Positions 1 through 64,000 of a stretch of DNA of 64,000 nt are shown here, piece after piece. The notes under the pieces were generated by a model, which worked only from the letters and a program-made list of their open reading frames with translations, made no database searches and was not told where the DNA came from. Source of the stretch: Ilyonectria destructans (taxonomy: Eukaryota; Ascomycota; Sordariomycetes; Hypocreales; Nectriaceae). The translations under genes and the position numbers were made by a program. Location of the stretch: assembly GCA_020740775.1 (NCBI GenBank), contig JAHEWK010000041.1, forward strand, positions 124,001 through 188,000. The letters run 5' to 3'. Numbering within the stretch: position 1 is the stretch's first letter; each line of letters begins with the position of its first letter.

Positions 1-870
1 AACCAGGCCAACACTTCTCTCTGTCCTGTCTCTGAGCTTCCCGAAGCATCTCGGTGACTCTGTTGGAGCGGTTTATCCAGACCATTAGGTTGTGAAGCTT
101 TCCGACTGGGCCTACGTGCGAGTTATTCGAGGTACCTGGATCTACGCCGTCTGTTATGTATTGCTTGATTCTTTCGCGCTACACAAACAGATCACTACAA
201 TGCAGTAAGTTCTCTACCGTGGGCTTGGTGACTCCGAATCGATCGGTGGACTAATACGTTAGTGACAGACTACTTTACTCGCGAAGACCTGATCGTACAA
301 GCTGGACAACTGCAACCCGCCTCATCCTTCTTGCCTGAGAACACGGAGGTGAAGCTTATCTTTAGACTTCGAACCCATGGCGGATGATACAGGAACGCAC
401 TTATATACCCCGCTCGCCCTTTTACGTTCACCTGAGGAAGCTAGAACTTGCTTCAATCGAATGCTTTCCGCAGAGGCTACATGGTTTCCCGAAGCAAATG
501 CCAAGTTTTTTCTTGACGCGGAGCAATAACTTCGTTCAGGTCAGGCTGGTGACTCCCCAGTGTCAAACCAGTCTCACCAGCTACTCTTATCATTGGTTTG
601 TACATGGTTATTGGCTAGATTTGCTTGTAGGGAGGCAACCAGCATCACGCCCTTCAGCAGCTAAAGGGCAATGGCCTGACACTCAACTCTCGATTATTAT
701 GGCTCTTCGCCTTTTAGTCAATATATCGCCAATTAATGCATGCAAGTCGGATGCTCAAGTGCTGAAAAGACTGTGTATTACTCCGTAACTAAGCTTGATA
801 ATATAAATCTATAACCACCTACAAGCAGGTCCGCTCCAAGTAACCGGTACTGGCTAAGATATGGTAAAAT
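1..870. other. No intact gene; degraded sequence
   Basis: No reading frame here has recognisable domains. The only feature I can support is a short stretch (about 640-702) resembling part of the neighbouring ankyrin gene. The rest appears non-coding or too decayed to identify. Confidence 0.5.
640..702 (-). pseudogene. Fragment of an ankyrin-repeat gene
   Basis: About 60 bases, starting agcatcacgcccttcagcag, closely match 1312-1376 inside the downstream ankyrin gene, with small indels and many transition differences. The matching part of the intact gene encodes the TPLILAAAEGRD ankyrin motif. The reading frame is not kept, so this looks like the relic of a paralogous ankyrin gene. The match is short, so confidence is moderate. 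Confidence 0.4.
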
Positions 871-1536
871 TTATAGCAAATGGGTCAATTCCTTATCAAC
901 CTCAAATACCGATGTCAGCGACTGCTTTCCCATCGCGCGGGCAATCTCCTCAAAGGTCCAACAGCAGTCGAGTTTAGCGTCTTTAAGGAGCCCAAGGCGT
1001 TGCATATGTAAAATTGTTTCCAATGCCTCGTCCTCGGGTTGCTGGAGCGCGTAAAAAAGTGCTGTAGCTCCGTCGCAGTCTTCCACATTCACGTCGACCT
1101 GACAGTCCTCCACAAGGTGGGTGATCATGTCGCAACTCCCACTCCTGGCTGCAGCATGAAGCGCGTTAAATCCACATGCTTCTACGTTGGCTCCTTGCCG
1201 AAGAAGCATCTTGGCCGTGTCGACTTGGCCATAGTAGAGAGCCATGAAGAGCGCGGTAATTCCACTGTCCGACTGCTGGTTGATGTCCGAAAAGCCCAAG
1301 AGGACACAGACAACAGCATCGCGCCCTTCAGCAGCAGCTAAAATCAATGGTGTGACGCTCAATTTTCGATTCTTTGGGCGGTAGACAGGTCCATATTGGG
1401 TGTACTCGAAGTCGACCATGGCGCTGATTCCGGGTAACGTGGTGACTTCTTCTTCATCCCAACTGTCTTCTAACTCGTTGAGGATCGCGTGTGTCTTAGT
1501 GTCCAGCGGAAGGGTCTCGGGCCATCCATTTTCCAT
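871..1536 (-). CDS. Ankyrin-repeat protein
   Basis: A 221-aa protein made largely of ankyrin repeats. Repeat-like units run from about residue 65 to 170: TPLILAAAEGRDAVVCVLL, then GITALFMALYYGQVDTAKMLLRQGANV, then NALHAAARSGSCDMITHLVEDCQVDVN, then GATALFYAL. The N-terminus (about 60 residues) is acidic and has no clear domain. There is no signal peptide or membrane segment. Ankyrin repeats mediate protein-protein contacts, and no specific partner can be inferred. The protein is short compared with fungal ankyrin proteins that carry an F-box or NACHT upstream, so it may be a fragment of a longer gene. A related relic lies downstream of its stop at about 640-702. The first ATG of the open frame is taken as the start. 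Confidence 0.65.
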   Translation of the reverse strand: MENGWPETLPLDTKTHAILNELEDSWDEEEVTTLPGISAMVDFEYTQYGPVYRPKNRKLSVTPLILAAAEGRDAVVCVLLGFSDINQQSDSGITALFMALYYGQVDTAKMLLRQGANVEACGFNALHAAARSGSCDMITHLVEDCQVDVNVEDCDGATALFYALQQPEDEALETILHMQRLGLLKDAKLDCCWTFEEIARAMGKQSLTSVFEVDKELTHLL

Positions 1537-2693
1537 ATTGCAAGCTTCTTATACTCGATTCAGTAGTGCCTCGGCCTTGCAAATCGTATTACGGATTCTT
1601 AGTGCCTCCGCGGTGAATTTGGGGTTATGCGTGCGTAAAGTATACAGAATCCTCTGGAGCCTGTTAGACGGGTAGGTTTGGTTCGCCCTGATTAATGTCA
1701 TTGCGGCCTGCTAGGTTGGAGGAAGCGTTGACTGGAGAGGCGTTGATTAAGTTGGGAGAACCGTTGTTTATATAGACGATTTAGTTGTTCGTTCGCCATA
1801 CTAGGTTGGCTCTACGCCGCCTGATCAGGTATGCCTTGCCGTCTTGTCAGTCCAGGGAGATCTATCTTAACCCAATGATCAGCAGGTCACAAGAGTAACC
1901 TAGGCCCACAAAGGGGTTGGCTGAAAGTTTAGTCGACGTATGAGGATGGTATAGCCATGAGCTACGTCATCCCACTGTATAGGAGATCTTCTGTAGCCGC
2001 TATCTCAAGAACCTAGTGTGGCTATACAGCTACACGAGATGGATATTTCGACGGTTATTGGTTAGGCTAAGATCTCAACCTGGCCTACTGTACAAAGGCT
2101 ACAGATGCTGTAACCTCAGAACTCTACTAGAGTTCATTTTCCTGCCCCACTTTCCGGGGATAGAGTTCATTTTCCAGTACCCTACCCGTTGGCATTGGTC
2201 CCGAGGTTGGCAGGCGGCTTGCCCCACAATGCCAACGGGTAGTAGAATTCCATTATACTCAGCCAATGAACATGAAGAACTTAGCCACATTTCCACCAGC
2301 CACTCCATCAGCCACTATACTAGACCAGCAGTTATTACTCTGATTCCCACGCCAGCAGCTCTGAGGAACTGCAGTTAATAACGCTCAATTATTAAAATGA
2401 ACTACAATTCCTAATAGCTACCTCTCTTCAATATAATCCCATTTAGGATAAAAATAGAGAGCAGATCAAGGAAGAAGAACATTAAAAGAAGAAGAAGAAT
2501 GAAGATAAGTAGAAAAAGCAAGTCGAAAGATTATATAAGAAACGCGACATGGGTTAATATCACGAACGAGTCGCGTATCTTGCAATCCAAAAAGACAATG
2601 TGTATAGAGCTCTCCAGGAAACAGCCATCGTCAAGAATAAGATCCCTCTTTTCCGACTAAGAATGGAGCCATTCATCTATCTTTTACAGTACA
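1537..2693. other. Intergenic; one palindrome, probable 5' part of a broken gene at its right end
   Basis: No complete gene. A perfect 16-bp inverted repeat lies at 2182-2242, and a short duplicated motif (tagagttcattttcc) occurs near 2130 and 2160. The last 60 bases before 2693 stay open in the frame that continues beyond the LTR into the OrsD-like fragment, so they may be its original upstream coding sequence. Confidence 0.4.
2182..2242. repeat. Perfect 16-bp inverted repeat (hairpin)
   Basis: The arms are ctacccgttggcattg (2182-2197) and its exact reverse complement (2227-2242), separated by a GC-rich 29-base loop that itself contains a ggcaggc/gcttgcc partial pairing. It could be a MITE end, a relic of a terminal hairpin, or chance. 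No flanking target duplication was found. Confidence 0.6.
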
Positions 2694-2986
2694 TGTCACA
2701 CTGAATGGATAGGATCACGATGATGATGATGAAAGCTCTTGATTTCTAGCTAAGGGACGGGCCTAGAGCCCGTCTTTTATACATGATGAAGACGGCTGCT
2801 GCCGGAGGCGGCAGTCCGTCGCCGCCGCACAGGAGCCGGGACCCTGTGGATCCCGGGGACCGGGATCGTGGTTGTAGGGCCGGCGATGTGGTCTGAGATA
2901 ACAGGAGATAGAAAGGAAAGTCGCGTTGTCTAGGAAAGCCGGAAATGAGGTTATCATGCGTCTCAGGATGACCCCGAAATGTGACA
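2694..2986. mobile_element. Solo LTR inserted near the start of the OrsD-like gene
   Basis: A 293-bp segment begins TGTCACA and ends TGTGACA, with canonical TG...CA ends and short terminal inverted repeats. It is flanked by a perfect 5-bp direct repeat GTACA (2689-2693 and 2987-2991), the length typical of Ty1/Copia or Gypsy insertions. The interior is GC-rich with local palindromes and has no coding capacity. Its last 20 bases resemble the end of the LTR at 53347-53526, suggesting a related family. Removing it rejoins an open frame into the zinc-finger fragment that follows. Confidence 0.75.
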
Positions 2987-3707
2987 GTACAGTATCGGGT
3001 TGTGGTGTGCAAAATATGCGGCTTCGCGTGCGTGTCAGACGAAGTCGTTACACATCTGCGGGTTAGACACCGCGATCTACCACCAGCAGAAAGGCGCAAG
3101 ATAGCCGAGGAGGTTAGGAAAATGCCTAACATCATTCGAGATCAACAAGGGCTTTCCGACAGCCGACCCGATTCCCTACCTCAGGTCAAAAGTGTCCTTA
3201 CATTGCTCGCCAAAGTAAGAGGATTCTGGCACACCATCGTACAATCCATCATTGTCTTAACCCAAACGGCCGAGGGAGACTAAGCTAGGGTTCACCACAG
3301 CTAGAGTCGGAAGTACTATCCTGGCGCTCGGGGGTCTAGTGTCAATGCTTCTTCCCCTCAAGAGCAGCGAGTGGATGGTTCGAGATTGGCCCGAAGATGA
3401 GCACATCCAAGCCGCTAAAGCATCCGCTTGCACTAAAACCGTCCTCTCTAGCCGTCTCCACATTAAAGCCTATTACATTGACGCTAGAGATGCGCACACA
3501 TCTAACGTAGGTGCTGGAGCGAGAGTAGAAATACTTGGATGCACAGGCCCAGCCGCAGGTGCGGAGCAAGGCCCTTGGTGACAGTTCCTTCGCAACCATA
3601 AGTCCTTGGCTTGAGCGTACTCGATGGCATATCGTCTACTAGAATGTTCGGCGGGATATCTTGCGGGCGATGATGCAGCTACCTAGTAGCGGAGTTTGCC
3701 CGTTCAG
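2987..3707 (+). pseudogene. OrsD-like (PF12013/DUF3505 type) gene, N-terminal fragment
   Basis: The frame starting near 2990 encodes a C2H2-like motif: CKICGFACVSDEVVTHLRVRH (Cys-x2-Cys...His-x4-His), followed by an R/K-rich helix and MPNIIRDQ. This matches the pattern I know for the N-terminus of fungal OrsD-like (formerly DUF3505) proteins. These belong to large, often mobile or telomere-linked families of unclear function. The frame degenerates after about 3290. The upstream side is cut by the solo LTR at 2694-2986 and the downstream side by the hAT element at 3716. The later part of the same gene appears to resume at 12199. It cannot make a full protein. Confidence 0.6.
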
Positions 3708-3724
3708 AATAGCAGCAGTGTGTC

Positions 3725-3753
3725 CAACAACCAAGGAAGGAAGGAAGGATTTT
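3725..3753. repeat. Left target-site duplication of the LINE
   Basis: The sequence caacaaccaag followed by aagg repeats and gatttt (3725-3753) recurs at 9373-9400 with a one-base difference in the aagg run. The pair brackets the LINE and lies inside the hAT left end. The length, about 28 bp, is plausible for target-primed reverse transcription. Confidence 0.7.
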
Positions 3754-4018
3754 ATTTCGCCCGGGGGGACACACCCCAGAGGGCCTTTGCGCTAAGCTAT
3801 TTTCGTTTCGTACAGTTCTTCCATAATCACCCGGAGCCCCAAAATTTCACTTTTACTAACTGGTCCAATCTGGTGTATATGTCGTGACAGGCCTGCTTGA
3901 AGGCCAATTTCCCCAAGTGTTCAGCATCCTATCCTCAGCAGCTGAAGCCCGGTCTGTCAAAATGAGACTGTATGATGTTAGTAGGGATTGACCTGCATAG
4001 TTAGTGTGCCTGAGGCTT

Positions 4019-7000
4019 CTAGTCCATGTTAAGCCTCCCCGTTGCAATGGCAAATTTGATCGTTGCCCGTACTGCCCGCATATCTGGTGCCCATTTGTCA
4101 TCGTCAGACGCTGCCTTTCCTCCCAAGAAGAACGAGAGGTTTCCCATCTTTGTTTGTGGGCATTTCAGCACGCCTTCCCGTTGCTTTGTCCACTTTGTGC
4201 ATCTGAATAGAAAATGCGCAACTGTCTCGGATGCTTGACCACATTCGCACATATCCGATTCCACTGCGCCGATGTTGTGCAGAAAGCTATTTAGTCTTGC
4301 CATTCCGGTGCGGAGCTGGACCAGCACCTCTGCTTCTTTCCTCTTCAGCAGGTCATATAGAGTACGGGTATGCTTGCCAGGTAGTGCCGTGTCTATCATC
4401 TTCGAGTATTTCCCGATTCTTCCCGGCGATGTCGTTGGTTGCCGCTGCTTGGTTATGGCTAGTCTTATCCTCGTGGATCTTGCTTGATACGGCGGCTTAT
4501 CTGGTCTGCATTCACTTTCAGTGGCCCTCCGGGCTGCTGCTTTGGCTTTTGGTCCTAGTGCGAAGTCTTCCTCTCCTGCTGGAACCCACATCATCTGGAG
4601 AGAGTTGCCCTCGTCTTCAAGACGGTTGACATGCTTGTAGATTTGCCGAATGGTCTGTTGACCGGACTGTTGTCGCGGCCGCCGTATGGCTTCTAGTGCG
4701 GAGCGGTTGCTCGTCATGACGATGATATTCCGTCGACGCAGTCCGAATGGCATGCATCTCAGGGCCATCTCTATAGCTCCCAGCTCGGCTATGTATGGGT
4801 TCAGCTCCTCCCTCGACCCGAGAGTGATAGAGTAGCTGGCCACATCCTCGTCAGCATTGTTGATCGCCGTATCTCGTACGACACCTCCCATGCCTACCAT
4901 GCCCCTTCTCTGTGAGGAGCAGGTGGCAATGACTATGCCGTCCACCCTATTTGCTGCTTCCACCGCTCTCTCCCGGTCAGGGTCGCACGACACCAAGATA
5001 CGATCTCGCCATGGCGGTAGCGCGTATTCTCGAATGATCTCCATTCGTTCAGTGGCTGTCTCCCCTTGTATCTGAGCAATCCTCTGCATCGGCGATACGA
5101 ATCGGCGATACACTTTCACCTTCAGTGTCGCCAACGGGTGTGTCCTGGGAAGGGTCCGGAGGTTGATCCAAAACCTTGTTGCCGCTTGCGCATGCCGTTC
5201 TTGCACCGGTTGGATGCTAGCTTCGGCCTCGGCCACCGCTGTTGCCACGGTCCGGAAAGCTCCCGTGATCGCCTGTGCTCCAACCATCTGTGCTTTGTCC
5301 AGCCAAGCGGCTTCTCTAATGCCGCATGAGTGCGCCCACACGCTAGACGCATAGTCCATGGTGGGAGCCACTGTTGCTACGAACAGTTGTCTCGCCGTCC
5401 GCGGTGACAACATTTTCAGTCTTTTCAAACACATAGCGGCCGAGAGCCCCTTTGCGGCAGCTTTAGCTATGTGTTCCTTGTATCGTAGTTTCGCGTCCAT
5501 GACCACTCCCAGGATCTTGGCGCTGGTCTTGGGCTTGACTACTTTTCCTTTGATCATGAACGGTTTGTCGCTGGTACGCGCGGCGTTTCGCGTGAAATGC
5601 ACGATGGCCGTTTTGTCTCCGTTAAACGTCGCACCGCTCCGTCTTTCCCAGCCCAGTGCTTCGTCTATAATTGATTGGATGCCGGCTCGATTCTCCTCCG
5701 CTGTTGGTCCCACCACCCAGGCTGAGTAGTCGTCCACGAATGCCATCGAGCCACCTCTTGCGTTGATTCTTCTCTGCACCAAATCTGCATTGAAGAACAG
5801 GAACAACACCGGCGACAGCGGTGATCCTTGCGGGAGACCTGCCTGTGGCAACTCCCGTAGCTGTGACGTGTGCCCATTTACCACCACGGTGGCCATTCGT
5901 CCAGAGCAGAAGGCGTCAATCCATCTCACCAGTCCACCAGGTATGCCTCTCGCCTTCAGCCTCTCCAGTAGTCGTTCTTTGAACACTCCATTGTAAGCGC
6001 CTTTGACGTCGAAACTGATCAGACTGAGCACCCTGCCGGCCCTCCATGCCTTATAGATCTGCTCCTGCAGCAGTATCAGTGCTTGTTCGGCTGACCTTCG
6101 CTTCCTTGCCCCGAAGTGGTTTGCGGGCAGCAATCCATAGCTTTCCACTACATAGGATATCCGCTCTGCAACGACTGCCTCGAGTATCTTGCCCAGTGTT
6201 GACAGCAGCGATATCGGTCTCCATGCCTTGGCCACTGTGTAGTCTCCCTTGTCTGCTTTCTTTAGCGGGATAATCTTCGCGCTCCTCCACTGGTGGGGTA
6301 CCACACCATCCCTGAGGGATGTGTCGAAGAGGTGCAAGACACGGTATCTAACCACTGGCCAAAGCTGTTTCCACACCATTGCTGGCAGACCATCCTCTCC
6401 AGGCGCTTTCCAAGGTTTCGCTGCTATCACTTTTTCTTCAACTTCCTCCATGGTGAGGTCTGGCATGTGCACTTCCGTCCGTTGCGGTCGGTCGCCTTCA
6501 TCTTCAATCCTGGCCGGCAACGGCGGGAAGAACGTGCTGAATAGCTCCTCTGCCTGCTCCACCCTATCTACAGTGGTGGAGCCGTCTTGTCTCTTCAAAG
6601 GGGGCACCCTATCGTCCATGATGTCCTTTCCAGGTTTCAAATACTTGGCTGCCTTCCATATGTTGACATCTTCTGCTAGGAACTCGTCCCAGTGCAGTTT
6701 CTTCTGTTTCCGGATGGCATCATGGTACTCCTTGGATGCTTCCTTGGCCCGTCCTTCCAGGTCGGGCCTCACCTGACCTGCTCGCCGCTGTGCCCTAGCC
6801 TGATTCCGCCAGAACGTGTACACCCGCCGAAGTCTCGTCAAATCCTTCGTCCACCAGCACTTCGCGTACGGTACTGGTTGTGCTCGGGGCGTCAGCTCGT
6901 GGATCGCCTCGAGGATGACCCTCATTAACTGGTCTGTCTGTTCCTGCACGCCGACAGTCCAGGGAAGCTCTTGGAGATTGTCCTCCACCTTGGTTCTAAT

Positions 7001-7780
7001 TGCTGTCCATGGTGCATTCTTGAACAACAGTCTTTCCGTGACAATCCGATCAGGCCTCGCGAGATCGAACGTCGTTTGGATCGCCCGGTGGTCCGATCCG
7101 TGTTCTGTCGGGTGTATGGAGCGCGTCACCATTTCGTCTGCCACCTCCGCCGTCGCCAGCACCAGGTCGATTGTGCTTTCCTTGTCGGGGCCTTGCCGTG
7201 TCTTTGTGCCTCTCGGGAGGAGGCTGCAAAGACCGTGTTCGTTCATGAGGTCGATGATCGGTTCGGCCTCGCCTTGCCTTGCTAAGGCCACGTCGTCTCC
7301 TCCCCATAGCCGGTCGTGTTGGTTAAAATCTCCGGCCAGTATGACGTCCACCGCCATCCCTGTCCTGCTCCTGAGGTCGAGGATCACCTGGTGCAGGGTA
7401 TGGCATGTATTTCGAAGAGCCTGGGGCTTGCGTCCCGGCACATACACTGACACAACCAACATTATTCGGTCCGGAAGTCGTATGGCTGCTGCTGTCAAGT
7501 CCGGGGACTGTATTGGTACTTGGTTGGCCTCCAAGTCCCTATTCACCCACAACATGCTCCGGATCGGCCATCTGCCATCTCTCCAAATCGTAGGGACCAT
7601 TTTAATCCATCTGGGATGCCCCATAGGGACTGTTAATAGTTTGCCGTCACTTTTCCATGCTGGTGGTTCTTGGACCGCCACAACTGCAAAATCTTGGAGT
7701 CGCGTATCGTTCATTAGGCTCTCATGTACCGTGTCCTGTTTTCTTACATTCAGTTGAATTACCTGGAATATCCTACTCAT
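4019..7780 (-). CDS. LINE ORF2: endonuclease / reverse transcriptase / RNase H-like
   Basis: About 1253 aa starting at the ATG at 7780 (MSRIFQV); the open frame continues upstream only as a shadow of ORF1. The N-terminal part is an AP-like endonuclease/exonuclease/phosphatase domain (IQLNVRK, VAVQEPP, LAGDFNQHDRLWGG, IDLVLA, EHGSDHRAI). The middle part is a reverse transcriptase (WRPISLLSTLGK, SFDVKGAYNGV, GLPQGSPLSP and the catalytic FVDD at about residue 681). Next comes an RNase H-like region in which the usual central Asp is replaced (VMTSNRSALEAI), which I recall as common in fungal Tad1 elements. The C-terminus has a CxC...H...C zinc-ribbon-like motif (MCECGQASETVAHFLFRC). It would nick target DNA and copy the LINE RNA. 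No stops or frameshifts are visible. Confidence 0.92.
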   Translation of the reverse strand: MSRIFQVIQLNVRKQDTVHESLMNDTRLQDFAVVAVQEPPAWKSDGKLLTVPMGHPRWIKMVPTIWRDGRWPIRSMLWVNRDLEANQVPIQSPDLTAAAIRLPDRIMLVVSVYVPGRKPQALRNTCHTLHQVILDLRSRTGMAVDVILAGDFNQHDRLWGGDDVALARQGEAEPIIDLMNEHGLCSLLPRGTKTRQGPDKESTIDLVLATAEVADEMVTRSIHPTEHGSDHRAIQTTFDLARPDRIVTERLLFKNAPWTAIRTKVEDNLQELPWTVGVQEQTDQLMRVILEAIHELTPRAQPVPYAKCWWTKDLTRLRRVYTFWRNQARAQRRAGQVRPDLEGRAKEASKEYHDAIRKQKKLHWDEFLAEDVNIWKAAKYLKPGKDIMDDRVPPLKRQDGSTTVDRVEQAEELFSTFFPPLPARIEDEGDRPQRTEVHMPDLTMEEVEEKVIAAKPWKAPGEDGLPAMVWKQLWPVVRYRVLHLFDTSLRDGVVPHQWRSAKIIPLKKADKGDYTVAKAWRPISLLSTLGKILEAVVAERISYVVESYGLLPANHFGARKRRSAEQALILLQEQIYKAWRAGRVLSLISFDVKGAYNGVFKERLLERLKARGIPGGLVRWIDAFCSGRMATVVVNGHTSQLRELPQAGLPQGSPLSPVLFLFFNADLVQRRINARGGSMAFVDDYSAWVVGPTAEENRAGIQSIIDEALGWERRSGATFNGDKTAIVHFTRNAARTSDKPFMIKGKVVKPKTSAKILGVVMDAKLRYKEHIAKAAAKGLSAAMCLKRLKMLSPRTARQLFVATVAPTMDYASSVWAHSCGIREAAWLDKAQMVGAQAITGAFRTVATAVAEAEASIQPVQERHAQAATRFWINLRTLPRTHPLATLKVKVYRRFVSPMQRIAQIQGETATERMEIIREYALPPWRDRILVSCDPDRERAVEAANRVDGIVIATCSSQRRGMVGMGGVVRDTAINNADEDVASYSITLGSREELNPYIAELGAIEMALRCMPFGLRRRNIIVMTSNRSALEAIRRPRQQSGQQTIRQIYKHVNRLEDEGNSLQMMWVPAGEEDFALGPKAKAAARRATESECRPDKPPYQARSTRIRLAITKQRQPTTSPGRIGKYSKMIDTALPGKHTRTLYDLLKRKEAEVLVQLRTGMARLNSFLHNIGAVESDMCECGQASETVAHFLFRCTKWTKQREGVLKCPQTKMGNLSFFLGGKAASDDDKWAPDMRAVRATIKFAIATGRLNMD

Positions 7781-9083
7781 GCCGAGTAGGGTAGAGTTTC
7801 GGGCAGCTTCGACTGAACGACTCGTGCGGTCCACCACAGGGTACGCACTTGGGTACCTGCGTCTGGCACTCACTATGATGGTGGCCTTCGGCAGCGCACC
7901 TCGCACATACCCGATTCTTGCTGCACGAGAAAGCCTTGTGGCCGAGCTCCTGGCAGTTATAGCATTGTATCGGTCCGGTTCTCCGCTCGAACATGCTGGT
8001 ATAAGCCGATTCACCGGCTGCAAGGAAGTAGCGTTCCTGTAAGAGTCTCCTGGCATCACTGTTTTTGGTGAGGTATACCACCATGGATCCATATGCCTTT
8101 GCGTTATCCCTGCGACTCAACCAGACCATCTTGGCAATCTGGACTTCATTCTCTTGGCCCAAGGCTTCCATTGCTCCAGGAAGGACCTTGCCTTCCTGGT
8201 CGAGAACGGCGGTACGGTTGATATTGTCAACTTTGACTGGGTACAGTTGGTCACGAAGGACTCTCGCACCTGGAGCCTTCTTGACCTCAATAATGGTCTT
8301 GATCTTCTTCAGTTCTTCCTCGTTCCTACCGATGACCCTCAGGCGGTTGGCATTTCGTCCATCTCTGGTCACTGCAACACATCGCCAACTAGGTTGGTCG
8401 CTAGATGTTCGCATTTCCTGTTCAATGGTCCTGCGAAGCACTGCTGGTGTAGTATCTCCGATATGATCCTCGGGCACCCTGGATGTGTCTACCGTGCAGA
8501 ACACCGGTTCCGGGGTTGCCGATCGAACCGTGGATGGGGTTTGAGTGGTAATACTAATAGGCGTCATCCTGGCAGCATCTGCATATGTCTGACTAGGCGA
8601 TCTTGCTGCATGAGCATTGGTCAAGGTGTCCAGCTGTAGCCGGGTCTGCTCCAACTCGCTGCAAACCAGGGTGAGCTGCTCTCGAGCCTGTGACAATTCT
8701 TGCGCCATCTGGGCCGTGGTCCTAGTGACTTCCTCAGCCATGCGGTCGCTAAGTTTTGTAAACTCGAGCTGAAACTCTGCCTTCATTGCTTCCATTCTTT
8801 GATTGAAATCCTGTTCCAGGAGTAGTTTCAAACCCTGGATCGCCTCGGTCATGCTGCCAGCTGCCTTAGGCGTGGTTCTTTTCTTAGTTCGCGTATGACT
8901 CAGAGCTCCCTCGCTGCTCTCCTCCTCCTGCCATTCCATATCGCCTTTTTGCTGCTCGGACTCTAATGCCCTCGTCGTTCTGGTCCTTTTACGCAGGGGA
9001 CGATAATATCCCCCGCCCGGAACATCCGGTTCGCCTTCCATGACGACAATGACGTCTGAAGCGGGGTTCGCAACGCCAGACAT
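7773..9083 (-). CDS. LINE ORF1: gag-like RNA-binding protein
   Basis: A 436-aa protein. The N-terminus is charged, with a basic RPLRKRTRTTR stretch. Residues of about 75-160 form a probable coiled coil (MTEAIQGLKLLLEQ to LEQTRLQLDTL), and a central RNA-binding-type region follows. The C-terminus has two CCHC zinc knuckles (CYNCQELGHKAFSC and CARCAAEGHHHSEC, both C-x2-C-x4-H-x4-C) and a third variant knuckle (CVPCGGPHESFSRSC). This is the usual ORF1 make-up of Tad1-like LINEs, thought to form the ribonucleoprotein particle. Its stop overlaps the ORF2 start in the eight bases ATGAGTAG, implying translational coupling. Confidence 0.9.
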   Translation of the reverse strand: MSGVANPASDVIVVMEGEPDVPGGGYYRPLRKRTRTTRALESEQQKGDMEWQEEESSEGALSHTRTKKRTTPKAAGSMTEAIQGLKLLLEQDFNQRMEAMKAEFQLEFTKLSDRMAEEVTRTTAQMAQELSQAREQLTLVCSELEQTRLQLDTLTNAHAARSPSQTYADAARMTPISITTQTPSTVRSATPEPVFCTVDTSRVPEDHIGDTTPAVLRRTIEQEMRTSSDQPSWRCVAVTRDGRNANRLRVIGRNEEELKKIKTIIEVKKAPGARVLRDQLYPVKVDNINRTAVLDQEGKVLPGAMEALGQENEVQIAKMVWLSRRDNAKAYGSMVVYLTKNSDARRLLQERYFLAAGESAYTSMFERRTGPIQCYNCQELGHKAFSCSKNRVCARCAAEGHHHSECQTQVPKCVPCGGPHESFSRSCPKLYPTRHE

Positions 9084-9670
9084 CCACCAAAGGCCTGAAT
9101 CTCCGCCAAGCGGCTACCGGGTAGGTATTTCTGTTGGAGATCACAAGTGTGAGGCGACCAAGTCGGTGGCAAAGGTGCGGAAGAAGGTGGAAGAAGGTGG
9201 AACATTCCACAGAGAGCGTGCCTGTACATAAATAGTAGTTCTCCTACTGCACATGTAGAGAGAATGAAGTAATCTGCATCTTCTCATTTCAACAATTTCA
9301 AAAGTTATAAAGAAGATAAATCACGTCTTGAGTAAGGTAATAGAGGTTTTTCGAGTCTCTCAGATGCGGTCCCAACAACCAAGAAGGAAGGAAGGATTTT
9401 TCGATGTAACTCCCAACAACCAAGGTACTTGACTTGGTTGGTTGGGATTGGTTGATTACGTAACAACCAAGTAAAGCAAAGACGGTCTTCAACCAAGCAA
9501 AGCAAGACCCCTTCGCTTACTCGGGTTTACTTGAGGTTACTCGACTGCATTTCCGTTTTAGGCAAGGTCGTTGCGAAACCCCCTTTTTTTGTTGAGGTCG
9601 CGACAGGAGGCTGCAGCCCGATCAATTTGTCCCATGTCATTTGCTGCACAGTCCAAATCCCAAGTCAATA

Positions 9671-12033
9671 ATGCCTTCATATCCATTGTTTCAGCCTCGG
9701 GGAAGGTTCGGAAAGGCCACACCCCCTAGGACTCCCTCTGAGCCGATCGATTCTGCTCAGTCCAGTACCCCTAGCTCGGTCTCAACTCCAACCAGTGTGC
9801 CACTTCATGGCGCTTCTCCCGCAACCGTTTCCCACGAAAGAGAGGTGCCAAAAGCTTCTCAATGCCATTTCCCTGTCGAGTGGGACAAAATCCGTTACGA
9901 TGGGAAGCCAGTGCCATCCATCCGATATCGTCAGCCTCATAAGCGCACCATCAACTCCAAATCCCAACCCTCAGCAATCTACAGACACGGCGCACAGCTT
10001 ACAACGGACGGAGACAATAAGTACTGGCTCTGCAAATACTGCCACGTTAGTGGCCATCACAATACTGCGCTCTTTGCCAGTGAGAGCACGACCAGCATTA
10101 TATACCATCTGAAACATCAGCACAGGCTGGAAGAATTTGGCTGCAAGGCAGCAGAATGCAACCCCTTCAGCATAGCCAAGGGTGCAACAAATCTCACATC
10201 ATACCTCGGAGGCCGGCGCTTGGTGTTCAACGACCTGCAATTTAAAGACGATTTTACCGACTGGGTGATTGATCTTGATCTCACCTTCCGTCAAGCAACC
10301 CATCAACGCACCTATGAGATTTTTACCAACTATCTGGAAGACAGCGACAAGATTCTGCCCAAGAGCCCGTCAGCTCTTAGTAGCTGGGTCAAAGAGAAAT
10401 GGTTTGGTGATGCTGGGAGACGTGTTTGGCTGAGAGAAAAGCTCCATCTCACCACAAGCAAGATTCACGTCTCGACGGATGCGTGGACGTCTGAAGAAGG
10501 GACAAACTATCTAGCTGTTGTTGCTCACTTCTTGGATGAAGGACATAAGCTACAGACAGCTCTTCTGGACCTTCCCCCTCTGAAAGGCCCTCACTCCGGC
10601 GAAAATATTGCCAAGGTGCTGTCAACAGTCATCGATTTCTACGATATCTCCCCAGTCATTGGCTTCTTTATGATGACAACGCTAGCAATAATGACACATG
10701 CATTCAGGAGCTAGCAAAGCAGTACCCTGCAATCAACCGTCAGAGTCGCCTTCGGTGCGTCGGCCATATGCTGAATCTCATCGTCAAAGCTCTCCTCTTT
10801 GGGCAGGGCGTTAGCAAGCTGGAGCAACGGCTCCGTGGCGCATCTGATGACGAGCGGTTTGAGATATGGAGGAAGCAAAGCTTTATCGGCAAGCTCCACA
10901 ACTTCTGTACGTGGATCAACAGAAGCGACCAGCGACGAGAGAGACTGAAACAGTACGTTCTGCAGGCGTACGACGAAGGCAGCATCGAGAACCTCTACAC
11001 TAGAGTCCTGGTCGATGGCGGGATCCGCTGGAACTCTGTATATTCCATGATTGAAAGAGCTCTGAAACTCCGCCACGCCATTGATCTATTCTTACTCAAC
11101 TACAACGATACCAACGGAGAATATGATATCTCACAGGATATCCTTACTCCACAAGATTGGACCGATCTGGGCCACTTCCTCAATATCTTAAAGCCCTTCA
11201 AAGACCTAACAAAGCGCATGGAAGGCCGGGCAAACAAAGCTGGCATAGAAGGATCGCATGGCTCTCTCCACGAGACGATCGAGTCGCTTGATGTCCTTTT
11301 CAAGAAGCTCCAGGAGGCTGGGAAGTTTGCAGATGATCACCCTGACGTGGTGTCAACATACTATTCCCATGCTATTGATGCTGCTCGCATCAAGCTTGAA
11401 GAATATTTTGGCCTCACAGATGCCACGCCTGCATACCAATGTGCAGTTGCCCTGCATCCGGCAAACAAATTTACCTACTTCGAGCTTGAATGGAGTCACA
11501 ACAAGCAATGGATCAGCGGGGCGAAGAGAGTGGTGCGGGAGGCTTATGCACAATACGAGGAAGCAGCTGCGGAAGTGGACCTAAGAGAAGGAGCACGACA
11601 GCAGCAGCAGCAGCAGCAGGAGGAGGAGGAGGAGGAGGAGGAGGAGGCTGTTGCTGATAACAGGGCGAGGCTTGATCCACTCCAGCAAGCTCGTAAGCGT
11701 CGTCAGAGGCTTGCTGCCATTGCGGCGTCAGCCACACGAGGGAAGCGGACAAAACTGACATCTGAGCTGGATGAGTTTATGGCCAGGACTAATAAGGCTG
11801 ATCTGGATGTTGAGGATCCTCTGGAGTGGTGGGTTCGCCATACATCTGACTACCCCATCCTGTCCAAGATGGCCTTTGACTTGTTCAGTTGCCCAGCAAT
11901 GAGCGCCGAGTGTGAACGCGTTTTCTCACAGACAAAGAAGGTCATCACAGATGAACGAAATCGGCTTAACTCGGACACTGTAGCAGCGATTGAATGCCAA
12001 AAGCACCTGCTTCGAAGCGGTATGTTAGCATAG
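9671..12033 (+). pseudogene. hAT transposase with one frameshift
   Basis: The 5' frame (from the ATG at 9671) has a BED-type zinc finger (WLCKYCHVSGHH to HLKHQH) and the hAT motif STDAWTSEEGTNYLAVVAHFLDE. It then shifts frame at about 10670-10676, where one base seems missing before the DNASNND motif. The second frame continues with CVGHMLNLIVKALL and ends with the hAT dimerisation domain (DPLEWWVRHTSDYPILSKMAFDLFS, SAECERVFSQTKKVI). Together this is nearly 800 residues, normal for the family. A Q7E9 run interrupts the region before the dimerisation domain. With this single lesion the element should be non-autonomous, unless it is a sequencing error. The TTG-started longer frame is rejected because ATG 9671 suits the family. 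Confidence 0.85.
11599..11646 (+). repeat. Trinucleotide tract (CAG)7(GAG)9 in the transposase
   Basis: Seven CAG codons are followed directly by nine GAG codons, coding Gln7-Glu9 in a linker between the catalytic and dimerisation regions of the hAT transposase. Such tracts are slippage-prone, and length variation between copies is expected. Confidence 0.95.
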
Positions 12034-12206
12034 ATCTACCACCGGAGCCACATAAGGAATGGAAAATAGTCGAGTAACGTCAACCAACCAAGCAAAGCAA
12101 GCCTCTCTACCGAGTAAACCAAGTAAAGCAAGGGGGTCCCGTCAACCAAGTCAAGTAGAGGGTCCAAATTTTGCTTTACTTGGTTGATGGACACACTGAA
12201 TAGCAG

Positions 12207-13220
12207 TCGACAGAGATACCGGCGCTTATGGAAACGGCTCTTGACCTTCATTTTTCGAGGATACCGCATGCCGCCTGCGATCCGAAACAAGGGACTCAAT
12301 CTTCGGCTTGGCTCTGCTATTATGCAGCAGTTAGACGCGATATGGGACCATGAATCATGGGCCGCTTTCGATCCAGTACAGCTAAAGCTACCATGTCCAA
12401 GCCACTATAGGCAAAAGTAGGTGCAGCGACATAGTGGACTGCTTCTAAGTGGTGGCGGGCACGGATATGAGCTCCGAAGATCGGTTCCGAACCAGGGCGC
12501 AGGCGCATCGCCATCTCACCGCACGGTGGAGAAGCAATCAGATAGCGAATCTGGCCTCAGCGAGGATGGTGAGGTAGAAGAGTGGGAAGATGACGAGGAT
12601 GAAGATGATGAGGATGAAGATGAGGAGGAGGGGGGAGCGAGCTCGGTTCTGAGCTTACTACAGCCGATGCTGTCATAGGCGAACTTGTCGAGCTTCTCTT
12701 CTACCTTAACCTCTCGATAAGCATGGAAGACTTCTTGGATGGACGGCCTGAGTTTACACTACTAGTGTATTTCAGCGGTATCCTTGGGTTCTCGCCCGAT
12801 TGCCAGGGCTTTCTTCTAGCTCGGCAGTACTGTTCCAATCTGTCTGGACTTATCTATCATCAACGGCTTCTCTTTCTACAGCACGCCCTACCCCGTTATA
12901 CACACCAAGCCGCAGATACTACATGGCAGCTACACACAGGGCAGCTTCAACGACTTAACAAAGTTCGGGAAAGGTATATGATTGAGGGTTCGCAATCGCC
13001 GCTCGCGGAGCTATATAACCTCCGCAACTTCGGCTGTTATCACGCGCAAACCGAGCTGAATTGCGACCTGATGACAGCCAGAGACTACATCCGTGTGGAC
13101 GCCCTCACTTTTAATGACACGAATGTTATTGCCATGAAGTCTAGATGGTGTTGGGAGAGGGGGAGCGATTTAGGTTGGCTCTATGTTTTTAAGCGCAACT
13201 CAGCAGAATCCAAAATTGCA
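12207..13220 (+). pseudogene. OrsD-like gene, downstream fragment
   Basis: Directly after the hAT target duplication a frame reads SSRQRYRRLWKRLLTFIF, like the 'RYRxxWKxLLxxIxR' segment of OrsD-family proteins. It runs to a stop at 12418, continues in the same frame through an acidic Asp/Glu-rich stretch (about 12565-12640), then shifts frame near 12650. The next frame encodes ELVELLFYLNLSISMEDFLD and FSGILGFSPDCQGFLLARQY, then LIYHQRLLFLQHALP and RYMIEGSQSPLAELYNLRNFG, all typical of the family middle region as I remember it. Orientation and order match the N-terminal fragment at 2987-3707. The gene is therefore one locus split by the hAT and broken by further stops. Confidence 0.6.
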
Positions 13221-13486
13221 GTAACATCAGAAATAAGTACTTACCAACCCTTAAGCACCTTTCGTGTTTTTTCTCCATCTCTCTACCGGCATATTTCTCG
13301 CAAGACAAGTGTTCTCATTTTTTTCAATTTTGAGCGATGAACACATACGATATCCAACAAATGCAGACCACATCACAAAGACTTTGAAGAAATCTCACTT
13401 AGCACTTAAAATCGAGGAAAAAATATCTCGGCAACCTCAAATCCACACCCCATACTAATCTAAATATACTAAAGGAAAATGCTCCG

Positions 13487-14809
13487 CTAAGAAGGTGGAG
13501 CGCCAACGAAAATAGTCAAGTTCTCAACGTTTCCAGATGAAACAATGCCTGAGGCATTCTCATTGCCGTCTGGGTTGACGTCGTCGTAGGAGAATGCATA
13601 TCCCCTGCCGTCTACCTCGTACTTATGAATGACACGACTGTAGTGGTTAGTAGGATCGACCGTGTAGTACGAATCGCTGCCAAGGTTCGGCTGCACATTG
13701 CCTCCATCGAGAAGAAGAGTGGAGCGGACAAATGCGGCGCAGAGACGCGGAACTACTGCCTTGTGAATGGCATTGTCGCCATCCGTAATAGCAAACGGCC
13801 CGGTGTTGCAGCCCCAAATGTCGTTGGCGCTGGGCTTTGTGTAGCCTCGATTGTCGCCATTGCAGATCAATTCATCTCCCGAAACCTGGCAGCTAACGTC
13901 TCCGAAATCTGTCTGCGTATTGATCATCAACGTCGAGATGGTATATTGGCTCCAGACTTGGTCAACATAACTAGGCCAGTATTTTACAAACGCATCGGTG
14001 TTGAGATCGTGGAAGTTGCCGGGTGACAATACTCGGATAGGGGTTCCCGCAGCATTGGCAATGCACATGGAACTCCACGGGTATCCGTCAGCATCCATCT
14101 GCGTCACCAAATCATTGCAGATGTTGATGACACTGTCAGCCTGGAGTCCCGCTGCACTTTGCATGGTGCCGTCGGCGACCGTTAGTAACATGCCCAGAAT
14201 CATGCCAACAAAGTCAACGTAGCTAATGTTTGCATATATGACCCCGCCAGTGTAAGTAAACTCAACGAAGCCCCATTTGAGGCCAGCGTTTGCATCCCGA
14301 AGGTTGGTAATGGACGGCTGAACCAAGGCATCCCCTATTCCAGTGTTCACCATGTAAAACGACAAGCCACCGTCGGAAAAATAGATGCGTCCAGAGCTCA
14401 TATAAATTGGCAGAGTGAGTTCAAACGTGCCTCCAGTTATGGGAATGGTAATGCTCTCGGTAATTTTAACAGGAACCGTGGAGCCACCTGAGGAAGGATA
14501 AATCAAGGATCCATTCCTAGCAACGAAGACAACCGCACCATTGGAGTCCAGCCCGGATATGTAGACGTTGATTGCACCGCCACTGTAGTTGTTGACGAAC
14601 TTCAGAGGCAGAGTGGCGACGACTGGGTCCCGACGGGCAATAGTGCTGGCGCTGTTGAGGGTATTTTCTTCGGTGACTTTGACATCATCAATACCCCCTG
14701 GTTGGATTTTGGTAAATCCTTCTGGGGTTAGGATATCTCTCACAAGCTTCAGGGTGGGATGGCAAGTTACTAAGCCGAGAAAGGTGGTAATGAGAAAGAA
14801 TGGGCGCAT
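13487..14809 (-). CDS. Secreted glycoside hydrolase family 64 (endo-beta-1,3-glucanase)
   Basis: A 440-aa protein that starts with a hydrophobic signal peptide (about residues 1-16, MRPFFLITTFLGLVTC) and should be secreted. A linker containing the dibasic site ARRD (about 59) precedes the thaumatin-like GH64 fold. The catalytic pair of this family is visible: Glu183 in GFVEFT and Asp199 in YVDFVG, 16 residues apart as in characterised GH64 laminaripentaose-producing glucanases. Paired cysteines in the C-terminal half fit an extracellular protein. It probably hydrolyses beta-1,3-glucan of fungal walls, for wall remodelling or attack on other fungi. It has no introns, is intact, and is the only undamaged metabolic gene in the transposon-dense first 37 kb. 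Confidence 0.88.
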   Translation of the reverse strand: MRPFFLITTFLGLVTCHPTLKLVRDILTPEGFTKIQPGGIDDVKVTEENTLNSASTIARRDPVVATLPLKFVNNYSGGAINVYISGLDSNGAVVFVARNGSLIYPSSGGSTVPVKITESITIPITGGTFELTLPIYMSSGRIYFSDGGLSFYMVNTGIGDALVQPSITNLRDANAGLKWGFVEFTYTGGVIYANISYVDFVGMILGMLLTVADGTMQSAAGLQADSVINICNDLVTQMDADGYPWSSMCIANAAGTPIRVLSPGNFHDLNTDAFVKYWPSYVDQVWSQYTISTLMINTQTDFGDVSCQVSGDELICNGDNRGYTKPSANDIWGCNTGPFAITDGDNAIHKAVVPRLCAAFVRSTLLLDGGNVQPNLGSDSYYTVDPTNHYSRVIHKYEVDGRGYAFSYDDVNPDGNENASGIVSSGNVENLTIFVGAPPS

Positions 14810-15062
14810 TTGAGCGAAATGGACGGGTGGACTGGATATATTGTTAGATGCGAAATCGGCTTCCTCTTCAATGGCAACTCTTCTCAGAAGTGAGCACGGA
14901 CCATGTTAGTATATACTTAACGATACATGATAGTATATGCTTACGGCCAGAATTGGCCATAAGGCTCATACATTTATGCTTACTCAATGTACCTCTAAGT
15001 AACTCATTGTACATAAGGAATCTAGAAATTCACGTGACTAGCCTGACAGTGTGACTCTGACA

Positions 15063-15105
15063 CAGGAGACCGGTCCCTGCGGGACCGCCAATGCCTTTCG
15101 GAACG
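15063..15105 (-). repeat. Helitron A 3' terminus: hairpin plus subterminal inverted repeat
   Basis: Reading on the minus strand, CGTTCCGAAAGGCA is followed by the hairpin CGGTCCC-GCA-GGGACCG and then about eight bases to the end at CCTG. The following host base is T. This differs from the canonical CTRR end of Helitron1. Confidence 0.75.
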
Positions 15106-15433
15106 TCCCTCGGATCCTCTGATTTCCCTACAGCTCTTCGATGACGGCTCGGTATATGTATTGACCGAGGGTATACGGCCTTAGGTGGTCTTTGGGAGGT
15201 GAGTAAAGGACGAAGGTTTTCGTTTCGCATTACTGTGGCTTACAGCCCAGAACCTTATCTGCCGTGTGACGTAGATTCGATACCATGGGAACTTTAAGAA
15301 CTTTGACTCATCAATTCTCCTACCAAAACCGAAAGCTTCCGAAATAGCAAATTTATATTAATGATAACTTATCCTTATCTTTATTTCTTTGACCGCCTGA
15401 TCTTCCTTAGGTCGTAGTACTGAGCCACTCTCC

Positions 15434-16111
15434 ATGGCGCCAATCGATTACTCCAAATGGGACAACATAGACACCGATTCCGAGCCACAAACCCCCACTC
15501 AGCCGGTGCCTCCAGTCGAAGCAGACCCAGCACCTGCTCCAGCCACCACCTCACAGTCGGCTGCACCGGCATCGACGGCAACACACAGCGCGTCAGGGTC
15601 CGTCCAAGCCGTCATCGTCCGATGCGACGTTGAGAGAGTGGAATTCGCGCCTTGGTCTGCTACGACGATCCAGGCAGATCATCCCGTCTTCTCGCAGCCC
15701 GTGCCTCCCGTCCCAGGACTCATCGGGGTCCCGCTGGTCCTCCACCGTGTAGGCACTCGGTCCGCAAACCGGGCCGACCTTGACAATCAGATCGCCACGT
15801 ATCTCAATATCGACACCGAGTCCGGGTTTGCGCCTCCGGAGTGGCGGTCATATGTCGGCACCGTGGTGGTCGCGCGCAAGGACATGAAGCCGTTGCTGCC
15901 GCACCATCTTGAGGGTGTGTGGATGTACTGTGACCACATTCTGGACCTCTTCGGAGAGGGGGAAGGCGCGCCGAGAAGTCTGTACAATAGACAGGCCTTC
16001 GAAGAGTGGTGGAAAGATTATTGTGAGGAACAGAAGGAGTTCCGGCCGGGGAACGGAGGCGAGAAGGATCCTGATGATTGGCGGGCGGTGAGGTCGCCTT
16101 ATGAGTTGTAG
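15434..16111 (+). CDS. Helitron-borne accessory protein (copy A)
   Basis: A 225-aa protein of unknown function starting MAPIDYSKWDNIDTDSE. Residues 15-60 are a Pro/Ala-rich low-complexity linker. The C-terminal two thirds are compact and conserved between copies: QAVIVRCDVERVEFAPWS, ADLDNQIATYLNID, PEWRSYVGTVVVARKDMKPLLPHHLEGVWMYCD, and an acidic/aromatic tail with YNRQAFEEWWKDYCEEQKEF. There is no signal peptide or membrane segment. It sits inside the Helitron and converges on the Rep-helicase gene, with about 90 bp between the two stops. The same ORF is intact in copy C and broken in copy B. I do not recognise a named family. Retention in two copies suggests a role in the element's life cycle. 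Confidence 0.75.
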   Translation: MAPIDYSKWDNIDTDSEPQTPTQPVPPVEADPAPAPATTSQSAAPASTATHSASGSVQAVIVRCDVERVEFAPWSATTIQADHPVFSQPVPPVPGLIGVPLVLHRVGTRSANRADLDNQIATYLNIDTESGFAPPEWRSYVGTVVVARKDMKPLLPHHLEGVWMYCDHILDLFGEGEGAPRSLYNRQAFEEWWKDYCEEQKEFRPGNGGEKDPDDWRAVRSPYEL

Positions 16112-16202
16112 GGGTCGTAATTTGCCCTAGGCGTGTGTCCTGAATAACAGAAACGTTGTGTCTCGCCGTCGGGCGATCTTTTGGGTGGTATCTCACTCTG
16201 TC

Positions 16203-19200
16203 CTACGCATTCCTTTGCTGACTTTCAAATATCCGTCTCGTTTCTGCTGCTAGATCTGTCAACCTCTGCATGCCATCAACAATACTTTGGTCTAGCTTAT
16301 TCCCGATGAAATCCTGGTGTCGTACGGGACTGAGAAGCTTGATGCCTTGTAGTGTCCTACACCTGGACAGCTGCACATAGAGACTAGTAAAGTCGCATTT
16401 AGAAGGTTGACCATTGGTTATACGATTTCCTCGCAGCTCCAAGAGCACTTCCACAAACGTCTTGCTTTGGGCTTTATAGTCAGTAAGGACAAAGGCCGGG
16501 ACAACTGGCAATCCCCGGCGAGTGCATTTCCCCGATAGGAACCTGAAGTGGGAGTTGGCTGGATTGAGGGTGTGTGAGACAGGTCGGATGAGCACTGTCC
16601 CCATTGGGAGGGCTGGGACGACTAAATCTTTTGTCTCTCGCGACTGCAATAATATGCCCAGTGGCGGGCCAAAGTGGATGGTGACGTCGTCTGCAAGATG
16701 GTAGCCTGGGGACTTCGGATCGGGGATGACGTCCGCAGCGGTAAACTCGGCCCCATTCACAATCTTCAAGCCGGTATATATATTTTTGTTGACAACTGCA
16801 GGCATGCCCTGCGCATAGAAAAAGATACCAGGGGCCTTGCAGTTGGAATCGTCTCCTTGTTCGATAGTCTGGGCGATCTCGTTCTGAGATAGGGTTCCAC
16901 TCCGCCAGGTGTGGGTCGAGACGAAGACAGAGATATGTCTCTTGTTAAACCGGGCCCAGTCTACCACAGCTTCCATGTTGAGGCTCCATCGGTTGCGGTT
17001 GAGCGGTGTTATGGCGCGCAAGCCATCTTTGAAGGTGATTTGGGAGCGGTCCACCAGCTTCGTGTTGAGCAGGTCAAGGTCTTGCTGTGTCTGGGCCCCC
17101 GCCCGTACTCTGTCTAAAAGAGCGCCTAGCTGAGGATCGTCTCTTGCGCGGATTTGCTCCTCGAGAAGAACGACTGTCTTGAACATCAGCCATAGACTGT
17201 ACCCACGGTGGTGGGAAATGGTCGCTTGTCCCAGTGAGGCGGCGAAAGCGGGATCCACGATTCGGTCCACCAGGAGGCTTGTCTCCCGCACTGGGGGGAA
17301 CTGATAGAAATCCCCCATCAAGAGAACAACGGGAATGCCGCCAAATGGCTTATCTAGGCAGTCGCGGAGCGACTGGAGGTGGCAGCTGGCGTTGAACAGA
17401 GTGGCTCCTCCAAGCATGCTAACTTCGTCGATCACGAGGGCTAGCTTCTGCTTGCACGTGCATTTTTTAGCTTCCGAGAATGTTGGAGGCCGTGTATTGT
17501 GAGAGTGATGAGTATCCAGTCCGCAGGCCGAATGGAGTGTCGTCCCGCCGATCTGGGCTGCCGCACTGCCTGACGTGCCGGTAATCTGAAGATGATGTGA
17601 CTGACCTCTGGCCGCAAATACATAGCGCAAGGCATCGACGATCCTGGATTTTCCAGTACCGCCCGGTCCTCCAATGTACTGAAGATGTTGACCAGCGGAG
17701 TCAGGGTTGGCAGCGTACTTGTCCAAGAAGCTGCACACCAGCTGAAGGGCCATACTTTGCAGATAGTTGAGCGTATAGCTGGAGGCGGCAAGATGCCCCA
17801 GTTCCACAAAGCTTTTGGTTGGGCCTACGTCGACAAACATTCGAGGACTTTGTACGACTGGGTTTTCATATTGCCTCGGAATGGGAACTTCCGTGTAACA
17901 CTGCCGAACAAGCAGATCGTCGATGTCGGCGTTATCCGTGGAGGTTGCGCCACATTGGAGACCGCCCTCCCTCTCATCGAGCATTCGGAGATGCAGCATG
18001 TCCTGGGCCTTTGCCGCGGCCCGAACATCCTCCCCAGAAAGAGTCGGATGCTGGTATAAGGAGCTATCCTGGTTACGGCGAATTTGCTGATAAAAACCTT
18101 CCTGACGTGGGACAAACGGCCGACTCTCTTCAGCTGGGTTCTCTTGGCACAGGTCTCGGATCAGGCTCCGCAAGACTGGGGAGTCTCTCGTAGCGTCGGA
18201 GTCTCGCACGGCATTGTGCAGAGCCCGGAGAAGAGCTGTATAGTTTTGGTGATGCGCAGCCGTCGTTGCAGACTCTTCACTACAGTCGCCTTCATCAAGA
18301 GGGAATTCTACGTCCACCGTATCGTCGCCCTCCGACCGGCTGGCCCAGAGCTTTGCGTCTTTGCGTGCGTCTTCGGCTGATTTGCTGAGGAGGGAGATGT
18401 TCGAGACGTGGAAACGCAGCCGGCCGCAGAGAGAAGCTTCATAGGTTGACCATATATCGGTGATATCGCCGCGTGTCTCGGAAAGGAAGTCTTCCCAAGG
18501 TACGAATAAGGCCAAATGGAGAACGGAGTTGCTAGGCGGAAGGGGTCAGAGCTGGTCCGGAGTCGGTAGCATAGACTCTGGAGACGTACCGTTTGAAGTA
18601 CACGGGGTGGTCGTCCTCGTGGTCGTTGCTGATATATCCCTGAAAGATCGGCACGGCGTATTCGTGAGGTCGCCGAAGTTTTTGCAACCAGCCGTGGCAT
18701 TCGGGAGAGGATCCCTCAAGAGATATGTGGGTTTCATCCTCATCTCGGTCATTGCGACGCACCAAGTCAATCATCGACATATAGTCATAGAGGCACAGAG
18801 ATCTCAGAACTTGACCTCTGCAGGCATAAGCGTCCAAGTACAACAAGGTACGCCCGCCTTCCCTAAGCTGCACCGCCTCAGGAGGCTCCTCTAGGTCTGT
18901 TTGTACGCCGGCTTGACGACGAAGATGCATCCAGCGCCGGAAGACGGTCCAATACAGTGCGGTCAGATTTAGGAAGGACCAGTGCGGCACGTTGGTAAAG
19001 TCCGTCTGATAGCCCAGCAGATGGTAACACACCTCTACAGCCGAGAGCTGTCTCTCGGAAAAGATTCGATTCGCAGCCCTCATCAGAAACTGACGGCTCT
19101 TGTTCAGCACGGCCGGGCGCTGGGCGTCACGCTCCGCAGGATCCGACACCTGACGACTCGGCACGTCAGAGTCACGAAGCTGTCGAAGGACTTCGGCGGC

Positions 19201-19946
19201 CAGGGCAATGCGCTTCCACATTGGCGTGTCCAACTTGGTGGCGTAGTTCGTGATGTAGAATACCATGGCCAGGCCCTTGGTCCTCGTCAAGATCATCGAG
19301 ATGTCGTGGTTGTGGCGGAGGCCGACCGCCATCGCTTTGTTGTACCGGTTAACCAGCGGGTGGTTTCGGCGGATCTTGAGCAGGCCCTCCTCCGAGAATC
19401 CTGTCGCTTCGACGATTTTCCAAGGCGCCTTGAACCGACAAGCTGTCCGCCTGTACTTGTCCGCACCCTGCTCGGCGAGCCCCTTTAGAGAATACTTGAG
19501 ACAGGTGTAGGTGTGGGAATGAACCTGGCAACAGTACGCAATGAAGTTGGACTCGTCCTCGAAGGCTACAGTGAGAGCCTCCGTGCTGTTCATCATCTCC
19601 TCAACCGGGTGGATTGGCTTCCTCTCCTGTCGGACAACCTTTCCAGCATTCTCGTTTAAGCACTCATGAAAGACCGAGTCCACGTACCGAGTCACTTGGG
19701 CACGGTATTCTTCTTCTTCAGGGTCGGCCAGGTCGTCAATCAGGGATGGCAACTGCATGTTGCCGTGCAACCAGAGGAGTCCATGCAAGTGCAGGCTGCC
19801 TCGTTCGTTCGTTTCCACCGTTGCATAATAGTGACTGATCTTCCCGAAAACCGATTCTTGACCTGTCCTGTGCGTTGCCCATCCAGATCTTCCCATGTAC
19901 CGGGGATCTCATCAATTGGGACTCTGACTGGTTCTTGCCGGGGCAT
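16203..19946 (-). pseudogene. Helitron A Rep-helicase, large internal deletion
   Basis: The first about 20 codons (MPRQEPVRVPIDEI, start about 19946) are fused by a deletion, out of frame, to the Rep domain at RTGQESVFGK. About 700 residues present in copies B and C are missing. The remaining first-exon frame (18590-19896) keeps the HUH nuclease motif SLHLHGLLWL and the YITNYATK tyrosine pair. An intron at about 18532-18589 (GTACGT...CTGAC...CTAG) leads to the helicase exon (18531-16203). That exon is open and has Walker A GGPGGTGKSR, Walker B LALVIDEVSMLGG and later PIF1-type motifs. The copy is unlikely to transpose by itself but could be mobilised by copy C. Confidence 0.85.
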
Positions 19947-20221
19947 GGTAGCAAGTGGATATGAGCCACGGGTGTGGTGAGGAGGGAAAGGAGAGGTAAA
20001 ACAGACGGCGCGCCATGTCTGACATGGAAAGCGGTCGAAACAAAAGAGAGCAAGTGTCTGGCATTGAAGGTTTCAGGCCCGGCCCTGCCATCGGGGGGAA
20101 CAGGAAGATCAGGTTAGGAGGCAGGTAGCCAAAGAAACAATCGACCGCCACTTGTAGAAAAGAAACAACCGAGAGCCACTGGTAGGACGGTCTTCCCCGT
20201 GCCACTGACGACAAAATCGCA

Positions 20222-20310
20222 ACCATTTTCTGCAGTTATAAAAAGGTCGGACTGACGTCAAATCAGTTTCTGTAGACAAATCATTTTCTGTAGTTATAAA
20301 AAGGAAGGAG
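20222..20310 (+). repeat. Duplicated TATAAAAAGG-containing segment
   Basis: Two near-identical stretches, about 20224-20247 and 20283-20306, read cattttctg(c/t)agttataaaaagg. They lie in the 5' leader of Helitron A. The TATAAAA sequence might be promoter-like, but it is in plus orientation, opposite to the Rep gene. Confidence 0.5.
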
Positions 20311-20430
20311 CTCCGAAAACGGACGGGAGTAGCGTTAGGACTGTGGCTGTGGCTTAGGATGGCGAAGTATGGCGAAGCGCGATCAGGGCGCTATGTGGTC
20401 CGGGCGTTGGGGAGGGAGAGAGGGGAAGGG

Positions 20431-20543
20431 CGCGGAAGAAGGAACCTTTCGTTCCGAAAGGCACTAGGTACAAATTCTTCCTTCTCCCACAGCCCCACAG
20501 GAGACCGGTCCCCTACGGGGTCCGCCAATGCCTTTTCGGAACG
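20431..20543. repeat. Junction of Helitron A 5' end and Helitron B 3' end
   Basis: The A 5' terminus (cgttccgaaaggca, 20450-20463) is followed by 34 bases, then the B 3' end starting caggagacc (20498), its hairpin (about 20506-20523, imperfect) and the subterminal repeat tgccttttcggaacg (20529-20543, one extra t). The two elements are in the same orientation, so this is a head-to-tail junction. Confidence 0.75.
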
Positions 20544-20784
20544 AGTTGAGAGCTTGAGAAGTAAGGCGCTTAAAGTAAGGCGCTTACAAGGGCTGGTGGC
20601 GTTTGTGTGTGGCCAGGGTTTTTTTTTTCTTTTCCTTTTGCGCGCACAGGCTCTGGCTTACTACTCCGACCCCGCATTCGACAGCATTGTAGTTTTAACG
20701 CTGCTTCGTGCCTTATTTCTTTACCTTTGGTATCCAATTTATTCAGTCTGAATCTTCCTCAAGAGGTAGCATTGAGTGATTCTC

Positions 20785-21511
20785 CATGACTATTGATTAC
20801 TCGAAAAATGGGATAACAAACATGACTATTGATTACTCGAAAAATGGGATAACATGGACACGGATTCAGAACCAGAAATTTCGCCTCCGTTAGTCCCTAC
20901 GCCCCAAGCTCCTACTCCAGCAGCCCCACAATCAGGTGCACCAGCTACAGCAGCGCCAGTCACAAGCAGTACACCAGGATCCATCCAAGCTGTCATCGTC
21001 CGATGCGATGTTGAGAGAATCAGATTCGCACCTTGGTCCGTGACAATGATCAAGGTAGATCACAGGTAGATCATCCCGTCCCCTCTAATTACACCCCCCC
21101 ACCCCCCGGTCCCGAGACTCATCGAGGTTCCGCTGGTCTTTCACCGTGTCGGCACTCAGTCTGAAAACCGGGCCGACCTCGACAACCAAATGATCACGTA
21201 TCTCAACATCGACGATGACTCCGGGTTTGCGCCCTCGGAGTGGCGTTCCTACATCGGCACTGTGGTAGTCGCGCGGAAGGTTAAGAAGCCGTTGCTGCCC
21301 CAGCATCTTGAGGGCGCGTGGATGTATTGTGACTAGAATTCTTGACCTCTTTGGGGAGGGAGAGGGCGCGCCGACACATTTGTATAATAGACAAGCGTTT
21401 GAAGAATGGTGGAAAGACTATTGCGAAGAACAGAAGGAGTTCCGGCCGGAGACTGGAGGTGAGAATGATCCGGATAATTGGCGAGCGGTGAGGTCGCCTT
21501 ATGAGATATAG
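20785..21511 (+). pseudogene. Helitron B accessory ORF, broken
   Basis: Homologous to the 224-225-aa accessory protein of copies A and C, but with several lesions. The start region is duplicated (34 bases, catgactattgattactcg..., at 20785 and again at 20821). Two extra A residues shift the frame after TIDYSK. A short duplication of ggtagatca near 21053-21075 introduces a stop. A change near 21334 creates a stop inside the conserved MYCD-ILDLFGEG segment. The three remaining frames still show RCDVERIRFAPWS, NRADLDNQMITYLNID and YNRQAFEEWWKDYCEEQKEF. It is clearly a dead copy. Confidence 0.85.
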
Positions 21512-21560
21512 GTAGGGTCTTCTGGGTTCGGAATAAGTTGTATTTGTATCTAGCCCTGTC

Positions 21561-24500
21561 CTACGCGAGGGTTTGCTGACTTTCAAATAATCGTCTCGTT
21601 TCTGCTGCCAGATCCGTCAACCTCTGCATGGCATTAATTATGCTTTGGTCTGGCTGATTCCCGATGAAATCCTGCGGTCGTACGGGACTGAGAAGCTTGA
21701 TGCCTTGTAGCGTTCTGCATCTGGATAGTTGTACATAGAGGCTGGCAAAGTCGCATTTCGAAGGCTGACCATTTGTTATACGGTTTCCACGCAGCTCCAA
21801 GAGCACGTCCAGAAACGTTTTGCCTTGAGCTTTATAGTCAGTAAGGACAAATGCAGGGACAACCGGCAATCCCCGCCGCGAGCATTTCCCCGACAGGAAC
21901 CTGTAGTGGGAGTTGGCTGGATCGAGGGTATGCGTGATAGGTCGGATGAGCACGGTGCCGGTTGGGAGGGCCGGGATCGCTAAATCCTTAGTCTCTTGCG
22001 ACTCTAACAGTATGCCAAGTGGCGGACCAAAGTGGATGGTAACGTCGTCCGCAAGATGGTAGCCCGGGGATTTCGGATCGGGAATGACGTCCGCAGCGGT
22101 AAACTCCGCCCCATTCACAACTTTCAATCCGGTGTATGTATTTTTGTTGACAACTACAGGCATCCCCTGGGCGTAGAAGAAGACCCCAGCGATCTTGCAG
22201 TTAGAGTTGTCGCCTTGTTCGATGGTCTGGGCCACCTCCTTCTGTGATAAGGCTCGACTGCGCCAGGTGTGGGTCGAGACGAAGAGCGAGATGTGTCTCC
22301 TGTGAAAGCGGGCCCAGTCTACCACGGCTTCGGTGTTGAGGTTCCATCGGTTGCGGTTGAGCGGTGTTATGGCGCGCAAGCCATCCTTGAAGGTGATTTG
22401 GGAGCGGTCCACGAGCTTAGCGTTGAGCAGGTCAAGGTCCTCCATGGTCTGGGTTCCAACCCGTATTCTGTCCAAAAGGGCGCCCAGTTGTGGATCGTCT
22501 CGCGCGCGGACTTGCTCTTCAAGGAGGATAACTGTCCTGAACAACAGCCACAGACTGTGGCCACGGTGGTGAGCGATGGTCGCTTGTCCTAGGGAGGCCG
22601 TGTAAGCGAGATCCACCATCCGGTCCACCAGGAGACTTGTCTCGAGCACGGGGGCGAACTGATAGAAATCACCCATCAAGAGAACAACGGGAATGCCTCC
22701 AAATGGCTTATCGGCACAGTCACGGAGGGCCTGGAGGTGGCAGCTGGCGTTGAATAGAGTGGCTCCCCCGAGCATGCTCACTTCGTCGACTACGAGGGCC
22801 AGTTTCTGCTTCCACATCCATTTTTTCGCTTCCGAGAACATCGGAGGCTTTTGTTTGTTGTGAGAACGGTGGATGTCTAGTCCCAAGGCCGAGTGGAGTG
22901 TCGTGCCTCCGATCTGGGCAGCAGCACTGCCTGATGTACCGGTAACCTGGAGGTGATGTGGCTGACCTCTAGCCGTGAATATGTCCCGCAAGGCATCGAC
23001 GATCCTGGACTTCCCAGTACCGCCTGGACCTCCGACGTACTGAAGATGTTGGCCAGCCGAGTCAGGATTGGCAATATACTTGTCCAAGAACCGGCACACA
23101 AGTTGAAGTGCCATGCTCTGCAGATCGTTGAGCGTATAGCTGGAGGCGGCAAGAAGTCCCAGCTCCGCGAATCCTCCGGTGGGGCCTACCTCAACAAACA
23201 TTCGAGGACTTCGTATGTCCGAGTCTTCCGGACGTCTCGGAATGGGTATGTCCGTGTCACACTGCCGAACAAGCAGATCGTCGATGTCAGCGTTACCAAT
23301 AGAGGTTGTACCACCTTGGAGGCCGCCCTCCATCTCATCGAGCATCCGGAGATGCAGCATATCCTGGGCCTTTGCCGCAGCTTGAAGATCTTGTCCAGAA
23401 GGAATAGGGCACTGGGATAATGGACTATTCTGATTATGGCGAATTTGCTGGTAAAAGTTGTCGTGACGTTGGACGAAAGGCCGACCCTCTTCGACAGGGT
23501 TCTCATAGCACAGATCCTGGATCAGGCTCTGTAGGACTGGGGAGTCTCTCGTTGCATCATAGTCTCGCACGGCATTTCGAAGAGTCTGGAGGAGAGCTGT
23601 ATAGGTTTGGTGATGCTCTGCCACAGTTGGTTCTGCTGAGGTGGGCTCGTCGCTATAATCGCCCTCATCCAGAGGAAAGTCCACATCCACTGTGTCGTCG
23701 CCTTCCGACCGGCTGGCCCAGAGCTTTGCGTCTTTACGAGCATCCTCGGCCGACTTCCTGAGGAGGGAGATGTTTGAGACATGGGACCGCAGGCGAGGAC
23801 AGAGCATAGCTGCATAGTTCGACCAGATGCCTGTGATATCACCACGCGTCTTGGAGAGGAAGTTTTCCCATGGCACAAACAAGGCCAGATGGAGAACCGA
23901 GTTGCTGTACATATTGTCAGAGATGGCTCGGGGGTGAATGGGACAGCAATGGGAGCGGACCGTTTGAAATACACCGGATGCTCATCCATGTGGTCGTCGC
24001 TAATGAATCCCTGAAAGATCGGCACCGCGTACTCCGGGGGTTCGCGAAGCTTTTGGATCCATCCGTAGCACTCTGGAGGTCCCTCCAGAGCTATGTGGGT
24101 TTCATCCTCATCTCGGTCGCGGCGACGCTCCAGGGTAATCGTAGACATATAATCATAGAGGCACACGTCTCTCAGAACTTGACCTCGGTAGGCGTATGCA
24201 TCCAGGTACAATAAAGTCCGACCACTTTCCCGAAATTGTACCGTTTCTGATGGCTCCTCGGCATCTGTTGTTTGTGTGCTGGCTTGGCGACGGAGGTGTA
24301 TCCAACGCCGAAAAATAGTCCAATAGAGTGCGGTCAAGTTTATGTAGGACCATTGCGGCACGTTAGTAAAGTCCGTTTGATAGCCAAGCAGGAAGTAACA
24401 GACCTCCACGGCCGAAAGCTGTCTCTCGGAAAATATCCGATTGGCGGCCCTCATCAGAAACTGACGGCTCTCGTTCACTACGGCCTGGCGCTGGGCATCC

Positions 24501-27500
24501 TGTTCGGCAAGATTCGGCCCCGAATGCCTCAGCGCTGCCGATTCACGAAGCTGTCGAAGAACATCAGCGGCGAAGACAAGGCGTTTCCACATCGGCGTGT
24601 CCAATTTGGTGGCGTAGTTCGTAATGTAGAATACCATGGCGAGTCCCTTGGTTCTCGTCAAGATCATCGAGATGTCGTGGTTGTGACGGAGGCCGACTGC
24701 CATTGCTTTGTTATACCGGTTGACGAGCGGGTGGTTCCGCCGGATCCTGAGCAGGCCGTCCTCCGTGAATCCGGTGTCCTCGACGATCTTCCAAGGCGCT
24801 TTGAACCGACAAGCTGTCCGTTTGTGCTTACCTGCACCCTCCCCGACGAGTCCTTTGAGAGAATACTTGATACAGGTGTAGGTGTGCGAGTGCACCTGGC
24901 AACAGTACGCAATGTAATTAGACTCCTTGTCGAAGACTGCTGCGAGAGCCTCGGTGTCTTGCATTATTTCCTCGACCGGGTCAATTGGCTTTCTCTCCCT
25001 TCTGACAACTTTTCCGGCTTCCTCATCTAAACATTCGTGAAATACCGAGTCTAGATACCGAACCACTTGGGCACGATATTCTCCCTCCTCGGGTTTCGCC
25101 ATATCATCGATCAGGGAAGGTAACTGCATATTACCCTCCAACCAGAGTAGTCCATGCAAGTGTAGACTGCCACGGTCATTCGTCTCAACTGTTGCGTAGT
25201 AATGGCTGATCTTGCCGAAAACCGATTCTTGGCCCGTCCTGACGTATTTCTCGAAGAACAGAGAGACTTCCCGGTGGAAGAAGATGGCCGCGCTAACCGG
25301 ATCCATGGTGCTGAGGGCAAGTCTGTCATACCTTCCCCGAAGGTCGGCTAACAGTTCCTTTGCCGCGTTGTACTCGTGGAGCCTGTGGATGGAGAGCCAC
25401 ATCTTGACCGGGTTGTTAATATCGTTGGGGTTGATGGTAATCCAAATGGCAGGCATACCGGTCCAGATGTTAACTGCTTGTATCTTCCTCCGCATCAAAA
25501 GCCGAGTTTCATTGGAGAGCGGCTGTGCGTGGCCAAAGATGGACAATTCGCGAAGCAAGAACGATATGTCCGGATCCGTCGTGGTCCTTGTCTCCCGCAT
25601 CTCTTCTTCGGCTCTTTTTAGTCGCTCCGCCGTCAGGCTTCCATAGACCCGTTCGAATCTGTCGAAGGAGCCCCTTGCCATACGGACCATGCTGATACGT
25701 CGGTTCGTGGATCGCAGGAGGATGTTGAAGACCAAGAAACAAAAGACCGGATGGGTGGCAAACCGACCTCCATGTCGTCGCAACACATATTTGGCCCAAT
25801 AATTGAGCGAGTGATTTGCACCGCGCCTTGCTGGCTCCGAAGCGTCGTGTAAATTGTCGTCCGGCTCGCTCAGCGCCTTAGGGCCACCCCTCCCCCACGG
25901 GAAAAGCTTCGGAAAGGTCCGTGGAAAGAAGTCCTCGTGCAGGTTGTCCGCGAAATCCGCACCTCGCTCGACTCGGATGAACGGTTGGTCTCCTGCTGCG
26001 TGGACAGCCATAGCGGAAGGTTCAACATCATTGCCGTGTCCAGTATGACTCGGCTGGATAGCCTCAGCTAGGAAGGATAGCTTATCAGCCTCAGCGAAAG
26101 CGGACGGCCCGTCCAGAGGAAACATGCCGGACGTTGACGTCTCGTATAGGATATCACCGTCACGGTCGAGACTCTCTGGGTCAGGAGCAGACATATGGGC
26201 ATTCTCAGGTGGTGGGTGAGGCTGTTCTATCGACGCATTGTCAACTGAGATAGAGGCGGCGTCGCTTGGGTCTGCTCGTAGCGAGGTGAGGAGTTCTTCA
26301 ATGCTTGTGAACCGGTTCTCCTCTAATCCGCGATCGGTATTTGGGACGATGGCGCCCGTGTGCGTCTTTTCCACCGCCGAGGGTTCCTCCCTCTGCATCC
26401 TCTCCATGAGAACGGCGGGAACTGTCGAGCCCTCTGCGTACTGCCAGCTCTGTATTTCATCCTGGTCGATTTTTATGTCCTTGTAGAGGGGATTGTTCCT
26501 CTGTAGCCATAAAAGGGCGGCCGTTACTCGAGACTTGCGCACCTGAAGAAGAGTCCCCACTTCCGCTGGGCTGGGTCTGTTGGCGCCGCTCCAAGACACG
26601 TGGATGTTCTCGATTGTCTGAAGAAGCGGGTGAGGGAGCACCGTGGCAACTAGGTCATCTACGTTGTTTGGAAATACGACAATGTGACCCTTCACGTGTT
26701 TCCGGTAACTGACACCTGACGGCGTTTTGTTATCAACAGTGAACTTCGTGATATAGCCGAAAGGGGCCTGAAGAGCGATCAGCCTCTCCTCGATAGGGGA
26801 GAGGCCATCGAGTTCACGAGGATAACGATGCTCACATCCGATATCCATGTTGTTGACCGAGCAGGCCTTTGGCAGCTTCCCTTTTTCAAAACCGCTGCGG
26901 CACTCGAGGCAAATGTCGACCCCATCGCCACCATCTGGTGGGAGACACTTCTTGCATTTCTGAAGAGCCGTCGTAGCCTGCACCAACGCGGGAATCAAGT
27001 AATTTCTCCACTGGGTGGTAGTGAGCTTGGCTGGCGGGCATTTCCTGTAGCAAAATATGCAATGGGAAATGGATAACGTGCTCTCGTCGGTGAAGGCCTC
27101 ATAGAATGACTTCGAAGTCTCAATTTGAAGGACGAGGGGGACTTCTTTGCACCAGGATCTTGATAACGATGCGTCCCTCTTAGCGTGAAAGCACGACTCT
27201 CGGTATTGTAGAAATGCGTCGAGGGATTGCTGCTGGAGTTGGACGGTCTCGTGCAGCTGCCTAGGCCTTTTCCGGGAGCGGCTTGGCCCCGAGGGCGGTG
27301 GAGTCAGAAGGCCTTCTTGTTGTGTTCGATGGCGCTTGCGGGAAGGCGGTGTCTGCGGAGGACGGAAGGTCGGTTCGGGGGTGCTTGGCCCTTGTACCGG
27401 CTCGGTATCGGTCGCCGTTAGGCGGTCCAGATCATCACACGTGCGGGGACGGGCCGTTCCTTCGGAGTGCCGCCGGTTCAGCTCATCCAATGTACGAGCG

Positions 27501-28306
27501 ATCTCTTCGGGCGGTAATAAGATCTTCCCCTGTCGGACAGTGCCTTGCGTCCGATGAAGTGTTTCTTCCGCATGCTGGCGGTCTAGGTTCTTCAATGTAC
27601 ATGTGATCTCCTCAGTTGGTAGTCCAAGCCTGCCGTCTCGGAGCTGCGACTCCACGGCCTCTTGTGGACGCTCTCCTTGTCTCCGACGGGTAGTTTCTTC
27701 GGTATGCTGCCGATCTAGATCAGCCAACGTACGGGTGATCTCCTCGAGGGGCACCATGACCCTCTCGCCTTGGGTCTGTGGCTTCGATGCTTCTTGCTGG
27801 CGACCCCGTTCTCTCTGATGGGCTGTGTGTTCGGTATGCCGGTGATCCAAACCATCGATTGTACGGTTATCCTCCTCAAGGGGTACCCTGAGCTTCCCAT
27901 TTGGGAGATCTGATTCCATGACCTCCCGGGACCGAGCTATTCGCCTTCTACGAGTTGTTTCTTCGGCACGCTGACGGTCTAGGTCATTCATCGTGCGGGC
28001 GATTTCCTCCGGAGGTAACATGGCCTTCCCACCTCCCCTCCCGCGGGCTCTTTCTTCCACATGCTGGCGGTCCAGGTCGCTTAACGTACGGCGAATCTCG
28101 TCAAGAGGGGCTCTAACCGGCTCCTGTGAGGAATTTCGGAGAACCTGTATGGCCGTCTCGTCAACGAAGGCTCCACCCGGCCGGTTTCGTGGCTGGGTAG
28201 TTTCGAAGCCCCGCTGAGCTCGGTCTCGAGCGCGTTGGCGGTCTAGATCTTCCAGCGTTCGGCGAATCTCTTCAAGCGGAACCTTCACTGGCTCTGGTCG
28301 AGGCAT
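21561..28306 (-). CDS. Helitron B Rep-helicase (RepHel)
   Basis: Predicted as two exons, 28306-23961 and 23904-21561, joined over a 56-base intron in phase 2 (HPVYFKR|NSVLHL), giving about 2229 aa. The N-terminus (residues 10-285) carries seven copies of a 'EEIxRTLxDLDRQHxEE' unit. A Cys-rich zinc-binding region follows (CIFCYRKCPPAKL, CKKCLPPDGGDGVDICLEC). The Helitron Rep domain has the HUH motif SLHLHGLLWL and the YITNYATK tyrosine pair. The C-terminus is a PIF1-like helicase (GGPGGTGKSR, LALVVDEVSMLGG, YVQLSRCRTLQGIKLL). It would nick and transfer single-stranded DNA and unwind the donor during rolling-circle transposition. The splice donor is GTCCGC where A and C have GTACGY, so splicing may be weakened. 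Otherwise it looks intact. Confidence 0.85.
27451..28279 (-). repeat. Seven degenerate DLDRQ repeats in Helitron B RepHel
   Basis: Units with the core (E/D)EIxRTLxDLDRQHxEE occur seven times over about 275 residues, spaced 30-60 residues apart by basic, variable linkers. Copy C has only two such units, at about residues 12-25 and 60-75. Divergence between units suggests old amplification rather than recent slippage. Confidence 0.85.
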
Positions 28307-29421
28307 GGTGTAAGCGGGAACAGCAGGATCTGCTTGTGTGAAGAGCGAAAAAGAATAGGCAGAGAAAAGGGCGCCATGCCGGACCGATAGGGGGCCAAAC
28401 GGGAGAAATAAGCGTGTCCATCGTCGAAGAAACTGGTCTTGAGAGCCCAAGAGAGGCACGAGGGAAGGGTCAATGCACTGTTGTAGCTCGTTCTATCACA
28501 GCAGCAGTTTCCTGGAGCTGGCAACTGCGCAAAGCGTGGCCCGTCAAAGATCAGGTCGCTTATTCGTAGTGTCACACGGATAGGGCCTATCCGAGCCGGA
28601 AAGAGACTATCCGAAGGATCAAACACATAGCAGTCTCAGCTCTGGCAGCCAGCACTCCGAACAACTCAATTTAACTCAATTTCAGGTTAAATTGAATTGA
28701 ATTGAGGGCATATACGGTGAAATTGAGTTGGATTGAATTGTGTCAATCCGATTTAATTCTATTCAATCTGTAGGTAAGTCAGGGGACGCCCTGCTATCGC
28801 GATGAACCCCTAAGCAAATATCCTGCTTCAAGACCTCCGGTTTTCCAGCCAATACTTCAAAGCTCGAAATCGACGAGGAATCGCCAGATGTCAGACAATT
28901 GGCTCCACAGGGATCATTGGTGGCACCAGTCAATTGATGAGAATTATCTAAAGAACAAAAGAAATTGAACAGCCATGTGTTCGAGCATAGCTATTTAAGC
29001 TTATGTCGTTAGGATTGGAGTCCTTGATGCAACAAGTTGAATGTGAAACCGGATCCACGATCCCAAAGTACGGGCCGCGTTTCATATTTCATATCCAGTC
29101 ACACGAACCTAGTGGTGATATGCGACACCAGATGAGGCTTACTAGGCACTGGATCTGATGACCTCGGCAGCCCCCGGCGATAGTGGTGGCACAAATTGTG
29201 GCTCAAGCCGCCAACCGCCTCAAAGATGGCGCATGGGTTAAGCCGCCAACCGCCTCAAAGATGGCGCATGGGTTATGGCGCACGCGTGGTGGAAAAGAAG
29301 GGGCTAGTACGAAGGCTGAGTTGGGTGGCGCGACGATTGTGGCAGCTCGCACGGATCGTTTGGTGGCCCGAGTTTACGAAGGAGGGCGCGGAAGAAAGAA
29401 CCTTTTCGTTCCTCAAAGGCA
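28307..29421. other. Helitron B 5' leader, no gene
   Basis: About 1.1 kb between the Rep start codon and the 5' terminus. It includes an AT-rich stretch full of aattgaatt-type motifs (about 28650-28770) and a perfect 35-bp tandem duplication (29205-29239 and 29240-29274). The sequence near 29389-29421 (gcggaagaaagaacc...cgttcc) matches the 5' ends of A and C. I see no convincing ORF. Confidence 0.6.
29205..29274. repeat. Perfect 35-bp tandem duplication
   Basis: The unit beginning aagccgccaaccgcctcaaa occurs twice without a mismatch (29205-29239 and 29240-29274). It lies in the leader of Helitron B. Confidence 0.95.
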
Positions 29422-29465
29422 ACAGGAGACCGGTCCCTGCGGGCCCGCCAATGCCTTTCGGAACG
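29389..29465. repeat. Junction of Helitron B 5' end and Helitron C 3' end
   Basis: B's 5'-terminal motif (ggaagaaagaacc...cgttcctcaaaggca) ends at about 29421. Copy C starts at about 29423 with caggagacc, the hairpin cggtccc/gggcccg (29431-29447, one mismatch) and tgcctttcggaacg (29452-29465). The two elements touch. Confidence 0.8.
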
Positions 29466-29790
29466 TCCCTCGGATCCTCTGATTTACCTATGGCTCTTCT
29501 ATGACGGCTCGGTATATTGATTGAGGGTATACGGCGTTAGGTGGTCCTTTGGGAGGTGAGTAAAGGACGAAGGTTTTCGTTTCGCATCACTGTGGCTTAC
29601 AGCCTAGAACCTTATCTGACGTGTGACGTAGAATTCGATACCATGGGAACTTTAAGAAAGAACTTGACTCATCAATTCTCCTAACAAACTTGAAAGCTTC
29701 CGAAATAGAAAATTTGTATTATATTATATCCTTATCTTTATTTCTTTAACCGCCTGGTCTTCCTCAGGTCGTAGTACTGAGCCACTCTCC

Positions 29791-30465
29791 ATGGCGCCAA
29801 TCGATTACTCCAAATGGGACAACATAGACACCGATTCTGAGCCACAAACCCCCACTCAGCAGGTGCCTCCGGTCGAAGCAAACCCAGCACCTGCGCCAGC
29901 CACCCCCCAGTCGGCTGCACCGGCATCGACGGCAACACACAGCGCGTCGGGGTCCATCCAAGCCGTCATCGTCCGGTGCGACGTTGAGAGACTGAAATTC
30001 GCGCCTTGGTCCACCACGACGATCCAGGCAAATCATCCCATCTTCTTGCAGCCCGTGCCTCCTGTCCCAGGACTTATCGAGGTCCCGCTGGCCCTCTACC
30101 GCGTAGGCACTCAGTCGGCAAACCGGGCCGACCTCGACAACCAGATCGCCACGTATCTCAATATCGACGCCGAGTCCGGGTTTGCGCCCCCGGAGTGGCG
30201 GTCATATGTCGGCACCGTGGTGGTCGCGCGCAAGGACATGAAGCCGTTGCTGCCGCACCATCTCGAGGGCGTGTGGATGTACTGTGACCGCATTCTGGAC
30301 CTCTTCGGAGAGGGAGAAGGCGCGCCGAGAAGTCTGTACAATAGACAGGCCTTCGAAGAGTGGTGGAAAGAATATTGTGAGGAACAGAAGGAGTTCCGGC
30401 CGGGGAATGGAGGCGAGAAGGATCCGGATGATTGGCGGGCGGTGAGGTCGCCTTATGAGATGTAG
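29791..30465 (+). CDS. Helitron-borne accessory protein (copy C)
   Basis: A 224-aa protein, nearly identical to the copy A protein. It starts MAPIDYSKWDNIDTDSE, has a Pro/Ala linker, then the conserved blocks IVRCDVERLKFAPWS, NIDAESGFAPPEWRSYVGTVVVARKD, DRILDLFGEGEGAPRSLYNRQ and EEWWKEYCEEQKEF. Most differences from copy A are conservative and the frame is kept. It converges with the RepHel gene, with about 90 bp between the stops. Function and family are unknown to me. Its persistence beside an intact RepHel gene argues for a selected role rather than a captured passenger. Confidence 0.78.
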   Translation: MAPIDYSKWDNIDTDSEPQTPTQQVPPVEANPAPAPATPQSAAPASTATHSASGSIQAVIVRCDVERLKFAPWSTTTIQANHPIFLQPVPPVPGLIEVPLALYRVGTQSANRADLDNQIATYLNIDAESGFAPPEWRSYVGTVVVARKDMKPLLPHHLEGVWMYCDRILDLFGEGEGAPRSLYNRQAFEEWWKEYCEEQKEFRPGNGGEKDPDDWRAVRSPYEM

Positions 30466-30556
30466 GGTCCTTAATTCGCCCTAGGCGTGTGTCCTGAATA
30501 ACAGAAACGTTGTGTCTCGCCGTCAGGCGATCTTTTGGATGGTATCTCACGCTGTC

Positions 30557-33500
30557 CTACGCATGGCTTTGCTGCCTTTCAAATATCCGTCTCGTTTCTG
30601 CTGCTAGATCTGTCAACCTCTGCATGCCATCAACTATGCTCTGGTCCAGCTTATTCCCGATGAAATCTTGGTGTCGTACGGGACTAAGAAGCTTGATGCC
30701 TTGTAGTGTTCTGCACCTGGATAGTTGTACATAGAGGCTGGTAAAGTCGCATTTCGAAGGCTGACCATTGGTCATACGATTTCCTCGCAGCTCCAAGAGC
30801 ACTTCCACAAACGTCTTGCTTTGGGCTTTATAGTCAGTAAGGACAAAGGCCGGGACAACCGGCAATCCCCGGCGAGTGCATTTCCCCGATAGGAACCTGA
30901 AGTGGGAGCTGGCTGGATTGAGGGTGTGTGAGTCAGGCCGGATGAGCACTGTCCCCGTTGGGAGGGACGGGACGGCTAAATCCTTTGTCTCTCGCGACTG
31001 CAATAATATGCCCAGTGGCGGGCCAAAGTGGATGGTGACGTCGTCCGCGAGATGGTAGCCTGGGGATTTCGGATCGGGGATGACGTCCGCAGCGGTAAAC
31101 TCAGCCCCATTCACAATCTTCAAGCCGGTATATATATTCTTGTTGACAACTACAGGCATCCCCTGAGCATAGAAGAAGACACCAGGTACCTTGCAGTTAG
31201 AATCGTCTCCTTGTTCGATAGTCTGGGCGATCTCGTTCTGAGACAGGGTTCCACACCGCCAGGTGTGGGTGGAGACGAAGACAGAGATATGTCTCTTGTT
31301 AAACCGGGCCCAATCTACCACGGCTTCCATGTTGAGGCTCCATCGGTTGCGGTTGAGCGGTGTTATTGCGCGCAAACCATCTTTGAAGGTGATTTGGGAG
31401 CGGTCCACCAGCTTCGTATTGAGCAGGTCCAGGTCTTGCTGCGTCTGAGTCCCCGCCCGTACTCTGTCTAAAAGAGCGCCTAGCTGAGGATCGTCTCGTG
31501 CGCGGACTTGTTCTTCGAGAAGAACGACTGTCTTGAACATCAGCCACAGACTGTAGCCACGGTGGTGAGAAATGGTCGCTTGTCCAAGGGAGGCGGCGAA
31601 AGCCGAATCCACGATTCGGTTCACCAGGAGGCTTGTTTCTAGCACTGGGGGGAACTGATAGAAATCACCCATCAAAAGAACCACGGGAATCCCGCCAAAT
31701 GGCTTATCTGGGCAGTCGCGGAGCGACTGGAGGCGGCAGCTGGCGTTGAACAGAGTGGCTCCCCCGAGCATGCTCACTTCGTCGATCACGAGGGCTAGGT
31801 TCTGCTTCCACGTCCATTTTTTAGCTTCCGGGAATGTTGGAGGCCGTGCATTGTGAGAGCGATGAGTATCCAGTCCGCAGGCCGAATGGAGTGTCGTCCC
31901 GCCGATCTGGGCTGCCGCACTGCCTGACGTGCCGGTAATCTGAAGATGATGTGGCTGACCTCTGGCCGCGAATACGTAGCGCAAGGCATCGACGATCCTG
32001 GATTTTCCAGTACCGCCTGGTCCTCCAATGTACTGAAGATGTTGACCAGCGGAGTCAGGGTTGGCAGCGTACTTGTCCAAGAAGCTGCACACCAGCTGAA
32101 GAGCCATACTTTGCAGATAGTTGAGCGTATAGCTGGAGGCGGCAAGATGCCCCAGTTCCACGAAGCTTTTGGTTGGGCCTACGTCGACAAACATTCGAGG
32201 ACCTTGTACGACTGGGTCTTCATCTTGCCTCGGAATGGGAATCTCCGTGTCACAATGCCGAACAAGCAGATCGTCGATGTCGGCGTTACCCGTGGAAGTT
32301 GTGCCACATTGGAGACCGCTCTCCATCTCATCGAGCATTCGGAGATGCAGCATGTCCTGGGCCTTTGCCGCGGCCCGAATATCCTCCCCAGAGAGAGTCG
32401 GATGCTGGTATAAGGAGCTATCCTGGTTACGGCGAATTTGCTGATAAAAACCTTCTTGACGTGGGACAAAAGGCCGACCCTCTTCAGCCGGGTTCTCTTG
32501 GCACAGGTCCCGGATCAGGCTCCGCAATACTGGGGAGTCCCTCGTAGCGTCGGAGTCTCGCACGGCATTGTGCAGAGCCCGGAGGAGAGCTGTATAGTTT
32601 TGGTGATGTTTAGCCGTTGTTGCAGACTCTTCACTACACTGACTAGAGTCGCCTTCATCAAGAGGGAACTCTACGTCAACCGTATCGTCGCCCTCCGAGC
32701 GGCTGGCCCAGAGCTTTGCGTCTTTGCGCGCGTCTTCGGCTGATTTGCTGAGGAGGGAGATGTTCGCGACGTGGAAACGCAGCCGGCCGCAGACAGAAGC
32801 TTCATAGTTTGACCATATATGGGTGATATCGCCGCGTGTCTCGGAAAGGAAGTCTTCCCAAGGTACGAACAAGGCCAAATGGAGGACAGAGTTGCTAGGC
32901 AGAAGCGTCAGAACCGGGCTCGGAGTCGGTAGCATGGAGTCTGGAGAGCGTACCGTTTGAAATACACGGGGTGCTCGTCCTCGTGGTCGTTGCTGATGTA
33001 TCCTTGAAAGATGGGCACGGCGTATTCGTGAGGTCGCCGAAGTTCTTGCAGCCAGCCGTGGCATTCAGGAGAGGATCCCTCAAGAGAGATGTGGGTTTCA
33101 TCCTCATCTCGGTCGCTGCGACGCACCAAGTTAATCATCGACATATAGTCATAGAGGCACAGAGATCTCAGAACTTGACCTCTGCAGGCATAAGCGTCCA
33201 AGTACAACAAGGTACGGCCGCCTTCCCTAAGCTGCACCGCCTCAGGAGGCTCCTCTAGATCTGTTTCTACGCCAGCCTGACGACGAAGATGCATCCAGCG
33301 CCGGAAGATGGCCCAATACAGTGCGGTCAGGTTTAGGAAGGACCAGTTCGGCACGTTGGTAAAGTCCGTGTGATAGCCCAGCAGATGGTAACACACCTCT
33401 ACAGCCGAGAGCTGTCGCTCGGAAAAGATTCGATTTGCTGCCCTCATCAGAAACTGGCGACTCTCATTCAGCAGGGCGGGGCGGGCGTCACGCTCGGCGG

Positions 33501-36500
33501 GGTCCGACACCTGACGCCTCCGCTCAGCAGATTCAGAGAGCTGTCGGAAGACCTCGGCTGCTAGGACGATACGTTTCCACATTGGTGTATCCAGTTTAGT
33601 GGCGTAGTTCGTGATGTAAAACACCATGGCCAGGCCCTTGGTCCTCGTCAAGATCATCGAGATGTCGTGGTTGTGGCGGAGGCCGATCGCCATTGCTTTG
33701 TTATATCGATTGACTAGCGAGTGGTTCCGACGGATATTGAGCAGGCCATCCTTTGTAAATCCTGTCTTTTCGACGATCTTCCAGGGCGCCTTGAACCGAC
33801 ACGCGGTCCGTCTGTTCCTGTCCGCACTCTGTTCGGCGAGTCCCTTCAGAGAATACTTGAGGCAGGTATAAGTGTGCGAGTGAACCTGGCAACAGTACGC
33901 AATGTAGTTGGACTCGTTTTCGAAGGCCGCAGTGAGCGCTTCGGTGCTGTTCATCATTCCTTCGTCGGGGTGGATCGGCTTCCTCTCCTGTCGGACGGCA
34001 TTCCCGGCGTTCTCGTCTAAACATTCATGAAAGACCGAGTCTACATACCGAGTCACTTGGGCACGGTATTCTTCTTCAGCAGGATCGGCCATGTCGTCGA
34101 TCAGGGACGGCAATTGCATGTTGCCGGCCAACCAGAGTAGTCCATGTAGATGCAGACTGCCTCGTTCGTTCGTTTCCACCGTTGCATAATAGTGACTGAT
34201 CTTCCCGAAAACCGATTCTTGGCCTGTCCTGACGTATTTTTCGAAGAACAAAGAGACTTCTCGGTGGAAGAAGATGGCGGAGCTGACCGGATCCATGGTG
34301 CTAAGGGCGATCCTGTCATACCTCCCCCGAAGATCGGCTAAAAGTTCCTTTGCCGTGTCATACTCGTGGAGCCTGTGGATGGAGAGCCACATCTTCACCG
34401 GGTTGTTGATGTCATTGGGGTTGATGGTAATCCAAATCGCAGGCATACCGGTCCAAATGTCAAGTGCTTGTATCTTCCTCCGCATCAGCAGTCGACTTTC
34501 GTTAGAGAGCGGCTGTGCGTGGCCAAAGATGGATAGCTCCCGGAGCAGGAACGATACGTCGGGGTCAGTCGTCTTCTTTGTCTCTCGCATCTCATTCTCG
34601 GCGGCTTTTAGGCGGTCCATCGTCAAGCTCCCATACACCCGTTCAAGTTCCTGAAAGGAGCCCTTTGTCATGCGGACCATGCTGATACGGCGGTTGGAGG
34701 ATCGGAGAAGGATGTTGAAAACCAAGAAACAGAAGATAGGATGGGTGGCAAACCGGCCTCCGTGTCGTTGCAGAACATACTTGGCCCAGTAGTTAAGCGA
34801 ATGATTGGAATGGCGTCGGGCAGGCACTGAAGCATCTTGTTGATTGGAATTCGCCTCCCCCAGTGCCTTTGGGCCACCTCTCCCCCACGGGAAAAGCTTT
34901 GGGAAGGTCCGCGGGAAGAAGTCCTCGTGCAGGGTATCTGCGAAGTCGGCACCACGCTCCACTCTGATGAATGGCTGTTCGCCTGTTGTCTGAAGGCGCA
35001 TGGTGCATGGCTCAGCGTCGTCCGCATCTCGGCTCTGACTTGTCTGGAGAGCGTCGGCTAAGAAGGACAGCTTATCAGCCTCCTCGAAAGCGGTTGGCCC
35101 GTCAAGAGGAAACATGCCGGAGGATGACGTCTCGTAAACGACTTCACCGTCGCCGTCGGCATCATCCGGAGGCGAGGGATGGTGCTGTTCGATCGACAGA
35201 GTGCCGTCCGGAGGGCCGGGGTTGTCGCTGGAGCCGGTTTGTGCCGAGGGGAGGAGTTCTTCAATACTCACGAACCGGTTCTCCTCCAACCCTCGATCGG
35301 TATCTGGGACGATATGGTCCGTCTGGGTCTTCTCAACAACCGACGGTTCCTCCCTCTGCATCACGTCCATGATGAGGGTAGGAACACTAGAGCCCTCCGC
35401 GTACCGCCAATCGTCTATCTCACTGTAGTTGATTCTGATGTGCTCGTAAAGTGGGTTGTTTTTTTGGAGCCACGACAAGGCAGCCCTTACACGGGACTTG
35501 CGCACCTGAAGAAGATGCCCAACGTCTGCAGGGCTAGGTTTGCTCGAGCCGCTCCAAGAGACGTGGATGTTCTCGACGGTCTCCAGAAGAGGGTGGGGGA
35601 GAACCGTAGCAACGAGGTCCTCCACCTTGTTCGGAAAGACCACAATATGGCCCTTCACGTGCTTCCGGTAACTGAGGCCCGACGGGGTCTTGTTATCAAC
35701 GGTGAACTTTGTGATGTAGCCGAAAGGCGCCTGGAGAGCAATCAGCCTCTCTTCAACAGGAGAGAGGCCATCAAGTTCTTCAGGGTACCGATGCTCACAT
35801 CCGATGTCCATGTTGTTGACCGAGCAGGCTTTAGGCAGCTTTCCACCTTCCAAGCCGGCGCGGCACTCGCGGCACACGTGAACTCCAGCGTCGTCGTCCA
35901 GTGGGAGGCACTTCCTGCACTGCCGAAGAGTCCTCGTGGCCTGCAGCAAGGAGAGCGTCAACTGCCTCTTCCACTGGATGGTGGTAAGTTCGCAAGGCGC
36001 ATGCTTTCTGTAGCAGAAGACGCAATGGGAAATTGGCAACGTCTTCTCATCTGTAAATGCCTGGTAGAACGACTTGGAAGCCTCTACCTGAAGGGCGAGT
36101 AGCACCTCTTTGCACCATGATCTTGTTGCTGATGCCTCCTGCTTGTCGCGAAAGCAGGATTCGCGATATTGCAGAATAGAATTGATGGACTCCTGCTGGA
36201 GTTGGACGGTTTCCTGCATCGGCCGCGGCCTCTTTGGGGAGCGGTTGGGTTGCGTGCCCGGCGGAGTGGGAAGCGTTTCCCCCATTGACCGTGGCCTCTT
36301 CGGAGGCCGGCTCGGTTGCGTGGGCGGCGGAGTTGGAAGCGCTTCCTGTTCCCTAGGGCGCTTTGGTGAAGGAGTGGTTGGCCGATGTATCCGGTCGGTT
36401 CCTCCGGCCCTTTGACGGGCTCGGTCTTCGGCGTGCTGGCGGTCCAGGTGATGTAACATGCGGAGGATCTCATCATGAGGGACTCTGATCAGCTCTTGCC

Positions 36501-36660
36501 GGCGCTGGGCGGCTTTCTGAGAGGTCGAGCAATTCGGAACAGTCGATTGAGAATTCCCCTGCCTCCCTCGGGCACTGTTCTGGGTGCGTCGTCGATCCAG
36601 ATCTTCCAATGTACGGCGGATCTCATCAGTTGGGACTCTGACTGGTTCTTGCCGGGGCAT
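30557..36660 (-). CDS. Helitron C Rep-helicase (RepHel)
   Basis: Two exons, 36660-32954 and 32894-30557, flank a 59-base intron with clean signals (GTACGC...CTGAC...CCTAG). The join is phase 2 (HPVYFKR|NSVLHL) and yields about 2014 aa without stops. The N-terminus has two DLDRQ units and two Pro-rich SPKRPR-type repeats that look like nuclear localisation signals. A Cys-rich region (CVFCYRKHAPCEL, CRKCLPLDDDAGVHVCREC) precedes the Helitron-like N-terminal domain. The Rep HUH motif HLHG lies at residues 837-840 and YITNYATK further on. A PIF1-family helicase follows, with Walker A GGPGGTGKSR near residue 1520, LALVIDEVSMLGG and LSRCRTLQGI. The upstream in-frame ATG at 36756 is possible, but MPRQEP is conserved as the start in all copies. 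Confidence 0.9.
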
Positions 36661-36968
36661 GGTAGCAAGTGGATATGAGCCACGGAATCGACCGACCGCC
36701 ACTTGTAGAAAAGAAAAACTACTGAGATACCGGGTTGGACGGTCTCCCCGTGCCACTGACGACCCATCGCAACCATTTCAACCATTTCTTCGAAGCGAAT
36801 TCTCCGTGGATGTACGGACGGTGGCGGAGCTCCGGGAACTGACCCTCCCTCCGCCGCAGAAGAAAGCAAGGGTCCGGGCCGGAGCGGGCGTGGTAAACGG
36901 AGCGTGGCTCTTCGATTGTGGCGCAGCTCGAACAGGGCGCTAAGCGATCCGAGCGTTGCCAGAGAAGA

Positions 36969-37008
36969 CGCGGAAGGAAGAACCTTCGGAACTAACGTTC
37001 CTCAGGCA
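36969..37008 (-). repeat. Helitron C 5' terminus
   Basis: The plus-strand sequence gcggaaggaagaacc...cgttcctcaggca corresponds to the 5' ends of A and B. Host sequence (aagcgcttggcttgcgc) follows. The 14-mer is diverged here, so the last base of the element is uncertain. Confidence 0.6.
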
Positions 37009-37309
37009 AAGCGCTTGGCTTGCGCTTGCGTGCATCCGATAACCCCACCACGTAGATTTACAGATACAGTACTACGTCGGCATCATTCAGAGAATTTACA
37101 TGGAGTGGATTTATGTGTGGTTATTGCTTCTTGAGGATGCTGAGGCGCCCGTGGATCCTACAGCAGAGGGAAGGGCTGAGCAAGAAAATTATGGGCACGG
37201 TCACGTGGTAAAAGCGTCCGGAAAGGACACCGTGTCCTCTATGACTCACCTCTCCGACGAGAATCGCCACGCGATGAAAGTTCGCCTCTTGCTCTGTATT
37301 AACACGACG
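37009..37309. other. Short intergenic flank right of the Helitron array
   Basis: An open frame begins at 37100, but its first about 70 codons look non-conserved and are probably upstream sequence of the next gene. No promoter element is clear. Confidence 0.4.
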
Positions 37310-38592
37310 ATGGATGCGGACTCTGCGGATGATTGGTTTAGTGACGATGAGAACGAGCCTCGCATTTACCACGACTCGAGTCTCGGGAATCAGCCCGCTT
37401 ACCATGCAACAGCCCCTCGGCGAAGCCAGCTGCGACCCGCCCGAAACCAACTACCGTTTGTGCCGTACGCCGACCGGATTCCAGGCGATTCCTACATCGA
37501 ACAGCCGCCGACCTGTATACATTACATCCTGGAATGGAAATTCACATTTAAAAATAGAAGCATTGCAAAGCAAACGGAGGAGGAACTTGTGGTGGCTCCA
37601 AGCGATTTTTGGAATGAAGAGCTCTTGTCAAAGGTGGAGGAAATTGCCAAAAGCAAGCCTTGCAAGCCCGGGTCTACGACCGTGGTTATGTCCGTGAACG
37701 ATCGATCCGAGCCAAATATAACCAAGCGTTTCAAAGAGCTGGGAATCGATTGGCTAATTGTAGAGAAACAACTGCATGCATGGAGCCACCTACTTCGCAT
37801 CGGGAAGAGGCTGAAGATCAATGTCTCATTCGACTATGTGGAGAGCGACAGGAATGCGGGCACCACTGGAAGAGGGGTTACTAGTGCTCGGCTTGCCGAT
37901 CAGGAGATCCGATCCAATGCAGAGCAGGCTGTTTTGGATGTACCTGCATCCTGGAAGCATGTTTTCCGAGTGATGAAATGCCCCGGACCTCCGTGCGATC
38001 GTGGACCATATTGCTGGCAGGATCTCGGGACCAAGAGGCATTACAAACTCTTAGGCCATCACCTGAGAATCCTCGTCAGGCTCGTGCAGGGGGGTGGTAA
38101 GCTCGACACACACGATGATGTCCCAGAAGACATTCGCACGCAGCTTGTTGCCCAGGAACAACAACATGCAAATCGTAAGCGCAAGAGACAAGACTCGTGC
38201 TCTGAACCAGCAGGCCGTCCAGCGCCTATGGTTATTAATAATTATATCCCAGCTTATGCTGGCCAGGATATGGCGGATGGCTCAAGGAGATCCACCCCAA
38301 GCTTGTCAGACGGGTCATCTTCGAGATCCTCCTCGTTCAGTGTACCTGGACCGCGAGATGATGCAGTCGAGGCATACTGCAGGTGCAGTGCTCAAAGGTT
38401 AGTAGAACGGAACCAAAGAGACACTACGAGCTGGCTCGTGACCTTTCGCTAGAAAGGGGCCTTGATCTTGAGCTTCTTCATGAAGATAATGATGCACAAT
38501 TTTACATAGACCACGGGGTATTAGAGGGCGTGGCGCGCCGCTGGGTTCGGGACATAGAAGCTTTCGTTGATCAATATATTATTGCGTTATAG
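37310..38592 (+). pseudogene. Uncharacterised fungal protein, single frameshift
   Basis: The likely start is MDADSADDWFSDDE at 37310. The protein has an acidic N-terminus, then a conserved-looking core: YILEWKFTFKNRSIAKQTEEELV, TTVVMSVNDRSEPNITKRFKELGIDWLIVEKQLHAW, KLKINVSFDYVES-like, and TKRHYKLLGHHLRILVRLVQGGGKLDTHDDVPEDIR. A basic/Ser-rich linker follows. At about 38380-38386 one base appears to be missing (aggtgcag, probably once aggtggcag). The frame then resumes as QCSKVSRTEPKRHYELARDLSLERGLDLELLHED to the stop at 38592. I recall similar multi-copy hypothetical proteins in Eurotiales, function unknown. Without the shift it would be about 427 aa. It may be a sequencing error or a recent pseudogene. 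Confidence 0.65.
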
Positions 38593-39725
38593 AAGTATGG
38601 CGCCTCTATTTTATTCTGGCGGTTCTTCAATACAAACCCCAGCCCAGCGAAAATGACCCTCCGCGCTAGCCTTTCGGCTGCCGACCACATCCACGCACTC
38701 TTCCAAGAAGAGCTGAAAATCTCGCTGGATGAGGTTCACCTGATCTTGCCACACCATCCTAATGTAGTTTTTGAGTTCCCCAAAGAATCGCTCTATGGGG
38801 TTAAAGTCAGGAGAGTAGGGTGGAAGGTAAAGCAATACGACGCCCGCATCTCGGCACATCTGTGTTACTTTCTCCGTGTGGTGAAACGATGCATTATCCA
38901 TGATCAGGACAGATCTTGGGCCAGGCCATTTGCCACAGTATGGCAAGAGTCCCTCAATAAAACCCTCAAAGATTTCAGCATCGGTTGATCCATCATATAC
39001 TCGAAAATGAATAACACCCTCTTGGGTATAGGCGGGCAGGATTTGGAGTCTTTGTCCACGGTGGAAATGCTTGACTTGAGCAGGCGTGACCCCAACAGGA
39101 GCCCAGCCTTTGTTTCTAGTCCCGATACTTCTATCGCTTCCAGACTCGTCTATGAAAACCATCTGATAGGAGTGGTAAAAAGATCTTTCGTAGATGTGCT
39201 CCTCTCGTAGATCCTCGTTCCGCTCCTTGGCAATAACATTTGCCAACTTATGAGACCATCTCGCCTCTTTCAGAGCTCGGCTAATGGCAGACTCTGACAC
39301 AATGACGTCAAACTCCTTATGAAGGAAGGTGACCATTTCACGGATATTCATGCAAGAGGTGACGGTGAGTTCGGCACGCAACGCGGTCATCATGAGAGGA
39401 GAAATTGTTTTAGGTCGACCGACACCGTTCGAGGGGGCTTTCGCTGCTCCGAAGAGGAGCATGTTCGATCGGATGTGGCGTACTGTGCGGGTGGTACATT
39501 GGTTGACTTCGGCGATGTCTTTGTCTGTAAGCCCATTGTCGCCATCTAACTTACTCTGTATCATGTGCTCAATAGACAGGCGGGTAGTAGGGTGAAGGTT
39601 CGGCGCCATCGTAGTCCAGTTGTGGTGTGAAGGAGGGGATTGCTATGGCCATTTCCAGCCATTGCGGATCAGCGAGGGGCACTCGGAGCTCGGGTGGACG
39701 TAAAACCGAAAGCCACGGGCCTGGA
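38593..39725 (-). mobile_element. Tc1/mariner-superfamily element (ends not resolved)
   Basis: Contains the intact transposase at 38611-39609. The 5' flank up to about 39720 (cgtaaaaccgaaagccacgg) is shared with a fragment at 45903-46035, so it belongs to the element. I could not pair terminal inverted repeats or TA duplications with confidence. The left end must lie within about 18 bp of the preceding gene's stop. Confidence 0.55.
38611..39609 (-). CDS. Tc1/mariner transposase (DD34E)
   Basis: A 332-aa protein. The N-terminal helix-turn-helix region covers about residues 10-120 (GLTDKDIAEVNQCTTRTVRHIRSNM, then GRPKTIS and SESAISRALKEARWSH). The DDE catalytic domain has Asp154 (MVFIDESGSD), Asp238 (VLIMDNASFHH) and Glu273 (YSPDFNPIERFF). 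The second and third residues are separated by 34 residues, the DD34E spacing of Tc1-like transposases. The usual GTRNKGWAPVG motif is present. The frame is intact and the three catalytic residues are kept, so it may be active. It would cut and paste the element at TA sites. A truncated relative lies 6 kb to the right. Confidence 0.92.
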   Translation of the reverse strand: MAPNLHPTTRLSIEHMIQSKLDGDNGLTDKDIAEVNQCTTRTVRHIRSNMLLFGAAKAPSNGVGRPKTISPLMMTALRAELTVTSCMNIREMVTFLHKEFDVIVSESAISRALKEARWSHKLANVIAKERNEDLREEHIYERSFYHSYQMVFIDESGSDRSIGTRNKGWAPVGVTPAQVKHFHRGQRLQILPAYTQEGVIHFRVYDGSTDAEIFEGFIEGLLPYCGKWPGPRSVLIMDNASFHHTEKVTQMCRDAGVVLLYLPPYSPDFNPIERFFGELKNYIRMVWQDQVNLIQRDFQLFLEECVDVVGSRKASAEGHFRWAGVCIEEPPE

Positions 39726-39906
39726 CTGCGTTGTGGTCCACAGTCCTCTTTACGTTTAATTGGCCCGCTTAATCGGAAAACTGTTCATCCGCGCAAGAAT
39801 CCACTTGAAGGCAAGTCCTTACCCCGCATCTCGCTTCAACACATCGACAGAAGCTAAGACGATAACTACTTTTGCCTGGATCTAAATACGATCTACCGAT
39901 CTGCCG
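39726..39906. other. Upstream region of the NLR gene
   Basis: About 180 bp between the mariner-derived sequence and the receptor start codon. A short inverted repeat (ggactg...cagtcc) lies just left, at about 39720-39750. No TATA box is obvious. Confidence 0.3.
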
Positions 39907-42900
39907 ATGTCACTGGATGACTGCCTATCATCAAGGATGCAACTCGACAACCCTGAGCTTTACACCATAGGATGGATTGCTGCCCTCCCCATCGAGCGCG
40001 CAGCAGCCACAGCGTTATTTGATGACTGCCATGAAAACCCTAAAGATTTCGATCAACCTCGATCCGACCCGAATTCGTACGAGTGGGGCCGCATAGGCAA
40101 GCACAATATCGTGATCGCTTCACTTCCTGACGGAGACTATGGAACGACCCCTGCGACAACGACAGCATCAAACCTGATCTCCTCCTTGCCTCATATTCGG
40201 ATCGGTTTGCTGGTGGGCATTGGGGGAGGTATCGCTCAACCTGAGCAGGGCCGAGATATCCGACTCGGTGATGTTGTAGTGAGCCGACCTGATGGAACTA
40301 CTGGTGGAGTGGTCCAATATGATCTAGGGAAGGCGAAGTTGGATCAAGCCTGGGAGCTGAAAGGGTCTCTTAACAAGCCTCCCCGGGTTCTTCTCCATGC
40401 CCTGGCGAGCTTGCGAGCAAAGTATGAGAGAAGACCATCGCAGATTCCTGATCTCCTCCAGAGGATGTATACGACCAATCCCCTCATGACGAGACCAAAG
40501 ACCAATTTCACTCATCAAGGGTTTGAGAATGATCATTTATTCCCATCAACCTATGACCATATCGGAGGCAATACCTGCGACAAGTGCGACCATTCCCAAG
40601 AGGTCGAGCGAGATCCACGAGATTCTAATGATCCAGAGATTCACTATGGAGTTATCGCTTCTGGAAACACACTCATCAAGGATCCTAGCACTCGTGATAG
40701 GATCTTAGAGGTTGCCGGAGAGCAGTGTATGTGTGTTGAAATGGAAGCTGCCGGTCTGATGGACCACTTTCCCTGCCTCGTGATTAGGGGTATCTGTGAT
40801 TATGCGGATTCGCATAAAAATGATCGATGGCAGCGGTATGCGTCTGCTACGGCAGCTTCATTTGCGGTGGAGCTGCTTGGCCATATCCCTACTAGGGAGC
40901 TTGAAGCCACACGGCGGGTGGTTGATATCAAATCTCGTTAGTTTTCTCCTATTGATCATTAGATAAATGGATATTTACATATTTTTAGTTATGGAGGGTA
41001 TAAATGGTGTTCAGCTCATGACGCTTGATACAAAGAGGGAAGTCCAGAATGTCAGGTAAGATAGCAAATGTGGCTCTAATATAGACACCGTCACCGATAA
41101 CTGACAGTCATCCACAAGTATGACCTTGCATAGCGTTGACCAGAAAATGGTCCTAGATCGTCTCCCAGTTGCTGATGGGGCATTCTTCGATTCTCATGGC
41201 GATGGACATAATGCGACTTGCCTACCAAATACCCGGGTGAACCTCCTCCGACAAATACACCAATGGGCAAACGATCCTTGCGCCAAATCTATCTTCTGGC
41301 TCAAAGGCATGGCAGGGACAGGAAAATCTACCATTTCCCGGACTGTCGCTCAGTCTTGTGCTGTAACAGGTCACCTTGGCGCTAGCTTCTTCTTCAAGAG
41401 AGGAGAGGCAGACCGAGAAAACATGTCAAAGTTCTTCACAACGATAGCGGCCCAACTAGCTCAGAGGGAGCCAGTAATAGTGCCATCTATCGAGGCTGCT
41501 ATTAATGCTGATCCTTATATTGCCGGAAAAGCATTACAGGATCAGTTCGATCAACTGATTATACAGCCACTGGGAAATATCCCCCCTGACGCAAGGAGAT
41601 TGGATACTCTAGTGCTTGTGGTTGATGCCCTTGATGAGTGCGATACAGAAACAGACATCAAACTTCTCATCAATCTCCTATCTCGCACTAAGAATTTGCA
41701 GTTTCCAAAGCTGAGAATCCTTATTACGAGCAGGCCAGAGCTGCCAATTCACCTGGGTTTTACTAGCATAAAGGGCTCATATCAGGATCTTGTCCTTCAT
41801 GAGATCCCTGAGGAAATCATTAAGGATGATATCACTGCGTTCTTCAAGTACGAGCTTGCAAGAATCAAGACGGACTACAACTCATCTGTGCCGACAAATC
41901 GACAGTTGCCACTCAACTGGCCCGAAGAAGGAAATATTCAGCTTCTTGTCAAAATGGCTATTCCTCTGTTTATCTTTGCTGCAACCGTATGTCGCTTCAT
42001 CGACGACCGCAAATGTGGCAGCCCTCACACGCAATTGGCCCAAATTCTAAGCCACGGAAGCAGCGGTCATAGCTCAAGGCTTCACCAAGCATATGGCCCA
42101 GTCCTGAGTTCACAGCTTAAAGAGGTCTTGCAAAAGGATAGGGACAAGATCATCAATGAGTTCACACTTATTGTTGGCACCATAGTCACCCTCGCAAGCC
42201 CTTTATCTGTATTGGCCTTATCACAGCTACTTAATATTTCCCCTGATATCGTGGACACAAGACTAGATACACTCCATTCGGTTTTGGATGTTCCAGTGGA
42301 GCGTGATTTGCCTGTACGACTATTGCATTTGTCATTCCGAGATTATCTTATCAATCCCGAAGAGAAGAAGACAAATGAGCTCTGGGTGGATGAGAACTCT
42401 GCACATTGCAATCTGGGCAAGCAATGTTTGCGTATCATGGACGAGGGTCTCCGCGAGAACATATGCAGCATGTCATTCCCAGGAATGCGTCGGTCCACAA
42501 TTGATTCTCAACAGATCGATAAATGCTTATCTCCGGAACTTCAATATGCCTGTCGTTACTGGGTGCATCACCGAACAGCCATTGATCTTGAGCTGAATAA
42601 TATGCAAGAGGTCTATGATTTCCTGGTAGAACACTTTCTCCATTGGCTTGAGGCAATGAGCTTCATGGGTCGGACTGTAGAAGGCCTCAGTATACTTAGA
42701 TCATTAGCAGATTGGCTCAAGGTATAACTCAAGTATAACTTTATGAGTATGAATTTTGCTGACTTCTAGCAGGATAGGGAAGCTTCAAGCCTTTCGAGTT
42801 TCGTATCTGACGCGGTTCGATTTGTTAAAATGAATTTCTCAGTGATTGATAAGACACCCTTACAGATTTATTCTTCAGCTTTGGTTTTCACCCCTAGTAC

Positions 42901-44743
42901 AAGCATTATTCGGAGATCCTTCGAGGACCCGATTCCAACATGGCTATCTTTTTGGCCACACATCAATGAAGATTGGGATGCATGCCTCTCGATACTAGAA
43001 GGCCATAACAACTTAGTCTCGTCAGTGGTGTTCTCACACGACTCAAAGCTCGTGGCCTCGGCCTCCGGCGATACAACGGTACGGATCTGGAGCGTCGAGA
43101 CGGGGAAGTGCGAGCAGGTACTAGAAGGCCATGGCGACTCGGTCTCGTCAGTGGTGTTCTCACACGACTCAAAGCTCGTGGCCTCGGCCTCCGGCGATAC
43201 AACGGTACGGATCTGGAGCGTTGAGACGGGGAAGTGCGAGCAGGTACTAGAAGGCCATGGCGACTCGGTCACGTCAGTGGTGTTCTCACACGACTCAAAG
43301 CTCGTGGCCTCGGCCTCCGGCGATACAACGGTATGGATCTGGAGCGTTGAGACGGGGAAGTGCGAGCAGGTACTAGAAGGCCATGGCATCTGGGTCTTGT
43401 CAGTGGTATTCTCACACGACTCAAAGCTCGTGGCCTCGGCCTCCGGCGATACGACGGTACGGATCTGGAGCGTCGAGACGGGGAAGTGCAAGCAGGTACT
43501 AGAAGGCCATGACAACTCGGTCTCGTCAGTGGTGTTCTCACACGACTCGAAGCTCGTGGCCTCGGCCTCGCACGATACGACGGTACGGATCTGGAGCGTC
43601 GAGATGGGGAAGTGCGAGCAGGTACTAGAAGGCCATAGCATCTGGGTCTCGTCAGTGGTGTTCTCACACGACTCGAAGCTCGTGGCCTCAGCCTCGCACG
43701 ATACGACGGTACGGATCTGGAGCGTCGAGACGGGGAAGTGCAAGCAGGTACTGGAAGGCCATGGCAACTCGGTCTCGTCAGTAGTATTCTCACACGACTC
43801 AAAGCTCGTGGCCTCGGCCTCTGACGATACGACGGTACGGATCTGGAGCGTCGAGACGGGGAAGTGCGAGCAGGTACTGGAAGGCCATGGCGGCTCAGTC
43901 TTGTCAGTGGTGTTCTCACACGACTCAAAGCTCGTGGCCTCGGCCTCGCGCGATACAACGGTACGGATCTGGAGCGTTGAGACGGGGAAGTGCGAGCAGG
44001 TACTAGAAGGCCATGGCATCTGGGTCTCGTCAGTGGTGTTCTCACACGACTCAAAGCTCGTGGCCTCGGCCTCGCACGATACGACGGTACGGATCTGGAG
44101 CGTCGAGACGGGGAAGTGCGAGCAGGTACTAGAAGGCCATAGCATCTGGGTCTCGTCAGTGGTGTTCTCACACGACTCAAAGCTCGTGGCCTCGGCCTCG
44201 CGCGATACAACGGTACGGATCTGGAGCGTTGAGACGGGGAAGTGCGAGCAGGTACTAGAAGGCCATGGCGACTCGGTCTCGTCAGTGGTGTTCTCACACG
44301 ACTCAAAGCTCGTGGCCTCGGCCTCGCACGGTACGGCAGTACGGTTCTGGGGCGTCGAGACGGATACGACAGTACGGATCTGGAGCATCGAGACGGGGAA
44401 GTGCGAGCAGGTGATTCGCCAAGATCATTATACGCAAGTGCTCTCTTTTACGACTGATAATATTGGTCTTGTCACAGGTAACGGGGTGATTCCTATGGCC
44501 AGGGAGTCAATAACCTCCACGGAATCTCTCGCCCTATCACCCTCTTCAGTCCAAACACTTCGCATTGAAGACTGCACTTGGGTTTCATATAGAGGGAAAA
44601 ATCTATTTTTGCTACCAGCGGAGTGTCGCAATGGGACTACAGCTATATCAGGGGATAATATTGCTATTGGTTGCATTTCAGGAAAAGTGGTGCTCTTGCC
44701 ATTCCTTTCTAGTGAGCTTGAGCGGTTGATAGACGGGAATTAA
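39907..44743 (+). CDS. PNP_UDP-NACHT-WD40 NOD-like receptor
   Basis: A fungal STAND/NLR receptor of roughly 1500 aa in several exons. Exon 1 (39907 to about 40936) is a nucleoside-phosphorylase-like domain (YTIGWIAALPIERAAA, LLVGIGGGIAQP, CVEMEAAGLM). A NACHT exon (41119/41120-42721) follows, with Walker A GMAGTGKST, Walker B LVLVVDALDEC and LRILITSRPEL. The last exon (42770-44743) holds a linker and 11 WD40 repeats. The introns at 41056-41118 and 42722-42769 have good GT/CTGAC/AG signals. The junction right after the PNP exon is less certain (donor GTTAGT at 40937). In this family the WD repeats bind a ligand, NACHT oligomerises, and the N-terminal domain acts as effector. Proteins of this kind mediate heterokaryon incompatibility or non-self recognition. 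The near-identical repeats imply fast turnover. Confidence 0.88.
41056..41118 (+). other. Probable intron before the NACHT exon
   Basis: Donor GTAAGA at 41056, branch-like CTGAC at 41101 and acceptor CACAAG ending at 41118 give a 63-base intron that places MTLHSVDQKM in frame. An alternative acceptor ends at 41107 (CTGACAG). The short exon just upstream reads REVQNVR in one frame. How it links to the PNP exon is unresolved. Confidence 0.6.
42722..42769 (+). other. Intron between NACHT and WD40 exons
   Basis: Donor GTATAA, branch GCTGAC and acceptor TTCTAG give 48 bases. The unspliced frame would stop at once (GTA TAA). The acceptor is directly followed by CAG (TAGCAG), so a tandem NAGNAG choice could add or drop one Gln while staying in frame. 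Confidence 0.8.
42995..44413 (+). repeat. Eleven near-identical 126-bp WD40 repeats
   Basis: Units start at 42995 and then every 126 bp (43121, 43247 ... 44255). Ten are exactly 42 aa and the last is extended to 53 aa. The invariant frame is LEGHxxxVxSVVFSHDSKLVASASxDTTVRIWSVETGKCEQV. Variable triplets after LEGH are NNL, GDS, GDS, GIW, DNS, SIW, GNS, GGS, GIW, SIW, GDS. The residue after V is S, T or L. The residue before D is G, H, D or R. Even third codon positions are mostly identical between units, a sign of recent duplication or gene conversion. Confidence 0.97.
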
Positions 44744-44997
44744 GCAAATCCTTTTTCATGCTATAAGTTATATTAGCTACTTTAAACATACTACGATCTA
44801 CTGCTATGAGGGTGGTAGAGATTAGATTATCAAACTCAATAAGCTGCTAGGACTCTTGCAGGGCGTTTACATCTGAATAGTTTCTTCTATTTTAATTTCG
44901 TAACTTTGCGGAGGTGATACGCGAAGAACCAGTCTTGGGCCTGGTGCTTAAGACTGGCATTATATGTAACATCACGTGAGGAAGGAGACCTTATGCT
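44744..44997. other. Intergenic 3' flank of the NLR gene
   Basis: AT-rich sequence after the stop codon, with no ORF or repeat that I can support. Confidence 0.4.
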
Positions 44998-45005
44998 CCC
45001 GTCCT

Positions 45006-45393
45006 CAGGGTTGAAATCCATGACACTCCACGACACATTCGGAAATATGGCGTGGATATGGATGCTGACTAATAATCGTCAGGTGGAATGGGTGGATATG
45101 GATCCATATGGATCCATTTCCACATTTGTGGAAATGAATCCACGCAATAGTAATCTGCTTACATAACTCGGACAAGTCAACATTTTTCTCATTGCTCCAT
45201 CAGAATTCTATCAAACCTCGCCTAATAATTAGGTACCTAGGTAATATCCATTCATTTCCACGATTTCCACATGTGGAAGGGGTTACGTGGAATGGACGTG
45301 GATTTGCTAAAGGTCATATGGAATGGCGTGGAAATGGATATGGATCCATATGTGGATCCATATGTGGATTCCGTGGCATGGATTTCAACCCTG
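45006..45393. mobile_element. hAT-type MITE, 388 bp
   Basis: Perfect 17-bp terminal inverted repeats CAGGGTTGAAATCCATG (45006-45022 and 45377-45393) are flanked by the perfect 8-bp target duplication CCCGTCCT (44998-45005 and 45394-45401). Length, ends starting CAGGG and the 8-bp TSD identify a non-autonomous hAT element. The interior is full of ggatccatatgg and ccacatgtgg palindromes and would fold strongly. The ORFs across it have no protein signature. The ends differ from those of the hAT at 3716-12198, so that element is not the obvious source of transposase. Confidence 0.93.
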
Positions 45394-45401
45394 CCCGTCC
45401 T

Positions 45402-45735
45402 CAATTGTAGTCTTAGCTCGTCATCCATCTTTCTACATCTACATGACAACCACACTTTATGTGACCTCCGCGTTATATTCGCATCAGGAGGAGGGTTAAA
45501 GGGGACGGTTTTCATTTTATAGTCTTAATTTGCCCCCTTAGAATGCTGAAGAATTAACAAGATTATCGCCACCTGATTATCGTCTTACGTTATACTGACT
45601 AATCAGATATCCATATGCTAGATGAGATTAGCATGAGTACTGACGAGGTTGGTGCCTGAGGCATAAACTGCGCTAATATGGTCCCACACTTTCGGACGTC
45701 AGTCACACCCGCTTTCGATCTCCTGTAATGAAGAG
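45402..45735. other. Intergenic, nothing recognised
   Basis: No ORF with domain signature, no clear repeat. Confidence 0.4.
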
Positions 45736-45902
45736 CGATATATGCTTATACTCAATTTATTTCGCCCGGTGGCTGATAACCAATACGGCACTAGTTGCTA
45801 TTGTACATATCCGTTTCCCAAGCTTTGTCATGATCTCGTAAAAGCCCATACAGCGTCCAATTTCTGCTTTTGCCTCTTCGTTTTCCATCGATATATGCTT
45901 AT
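45736..45902 (-). mobile_element. 5'-truncated LINE fragment with 14-bp target duplication
   Basis: Direct repeats cgatatatgcttat (45736-45749 and 45889-45902) bracket 139 bp. The left end, ttatttcgcccgg, matches the 3' terminus of the full-length LINE next to its own target duplication (about 3751-3765). Reading on the minus strand, one frame has KQKLDAVWAFTRS, resembling the C-terminal tail of fungal LINE ORF2. This fits a dead-on-arrival insertion that kept only the 3' end. Confidence 0.55.
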
Positions 45903-46035
45903 GTAGGGTAGAGGTTCGGTGCCATCCTAGTCCAGTTGTGGTGTGCAAGAGGGGATCGCTGTGGCCATTTCAGGCCGCAGCAGATCTACGAGGGGCTCTC
46001 GGAGCTCGGGTAAATGTAAAACCGAAATGCACGGT
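45903..46035 (-). pseudogene. Truncated Tc1/mariner fragment
   Basis: About 130 bp aligned to 39586-39720 of the intact mariner: start codon with MAPNL-PT, then the 5' flank through gtccagttgtggtgtg and cggagctcggg to gtaaaaccgaaa. The reading frame ends in a stop after eight codons, and the rest of the transposase is absent. Confidence 0.75.
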
Positions 46036-47178
46036 GTCCGACTCAAGTATAAAGTGTGAAAGGCTGTGTATTGATACTGTATGAGGGTGGTCTGTGCGCC
46101 CGAATTCATCTTTACTGTTCCTTGAAGAGGAAGCCGATTTCGCACAATACAATATAAAGAGTGACCGAATAAACAAGATATAAGTTCCGTGAAGTCATTT
46201 TTGCGCACCCATTATCAGCCGTTCAGTCTCATTTGATACGCTGCAACCATCAATCAACAACCATCTGATCTTCCTACGGCTCTCAATTTGCCTCTTTCAT
46301 CAAGGATGAAGCCCCAATAAAATAATGGTCGAATCATTTCATGTCAACGGGGATATTGCTAGCCTGACAAGTCGCAAAAAATCTTGTCACGTATGCATTT
46401 TGCGTTCCTAACGTAATACGCGTCGTGTCCTGAGGATAACCGTTTAAATGGAATCTCTCCCTTACTCCGTGGGGCACAAAAATGAAATGCTCTATCATCA
46501 ATACTATCAGACAAGATGGATTGGTGGGAACAGATTGATGATATTAGAAGATCTTGTCCTTCTATCTAGTAGGGAGGAAAGCCAGCTCTTTTATCCTTAG
46601 GATCCCCAGGGATCCTAGGAATGCTAGGGATTCCTAGGTCCCTGATCAGGGAGATCCTAGTCCCTTAGGTATGAAGGAACTGTAGCTACATTCCTCGCCT
46701 AGGCTCGGCGCTCCCTAGTATACCTGTTCTGTCTGACAAATACTGTACAGTTTGAATAGAAGAGGACTTTAGGGTTGTAGGTGTGGCACTGGAAGAACTC
46801 GACGAGATATCCCAGTTCTTCCCTCCGATTCGTACTGTGGTTCGCAGCTAATAAACAAACACAGGCCAAGAAGACCAAAATAACAATAACTATCTATCAC
46901 ATTGGTCACTATCGCACTTAGGGTATCTTAGAGCTTTGACCTCTATTGCTTTGACCTCCAGACCTTCAATCTAGCCATTCTTTTCCTATCTATATGGCCT
47001 CATTTCTACCAACTCGGCACCAGGCCTTAGCGTTAGGACTTGGGATTTGAGCGTAAATTCCTCGCGATCGCGGCACAATTGCAACTGCCGACATCGGAAA
47101 CCCCTTCAGGGACACGCTTTTCGCTGCCCTTAGCTAGCAAGATAGACTAATCAATAACAGTCTCACATTAACAGTATC
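46036..47178. other. Intergenic; palindrome-rich block at 46595-46725
   Basis: No gene. Between 46595 and 46725 the motifs agggatcctagg, ggatccccagggatcc, tccctgatcaggga and cctaggctcgg form overlapping palindromes, possibly an old LTR. The remainder has no support for coding. Confidence 0.4.
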
Positions 47179-47310
47179 TGTTGAAGGAAGCCCACGGCCG
47201 CCTACGGCGGCTGTGGCCTCAGGCAGCCGGGACCTCATACAGGCTCCAATTCCCTCGCCTAGCTAGCTCGGGAGAACCATAACAATACACACATCTTTGA
47301 CCTCTTGACA
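47179..47310. mobile_element. Probable solo LTR (132 bp)
   Basis: Starts TGTTGAAGG and ends CTTGACA (TG...CA), flanked by the 5-bp repeat GTATC (47174-47178 and 47311-47315). It has a strong hairpin (cggccgcctacggcggctg) near its start. It is small for an LTR, and the assignment rests on ends and TSD only. Confidence 0.5.
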
Positions 47311-47442
47311 GTATCAAACGAGCTAAGAGTAACGCCTTTGCTAGCTACAGGTGTGGATATCATGACGGACTGTGCAAGGCAGCAAATAAGTGGATTGAAG
47401 TTCAAGTTGTCGTACACATACAGTAGGTAGCTACAGACCTTC

Positions 47443-48345
47443 TCAAGAAATAGGGATTTCCATATCGCATATCGCGTCCTCGAGTATTGTGTACCGCGAA
47501 ATACCAGCAACACTGAGGTGCCAATCGTCGTGTTTCAAGCCAGCCACATTCACTGCCATGACTTTCCCACAAGTCACTTTCCCGTGGAGCTTCTCGGCAT
47601 CATCAAAGCCGAGTGTTCTCGCATACTCAACATATGCCACATCAATTGTAACACCCTTTGAATAAGTGGACTGAGTCTGGCCGGTGCTAGCGTTGTGGAC
47701 GATGATAGCTCCATAATCGGTAGCACTCTTTATCGTTGTCCCATCGACTGCAAACTGCACAAAATTTTCGATCGACATTGTGATGACTGTGCCAATTTTC
47801 CAATTCTCCATTCGTACTCGATACTCAGGAGTGTCCAAGAGCTCAAGTACACTACGGAGGCGATTGGAACCTCCGATAGGGCCTTGTTCATTATAAGGTT
47901 GGTTTCCGACTTTCGACTCGGCCTTCAATTTGAGAGTGTGCAACTTTCCCGACGGTACTAACTTCTTAAACTTCTGCGTTATTGTCTCCACCTTGAACTG
48001 GTTATCGGTGGGGATGACCACCAAGACGTTATCTCCGTGTTTCTGGAAATGGCGGTTGGGAAAGAGGGGGAATATCGGACAACTTTGCAGGGGTGGCACA
48101 ACGCGCTGAGTCCTGCGTATCTCATCCAGGCTCTTTTGGAGTTTGGGTACTGGCTCGAGAGTGGGTGTCATTTTATGGAGAATAGACTGCATTGGCGTAG
48201 TATGTTCGATTAAAGATGATGGGAAGACGGGGCATATGAACACATAAGCCCAGGCAGTCTCTTCCTTGAAACACCAATAGTGCAAGGTTAGAGTAGGATG
48301 ATTAGAGTGGGGTTGAACTACGTAACCCCCGTTATTGACCCTCAC
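47443..48345 (-). CDS. Hypothetical protein
   Basis: An open frame of up to 300 aa that I do not recognise. More likely starts are the internal Met residues (MQSILHKMTPTLEPVPKL), since the first about 50 residues look unlike a domain. The rest looks globular: DNVLVVIPTDNQFKVETITQKFKKL, a Gly/Asn loop, ENFVQFAVDGTTIKSATDYGAIIVHN, CGKVMAVNVAGLKHDDWHLSVAGISRY. There is no signal peptide or transmembrane helix. It stands alone between a probable solo LTR and a gene-poor stretch. It could be a lineage-specific gene or an exon of a larger one. Confidence 0.45.
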   Translation of the reverse strand: MRVNNGGYVVQPHSNHPTLTLHYWCFKEETAWAYVFICPVFPSSLIEHTTPMQSILHKMTPTLEPVPKLQKSLDEIRRTQRVVPPLQSCPIFPLFPNRHFQKHGDNVLVVIPTDNQFKVETITQKFKKLVPSGKLHTLKLKAESKVGNQPYNEQGPIGGSNRLRSVLELLDTPEYRVRMENWKIGTVITMSIENFVQFAVDGTTIKSATDYGAIIVHNASTGQTQSTYSKGVTIDVAYVEYARTLGFDDAEKLHGKVTCGKVMAVNVAGLKHDDWHLSVAGISRYTILEDAICDMEIPIS

Positions 48346-50000
48346 AGACAGTGCTGGCAGCCTAAGTCAATTGTGGACGAGTCGGCAGTGACTGCCCGCC
48401 CAACGTCCAACACCAACCATGCCACGCCACCTCCATCCCTGTCGCCCGAATAGTACGTCACAGCATGGATGTCAAGGCGCAGATTCATCTGGAAGCGGAA
48501 TGGAGAATGTTCTGGCGGGGCGATTTCTCCCAACACACAGTGCAAATACAGTGCCAGAACTAGGCCACTATCAGCCGCCTCTGCAGGTACATGCGTGGGG
48601 TGGTAACGCGCCGGGGGGCGTGAGGCCTCGATTCCGATAAGGGCCCTGGCCTAGCACGTCCATATTATGGAGACCTGGTCGCGTATCAGCATTGGCCAGG
48701 ACTCACCATGAAAAGTGATCGCATCGCGGACACGCGTTTTTCTGTACCCTGAGGTGGTCCTTCCCTCGTTCTAAGACCGCAGTGCGTTTCACATTGACAA
48801 AATGATGACTTGCTCAGCCCGCACGCCATGAGTGTTGTAAATTACGCACTCTGTCTGTGTGTATGTAGCTTAACAACTAGTTCTACAGATTGGCATTGTC
48901 ACTGTACCCGGGTTCTCGACTTTCTTGGTCTCATTATTACTACCGAATCGTGAACCGTTTAGTACGGCTGTGCGACCCCAACCTATCTCTTCTTGCCGCT
49001 CTGTGCTGCACATCGCATTGAGATACTAAGCACAACTGACGCGGGGCGGCATGAGTCATTTCTTCGAGACGCGAAAGGGTGTCTGATAGGGTGACCCAAC
49101 GTGCATACACACTTAGACACGGTAACTTTGTAATTGATCAGGCATCCAATCACATCTCGCGGCTCGGCAGATGCTTTAGAAAGGAGCAAGGAGGTACAGG
49201 GTTCATAAATTTGTTAGTTCTGGAGATCATACGAAGTACGGTGCAGCCCAACCATGTTGTAAAGCGCCAAACGCCAGCTCGTAAGAGGTTGGTTAGGCTG
49301 ATGGCGAGGCAGGTTTTGCCTAGCACCGCCCGGAGAATTGGCCTCCGGCTCAAAAACGTTACTGGCTACCCGTTGATCTACATCGTAAGGGTTTGTACAG
49401 TACTCCGTAGGCAATGCATCAACTTCAAGGCTGCCTGACGAAGATGTTTTTCATTGCTTGCTCCGTAATCATTAGTTACGTGGGGCCGGAGGCTAGCGCG
49501 TAATCTGAGTGTCGTAAAATCTGCCTCGGCGCTACGATGGCTTGGCGTTATTCGTGCCTGTGGCCTTCGTCGTTTGATTGGCTTGTTAGCCAAGGCGGTG
49601 CGTTGCTGTTGTGGCGGTGGCCCCAAGCACCACTTGCCCCCACCAGCGCTACCAATTTTTTCACTTGAATCAAATGCGTCTCCTTTTCCTACAAGTGCCT
49701 CAATGTTTGTTTCCTCTGACAGCACTTTACAACTCGACAACATAGTCTATCTAAATTTTTCTTGGCTCAATTACATGCAACAACCATGGTTGTCGTTACC
49801 GTCCCAATTCGGCTCGCTGCTGCCACCAACGATGCACTCAACATAATGGATGTTGTGCCTGAAGAAGCGGATGGTTTTACTACCGTGGCTCACAAAGGCC
49901 TTGATGGCGTTGCCCTCATCAAAGAACTGCAGGCAAATATTGCCGGCTTATTCAGCCTTGGAGCCGAATTTGGGCCAAAAATTTCCCGGGTATCGGTCAC
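48346..50000. other. Intergenic, no supported gene
   Basis: Several short frames exist but none has domain-like sequence. The part next to 50000 may be a degenerate N-terminal region of the methyltransferase relic, but no SAM-binding glycine motif is visible. Confidence 0.4.
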
Positions 50001-50504
50001 ATGGAGCACGTCGAAATTGATTGGATGCCGAGATGGGATGCCGATAAACGACCAGAAAAGTCCGTCTTCGAGGAGTGGGCTGAGCTTTTTTATGACGGCA
50101 TGGATCATTTTAACCGGTGCGCAAGAGTAAAACCCCAGGAGACACGCCAAATGATCGAGGCAGCAGGCTTTACGGATGTCAGAGAGGAGGTTATCAAGGT
50201 CAATGTTTGCCCCTGGTCTGAGAACAAGGCTGAGCATGAGCTTGCAAGATGGTTCAACCTTAGATTAACACAAAGTTTGGAAGCTCTAAGCTTAATGCCT
50301 CCCATCGAGAAGAAGGAAATGACGATCGACGAGGTTCGTCAATTATGTGCGAAAGTCAAGAAGGAAATGTGCACACTAAGCTATCACACCTACTGTAAGA
50401 TGTGAGTTTCTCCAGTCTCCTGTTGAAGAAGCACGCTTCCATGACAGGGAAGCTAACAAAGACCCAGCTACGTCTGGACGGCTAGAAAACCCGAGGACCA
50501 ATAA
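50001..50504 (+). pseudogene. LaeA-like methyltransferase, 3' part only
   Basis: Exon 50001-50401 reads MEHVEIDWMPRWD, RCARVKPQETRQMIEAAGFTDVREEVIKV, WFNLRLTQSLEALSLMPPIEK and CAKVKKEMCTLSYHTYCK. An intron at 50402-50467 (GTGAGT...CCCAG) then joins to YVWTARKPEDQ and a stop at 50502-50504. This is the C-terminal half of the UMTA/LaeA-like SAM methyltransferases common near fungal secondary-metabolite genes. The N-terminal half with the SAM-binding motif is not found upstream, although the 3' intron is intact. It is either a 5'-truncated relic or a fragment moved here. No biosynthetic genes lie next to it. Confidence 0.75.
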
Positions 50505-52059
50505 AGCTGCGCAACTGGTGACCTTGTAACTTTACAACATAGCAACAAACCAAGAAACTCTTCCTATTGTTCTTGCCAAAGCCAACATAACTAACCGCCG
50601 ACATGGCGGTGCTAATCTAGTTCGAAACCGGTGCATGGACTAATCTAGTTATTTCAGAAAAATAATCGTGTTAAATGTTCTCACCATGCAGTTATAAAAT
50701 GGCGCAGTAACAGCACTATCCCTCCCCCTCTAGCTGAAAGTCACCTTTAAACATTTAGAGTTCGACTATCCTCCTGGAAACGGTTTAACTCTCTGCCCTC
50801 CAGGACACCCCGAATGAGACTATGCGAACTCGATGGGCTAACAACCGCTGGTTCCATAAATGGTACTCGGTGATCTCTCAGTAGTTACGTGTCTACACGC
50901 CTTGGATCTTAGAAAAGCGCCTTAACCACGTCCACCCAGCCCCGATCGTGTATGCTAGGTGCGGATCAACACAATTGTGTAACTCCACCACTGCACAAAT
51001 GGCGGGCGGTGACAGCTCAGTCCACAGTTGCCGGGTAGCACCTTCCTTTTCTACGCCACGGCGTGCCATACCCGCATATGTGCTAGATGGCGTTACGCAG
51101 ATGTGTAGCACTGGCCTGATGTAATAAAGCAGCCTGGAAGATTAAATACCCTCTCTTCTCAAGGATTCCGGGATCACAAAGAAATACATCGCGGTGCCCA
51201 CCCCTCTATCATGATGGGTGCGCGTCCCGATCATGAGTTCGCGGTGGAGGATAGTAGCCCCAACGGTACTCCGATGCGTCGGGCTGATCCATCTGATCCT
51301 ATCTGGAGCTGCTGCCCTGGAACTCGGTGCTGTGACTATGGGTAACCACTGGGTCTATTGCTCACTGATGGCGTCTTTACCGGCGACGGAGAGGTGTAGG
51401 ATATAATAGAAAGGCCTTCTGAGAGAGCTGCTAGAAGAAAATTCGCACATCCTGCGGAGGTGGTTGGACGTATACTCGTAAATGCCCTTCTCGTGGAAGT
51501 ACAGTAGGCCTAGCTGAAGATGATCAATTAATTGGGCTGTCCAAGTGAGGATAGCGGCTATGACTGAGACAGAAGGCCAATTCTGTCCAGCCCGTTTTAC
51601 CTTGCTACTTCCTCCTCGCTCCACCTTACCCCGCCGCTTCCGGCAGAAAGATAATATGCGTTTGGATGTCAAATGATGCAGGCGACGATGTTTATTTTTT
51701 GCTCTGTCTGGGGTGCGTATTGCCAGGCGGAGAATCAGGTGGCTAAGACCTAGTCCAAGCGAGGACCTCGGCCGGGTCGGCCCCAAGACCGTCCCAGTCA
51801 AGCCTTTTGTCTTGTGGGTGTGAATTATAGAAAATCGTAGTCGGGTGCCACGCGTGAGGCACCGCGCGGAGGGGGAAGAACTTCGGTGGAGGTCCGCCGG
51901 TGTATTGCGATGAGTGGTTGTTTGCGCTACCCTAGACCTTAGTCAACTGCCTTTGCTAGCACTTAGCCTCTAGAATGTATACTTATCGCGCTTCCACTCT
52001 ATCGAAAATATAATGTCCATGCCGTGAAACGGAAGTTTGTATTGCTAGAGTAATCTATT
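50505..52059. other. Intergenic, no supported gene
   Basis: Short frames only. The right end presumably contains the promoter and first exon of the acyl reductase-like gene, which I could not delimit. Confidence 0.4.
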
Positions 52060-53331
52060 TTGTTGGTGGGAGCGGCTTTCAGCGCAGGCCACCTCACCGG
52101 AGCCACTGGGTTTCTTGGCAAAGTGGTTGTCGAGGAACTTCTCAGGCTTCGGGAAAAGTACGCCGTCGAACAAGTCATGCTTCTTGTGCGCAAAACGGAT
52201 CTTTTGGGCGCCAGGGCTCGTTTTGAGCAACACATCGCGACGTCTCCATGCTTTGCTTCCCTACCCCAAGACTGGAAACGACATATTAAGATCGTGGAGG
52301 GAGACTTAGCAAACTCCCAGTGCGGTCTTCAAGCTCACGAATATGAGCAAGTTTGTGGAGCAGTCACTCACATCATCCATGCTGCTGCCTGCATTACGTT
52401 TGATAGCGAGGTCTCAGAGGCTGTGTCGTCCAACATCGACAGCTCCAGCCATATACTTGCGCTTGCAAAGGATTGCTGCAAGCTCCAACAGCTTGTCATC
52501 ACGAGCAGCGCCTATGTGACTCCACCTCAGGAAGGTCCCATATACGAGAGCCTGGTGGAACTGCCCCTTCCAGCCAGCAGACTCATCGCAGAATTGAGAA
52601 ACGGGGCTCTCAGGAAACAACAAGCCATCTCCATCACCGGACATCCGAACATATACAGTCTGTCGAAGTGCCTAGCAGAGCACCTAGTCTGCGAGACAAA
52701 GGGCTCTCTTCCAGTCACCATTGTCCGACCAAGTATCATTTGCGCCGCACTGCAACACCCAGCGCCTGGGTGGATTGATAGCAAGGCTGCATTCGCTGGC
52801 TTAGTTCTTGGCTTCGGGAATGGTGTCCTACGAGTCGTTAACGGGCGACCGGAAACCAAACTTGACATCGTGCCGGTAGACGTAGTCGCAGGACGCCTCA
52901 TTTATGAGACGTTCCGCGAAGATTCTCAAGACCTTGAGAGACCAAACGTCCGTATTGTCTTCTCCGTAACAACAATGGAGGGGTCTCTCACTCTCGGGGA
53001 GGCGTGCAAGGTGTTGGAGGCGTTTTTCAAAGGGACTTTCCGATACATTGGCCCCCAAGGCCATGTTCTAGATCTCTACCAGTTTCTCCACCACTATCTC
53101 CCTTTGCATCTCTACGCAGAGGCCAATCGCGTCAGGGGCAACAAAGAAAAGGAGAGAGCGGCTATTAAGGCATGGAAGATAGTTAGCGGCATGAATGTTG
53201 TCTTCAATCCTTATACTAACTACACGCATGATTTCCGACCAAAGGAGCCGGTGGTTTCTTTCAACCCCACAAAATACATGCAAATTGTTTGTAACGGCGT
53301 GCACAGGAACCTCATGCAGTCCAAACTCTAA
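52060..53331 (+). CDS. Fatty acyl-CoA reductase / thioester reductase-like protein
   Basis: About 420 aa of an extended short-chain dehydrogenase (NAD_binding_4, 'male sterility' type). It has the NAD(P)-binding TGATGFLGK (residues 13-21 of this frame), the LLVRK strand, VEGDL and HAAACITFD. The catalytic Tyr199-x3-Lys203 is in YSLSK, and VRPSIICAA and DIVPVDVVAG follow. Such enzymes reduce acyl-CoA or carrier-bound thioesters to aldehyde or alcohol with NADPH. The frame lacks an ATG ahead of the nucleotide-binding loop (the first codon is TTG), so a short upstream exon is likely, perhaps ending before an acceptor at gcgcag|GCCACC (about 52089). The C-terminal domain is short compared with plant and animal reductases. 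It is not in a visible gene cluster. Confidence 0.8.
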   Translation: MLVGAAFSAGHLTGATGFLGKVVVEELLRLREKYAVEQVMLLVRKTDLLGARARFEQHIATSPCFASLPQDWKRHIKIVEGDLANSQCGLQAHEYEQVCGAVTHIIHAAACITFDSEVSEAVSSNIDSSSHILALAKDCCKLQQLVITSSAYVTPPQEGPIYESLVELPLPASRLIAELRNGALRKQQAISITGHPNIYSLSKCLAEHLVCETKGSLPVTIVRPSIICAALQHPAPGWIDSKAAFAGLVLGFGNGVLRVVNGRPETKLDIVPVDVVAGRLIYETFREDSQDLERPNVRIVFSVTTMEGSLTLGEACKVLEAFFKGTFRYIGPQGHVLDLYQFLHHYLPLHLYAEANRVRGNKEKERAAIKAWKIVSGMNVVFNPYTNYTHDFRPKEPVVSFNPTKYMQIVCNGVHRNLMQSKL

Positions 53332-53346
53332 CACCCTCTCTCCTAC

Positions 53347-53526
53347 TATCACATTCAGTATGTGATGGGATTCTATGATGAAAACTCTCTCCTGCTATCT
53401 ATCTAACTAAGGCAGCCTGCGGAGCTGAGGCCGGAAGACCTACCGGCCGGAGGTCTGAGACTGGAAGAGCTAGCAGCCGGTCTGGAAGACGTTCCAGGCG
53501 TCTTATGATGACCCCATAATGTGACA
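53347..53526. mobile_element. Solo LTR (180 bp)
   Basis: Flanked by the 5-bp duplication CCTAC (53342-53346 and 53527-53531). The right end is AATGTGACA. The left end TATCACATT is its inverse except for TA instead of TG, consistent with a C:G to T:A change. The last 20 bases resemble the LTR at 2694-2986. It sits 15 bp past the stop of the acyl reductase-like gene. Confidence 0.7.
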
Positions 53527-53531
53527 CCTAC

Positions 53532-56500
53532 ACTAGTTACGGGAGACCTTGCAAAAGATGGAACCGGCTGTGTAGTGGTGCAACCTTGACGATACGGAGG
53601 ATAGGAAATCACGGTATCGCTGTGTTTTGGTGAACTAGAAGCTGCGATATGATTTCTTATCACTTTCAAAGTCTGCAAGGACATTCAAGCAGCTCAGCTT
53701 AACGCAGTTTAGAGTCTATCAACCCCTCAGGGGAATATGTTTCAGCCCATCTATTTATAGTCTCGTTTTATGAATTTCACACTCTGATCACTGATCCTGT
53801 AGAGCAGTCGTGCAAGGAAGAGTTGGCAGAATTGTTTTGTAGGGGATCTTCTGGGAAGTTCGACCTTGATTCAATATTGAGGTATCAGGAGGCTTCATAG
53901 CGAGACAGATCAGGAATACATGGTCGCTCCGTCTCCCCTCCTTAGCTACTAGACCCTCACAGATATCAACGCAGCTCTGGTAATTTGGTTGCTATTAGCG
54001 CACCACCCGACCACTAGGATGTCTGCTAATTACTGATAGCGTCTAAAAGTGTGCCCCAGCAAAAGTACATGTTGACTTGTTCCAGTACGTATAAACCTTC
54101 AACACCTAGTCCTTTTCAACGCCTATGCCTTGTCAACTTGCTTTACTCTTGCTTTGCCATGCTGTTGGGCCAGCGGTCTATCTCAGTCTTCTAGCAATAC
54201 AATTTTCATTATTCACAATCGACATCATTTTCTGTCAACTCTAGTGATGCCCATTCATGTTGCCGATTGATCAGGTCTAAGGTGTAAACTTTTGCTTTTT
54301 TGGGTACCCATGGGTAGTACTGGACACTCATTGGCTCACTACATTCTATTCGCAGCAGTGCTGTATAGTTAATGCACTTCCCAGAATCTTATTAGCTAGT
54401 TATCTTGCACCCGCAGACATAATAGAGGCCAGAGATCAATACAGTCACAACCCCATCACTACCTTCTAGCTGCTATCTGGTAGCGTGTCTGCCCTCTTCA
54501 CTCCTTATTGTGTATTCTAGCCCTGACAGTCCTCCGTTGCCGTTGGTCAATGATTTGGGTTCATTTGTACCAGACCGTAGATGAAAGGAACACTGTCTAG
54601 TCTAGAGTCACTACGAAGGGCCTCGTAATGCAAGCCAGCCACTTCTAAATGTTTTCTAGAGATACTATCCTGTATTAGCCGTCCTTCTCTACTCTGTGCT
54701 CCAGCTTTCCGCCATGTCAGTTATCACCTCAACTCGTTGTTAAGATCATGATGGGGAGTTGGTTCCACCTTGCCTCACTGCCACCATACCTAGTTTGATG
54801 TCAAACCGCCAGATTGCTTTTGTGGCACCTACTCCCGGCCGGATGTTCAATGTAGACTTTGTGCGACATCTATCCGCTGCTGAACCATATGAAAGAACCC
54901 ATCATTACCCTGGCAGGCTTCATGGCCATATTTTACCATCTTGTCGGGGGCCGAAATTTGACACAGCAAAGATGGAGGGATTGTGTGATCGCCAAAGAAA
55001 TGTGGCTGCATGGAAGTCATGCATCTACCAGGTTCTTTCACCAGGTTCCTTCATGCTGGCCCATCAAGAGAAACATATAACTTGGCCGAGTCGCCTCCCG
55101 AATGGTTCTCAGCCACGGCTTTCACAGATCCAACCATCAATCCCCGGAAGTTATCAAGACGACGCTGGAAACTAAAATTTCATCTAAGAGTCCCGACAGT
55201 CCTTGGACGGGTTCTGGTACGCTCTTCCTCGGCATCTCATTTTACTATGCTAACAAGTCGGGTATCCATATAGAAGCTACCGCCTGTGTTATGCAGCCGC
55301 CTACTGCAACAACCGACTCAACTCCCCGGGAAGGGGGAAATCCTGAGCCTCCGGACACGGATGTTAAATCTAACACCACACTCAGTGATGCAATTTTTCA
55401 AGTTCAACATTATCGAGTCTCACTGCGTTATTGTGCTCATAAAACCCGCTCCACTACCTGGGCCTGGGCTTGAGTTCGGGCCTCAGGCATGCATATCCCC
55501 GCCGCCATGACACTGCAGTATGAAGCACCCGCGGAAACAATCTTGTCTGGGAGCGGAGATGCGGGCGCCCTTACAGGAATTAATGCGACGGGAAGGTGAG
55601 GTGGACATTACCCCGCTAACCCTGGTCGCCGTTGGTACATCCACAGAAGACTTTTTGGGGCACGTCCAATGAGCAAGGAAGGGTTGACCTCACCAATCCA
55701 ACCCCTTGACTACCGCTGACCGACTGTCCTCCCTGATCGATCGGAAAGACGTCAAGTTAGCGAGTAGGTCGGCACTGTGCGGACGTCGCGACTGCACCTG
55801 CACTGAACATTCTTTGATGTACTCTCTTCTTGGTCGTGCCACGGTAAAGGCGTTTCAAGGGGTGGCCGGGATATGGAAGCTGCGGACCCTGTTTGATAAG
55901 GAGCAGCGACATAGGGGTTAGTGTCGTCTACACAAAATGGATGGCTCGCAGAACAGATTCTTTACCCATATCCTATGTGACAGCTTGTGCCGAAAAGGAC
56001 GGCGCGGTGCTGCATAAAACACTTCAAGCTAGCGGATGCTCCACGGGCATCATGGCATGTCCCGTGTAAGGCTACGCTGGTTCTGCCGCGTATAATTTCA
56101 AGTCCGTTCACATGCCTTGCCGCTCCGGCCATCTGTGGAGTCGGCATTCATCCGCCGCATCGCATTGCAGCCGCGTTGAGGGAGCGGTCAGATGCCCTGT
56201 AATACCGGCAAAGTAGCTGTGCTGCTGACCGCGTCCCTCATTCATTGCCCAATTATCCTTGGCTTGCCCTCGCTCCCGATTGTGATTGCCGTGCATTATG
56301 TAACCTTCTCCAGAATTGGAAAGGTGGTTTCACTCCCTAGAATGAGGGCTGCTTAGGTTGAAGTTGGGTGTCGAGCAGCGAAGATGATACGTCACGGCTT
56401 CAGCATCTAGCTTCTGACCACCCCCTTCCCCTGCCAACATCGCATCCAAATTTCTTGCTCTTTGATTGCGTCCCTTGTGTCCTCCCCCCCTCTGGTACGT

Positions 56501-57721
56501 TCAACTTGTCCTGCCACCCCCGTTCTTGGAGGTTTCGGTCCCGACACGCTCGTTTTTACTTGATCCGTCCACCGACACCCGGCTCAGCCACGCAAATTTG
56601 ACGGACACGTAGATATACGGTGGGAAGCTTGGTGTTTACTCCGGCACTCCGCTGTTGCAATAGACTAGCCCCTCACCGACGAGCCTTTGGTACTTGGTGT
56701 TGGGTTTTTTGGTCTGTCAATCGTCATCAAGGCATGTGTTAGACGAGGGGCGCGACATGACAGGGAACTGAAAGTGAGACCACTTGAAGAATATTGACTG
56801 ATTGACACCGGGTACATCTTCAATCTTCCGCCTACGTGGAGCAGATGGATTGAATTGTACAATTTCCTGGGTATTGTTAGAACTAGTGCTTCCATCAAGA
56901 GAATGGGGTGAGGAGTGCGGCTGGTGGACTTACCCAGATGCCGACCGCAAAATGGTTGTGTGTTTCTCGCTCATCAAATATGAGCTTATTGAGTAGCCAC
57001 TCTTCGGCTGTGTCTTTGCTGTAGTGTTGCGAGAAGCACTTGAGGAATTGTTAGACCTGCATCGTCTAGCGAGACTCATATGTGGTGGAGCACAGGTGGC
57101 CTGGGCGGTCCTTGTCTAAAGAACTGAAACTCGCACTAGTCGTAGCTCGCACAGGCACCATCTTTAACTAATTAATAAGAGGATAGAACAAGGCACGCGA
57201 TGCAATACATCTATACGAGCACCTGTCACATAGACTCCACATGGAGAGGACGATGATGAGCCGTCTTGTGGAGGTACCCATCGGGTTTTCCTCTAGCTTC
57301 TGGCCCTAATTGCAGATGCCGATTTTTGCCATTGCATTGTTTAAGTAGGGAACGACTTCTAAGCCAATACGCTGGAATTTGTGCCGACTATGTTCGGAAT
57401 GGAAGTGATGAATTGCGTGTCCATTTTGGCACGTGTTCTGAATAACTCTGGAGGTCTCTAGCAATTATCTATCAAAATATGTTGCCAATTTCTCGGTGGG
57501 CTAAGTATAAGCTCCAGACCGTACTGAATCATGCTCCCAATATGCGCTCCATGTTAAGAAGAGCATCTCGACTAGATACAATCCATTGAGTGGACTAAAG
57601 ACACAAATTCAGACTAGAACGAGACCAAGGGCAGGTAGAAACAACGGGCCCATCTTCCTCCATGTAAAGTGTATGTCGCTTCGATTGGTAGCCCGTAGAG
57701 TAAAATATACTTGCTATCTTG
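53532..57721. other. 4.2-kb gene-poor stretch
   Basis: I see no gene with a supported product. Frames around 54760-55500 (up to about 138 aa) overlap in three phases and might be the decayed remains of a gene, but show no motif I recognise. Nothing repetitive or RNA-like was found by eye. Confidence 0.4.
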
Positions 57722-58738
57722 TCAAGCGTTTCCGCTAACTCGCTTGAGCACCTTCGTCATCCACGCTGCAACTTGGCGGTTCACTTCGGCCGGTGACTCC
57801 CATAGAGCCCAATGAGATGCCTTAATCTCCCCGTGAGTCAAATCTTCGAAGTATTGGTCCATCCCACCTGACACTTCCGGCACCGGTACCTCATCTCTTG
57901 TAGCGGTAAGGAAGAGTGCCGGCATTGGGAACTTAATCGGCCCCCGTAAGAGATGGAGCTCGTCGAGGTAATTGTACGAGCGTGCCCGGTACCAGTTCAG
58001 AGCCTTCAATTGAGGGCTGCCGTCGTCGAGATATTGCTGAGTGTAATGATCTAACTCTATGTCCGAAACAAGCCGAGACCGATTTAGTTTGGGGAGATTC
58101 TCAGATAAAATACCATCTTCGGTGCTAAATCCGACCTCATCATGGGGTCCAACGCCTCCAAACATGGCGTTGAGAAATTGTCGAACTTGCTCTGCGTCTT
58201 GAATTTTATTTTCAACTTCCATGCTCCTGATCTGCAGCCGAGGCCTCAATTCTGGACGTGTTCCGCTGCAGATAGCATCGTCGAGTGAAAGGAACACCCG
58301 GGAAGGTGGAATGAATGGTGTGCACACGCTGAAGATCCCCAGCACCAAGTTGGGATACCACAGAGCTGTACGCCAGACCGCGATACCGCCCCAGTCGTGG
58401 CCACCAAGGATGATCTTCTGATTCCCAACAACGTTTGCTGCTAGCTCTTTTATATCCTTGGCGATGTTTTTGAGGGCGTAAAGGCTCGGCTCATCCGGCG
58501 TAGCAGTCGCACCGAAACCGAGCATATCCGGTATGACGACCTGATAACCCAATGACACAAAATGTGGAACCTGGTATCGCCAACCGAAGCTCAGATCTGG
58601 AAAACCATGAATGAGGAAAATAGTTGCAATAGGCTCCTTTCTTGGCAATGCCCGCATATAGTGGTACGTTTTGCCACGGATAATGGTCGTGGCTGACGTA
58701 ACTCTCGGGTCATTGGGAACTAACTTGTTTATACGCAT
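57722..58738 (-). CDS. Epoxide hydrolase (alpha/beta-hydrolase fold)
   Basis: A 338-aa protein. It has the oxyanion motif HGFPD (44-48), the strand-turn LGYQVVIPDMLGFGAT and the nucleophile elbow GGHDWGG with Asp115, diagnostic of soluble epoxide hydrolases rather than Ser esterases. The catalytic His is probably His309 in ASHWALWESP, and FLTATRDEVPVPE marks the acid region. The cap-domain region (about 150-260) includes Tyr residues that could activate the epoxide. It would hydrolyse epoxides to diols, in detoxification or secondary metabolism. No signal peptide, so probably cytosolic. It is intact, intronless and not linked to other metabolic genes here. Confidence 0.88.
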   Translation of the reverse strand: MRINKLVPNDPRVTSATTIIRGKTYHYMRALPRKEPIATIFLIHGFPDLSFGWRYQVPHFVSLGYQVVIPDMLGFGATATPDEPSLYALKNIAKDIKELAANVVGNQKIILGGHDWGGIAVWRTALWYPNLVLGIFSVCTPFIPPSRVFLSLDDAICSGTRPELRPRLQIRSMEVENKIQDAEQVRQFLNAMFGGVGPHDEVGFSTEDGILSENLPKLNRSRLVSDIELDHYTQQYLDDGSPQLKALNWYRARSYNYLDELHLLRGPIKFPMPALFLTATRDEVPVPEVSGGMDQYFEDLTHGEIKASHWALWESPAEVNRQVAAWMTKVLKRVSGNA

Positions 58739-59844
58739 TGCTGATTGAGTTATGCTTCCGAACCGTTGACGCTAGTTAACTTGGGCTCGTGAGGTATGAA
58801 TGTAATGCGCGTGGCCTATGAGTTGAGATGCCCGCGTATCGCATTCAATCGCAGTTCGAAGTTGAGCCTACTATGGTATGAACTATAAGCCGGCACTGAA
58901 CAGGATGTAAATTAGACTTCATATCCTGATCAGTATCTCTGCCATCGAATTTATATAAAACAAATACCAAGTCATAATGTCCGTGCCGTGGAGCTCTCGG
59001 GAACATCAATTGATAACATAATGAATGGGGCGCGTCGGGAGACCGAAAAGGGACGAGAAACTTGTAAAAGTCGATTTTGGCTCCTAGGTTTTTTGATATG
59101 TACGTACCCTTCACAAACTTCAAAGACTTTCAAAGCCGTCCATGACACTTACTTTGACTAAACGTCCAATAAGTTCATCTGGAGGGTTAATTTTGACCGT
59201 TTAGTTGCGCGGGTGCAACCCGAGATGAAACCAAGTGACAAGGCAGAAGCTACGGCACCGCATCGCATTTGATACTGTCACTACTGTGGGGAGAGCAACG
59301 CGCCAGTAGGAGCAAAGAAAAACCGGACGTTCTTAGGAAAGAAATCGCGGATGTCAGTGGATGCGACACTGTGCATCATCTTCACTGGGAGTCGCTTAAT
59401 GGTGGAAGGCACTAATGAAACCAATCGATTCCCTCGGTGTTTGCGTCTCAATTCGGTGGGTGATGTAAAATGGCCGAATGTCTTGGGTTCCAACCTTGAT
59501 TTGGTCCAACCCTGGCTGCAGTACCTAGTGAGATCATAATTCGAGACTGACTTCACAACCCCGTGTTCGCCATGATGTGGCCGCAACCAAACGAGGACCC
59601 ATGTCCCCCGCTCACATACCTCACAGCGCGGCTTTGCTACTTTGCCCAGGTTGCGCGTTACTAACACGTTGGTCCCTCCCCGATCAGGCCTACAGATTTT
59701 CAGGGTCAAAAGGGACGAATTACGCCTAGGGACATAACTTTCATCGTCACTGGGTATTAGGCAATACTACGAGCGTAAGGTAAATCGTATGACTCAGATA
59801 GCTAGGGAAGAGGAGGCAACACACGAGTGAATTAGGGAAACCAA
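58739..59844. other. Intergenic, no supported gene
   Basis: A 142-aa frame at 59281-59709 on the minus strand has no recognisable motif and I do not call it. The region upstream of 59845 presumably holds the promoter of the next gene. Confidence 0.4.
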
Positions 59845-60672
59845 ATGATATTTAATTTCAACACTTCTAAATGGGACGACACAAAGAGCTGGGAGGAACT
59901 CGTCTTTCTGAACAAGCTATTTCTTAAGCATGGGCAGGGCATTTTTACGACAACACCATGGAGCGTCGGCCCCGATACCGACTCGATCGTTCATCTAGAG
60001 CCACTGTTACGTCTACACGAATATGGCATATTAACCGCAGACAATCGAGCTGCAGAGGTCAGGGTATGTCGAGGCGAGGAATGGATACAAGGTAGATATC
60101 TCCCTGTTGTGGAGTTTCTTGTCAAGGATGAAAGAGAAGTGACGACACAGTTTTTCGAGCGGCTTTTATGTGATGACCGACTTGCATTAGAAATCCTAGA
60201 CTCTAGGACCGGACTTCCGCAGTTTAACACGAAGCATGGGACATACCCCCTCTCAATTGGGCGGACCGCGGAAACACTCAGCGGCCTAGCAAAAGAACAA
60301 TGGGAGATTGAAGCTGGCCGGTCGGGTGGTCCTATCACACTCGGCGACTTCTGCCTTGAGGATGCAAAGGCAGTGAAAGACATGAGTGTCTACATCTGTT
60401 TGTTAAGAGTGAAAGTCAGTACTGACTTCTTCTACACGGCAACAGATGAGGAGTTTTTGGCTGAGTTAGAGAAGATTGATATACTTGAGGAGATAGCGAA
60501 AAGCGCCTTAGCTTCTGGTGTGGGAAGAACGCCTTCTGGGGTCATCAAGGAAGGATCGGATTTCCGGCGACTTTGGCTTGGAAGAGGCATTATGGCCATA
60601 CGAAAGACCACCGCGGTTGATGCGTTAGGGCATCTCTTTCGCGATCCACGGGCAAAACAGTTCGATAGGTGA
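59845..60672 (+). CDS. Hypothetical protein (weakly DUF6919-like)
   Basis: A 275-aa protein starting MIFNFNTSKWDDTKSWEELV. The first about 70 residues (W-D-D-x-K-S-W-E-E-L...GPDTDSIVHLEPLLRLHEYGILTADNR) recall the arrangement of the DUF6919 family: a Trp-containing helix, a GPDxE/D-type loop, and L..L...G..T. I cannot verify this. The remainder has helical, charged sequence (DEEFLAELEKIDILEEIAKSALASG). No signal peptide or membrane segments. No introns are evident. Function unknown. DUF6919 is mostly bacterial, so a confirmed match would suggest horizontal transfer. Confidence 0.5.
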   Translation: MIFNFNTSKWDDTKSWEELVFLNKLFLKHGQGIFTTTPWSVGPDTDSIVHLEPLLRLHEYGILTADNRAAEVRVCRGEEWIQGRYLPVVEFLVKDEREVTTQFFERLLCDDRLALEILDSRTGLPQFNTKHGTYPLSIGRTAETLSGLAKEQWEIEAGRSGGPITLGDFCLEDAKAVKDMSVYICLLRVKVSTDFFYTATDEEFLAELEKIDILEEIAKSALASGVGRTPSGVIKEGSDFRRLWLGRGIMAIRKTTAVDALGHLFRDPRAKQFDR

Positions 60673-61639
60673 ATACACATATTTTAACTACCGCCTATGA
60701 TAAGCGATCGTACATATTTAATATCACTCACCATGCCCACGCATCGGTCTCACTCAATTGGTAATAGGTCACTTTAGCGCGGGAAATAATGTTGGCAAAG
60801 CATCGATGTAGCCTACGGCAGCCTAGAAATGATCAAAGTGTCTGACTGGAAATGGACAATCGTCGGATCGTGACGAAACAATTAATTAGGGCAAAAGTCT
60901 CAATAAAATTGACTTCAAAATAGAGTTAGACAATGACTTCTCTTAAACCCGAAAACGAAATGGAATGGTCTCTCTGATCTGGAAAGAACGATGCTTCAAT
61001 GATGAATGCGTTCATGTTCTCTCACAGTCTGACTTCTTCCCAATTTTAACCCAAATTAGATCCCTGCTAGCAGAGTCCCAATATTCATTCCCCTCCCGCT
61101 TCAGCAGCAACTAGAGTAATGGATCGACCGCATTCAGGGAGGGATCATGAGGGCATCCTAATAACCCTTCCGCAGGCACAGACCTTCCGTCTCCAGCAAG
61201 ATCGTGTTGATTAAAGCACTCTCGCATCCTCCCATAGAAGCGCCACGGGGCTGACGTCCCCTGGGACCGGCACAGTGCTACATATTCTATATCACATGAT
61301 TGATCGACGGCAATGATAATAGGCTCACATAGTAGTTGGATATTCTCTTTCAGTCACTAGAAACATGGTCCTTATTGCTGGAAAGGGGGTATGCAGGGCT
61401 TTCTTCTACTCGGCTACTTGTCTCACTCACATTCCCTCCAAGATTTCCATCGATAATGGTGGCTGCAGAGGTGCATGCATCCGATAATTGTGATGATTGA
61501 AGAACCGATGGATTTTTGCAGACCTCTGGGAATACCGAGTTCGCATGCGCAGTACCTAACGCCGTGTCTGTCGCGTCGCAACTGCTATCTGACTATCATA
61601 GTTTCGTTTGAACAAACCGCTAGCACACCCCTAGGGATT
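60673..61639. other. Intergenic, no supported gene
   Basis: No frame with domain-like sequence. Confidence 0.4.
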
Positions 61640-62292
61640 TTATATGAGGCTCACAGCCGCACTATTCAAATAAAAGCCGCTTCTTCGAAATGGCCTTGAT
61701 GCTTTCGGGCCTCGCCTCAGCCCGGCCTGGTGCGACGAGAACAAAGGCAAAGACCTGGCTGCTGAAGAACTCAATATATGGGTAATAAAGCCACCCTGAG
61801 TGATTCTGAGGTCAAATTCGGTGCCGGTATTGTCAGATCCATGGCCCATTGCGTGTGGGCCGTCGGGTGGAAGTCATGGATAGCCACCCCTCTAGGTTCT
61901 TAAGGTTGCTGAAGACCTCGGCGAGCATATGGCTGAGGCGGTCGGTGTCCTAGAGGATACACATATCGGCATAAACGGAACAGTTCATGAGAATGAACTG
62001 ATGTAACCTCTAGTATTCGGTTGAGGGCAAAGTGAACATAGCGTAAGCAGCCGCCGAGACGGCTTTTGGAGATGTCGATGAGGGACTAGAGGCTCTTTTC
62101 GGGGAATAAGAACTGCATCAAGGCCAAGAACTCACTGGTGAATGTGGTGTTGAGTGGCTGCATAATTGAGCGGCATGTTACGCGGAGGTTACAAAAAGTA
62201 GCTGTGTCGGTGAATGCAGCAATATCCAAGAGAATATCGAGAGGGATCTTTTAGAAGGGACAGCCCAGGGTGGTGAATGATATATCATTCAT
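61640..62292 (-). pseudogene. F-box-type gene, decayed
   Basis: From an ATG at 62292 the minus strand reads MNDISFTTLGCPF, a stop, then KIPLDILLDIAAFTDTATFCNLRVTCRSI, an F-box-like helix set. After LMQFLFPEKSL another stop precedes SLIDISKSRLGGCLRYVHFALN. The frame then shifts near 61960, and a second frame continues with DRLSHMLAEVFSNLKNLEGWLSM, typical of the post-F-box region of fungal F-box proteins. The two stops (TAA, TAG) and the frameshift preclude a functional product. The in-frame TAG could have come from CAG by a C to T change. Confidence 0.6.
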
Positions 62293-62431
62293 TGTCCTAC
62301 GCAGGATACTTGGCGTTAAGTTGGCCTAACCTGCTCGATTCGAGCAATCAGATGGCCATGCAAACACAGGAGGAAGAGGTAGAAAAGGACGTTTAATTAA
62401 CAAGGAGACCATTGTACAGTAGCAACTATCA

Positions 62432-62719
62432 TCATGATGTACACTTCCCACACCGTTGTAGTTTGCAGTAGTAGCATTCGAAGAATAGCCCTTGCTCTGA
62501 ACACTTGCAGGATGGACACAACCAGTGGGTGAGGGTGCTGTCCGCCTCAATAAGCCATGAGTGAACACATGCCGTACTAGGATTTGAATGACGGGGCTTG
62601 AAAGCACGGCATGTGAGGTTAGAACTACTTTCTCGGCCTTTATCCTTTATAATGTATGGTAAAATGGAGGGTTCATCCATAATAGGTGAATTACGAGGAG
62701 GATTTCGGCCCAGGTTCAT
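62432..62719 (-). CDS. Small cysteine-rich hypothetical protein
   Basis: A 95-aa frame from an ATG at 62719. The C-terminal third has seven cysteines in HWLCPSCKCSEQGLFFEC and then CKLQRCGKC, arranged as C-x2-C-x-C...C-x2-C-x4-C-x2-C, which suggests zinc binding. The N-terminal part has no signature and no signal peptide. It could be a genuine small gene or the last exon of a broken one. Confidence 0.4.
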   Translation of the reverse strand: MNLGRNPPRNSPIMDEPSILPYIIKDKGRESSSNLTCRAFKPRHSNPSTACVHSWLIEADSTLTHWLCPSCKCSEQGLFFECYYCKLQRCGKCTS

Positions 62720-63486
62720 GTTTTACGATTCGCACGTTTGCTAAATACGGCTAGCAAAATGTGCAGCTGACGACAAACCTTGTCTTGGGCATTTGGTGCT
62801 TTTAAAGGCAACGTGGAACGTTCTGGACCATGTAACCACGTCGCAAGCCGGAATAAGCCCATCGTCACTGCGTATTATGGCACCGCGAATGAGGTCATAG
62901 AAGCGGTTCGTTACGTCGTGAGATACCGATCAACGGTCCCGTCACAACCGTCAGTTTCACGGAGCGTTCCCTCGCGCTCACTCCCGTCCGGTCGAGTGCC
63001 AACACGAGATGTTCGTTGCAAGGTAGTTGCGCTTCTATGCCCTGAACCTGAATATGGCGGAAAATTTCTAGCCCTGTCATCGACCGGGGATGCAATAAGG
63101 TCAGGAGAGTGGACAAATCAAGGTCAAGAAACGGCCTTTGTCGAACATAATTATGTGTAGAGAAAAATGCGGTTAAAGGTGGGTAGTGGGTAGATTGAAG
63201 TTTTATGCCTCACTCGCTTATCATGCACGTTATGTATAAGAAATAAAGGTATAACTTGATGCAACGGTCAACATTGGATGAAAGCGAGATGGAGTATTTA
63301 CAAGAGGGCGATGCCCTTGGTTATGAGTATGGTCCAAAACAGGCCCGAGAGATGGAAAGTTATATAAAATAAAGTAGCGACAGTGCTATACTATTTTAAA
63401 GGGGAATACCAAGCCTCTTCAATCCAGGCTCTTTGGTATCATTGCACTCTTAGTCCTCAACGACGCACCGTCCACTTGCTCCTAGC
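62720..63486. other. Intergenic, upstream of the channel gene
   Basis: A 126-aa plus-strand frame (62780-63160) has no recognisable domain and is not called. A TATA-like sequence lies at 63361-63374. Confidence 0.4.
63361..63374 (+). promoter_or_regulatory. TATA-like element upstream of the CSC1-type gene
   Basis: TATATAAAATAAAG lies 113 bp before the proposed start codon at 63487. The distance and sequence are reasonable for a core promoter, but AT-rich runs are common here. Confidence 0.35.
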
Positions 63487-64000
63487 ATGGCGACCCAACA
63501 GTCCGACCGTGCGCAAAGGAATCAAGGCATTAGTGTCGTTAGTTTTCTCACTGCGCTCAGTGGCGCGTTAGCTGTATTCGCCGTCCAGGTCTTGCTCTTC
63601 CTGCTTCTACGGAATAAATTGGCTAGGATCTTGTAAGGCCGCATCACACATGCCTCAACTCCTACTGATCTCATCTATAAGCAAGCCAAAGACGTACCTT
63701 GTCCCCCCGCGTGAACGCAATGATTCACCTCCGCGAGCATTTCTAAGATTATTCCTGACGTTATGGAATTTTAGTGATCGCGAGATCATCCGGAAGTGCG
63801 GTCTTGATGCCTTCTTCTTCCTTCGTTACTTGAAGACCCTTTTGGTCATATTCACTCCCATCTTCACCATTATGATGCCGGTTTTAATTTCCGTAAACTA
63901 TTATCACGGAAAAAGCCACAAGATCAACGAGAGTCATAGAGATACCACTGGAAGAAATGATACTGAGGTCACTGGGCTTGATACTTTGGCATGGGGGAAT
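63487..64000 (+). CDS. CSC1/OSCA-type calcium-permeable channel, N-terminal part
   Basis: The gene runs off the right edge. Exon 1 (63487-63632) encodes MATQQSDRAQ and a first transmembrane helix (VVSFLTALSGALAVFAVQVLLFLLLRNK). A 49-base intron at 63633-63681 (GTAAGG...ATAAG) joins to KPKTYLVPPRERNDSPPRAFLRLFLTLWNF, then IRKCGLDAFFFLRYLKTLLVIFTPIFTIMMPVLISVNYY. This is the N-terminal RSN1_TM / DUF221 signature: TM1, the YxPR-like loop, the CGLDAxxFLRY motif and TM2. Family members are plasma-membrane osmosensitive cation channels or scramblase-like proteins. The gene is cut at the sequence edge and its C-terminal pore region is outside. Confidence 0.88.

Follow-up and report, generated by a model that had tools for sequence, protein, structure and literature searches.

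A stretch of 64,000 nucleotides from Ilyonectria destructans (the window) carries a PNP_UDP-NACHT-WD40 gene, which runs over four exons from 39907 to 44743 of the forward strand, and every exon is open. The gene is a good instance of a class already described, in which PNP and NACHT domains precede a homogenized WD40 array with site-restricted variation. Its product is probably an NLR (STAND) receptor that works inside the cell and belongs to the fungal class with high internal conservation, in which residues on the top face of the WD40 sensor would set what is bound, shuffling within the gene would rearrange them, and non-self would switch on the PNP effector. The observed basis is the domain architecture, the array, the restriction of its variation to certain sites, the homogenization within the gene, and a second sequence that differs at the same sites; from these, we infer ligand binding, oligomerization, ATP cleavage, cell death, and non-self recognition. 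What the gene adds beyond its class is modest, namely this second sequence, which differs at three sensor positions, and a homogenization that appears to stay inside the gene.

All features of the gene lie on the plus strand. Exon 1 (39907..40936) encodes the effector, a PNP_UDP_1 phosphorylase/nucleosidase domain (Pfam PF01048, E 9.5e-7, above the curated cut-off). This was the sole Pfam match of the exon at E 0.001, and no HET domain was found in it. Two introns (40937-40988 and 41056-41118) lie on either side of the short linker exon 2 (40989..41055), whose encoded linker is identical in P0001, the Dactylonectria estremocensis gene model B0J13DRAFT_682307. Among 34 open two-intron combinations, this is the sole one with donors at 40937 and 41056 and a TTTTAG acceptor. 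Exon 3 (41119..42721) carries the NACHT nucleotide-binding domain (Pfam NPHP3_N E 2.8e-31, NACHT E 8.6e-8), including the Walker A motif or P-loop GMAGTGKST at 41306-41332. Exon 4 (42770-44743) holds the WD40 array and opens with the linker between NACHT and sensor (42770..42991), placed by the splice model and the P0001 alignment; its acceptor is at 42769 or, going by P0001, at 42772. P0001 follows the splice model without a gap up to repeat 1, save for one glutamine at the alternative acceptor.

The PNP domain keeps the motifs E.EAAG and RGIC.Y.D, which we take to be the catalytic active-site motifs of nucleosidases. Both are present in all 21 relatives checked (in the exact forms VEMEA in 12 and RGICDYAD in 18), and P0001 carries the same PNP domain residues. 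The exon region aligns weakly to MTA/SAH nucleosidases in PDB (best E 0.03). One source counts bacterial PNP_UDP domains among immune-related ATP nucleosidases (PMC10197012), and another calls PNP_UDP domains ATP hydrolases that take part in immune cell death (PMC12881547); by analogy, the effector is probably an ATP-nucleosidase. There are fungal examples as well. The excerpted text on Aspergillus fumigatus describes hetA, whose product is of the PNP_UDP type and has NB-ARC in one of its alleles, as causing heterokaryon incompatibility, confirmed by heterologous expression (PMC11138114). A survey of fungal NLRs, in the part available, reports that the Podospora PNP_UDP/NACHT/ANK gene Pa_3_8560 is polymorphic, with positively selected positions in its repeats; it also puts PNP_UDP in the range of about 20% of annotated fungal NLR N-terminal domains and finds high internal conservation in 21.6% of fungal NLR WD repeats (PMC4986451). 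A PNP effector is not a novelty, since PNP_UDP is among the commonest annotated fungal NLR effectors and PNP-NACHT-WD40 proteins with similar arrays are present in the databases.

The sensor consists of eleven tandem 126-bp (42-aa) WD40 units (42992..44377), visible in the in-register translation, in TRF output, and as 11 stretches matching Pfam WD40. The units start at 42992, 43118, 43244, 43370, 43496, 43622, 43748, 43874, 44000, 44126, and 44252. Independently, TRF reports a period of 126, 10.9 copies, and 93% matches (42993-44363). Units 1-10 have a mean pairwise identity of 93.1% in nucleotides and 89.7% in amino acids (lowest amino acid pair 83.3%, over 420 aa), and all 11 units together have a mean amino acid identity of 0.86. 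The tail of unit 11 is rearranged and adjoins an in-frame duplication of about 33 bp at the end of the unit (44328..44396; TRF period 33, 2.1 copies). The initial annotation had described eleven 42-aa repeats, nearly identical in DNA and placed behind a PNP_UDP domain instead of HET, and this description is confirmed by the identities and by the Pfam order. Each variant that it listed is found too: NNL, GDS, GIW, DNS, SIW, GNS, and GGS after LEGH; S, T, or L after the next V; and G, H, D, or R before DTTV. The high-internal-conservation class of Dyrka et al. 2014 is defined by a central NACHT or NB-ARC domain, here the NACHT domain with its P-loop; by C-terminal repeats more than 85% identical over at least 100 aa, here 89.7% for units 1-10 and 86% for all 11; and by an annotated N-terminal effector of a known set, here PNP_UDP_1.

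Near-identical 126-bp units have been mis-assembled from short reads in Podospora, according to the available part of the source (PMC12222747), so the number or order of the repeats could be an assembly artefact in which units were collapsed or expanded. For this gene, such an artefact is highly improbable. The assembly comprises 71.7 Mb in 74 contigs, which suggests long reads; the units carry 11 distinct codes at their five most variable sites, which simple expansion would not give; and 11 is the usual repeat number in functional HET-D and HET-E alleles in the same partial source (PMC12222747).

The differences between units are concentrated at a few codons. Nine of the 42 vary in amino acid (1, 6, 7, 8, 10, 26, 31, 37, and 41, with unit 11 excluded beyond position 26), and eight, including 28 and 35, vary only silently. 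Exactly five, at positions 6, 7, 8, 10, and 26, show three or more amino acids, and the codes formed by these five sites are mutually distinct in 11 of 11 units. The published HNWD positions of high dN/dS are 10, 11, 12, 14, 30, 32, and 39 in the part of the source available (PMC12222747), and subtracting four gives unit positions 6, 7, 8, 10, 26, 28, and 35. An older numbering, likewise from an excerpt, has four selected codons, 7, 9, 25, and 27 (PMC2873952); on our own reading, these are unit positions 8, 10, 26, and 28 if counted from the L of LEGH, which agrees with the longer list. All five codons with at least three states lie inside the seven published positions (hypergeometric 2.5e-5), and so do five of all nine variable codons (p = 0.0026). 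HNWD positions 32 and 39 (unit 28 and 35) have silent changes only, leaving five of the seven that vary in amino acid. The sites named in the initial annotation (10, 11, 12, 14, and 30) are correct published sites, but its list was incomplete, with 32 and 39 missing.

Pairwise pN/pS, taken over 45 unit pairs, comes to 1.04 at the seven published codons, 0.93 at the four codons of the older list, and 0.15 at the other 35. Over the five variable codons it is 3.61, a value for codons picked after looking. These figures point to focused variation, not positive selection. The proposal that variation is confined to a few codons, not spread evenly, is borne out by the 0.15 of the other 35, whereas the accompanying proposal of positive selection is not, with 1.04 over the published sites and the larger value obtained post hoc. 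RIP was also considered as a source of the variation and was rejected: units 1-10 depart from their consensus 59 times, and no RIP-like excess was seen among these changes (C>T before A, 0; G>A after T, 6).

A pN/pS of 1.04 is also what relaxed constraint predicts. The array might be a structural WD40 repeat that underwent amplification or gene conversion not long ago and whose variable sites are simply the least constrained surface, drifting under relaxed selection with no role in polymorphic recognition. Some of the pattern among relatives fits this explanation. When 240 homologous proteins were scanned, 56 had at least five contiguous 42-aa units, and 20 of the 56 had a mean identity of at least 0.80. 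The most variable positions across those 20 arrays are 26, 8, 7, 10, and 28, with 6 ninth and 35 tenth, and the three arrays below 0.60 identity are also led by 8, 7, 26, and 10. Among the 20 are two arrays named as cyanobacterial, Nostoc (P0170) and Microcoleus (P0204), with four and three, respectively, of their six most variable positions among the seven. Because the cyanobacterial arrays share some of the pattern and the low-identity arrays are led by similar positions, the pattern stems in part from the propeller fold, and this counts against a purely immune reading. Drift is nevertheless an improbable explanation, given that the five-site codes of all 11 units differ and that recognition has been tested in the NLR class that forms the published precedent (PMC2873952, PMC12222747).

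Another argument against drift comes from D. estremocensis, where the receptor of P0001 is 99% identical. The same splicing fits both genes, and upstream of the array only 8 of 973 aligned residues differ (not counting the extra glutamine), but in repeat 1, the only repeat covered because the P0001 gene model leaves the array after it, 3 of 37 comparable residues differ, all at positions 8, 10, and 26. This differs from the upstream rate (Fisher p = 0.006), and all three differences fall on the four sites selected in Podospora (p = 0.0005; on the seven sites, p = 0.0045). As a comparison of sequences, this supports variation aimed at the sensor face. A further D. estremocensis protein, P0002, is 88% identical over the NACHT part, and its array opens with the same repeat as P0001; the sole close second sequences are these gene models, both of which depart from the array once repeat 1 is over. 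No second copy as close as P0002 was found in the window's own genome, where the best NACHT paralogue is at 57%. The protein database was clustered at 90% identity and may hide closer members. Among the matches listed from the literature on NLRs, heterokaryon incompatibility, and vegetative compatibility, there is no mention of Dactylonectria.

A GH64 beta-1,3-glucanase in the window (13490-14905, minus strand) is 93% identical to Ilyonectria and at most 82% to D. macrodidyma. Set against the 99% of the receptor to D. estremocensis, this makes a recent transfer of the receptor between species possible. Three Helitron-like elements with Helitron_like_N and PIF1 helicase frames lie in a row at 16206-36777 (minus strand), and further out from the receptor are a LINE-type reverse transcriptase (4022-8116) and a hAT transposase (10549-12030), which places the receptor at the edge of a transposon-dense stretch. 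A DDE_3 transposase frame, presumably of Tc1/mariner type, occupies 38614-39642 (minus strand), about 265 bp upstream of the receptor start, and its region has copies of 95-96% on contigs C15, C9, and C20. Also, the receptor gene lies between the two copies of a 132-bp direct repeat (83%), at 39587-39718 and 45903-46034; elsewhere the search found this repeat only at C36:199258, on the same contig. A tblastn search with the protein for a nearby relict copy gave no match in C36:188001-207000, where only repeated DNA stretches turned up.

How the units came to be alike can be judged from the genome's other WD40 loci. When 168 units from the best 20 loci of 105 matching stretches (the window and 19 others) are placed in one tree, the 11 window units form one clade with a support of 0.994, or 0.999 with the seven codons masked. 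None of the 11 is nearer to any of the 19 other loci than to its own array, and the best cross-locus match is 76% in nucleotides. A genome-wide DNA search with the array agrees, since apart from the array it gave 21 matches with identities of 64-77%, and none of the long matches exceeds 71%. Of 78 informative site pairs, 40 have all four combinations, which is what either shuffling among units or recurrent change would produce. With the hypervariable positions masked, the unit consensus was compared to 173 other arrays; the top 25 are at 83-91%, and 24 of the 25 are named Fusarium, whereas the paralogue arrays of the same genome rank 49th or lower and reach at most 74%. In Podospora and Chaetomium, units group by species in the portion of the source available (PMC1805685). 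Exchange seems confined to the gene itself, and the homogenization appears to be intragenic. The concerted repeat evolution suggested in the initial annotation holds in one sense, since units are homogenized within the gene, but not in the other, as Podospora-like exchange between family members was not seen (0 of 11 units, 19 loci).

The genome holds 14 loci with closely related NACHT exons, the window included (E about 1e-149 or better). Two of the other 13, on C5 and C43, have a PNP frame upstream. The C5 gene is the best PNP relative without a stop (64%) and by eye has diverged blades, not a near-identical array; the C43 gene has three units, again by eye. Four of the remaining eleven were compared to Pfam, of which three match PigL_N (PF17111) at E < 0.01, one of these above the curated cut-off, and one is without a match; the other seven look alike by eye only. 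At least five anchored WD40 units are present in 19 of the best 20 loci (of 105 stretches), and in 19 of these 19 the seven published positions are on average more variable than the other 35, though some of these loci are almost copies of one another, and certain conserved positions are fixed by the way in which units were searched for. One locus (L009, G000:C21:91559-93277) has 12 WD40 units with a mean amino acid identity of 0.88 that vary mainly at 6, 7, 8, 10, 26, and 28, with one TAG inside the match. Four paralogous NACHT-WD40 genes (L002-L005, on G000:C13, C30, C9, and C11) have WD40 frames of 747 aa. Their units are nearer to another locus than to their own array in 11, 11, 8, and 9 of 11 cases, which suggests recent duplication of whole genes, not homogenized arrays.

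The abundance of such loci bears on what the receptor would recognize. With at least 19 loci of at least five such WD40 units, compared to nine het loci known in Podospora in the part of the source available (PMC12222747), most are unlikely to be het genes. The variation could track enemies instead of strains, making the protein a receptor for pathogens or foreign microbes and not for conspecific incompatibility, as has been proposed for the hnwd genes themselves in the excerpt available (PMC2873952). Against this stands hetA, an NLR-type PNP_UDP gene that controls heterokaryon incompatibility in A. fumigatus, again from a partial source (PMC11138114). A pathogen receptor has a little less than an even chance, and it is compatible with the NLR reading because only the ligand differs.

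A non-self receptor function is plausible on the sequence evidence, and the NLR reading would work as follows. The WD40 array would fold into one or more beta-propellers whose top-face residues, 6, 7, 8, 10, and 26, decide the bound target. Unequal crossing-over or gene conversion inside the array would keep the scaffold identical while reshuffling the binding residues. Binding of a non-self or modified-self ligand would lead the NACHT domain to oligomerize, the oligomer would switch on the PNP domain, and the active PNP would destroy a nucleotide pool, ATP by analogy, so that the cell is killed or arrested. Behind the array lies a divergent conserved C-terminus of 110 aa (44411..44740), a candidate for cryptic propeller blades identified by homologue matches: 103 of 240 homologues match at E <=1e-3 and 54 at <=1e-10, with 26-48% identity. 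About nine strands are predicted in it, with low confidence in places. A structure predicted from one sequence alone could not be used (mean pLDDT 48.3), and with 40 sequences the prediction reached 78.5 and a pTM of 0.67; the structural comparison is dominated by the first ring, and more than one register occurs in its rows.

One could go further, rather doubtfully, and see a live allorecognition locus of Dactylonectria/Ilyonectria-type fungi, in which an HNWD-type hypervariable sensor of 11 units is joined to an ATP-destroying PNP, alleles differ chiefly at top-face residues, and diversification proceeds by intragenic exchange alone. If true, two-propeller recognition would be an effector-independent module. 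Apart from this reading, variation of the same few residues behind another effector suggests a sensor module whose working does not depend on the killing domain. The gene carries what is known of hypervariable WD40 sensors in Podospora over to a Nectriaceae-type genome rich in such arrays, and its homogenization, which appears to stay inside the gene, sets it apart from Podospora in a way that can be tested. The array is also compact, and the differences between the two sequences at hand lend themselves directly to testing.

Among known proteins, the best 120 of 4412 PNP-NACHT homologues come for the most part from Fusarium and from further Hypocreales, and many of them match PNP, NACHT, and WD40 models. 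The PNP_UDP-NACHT-WD40 proteins of Fusarium, Trichoderma, Thelonectria, Metarhizium, and Gaeumannomyces have the same Pfam architecture, mostly with about 50-63% identity over PNP-NACHT, and several of them, P0104 and P0106 of Gaeumannomyces for example, combine a high-identity array with hypervariability at the positions seen in the window. Compared to these proteins of Hypocreales and relatives, the window gene has its own unit sequence, and its array is among the tightest of those compared. Podospora Pa_3_8560 and A. fumigatus hetA are alike in having a PNP effector on an NLR, but the sensor of Pa_3_8560 is made of ankyrin repeats in the excerpt available (PMC4986451), and hetA has NB-ARC as its nucleotide-binding domain, while the available part of its source does not mention a WD40 array (PMC11138114). 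Membership in the HNWD family of Podospora anserina (HET-D, HET-E, HET-R) was considered and rejected on two grounds, the HET domain not found and the lack of unit exchange with the 19 other arrays of the genome; PNP_UDP stands in the place of HET, and positions 32 and 39 are silent. The likeness to HNWD proteins is in the NACHT domain followed by near-identical 42-aa WD40 repeats that vary at positions 10, 11, 12, 14, and 30. It extends, by the published layout in the part of the source available, to the 11 repeats usual in reactive HET-D and HET-E alleles and to the divergent C-terminus behind them, as here (PMC12222747).
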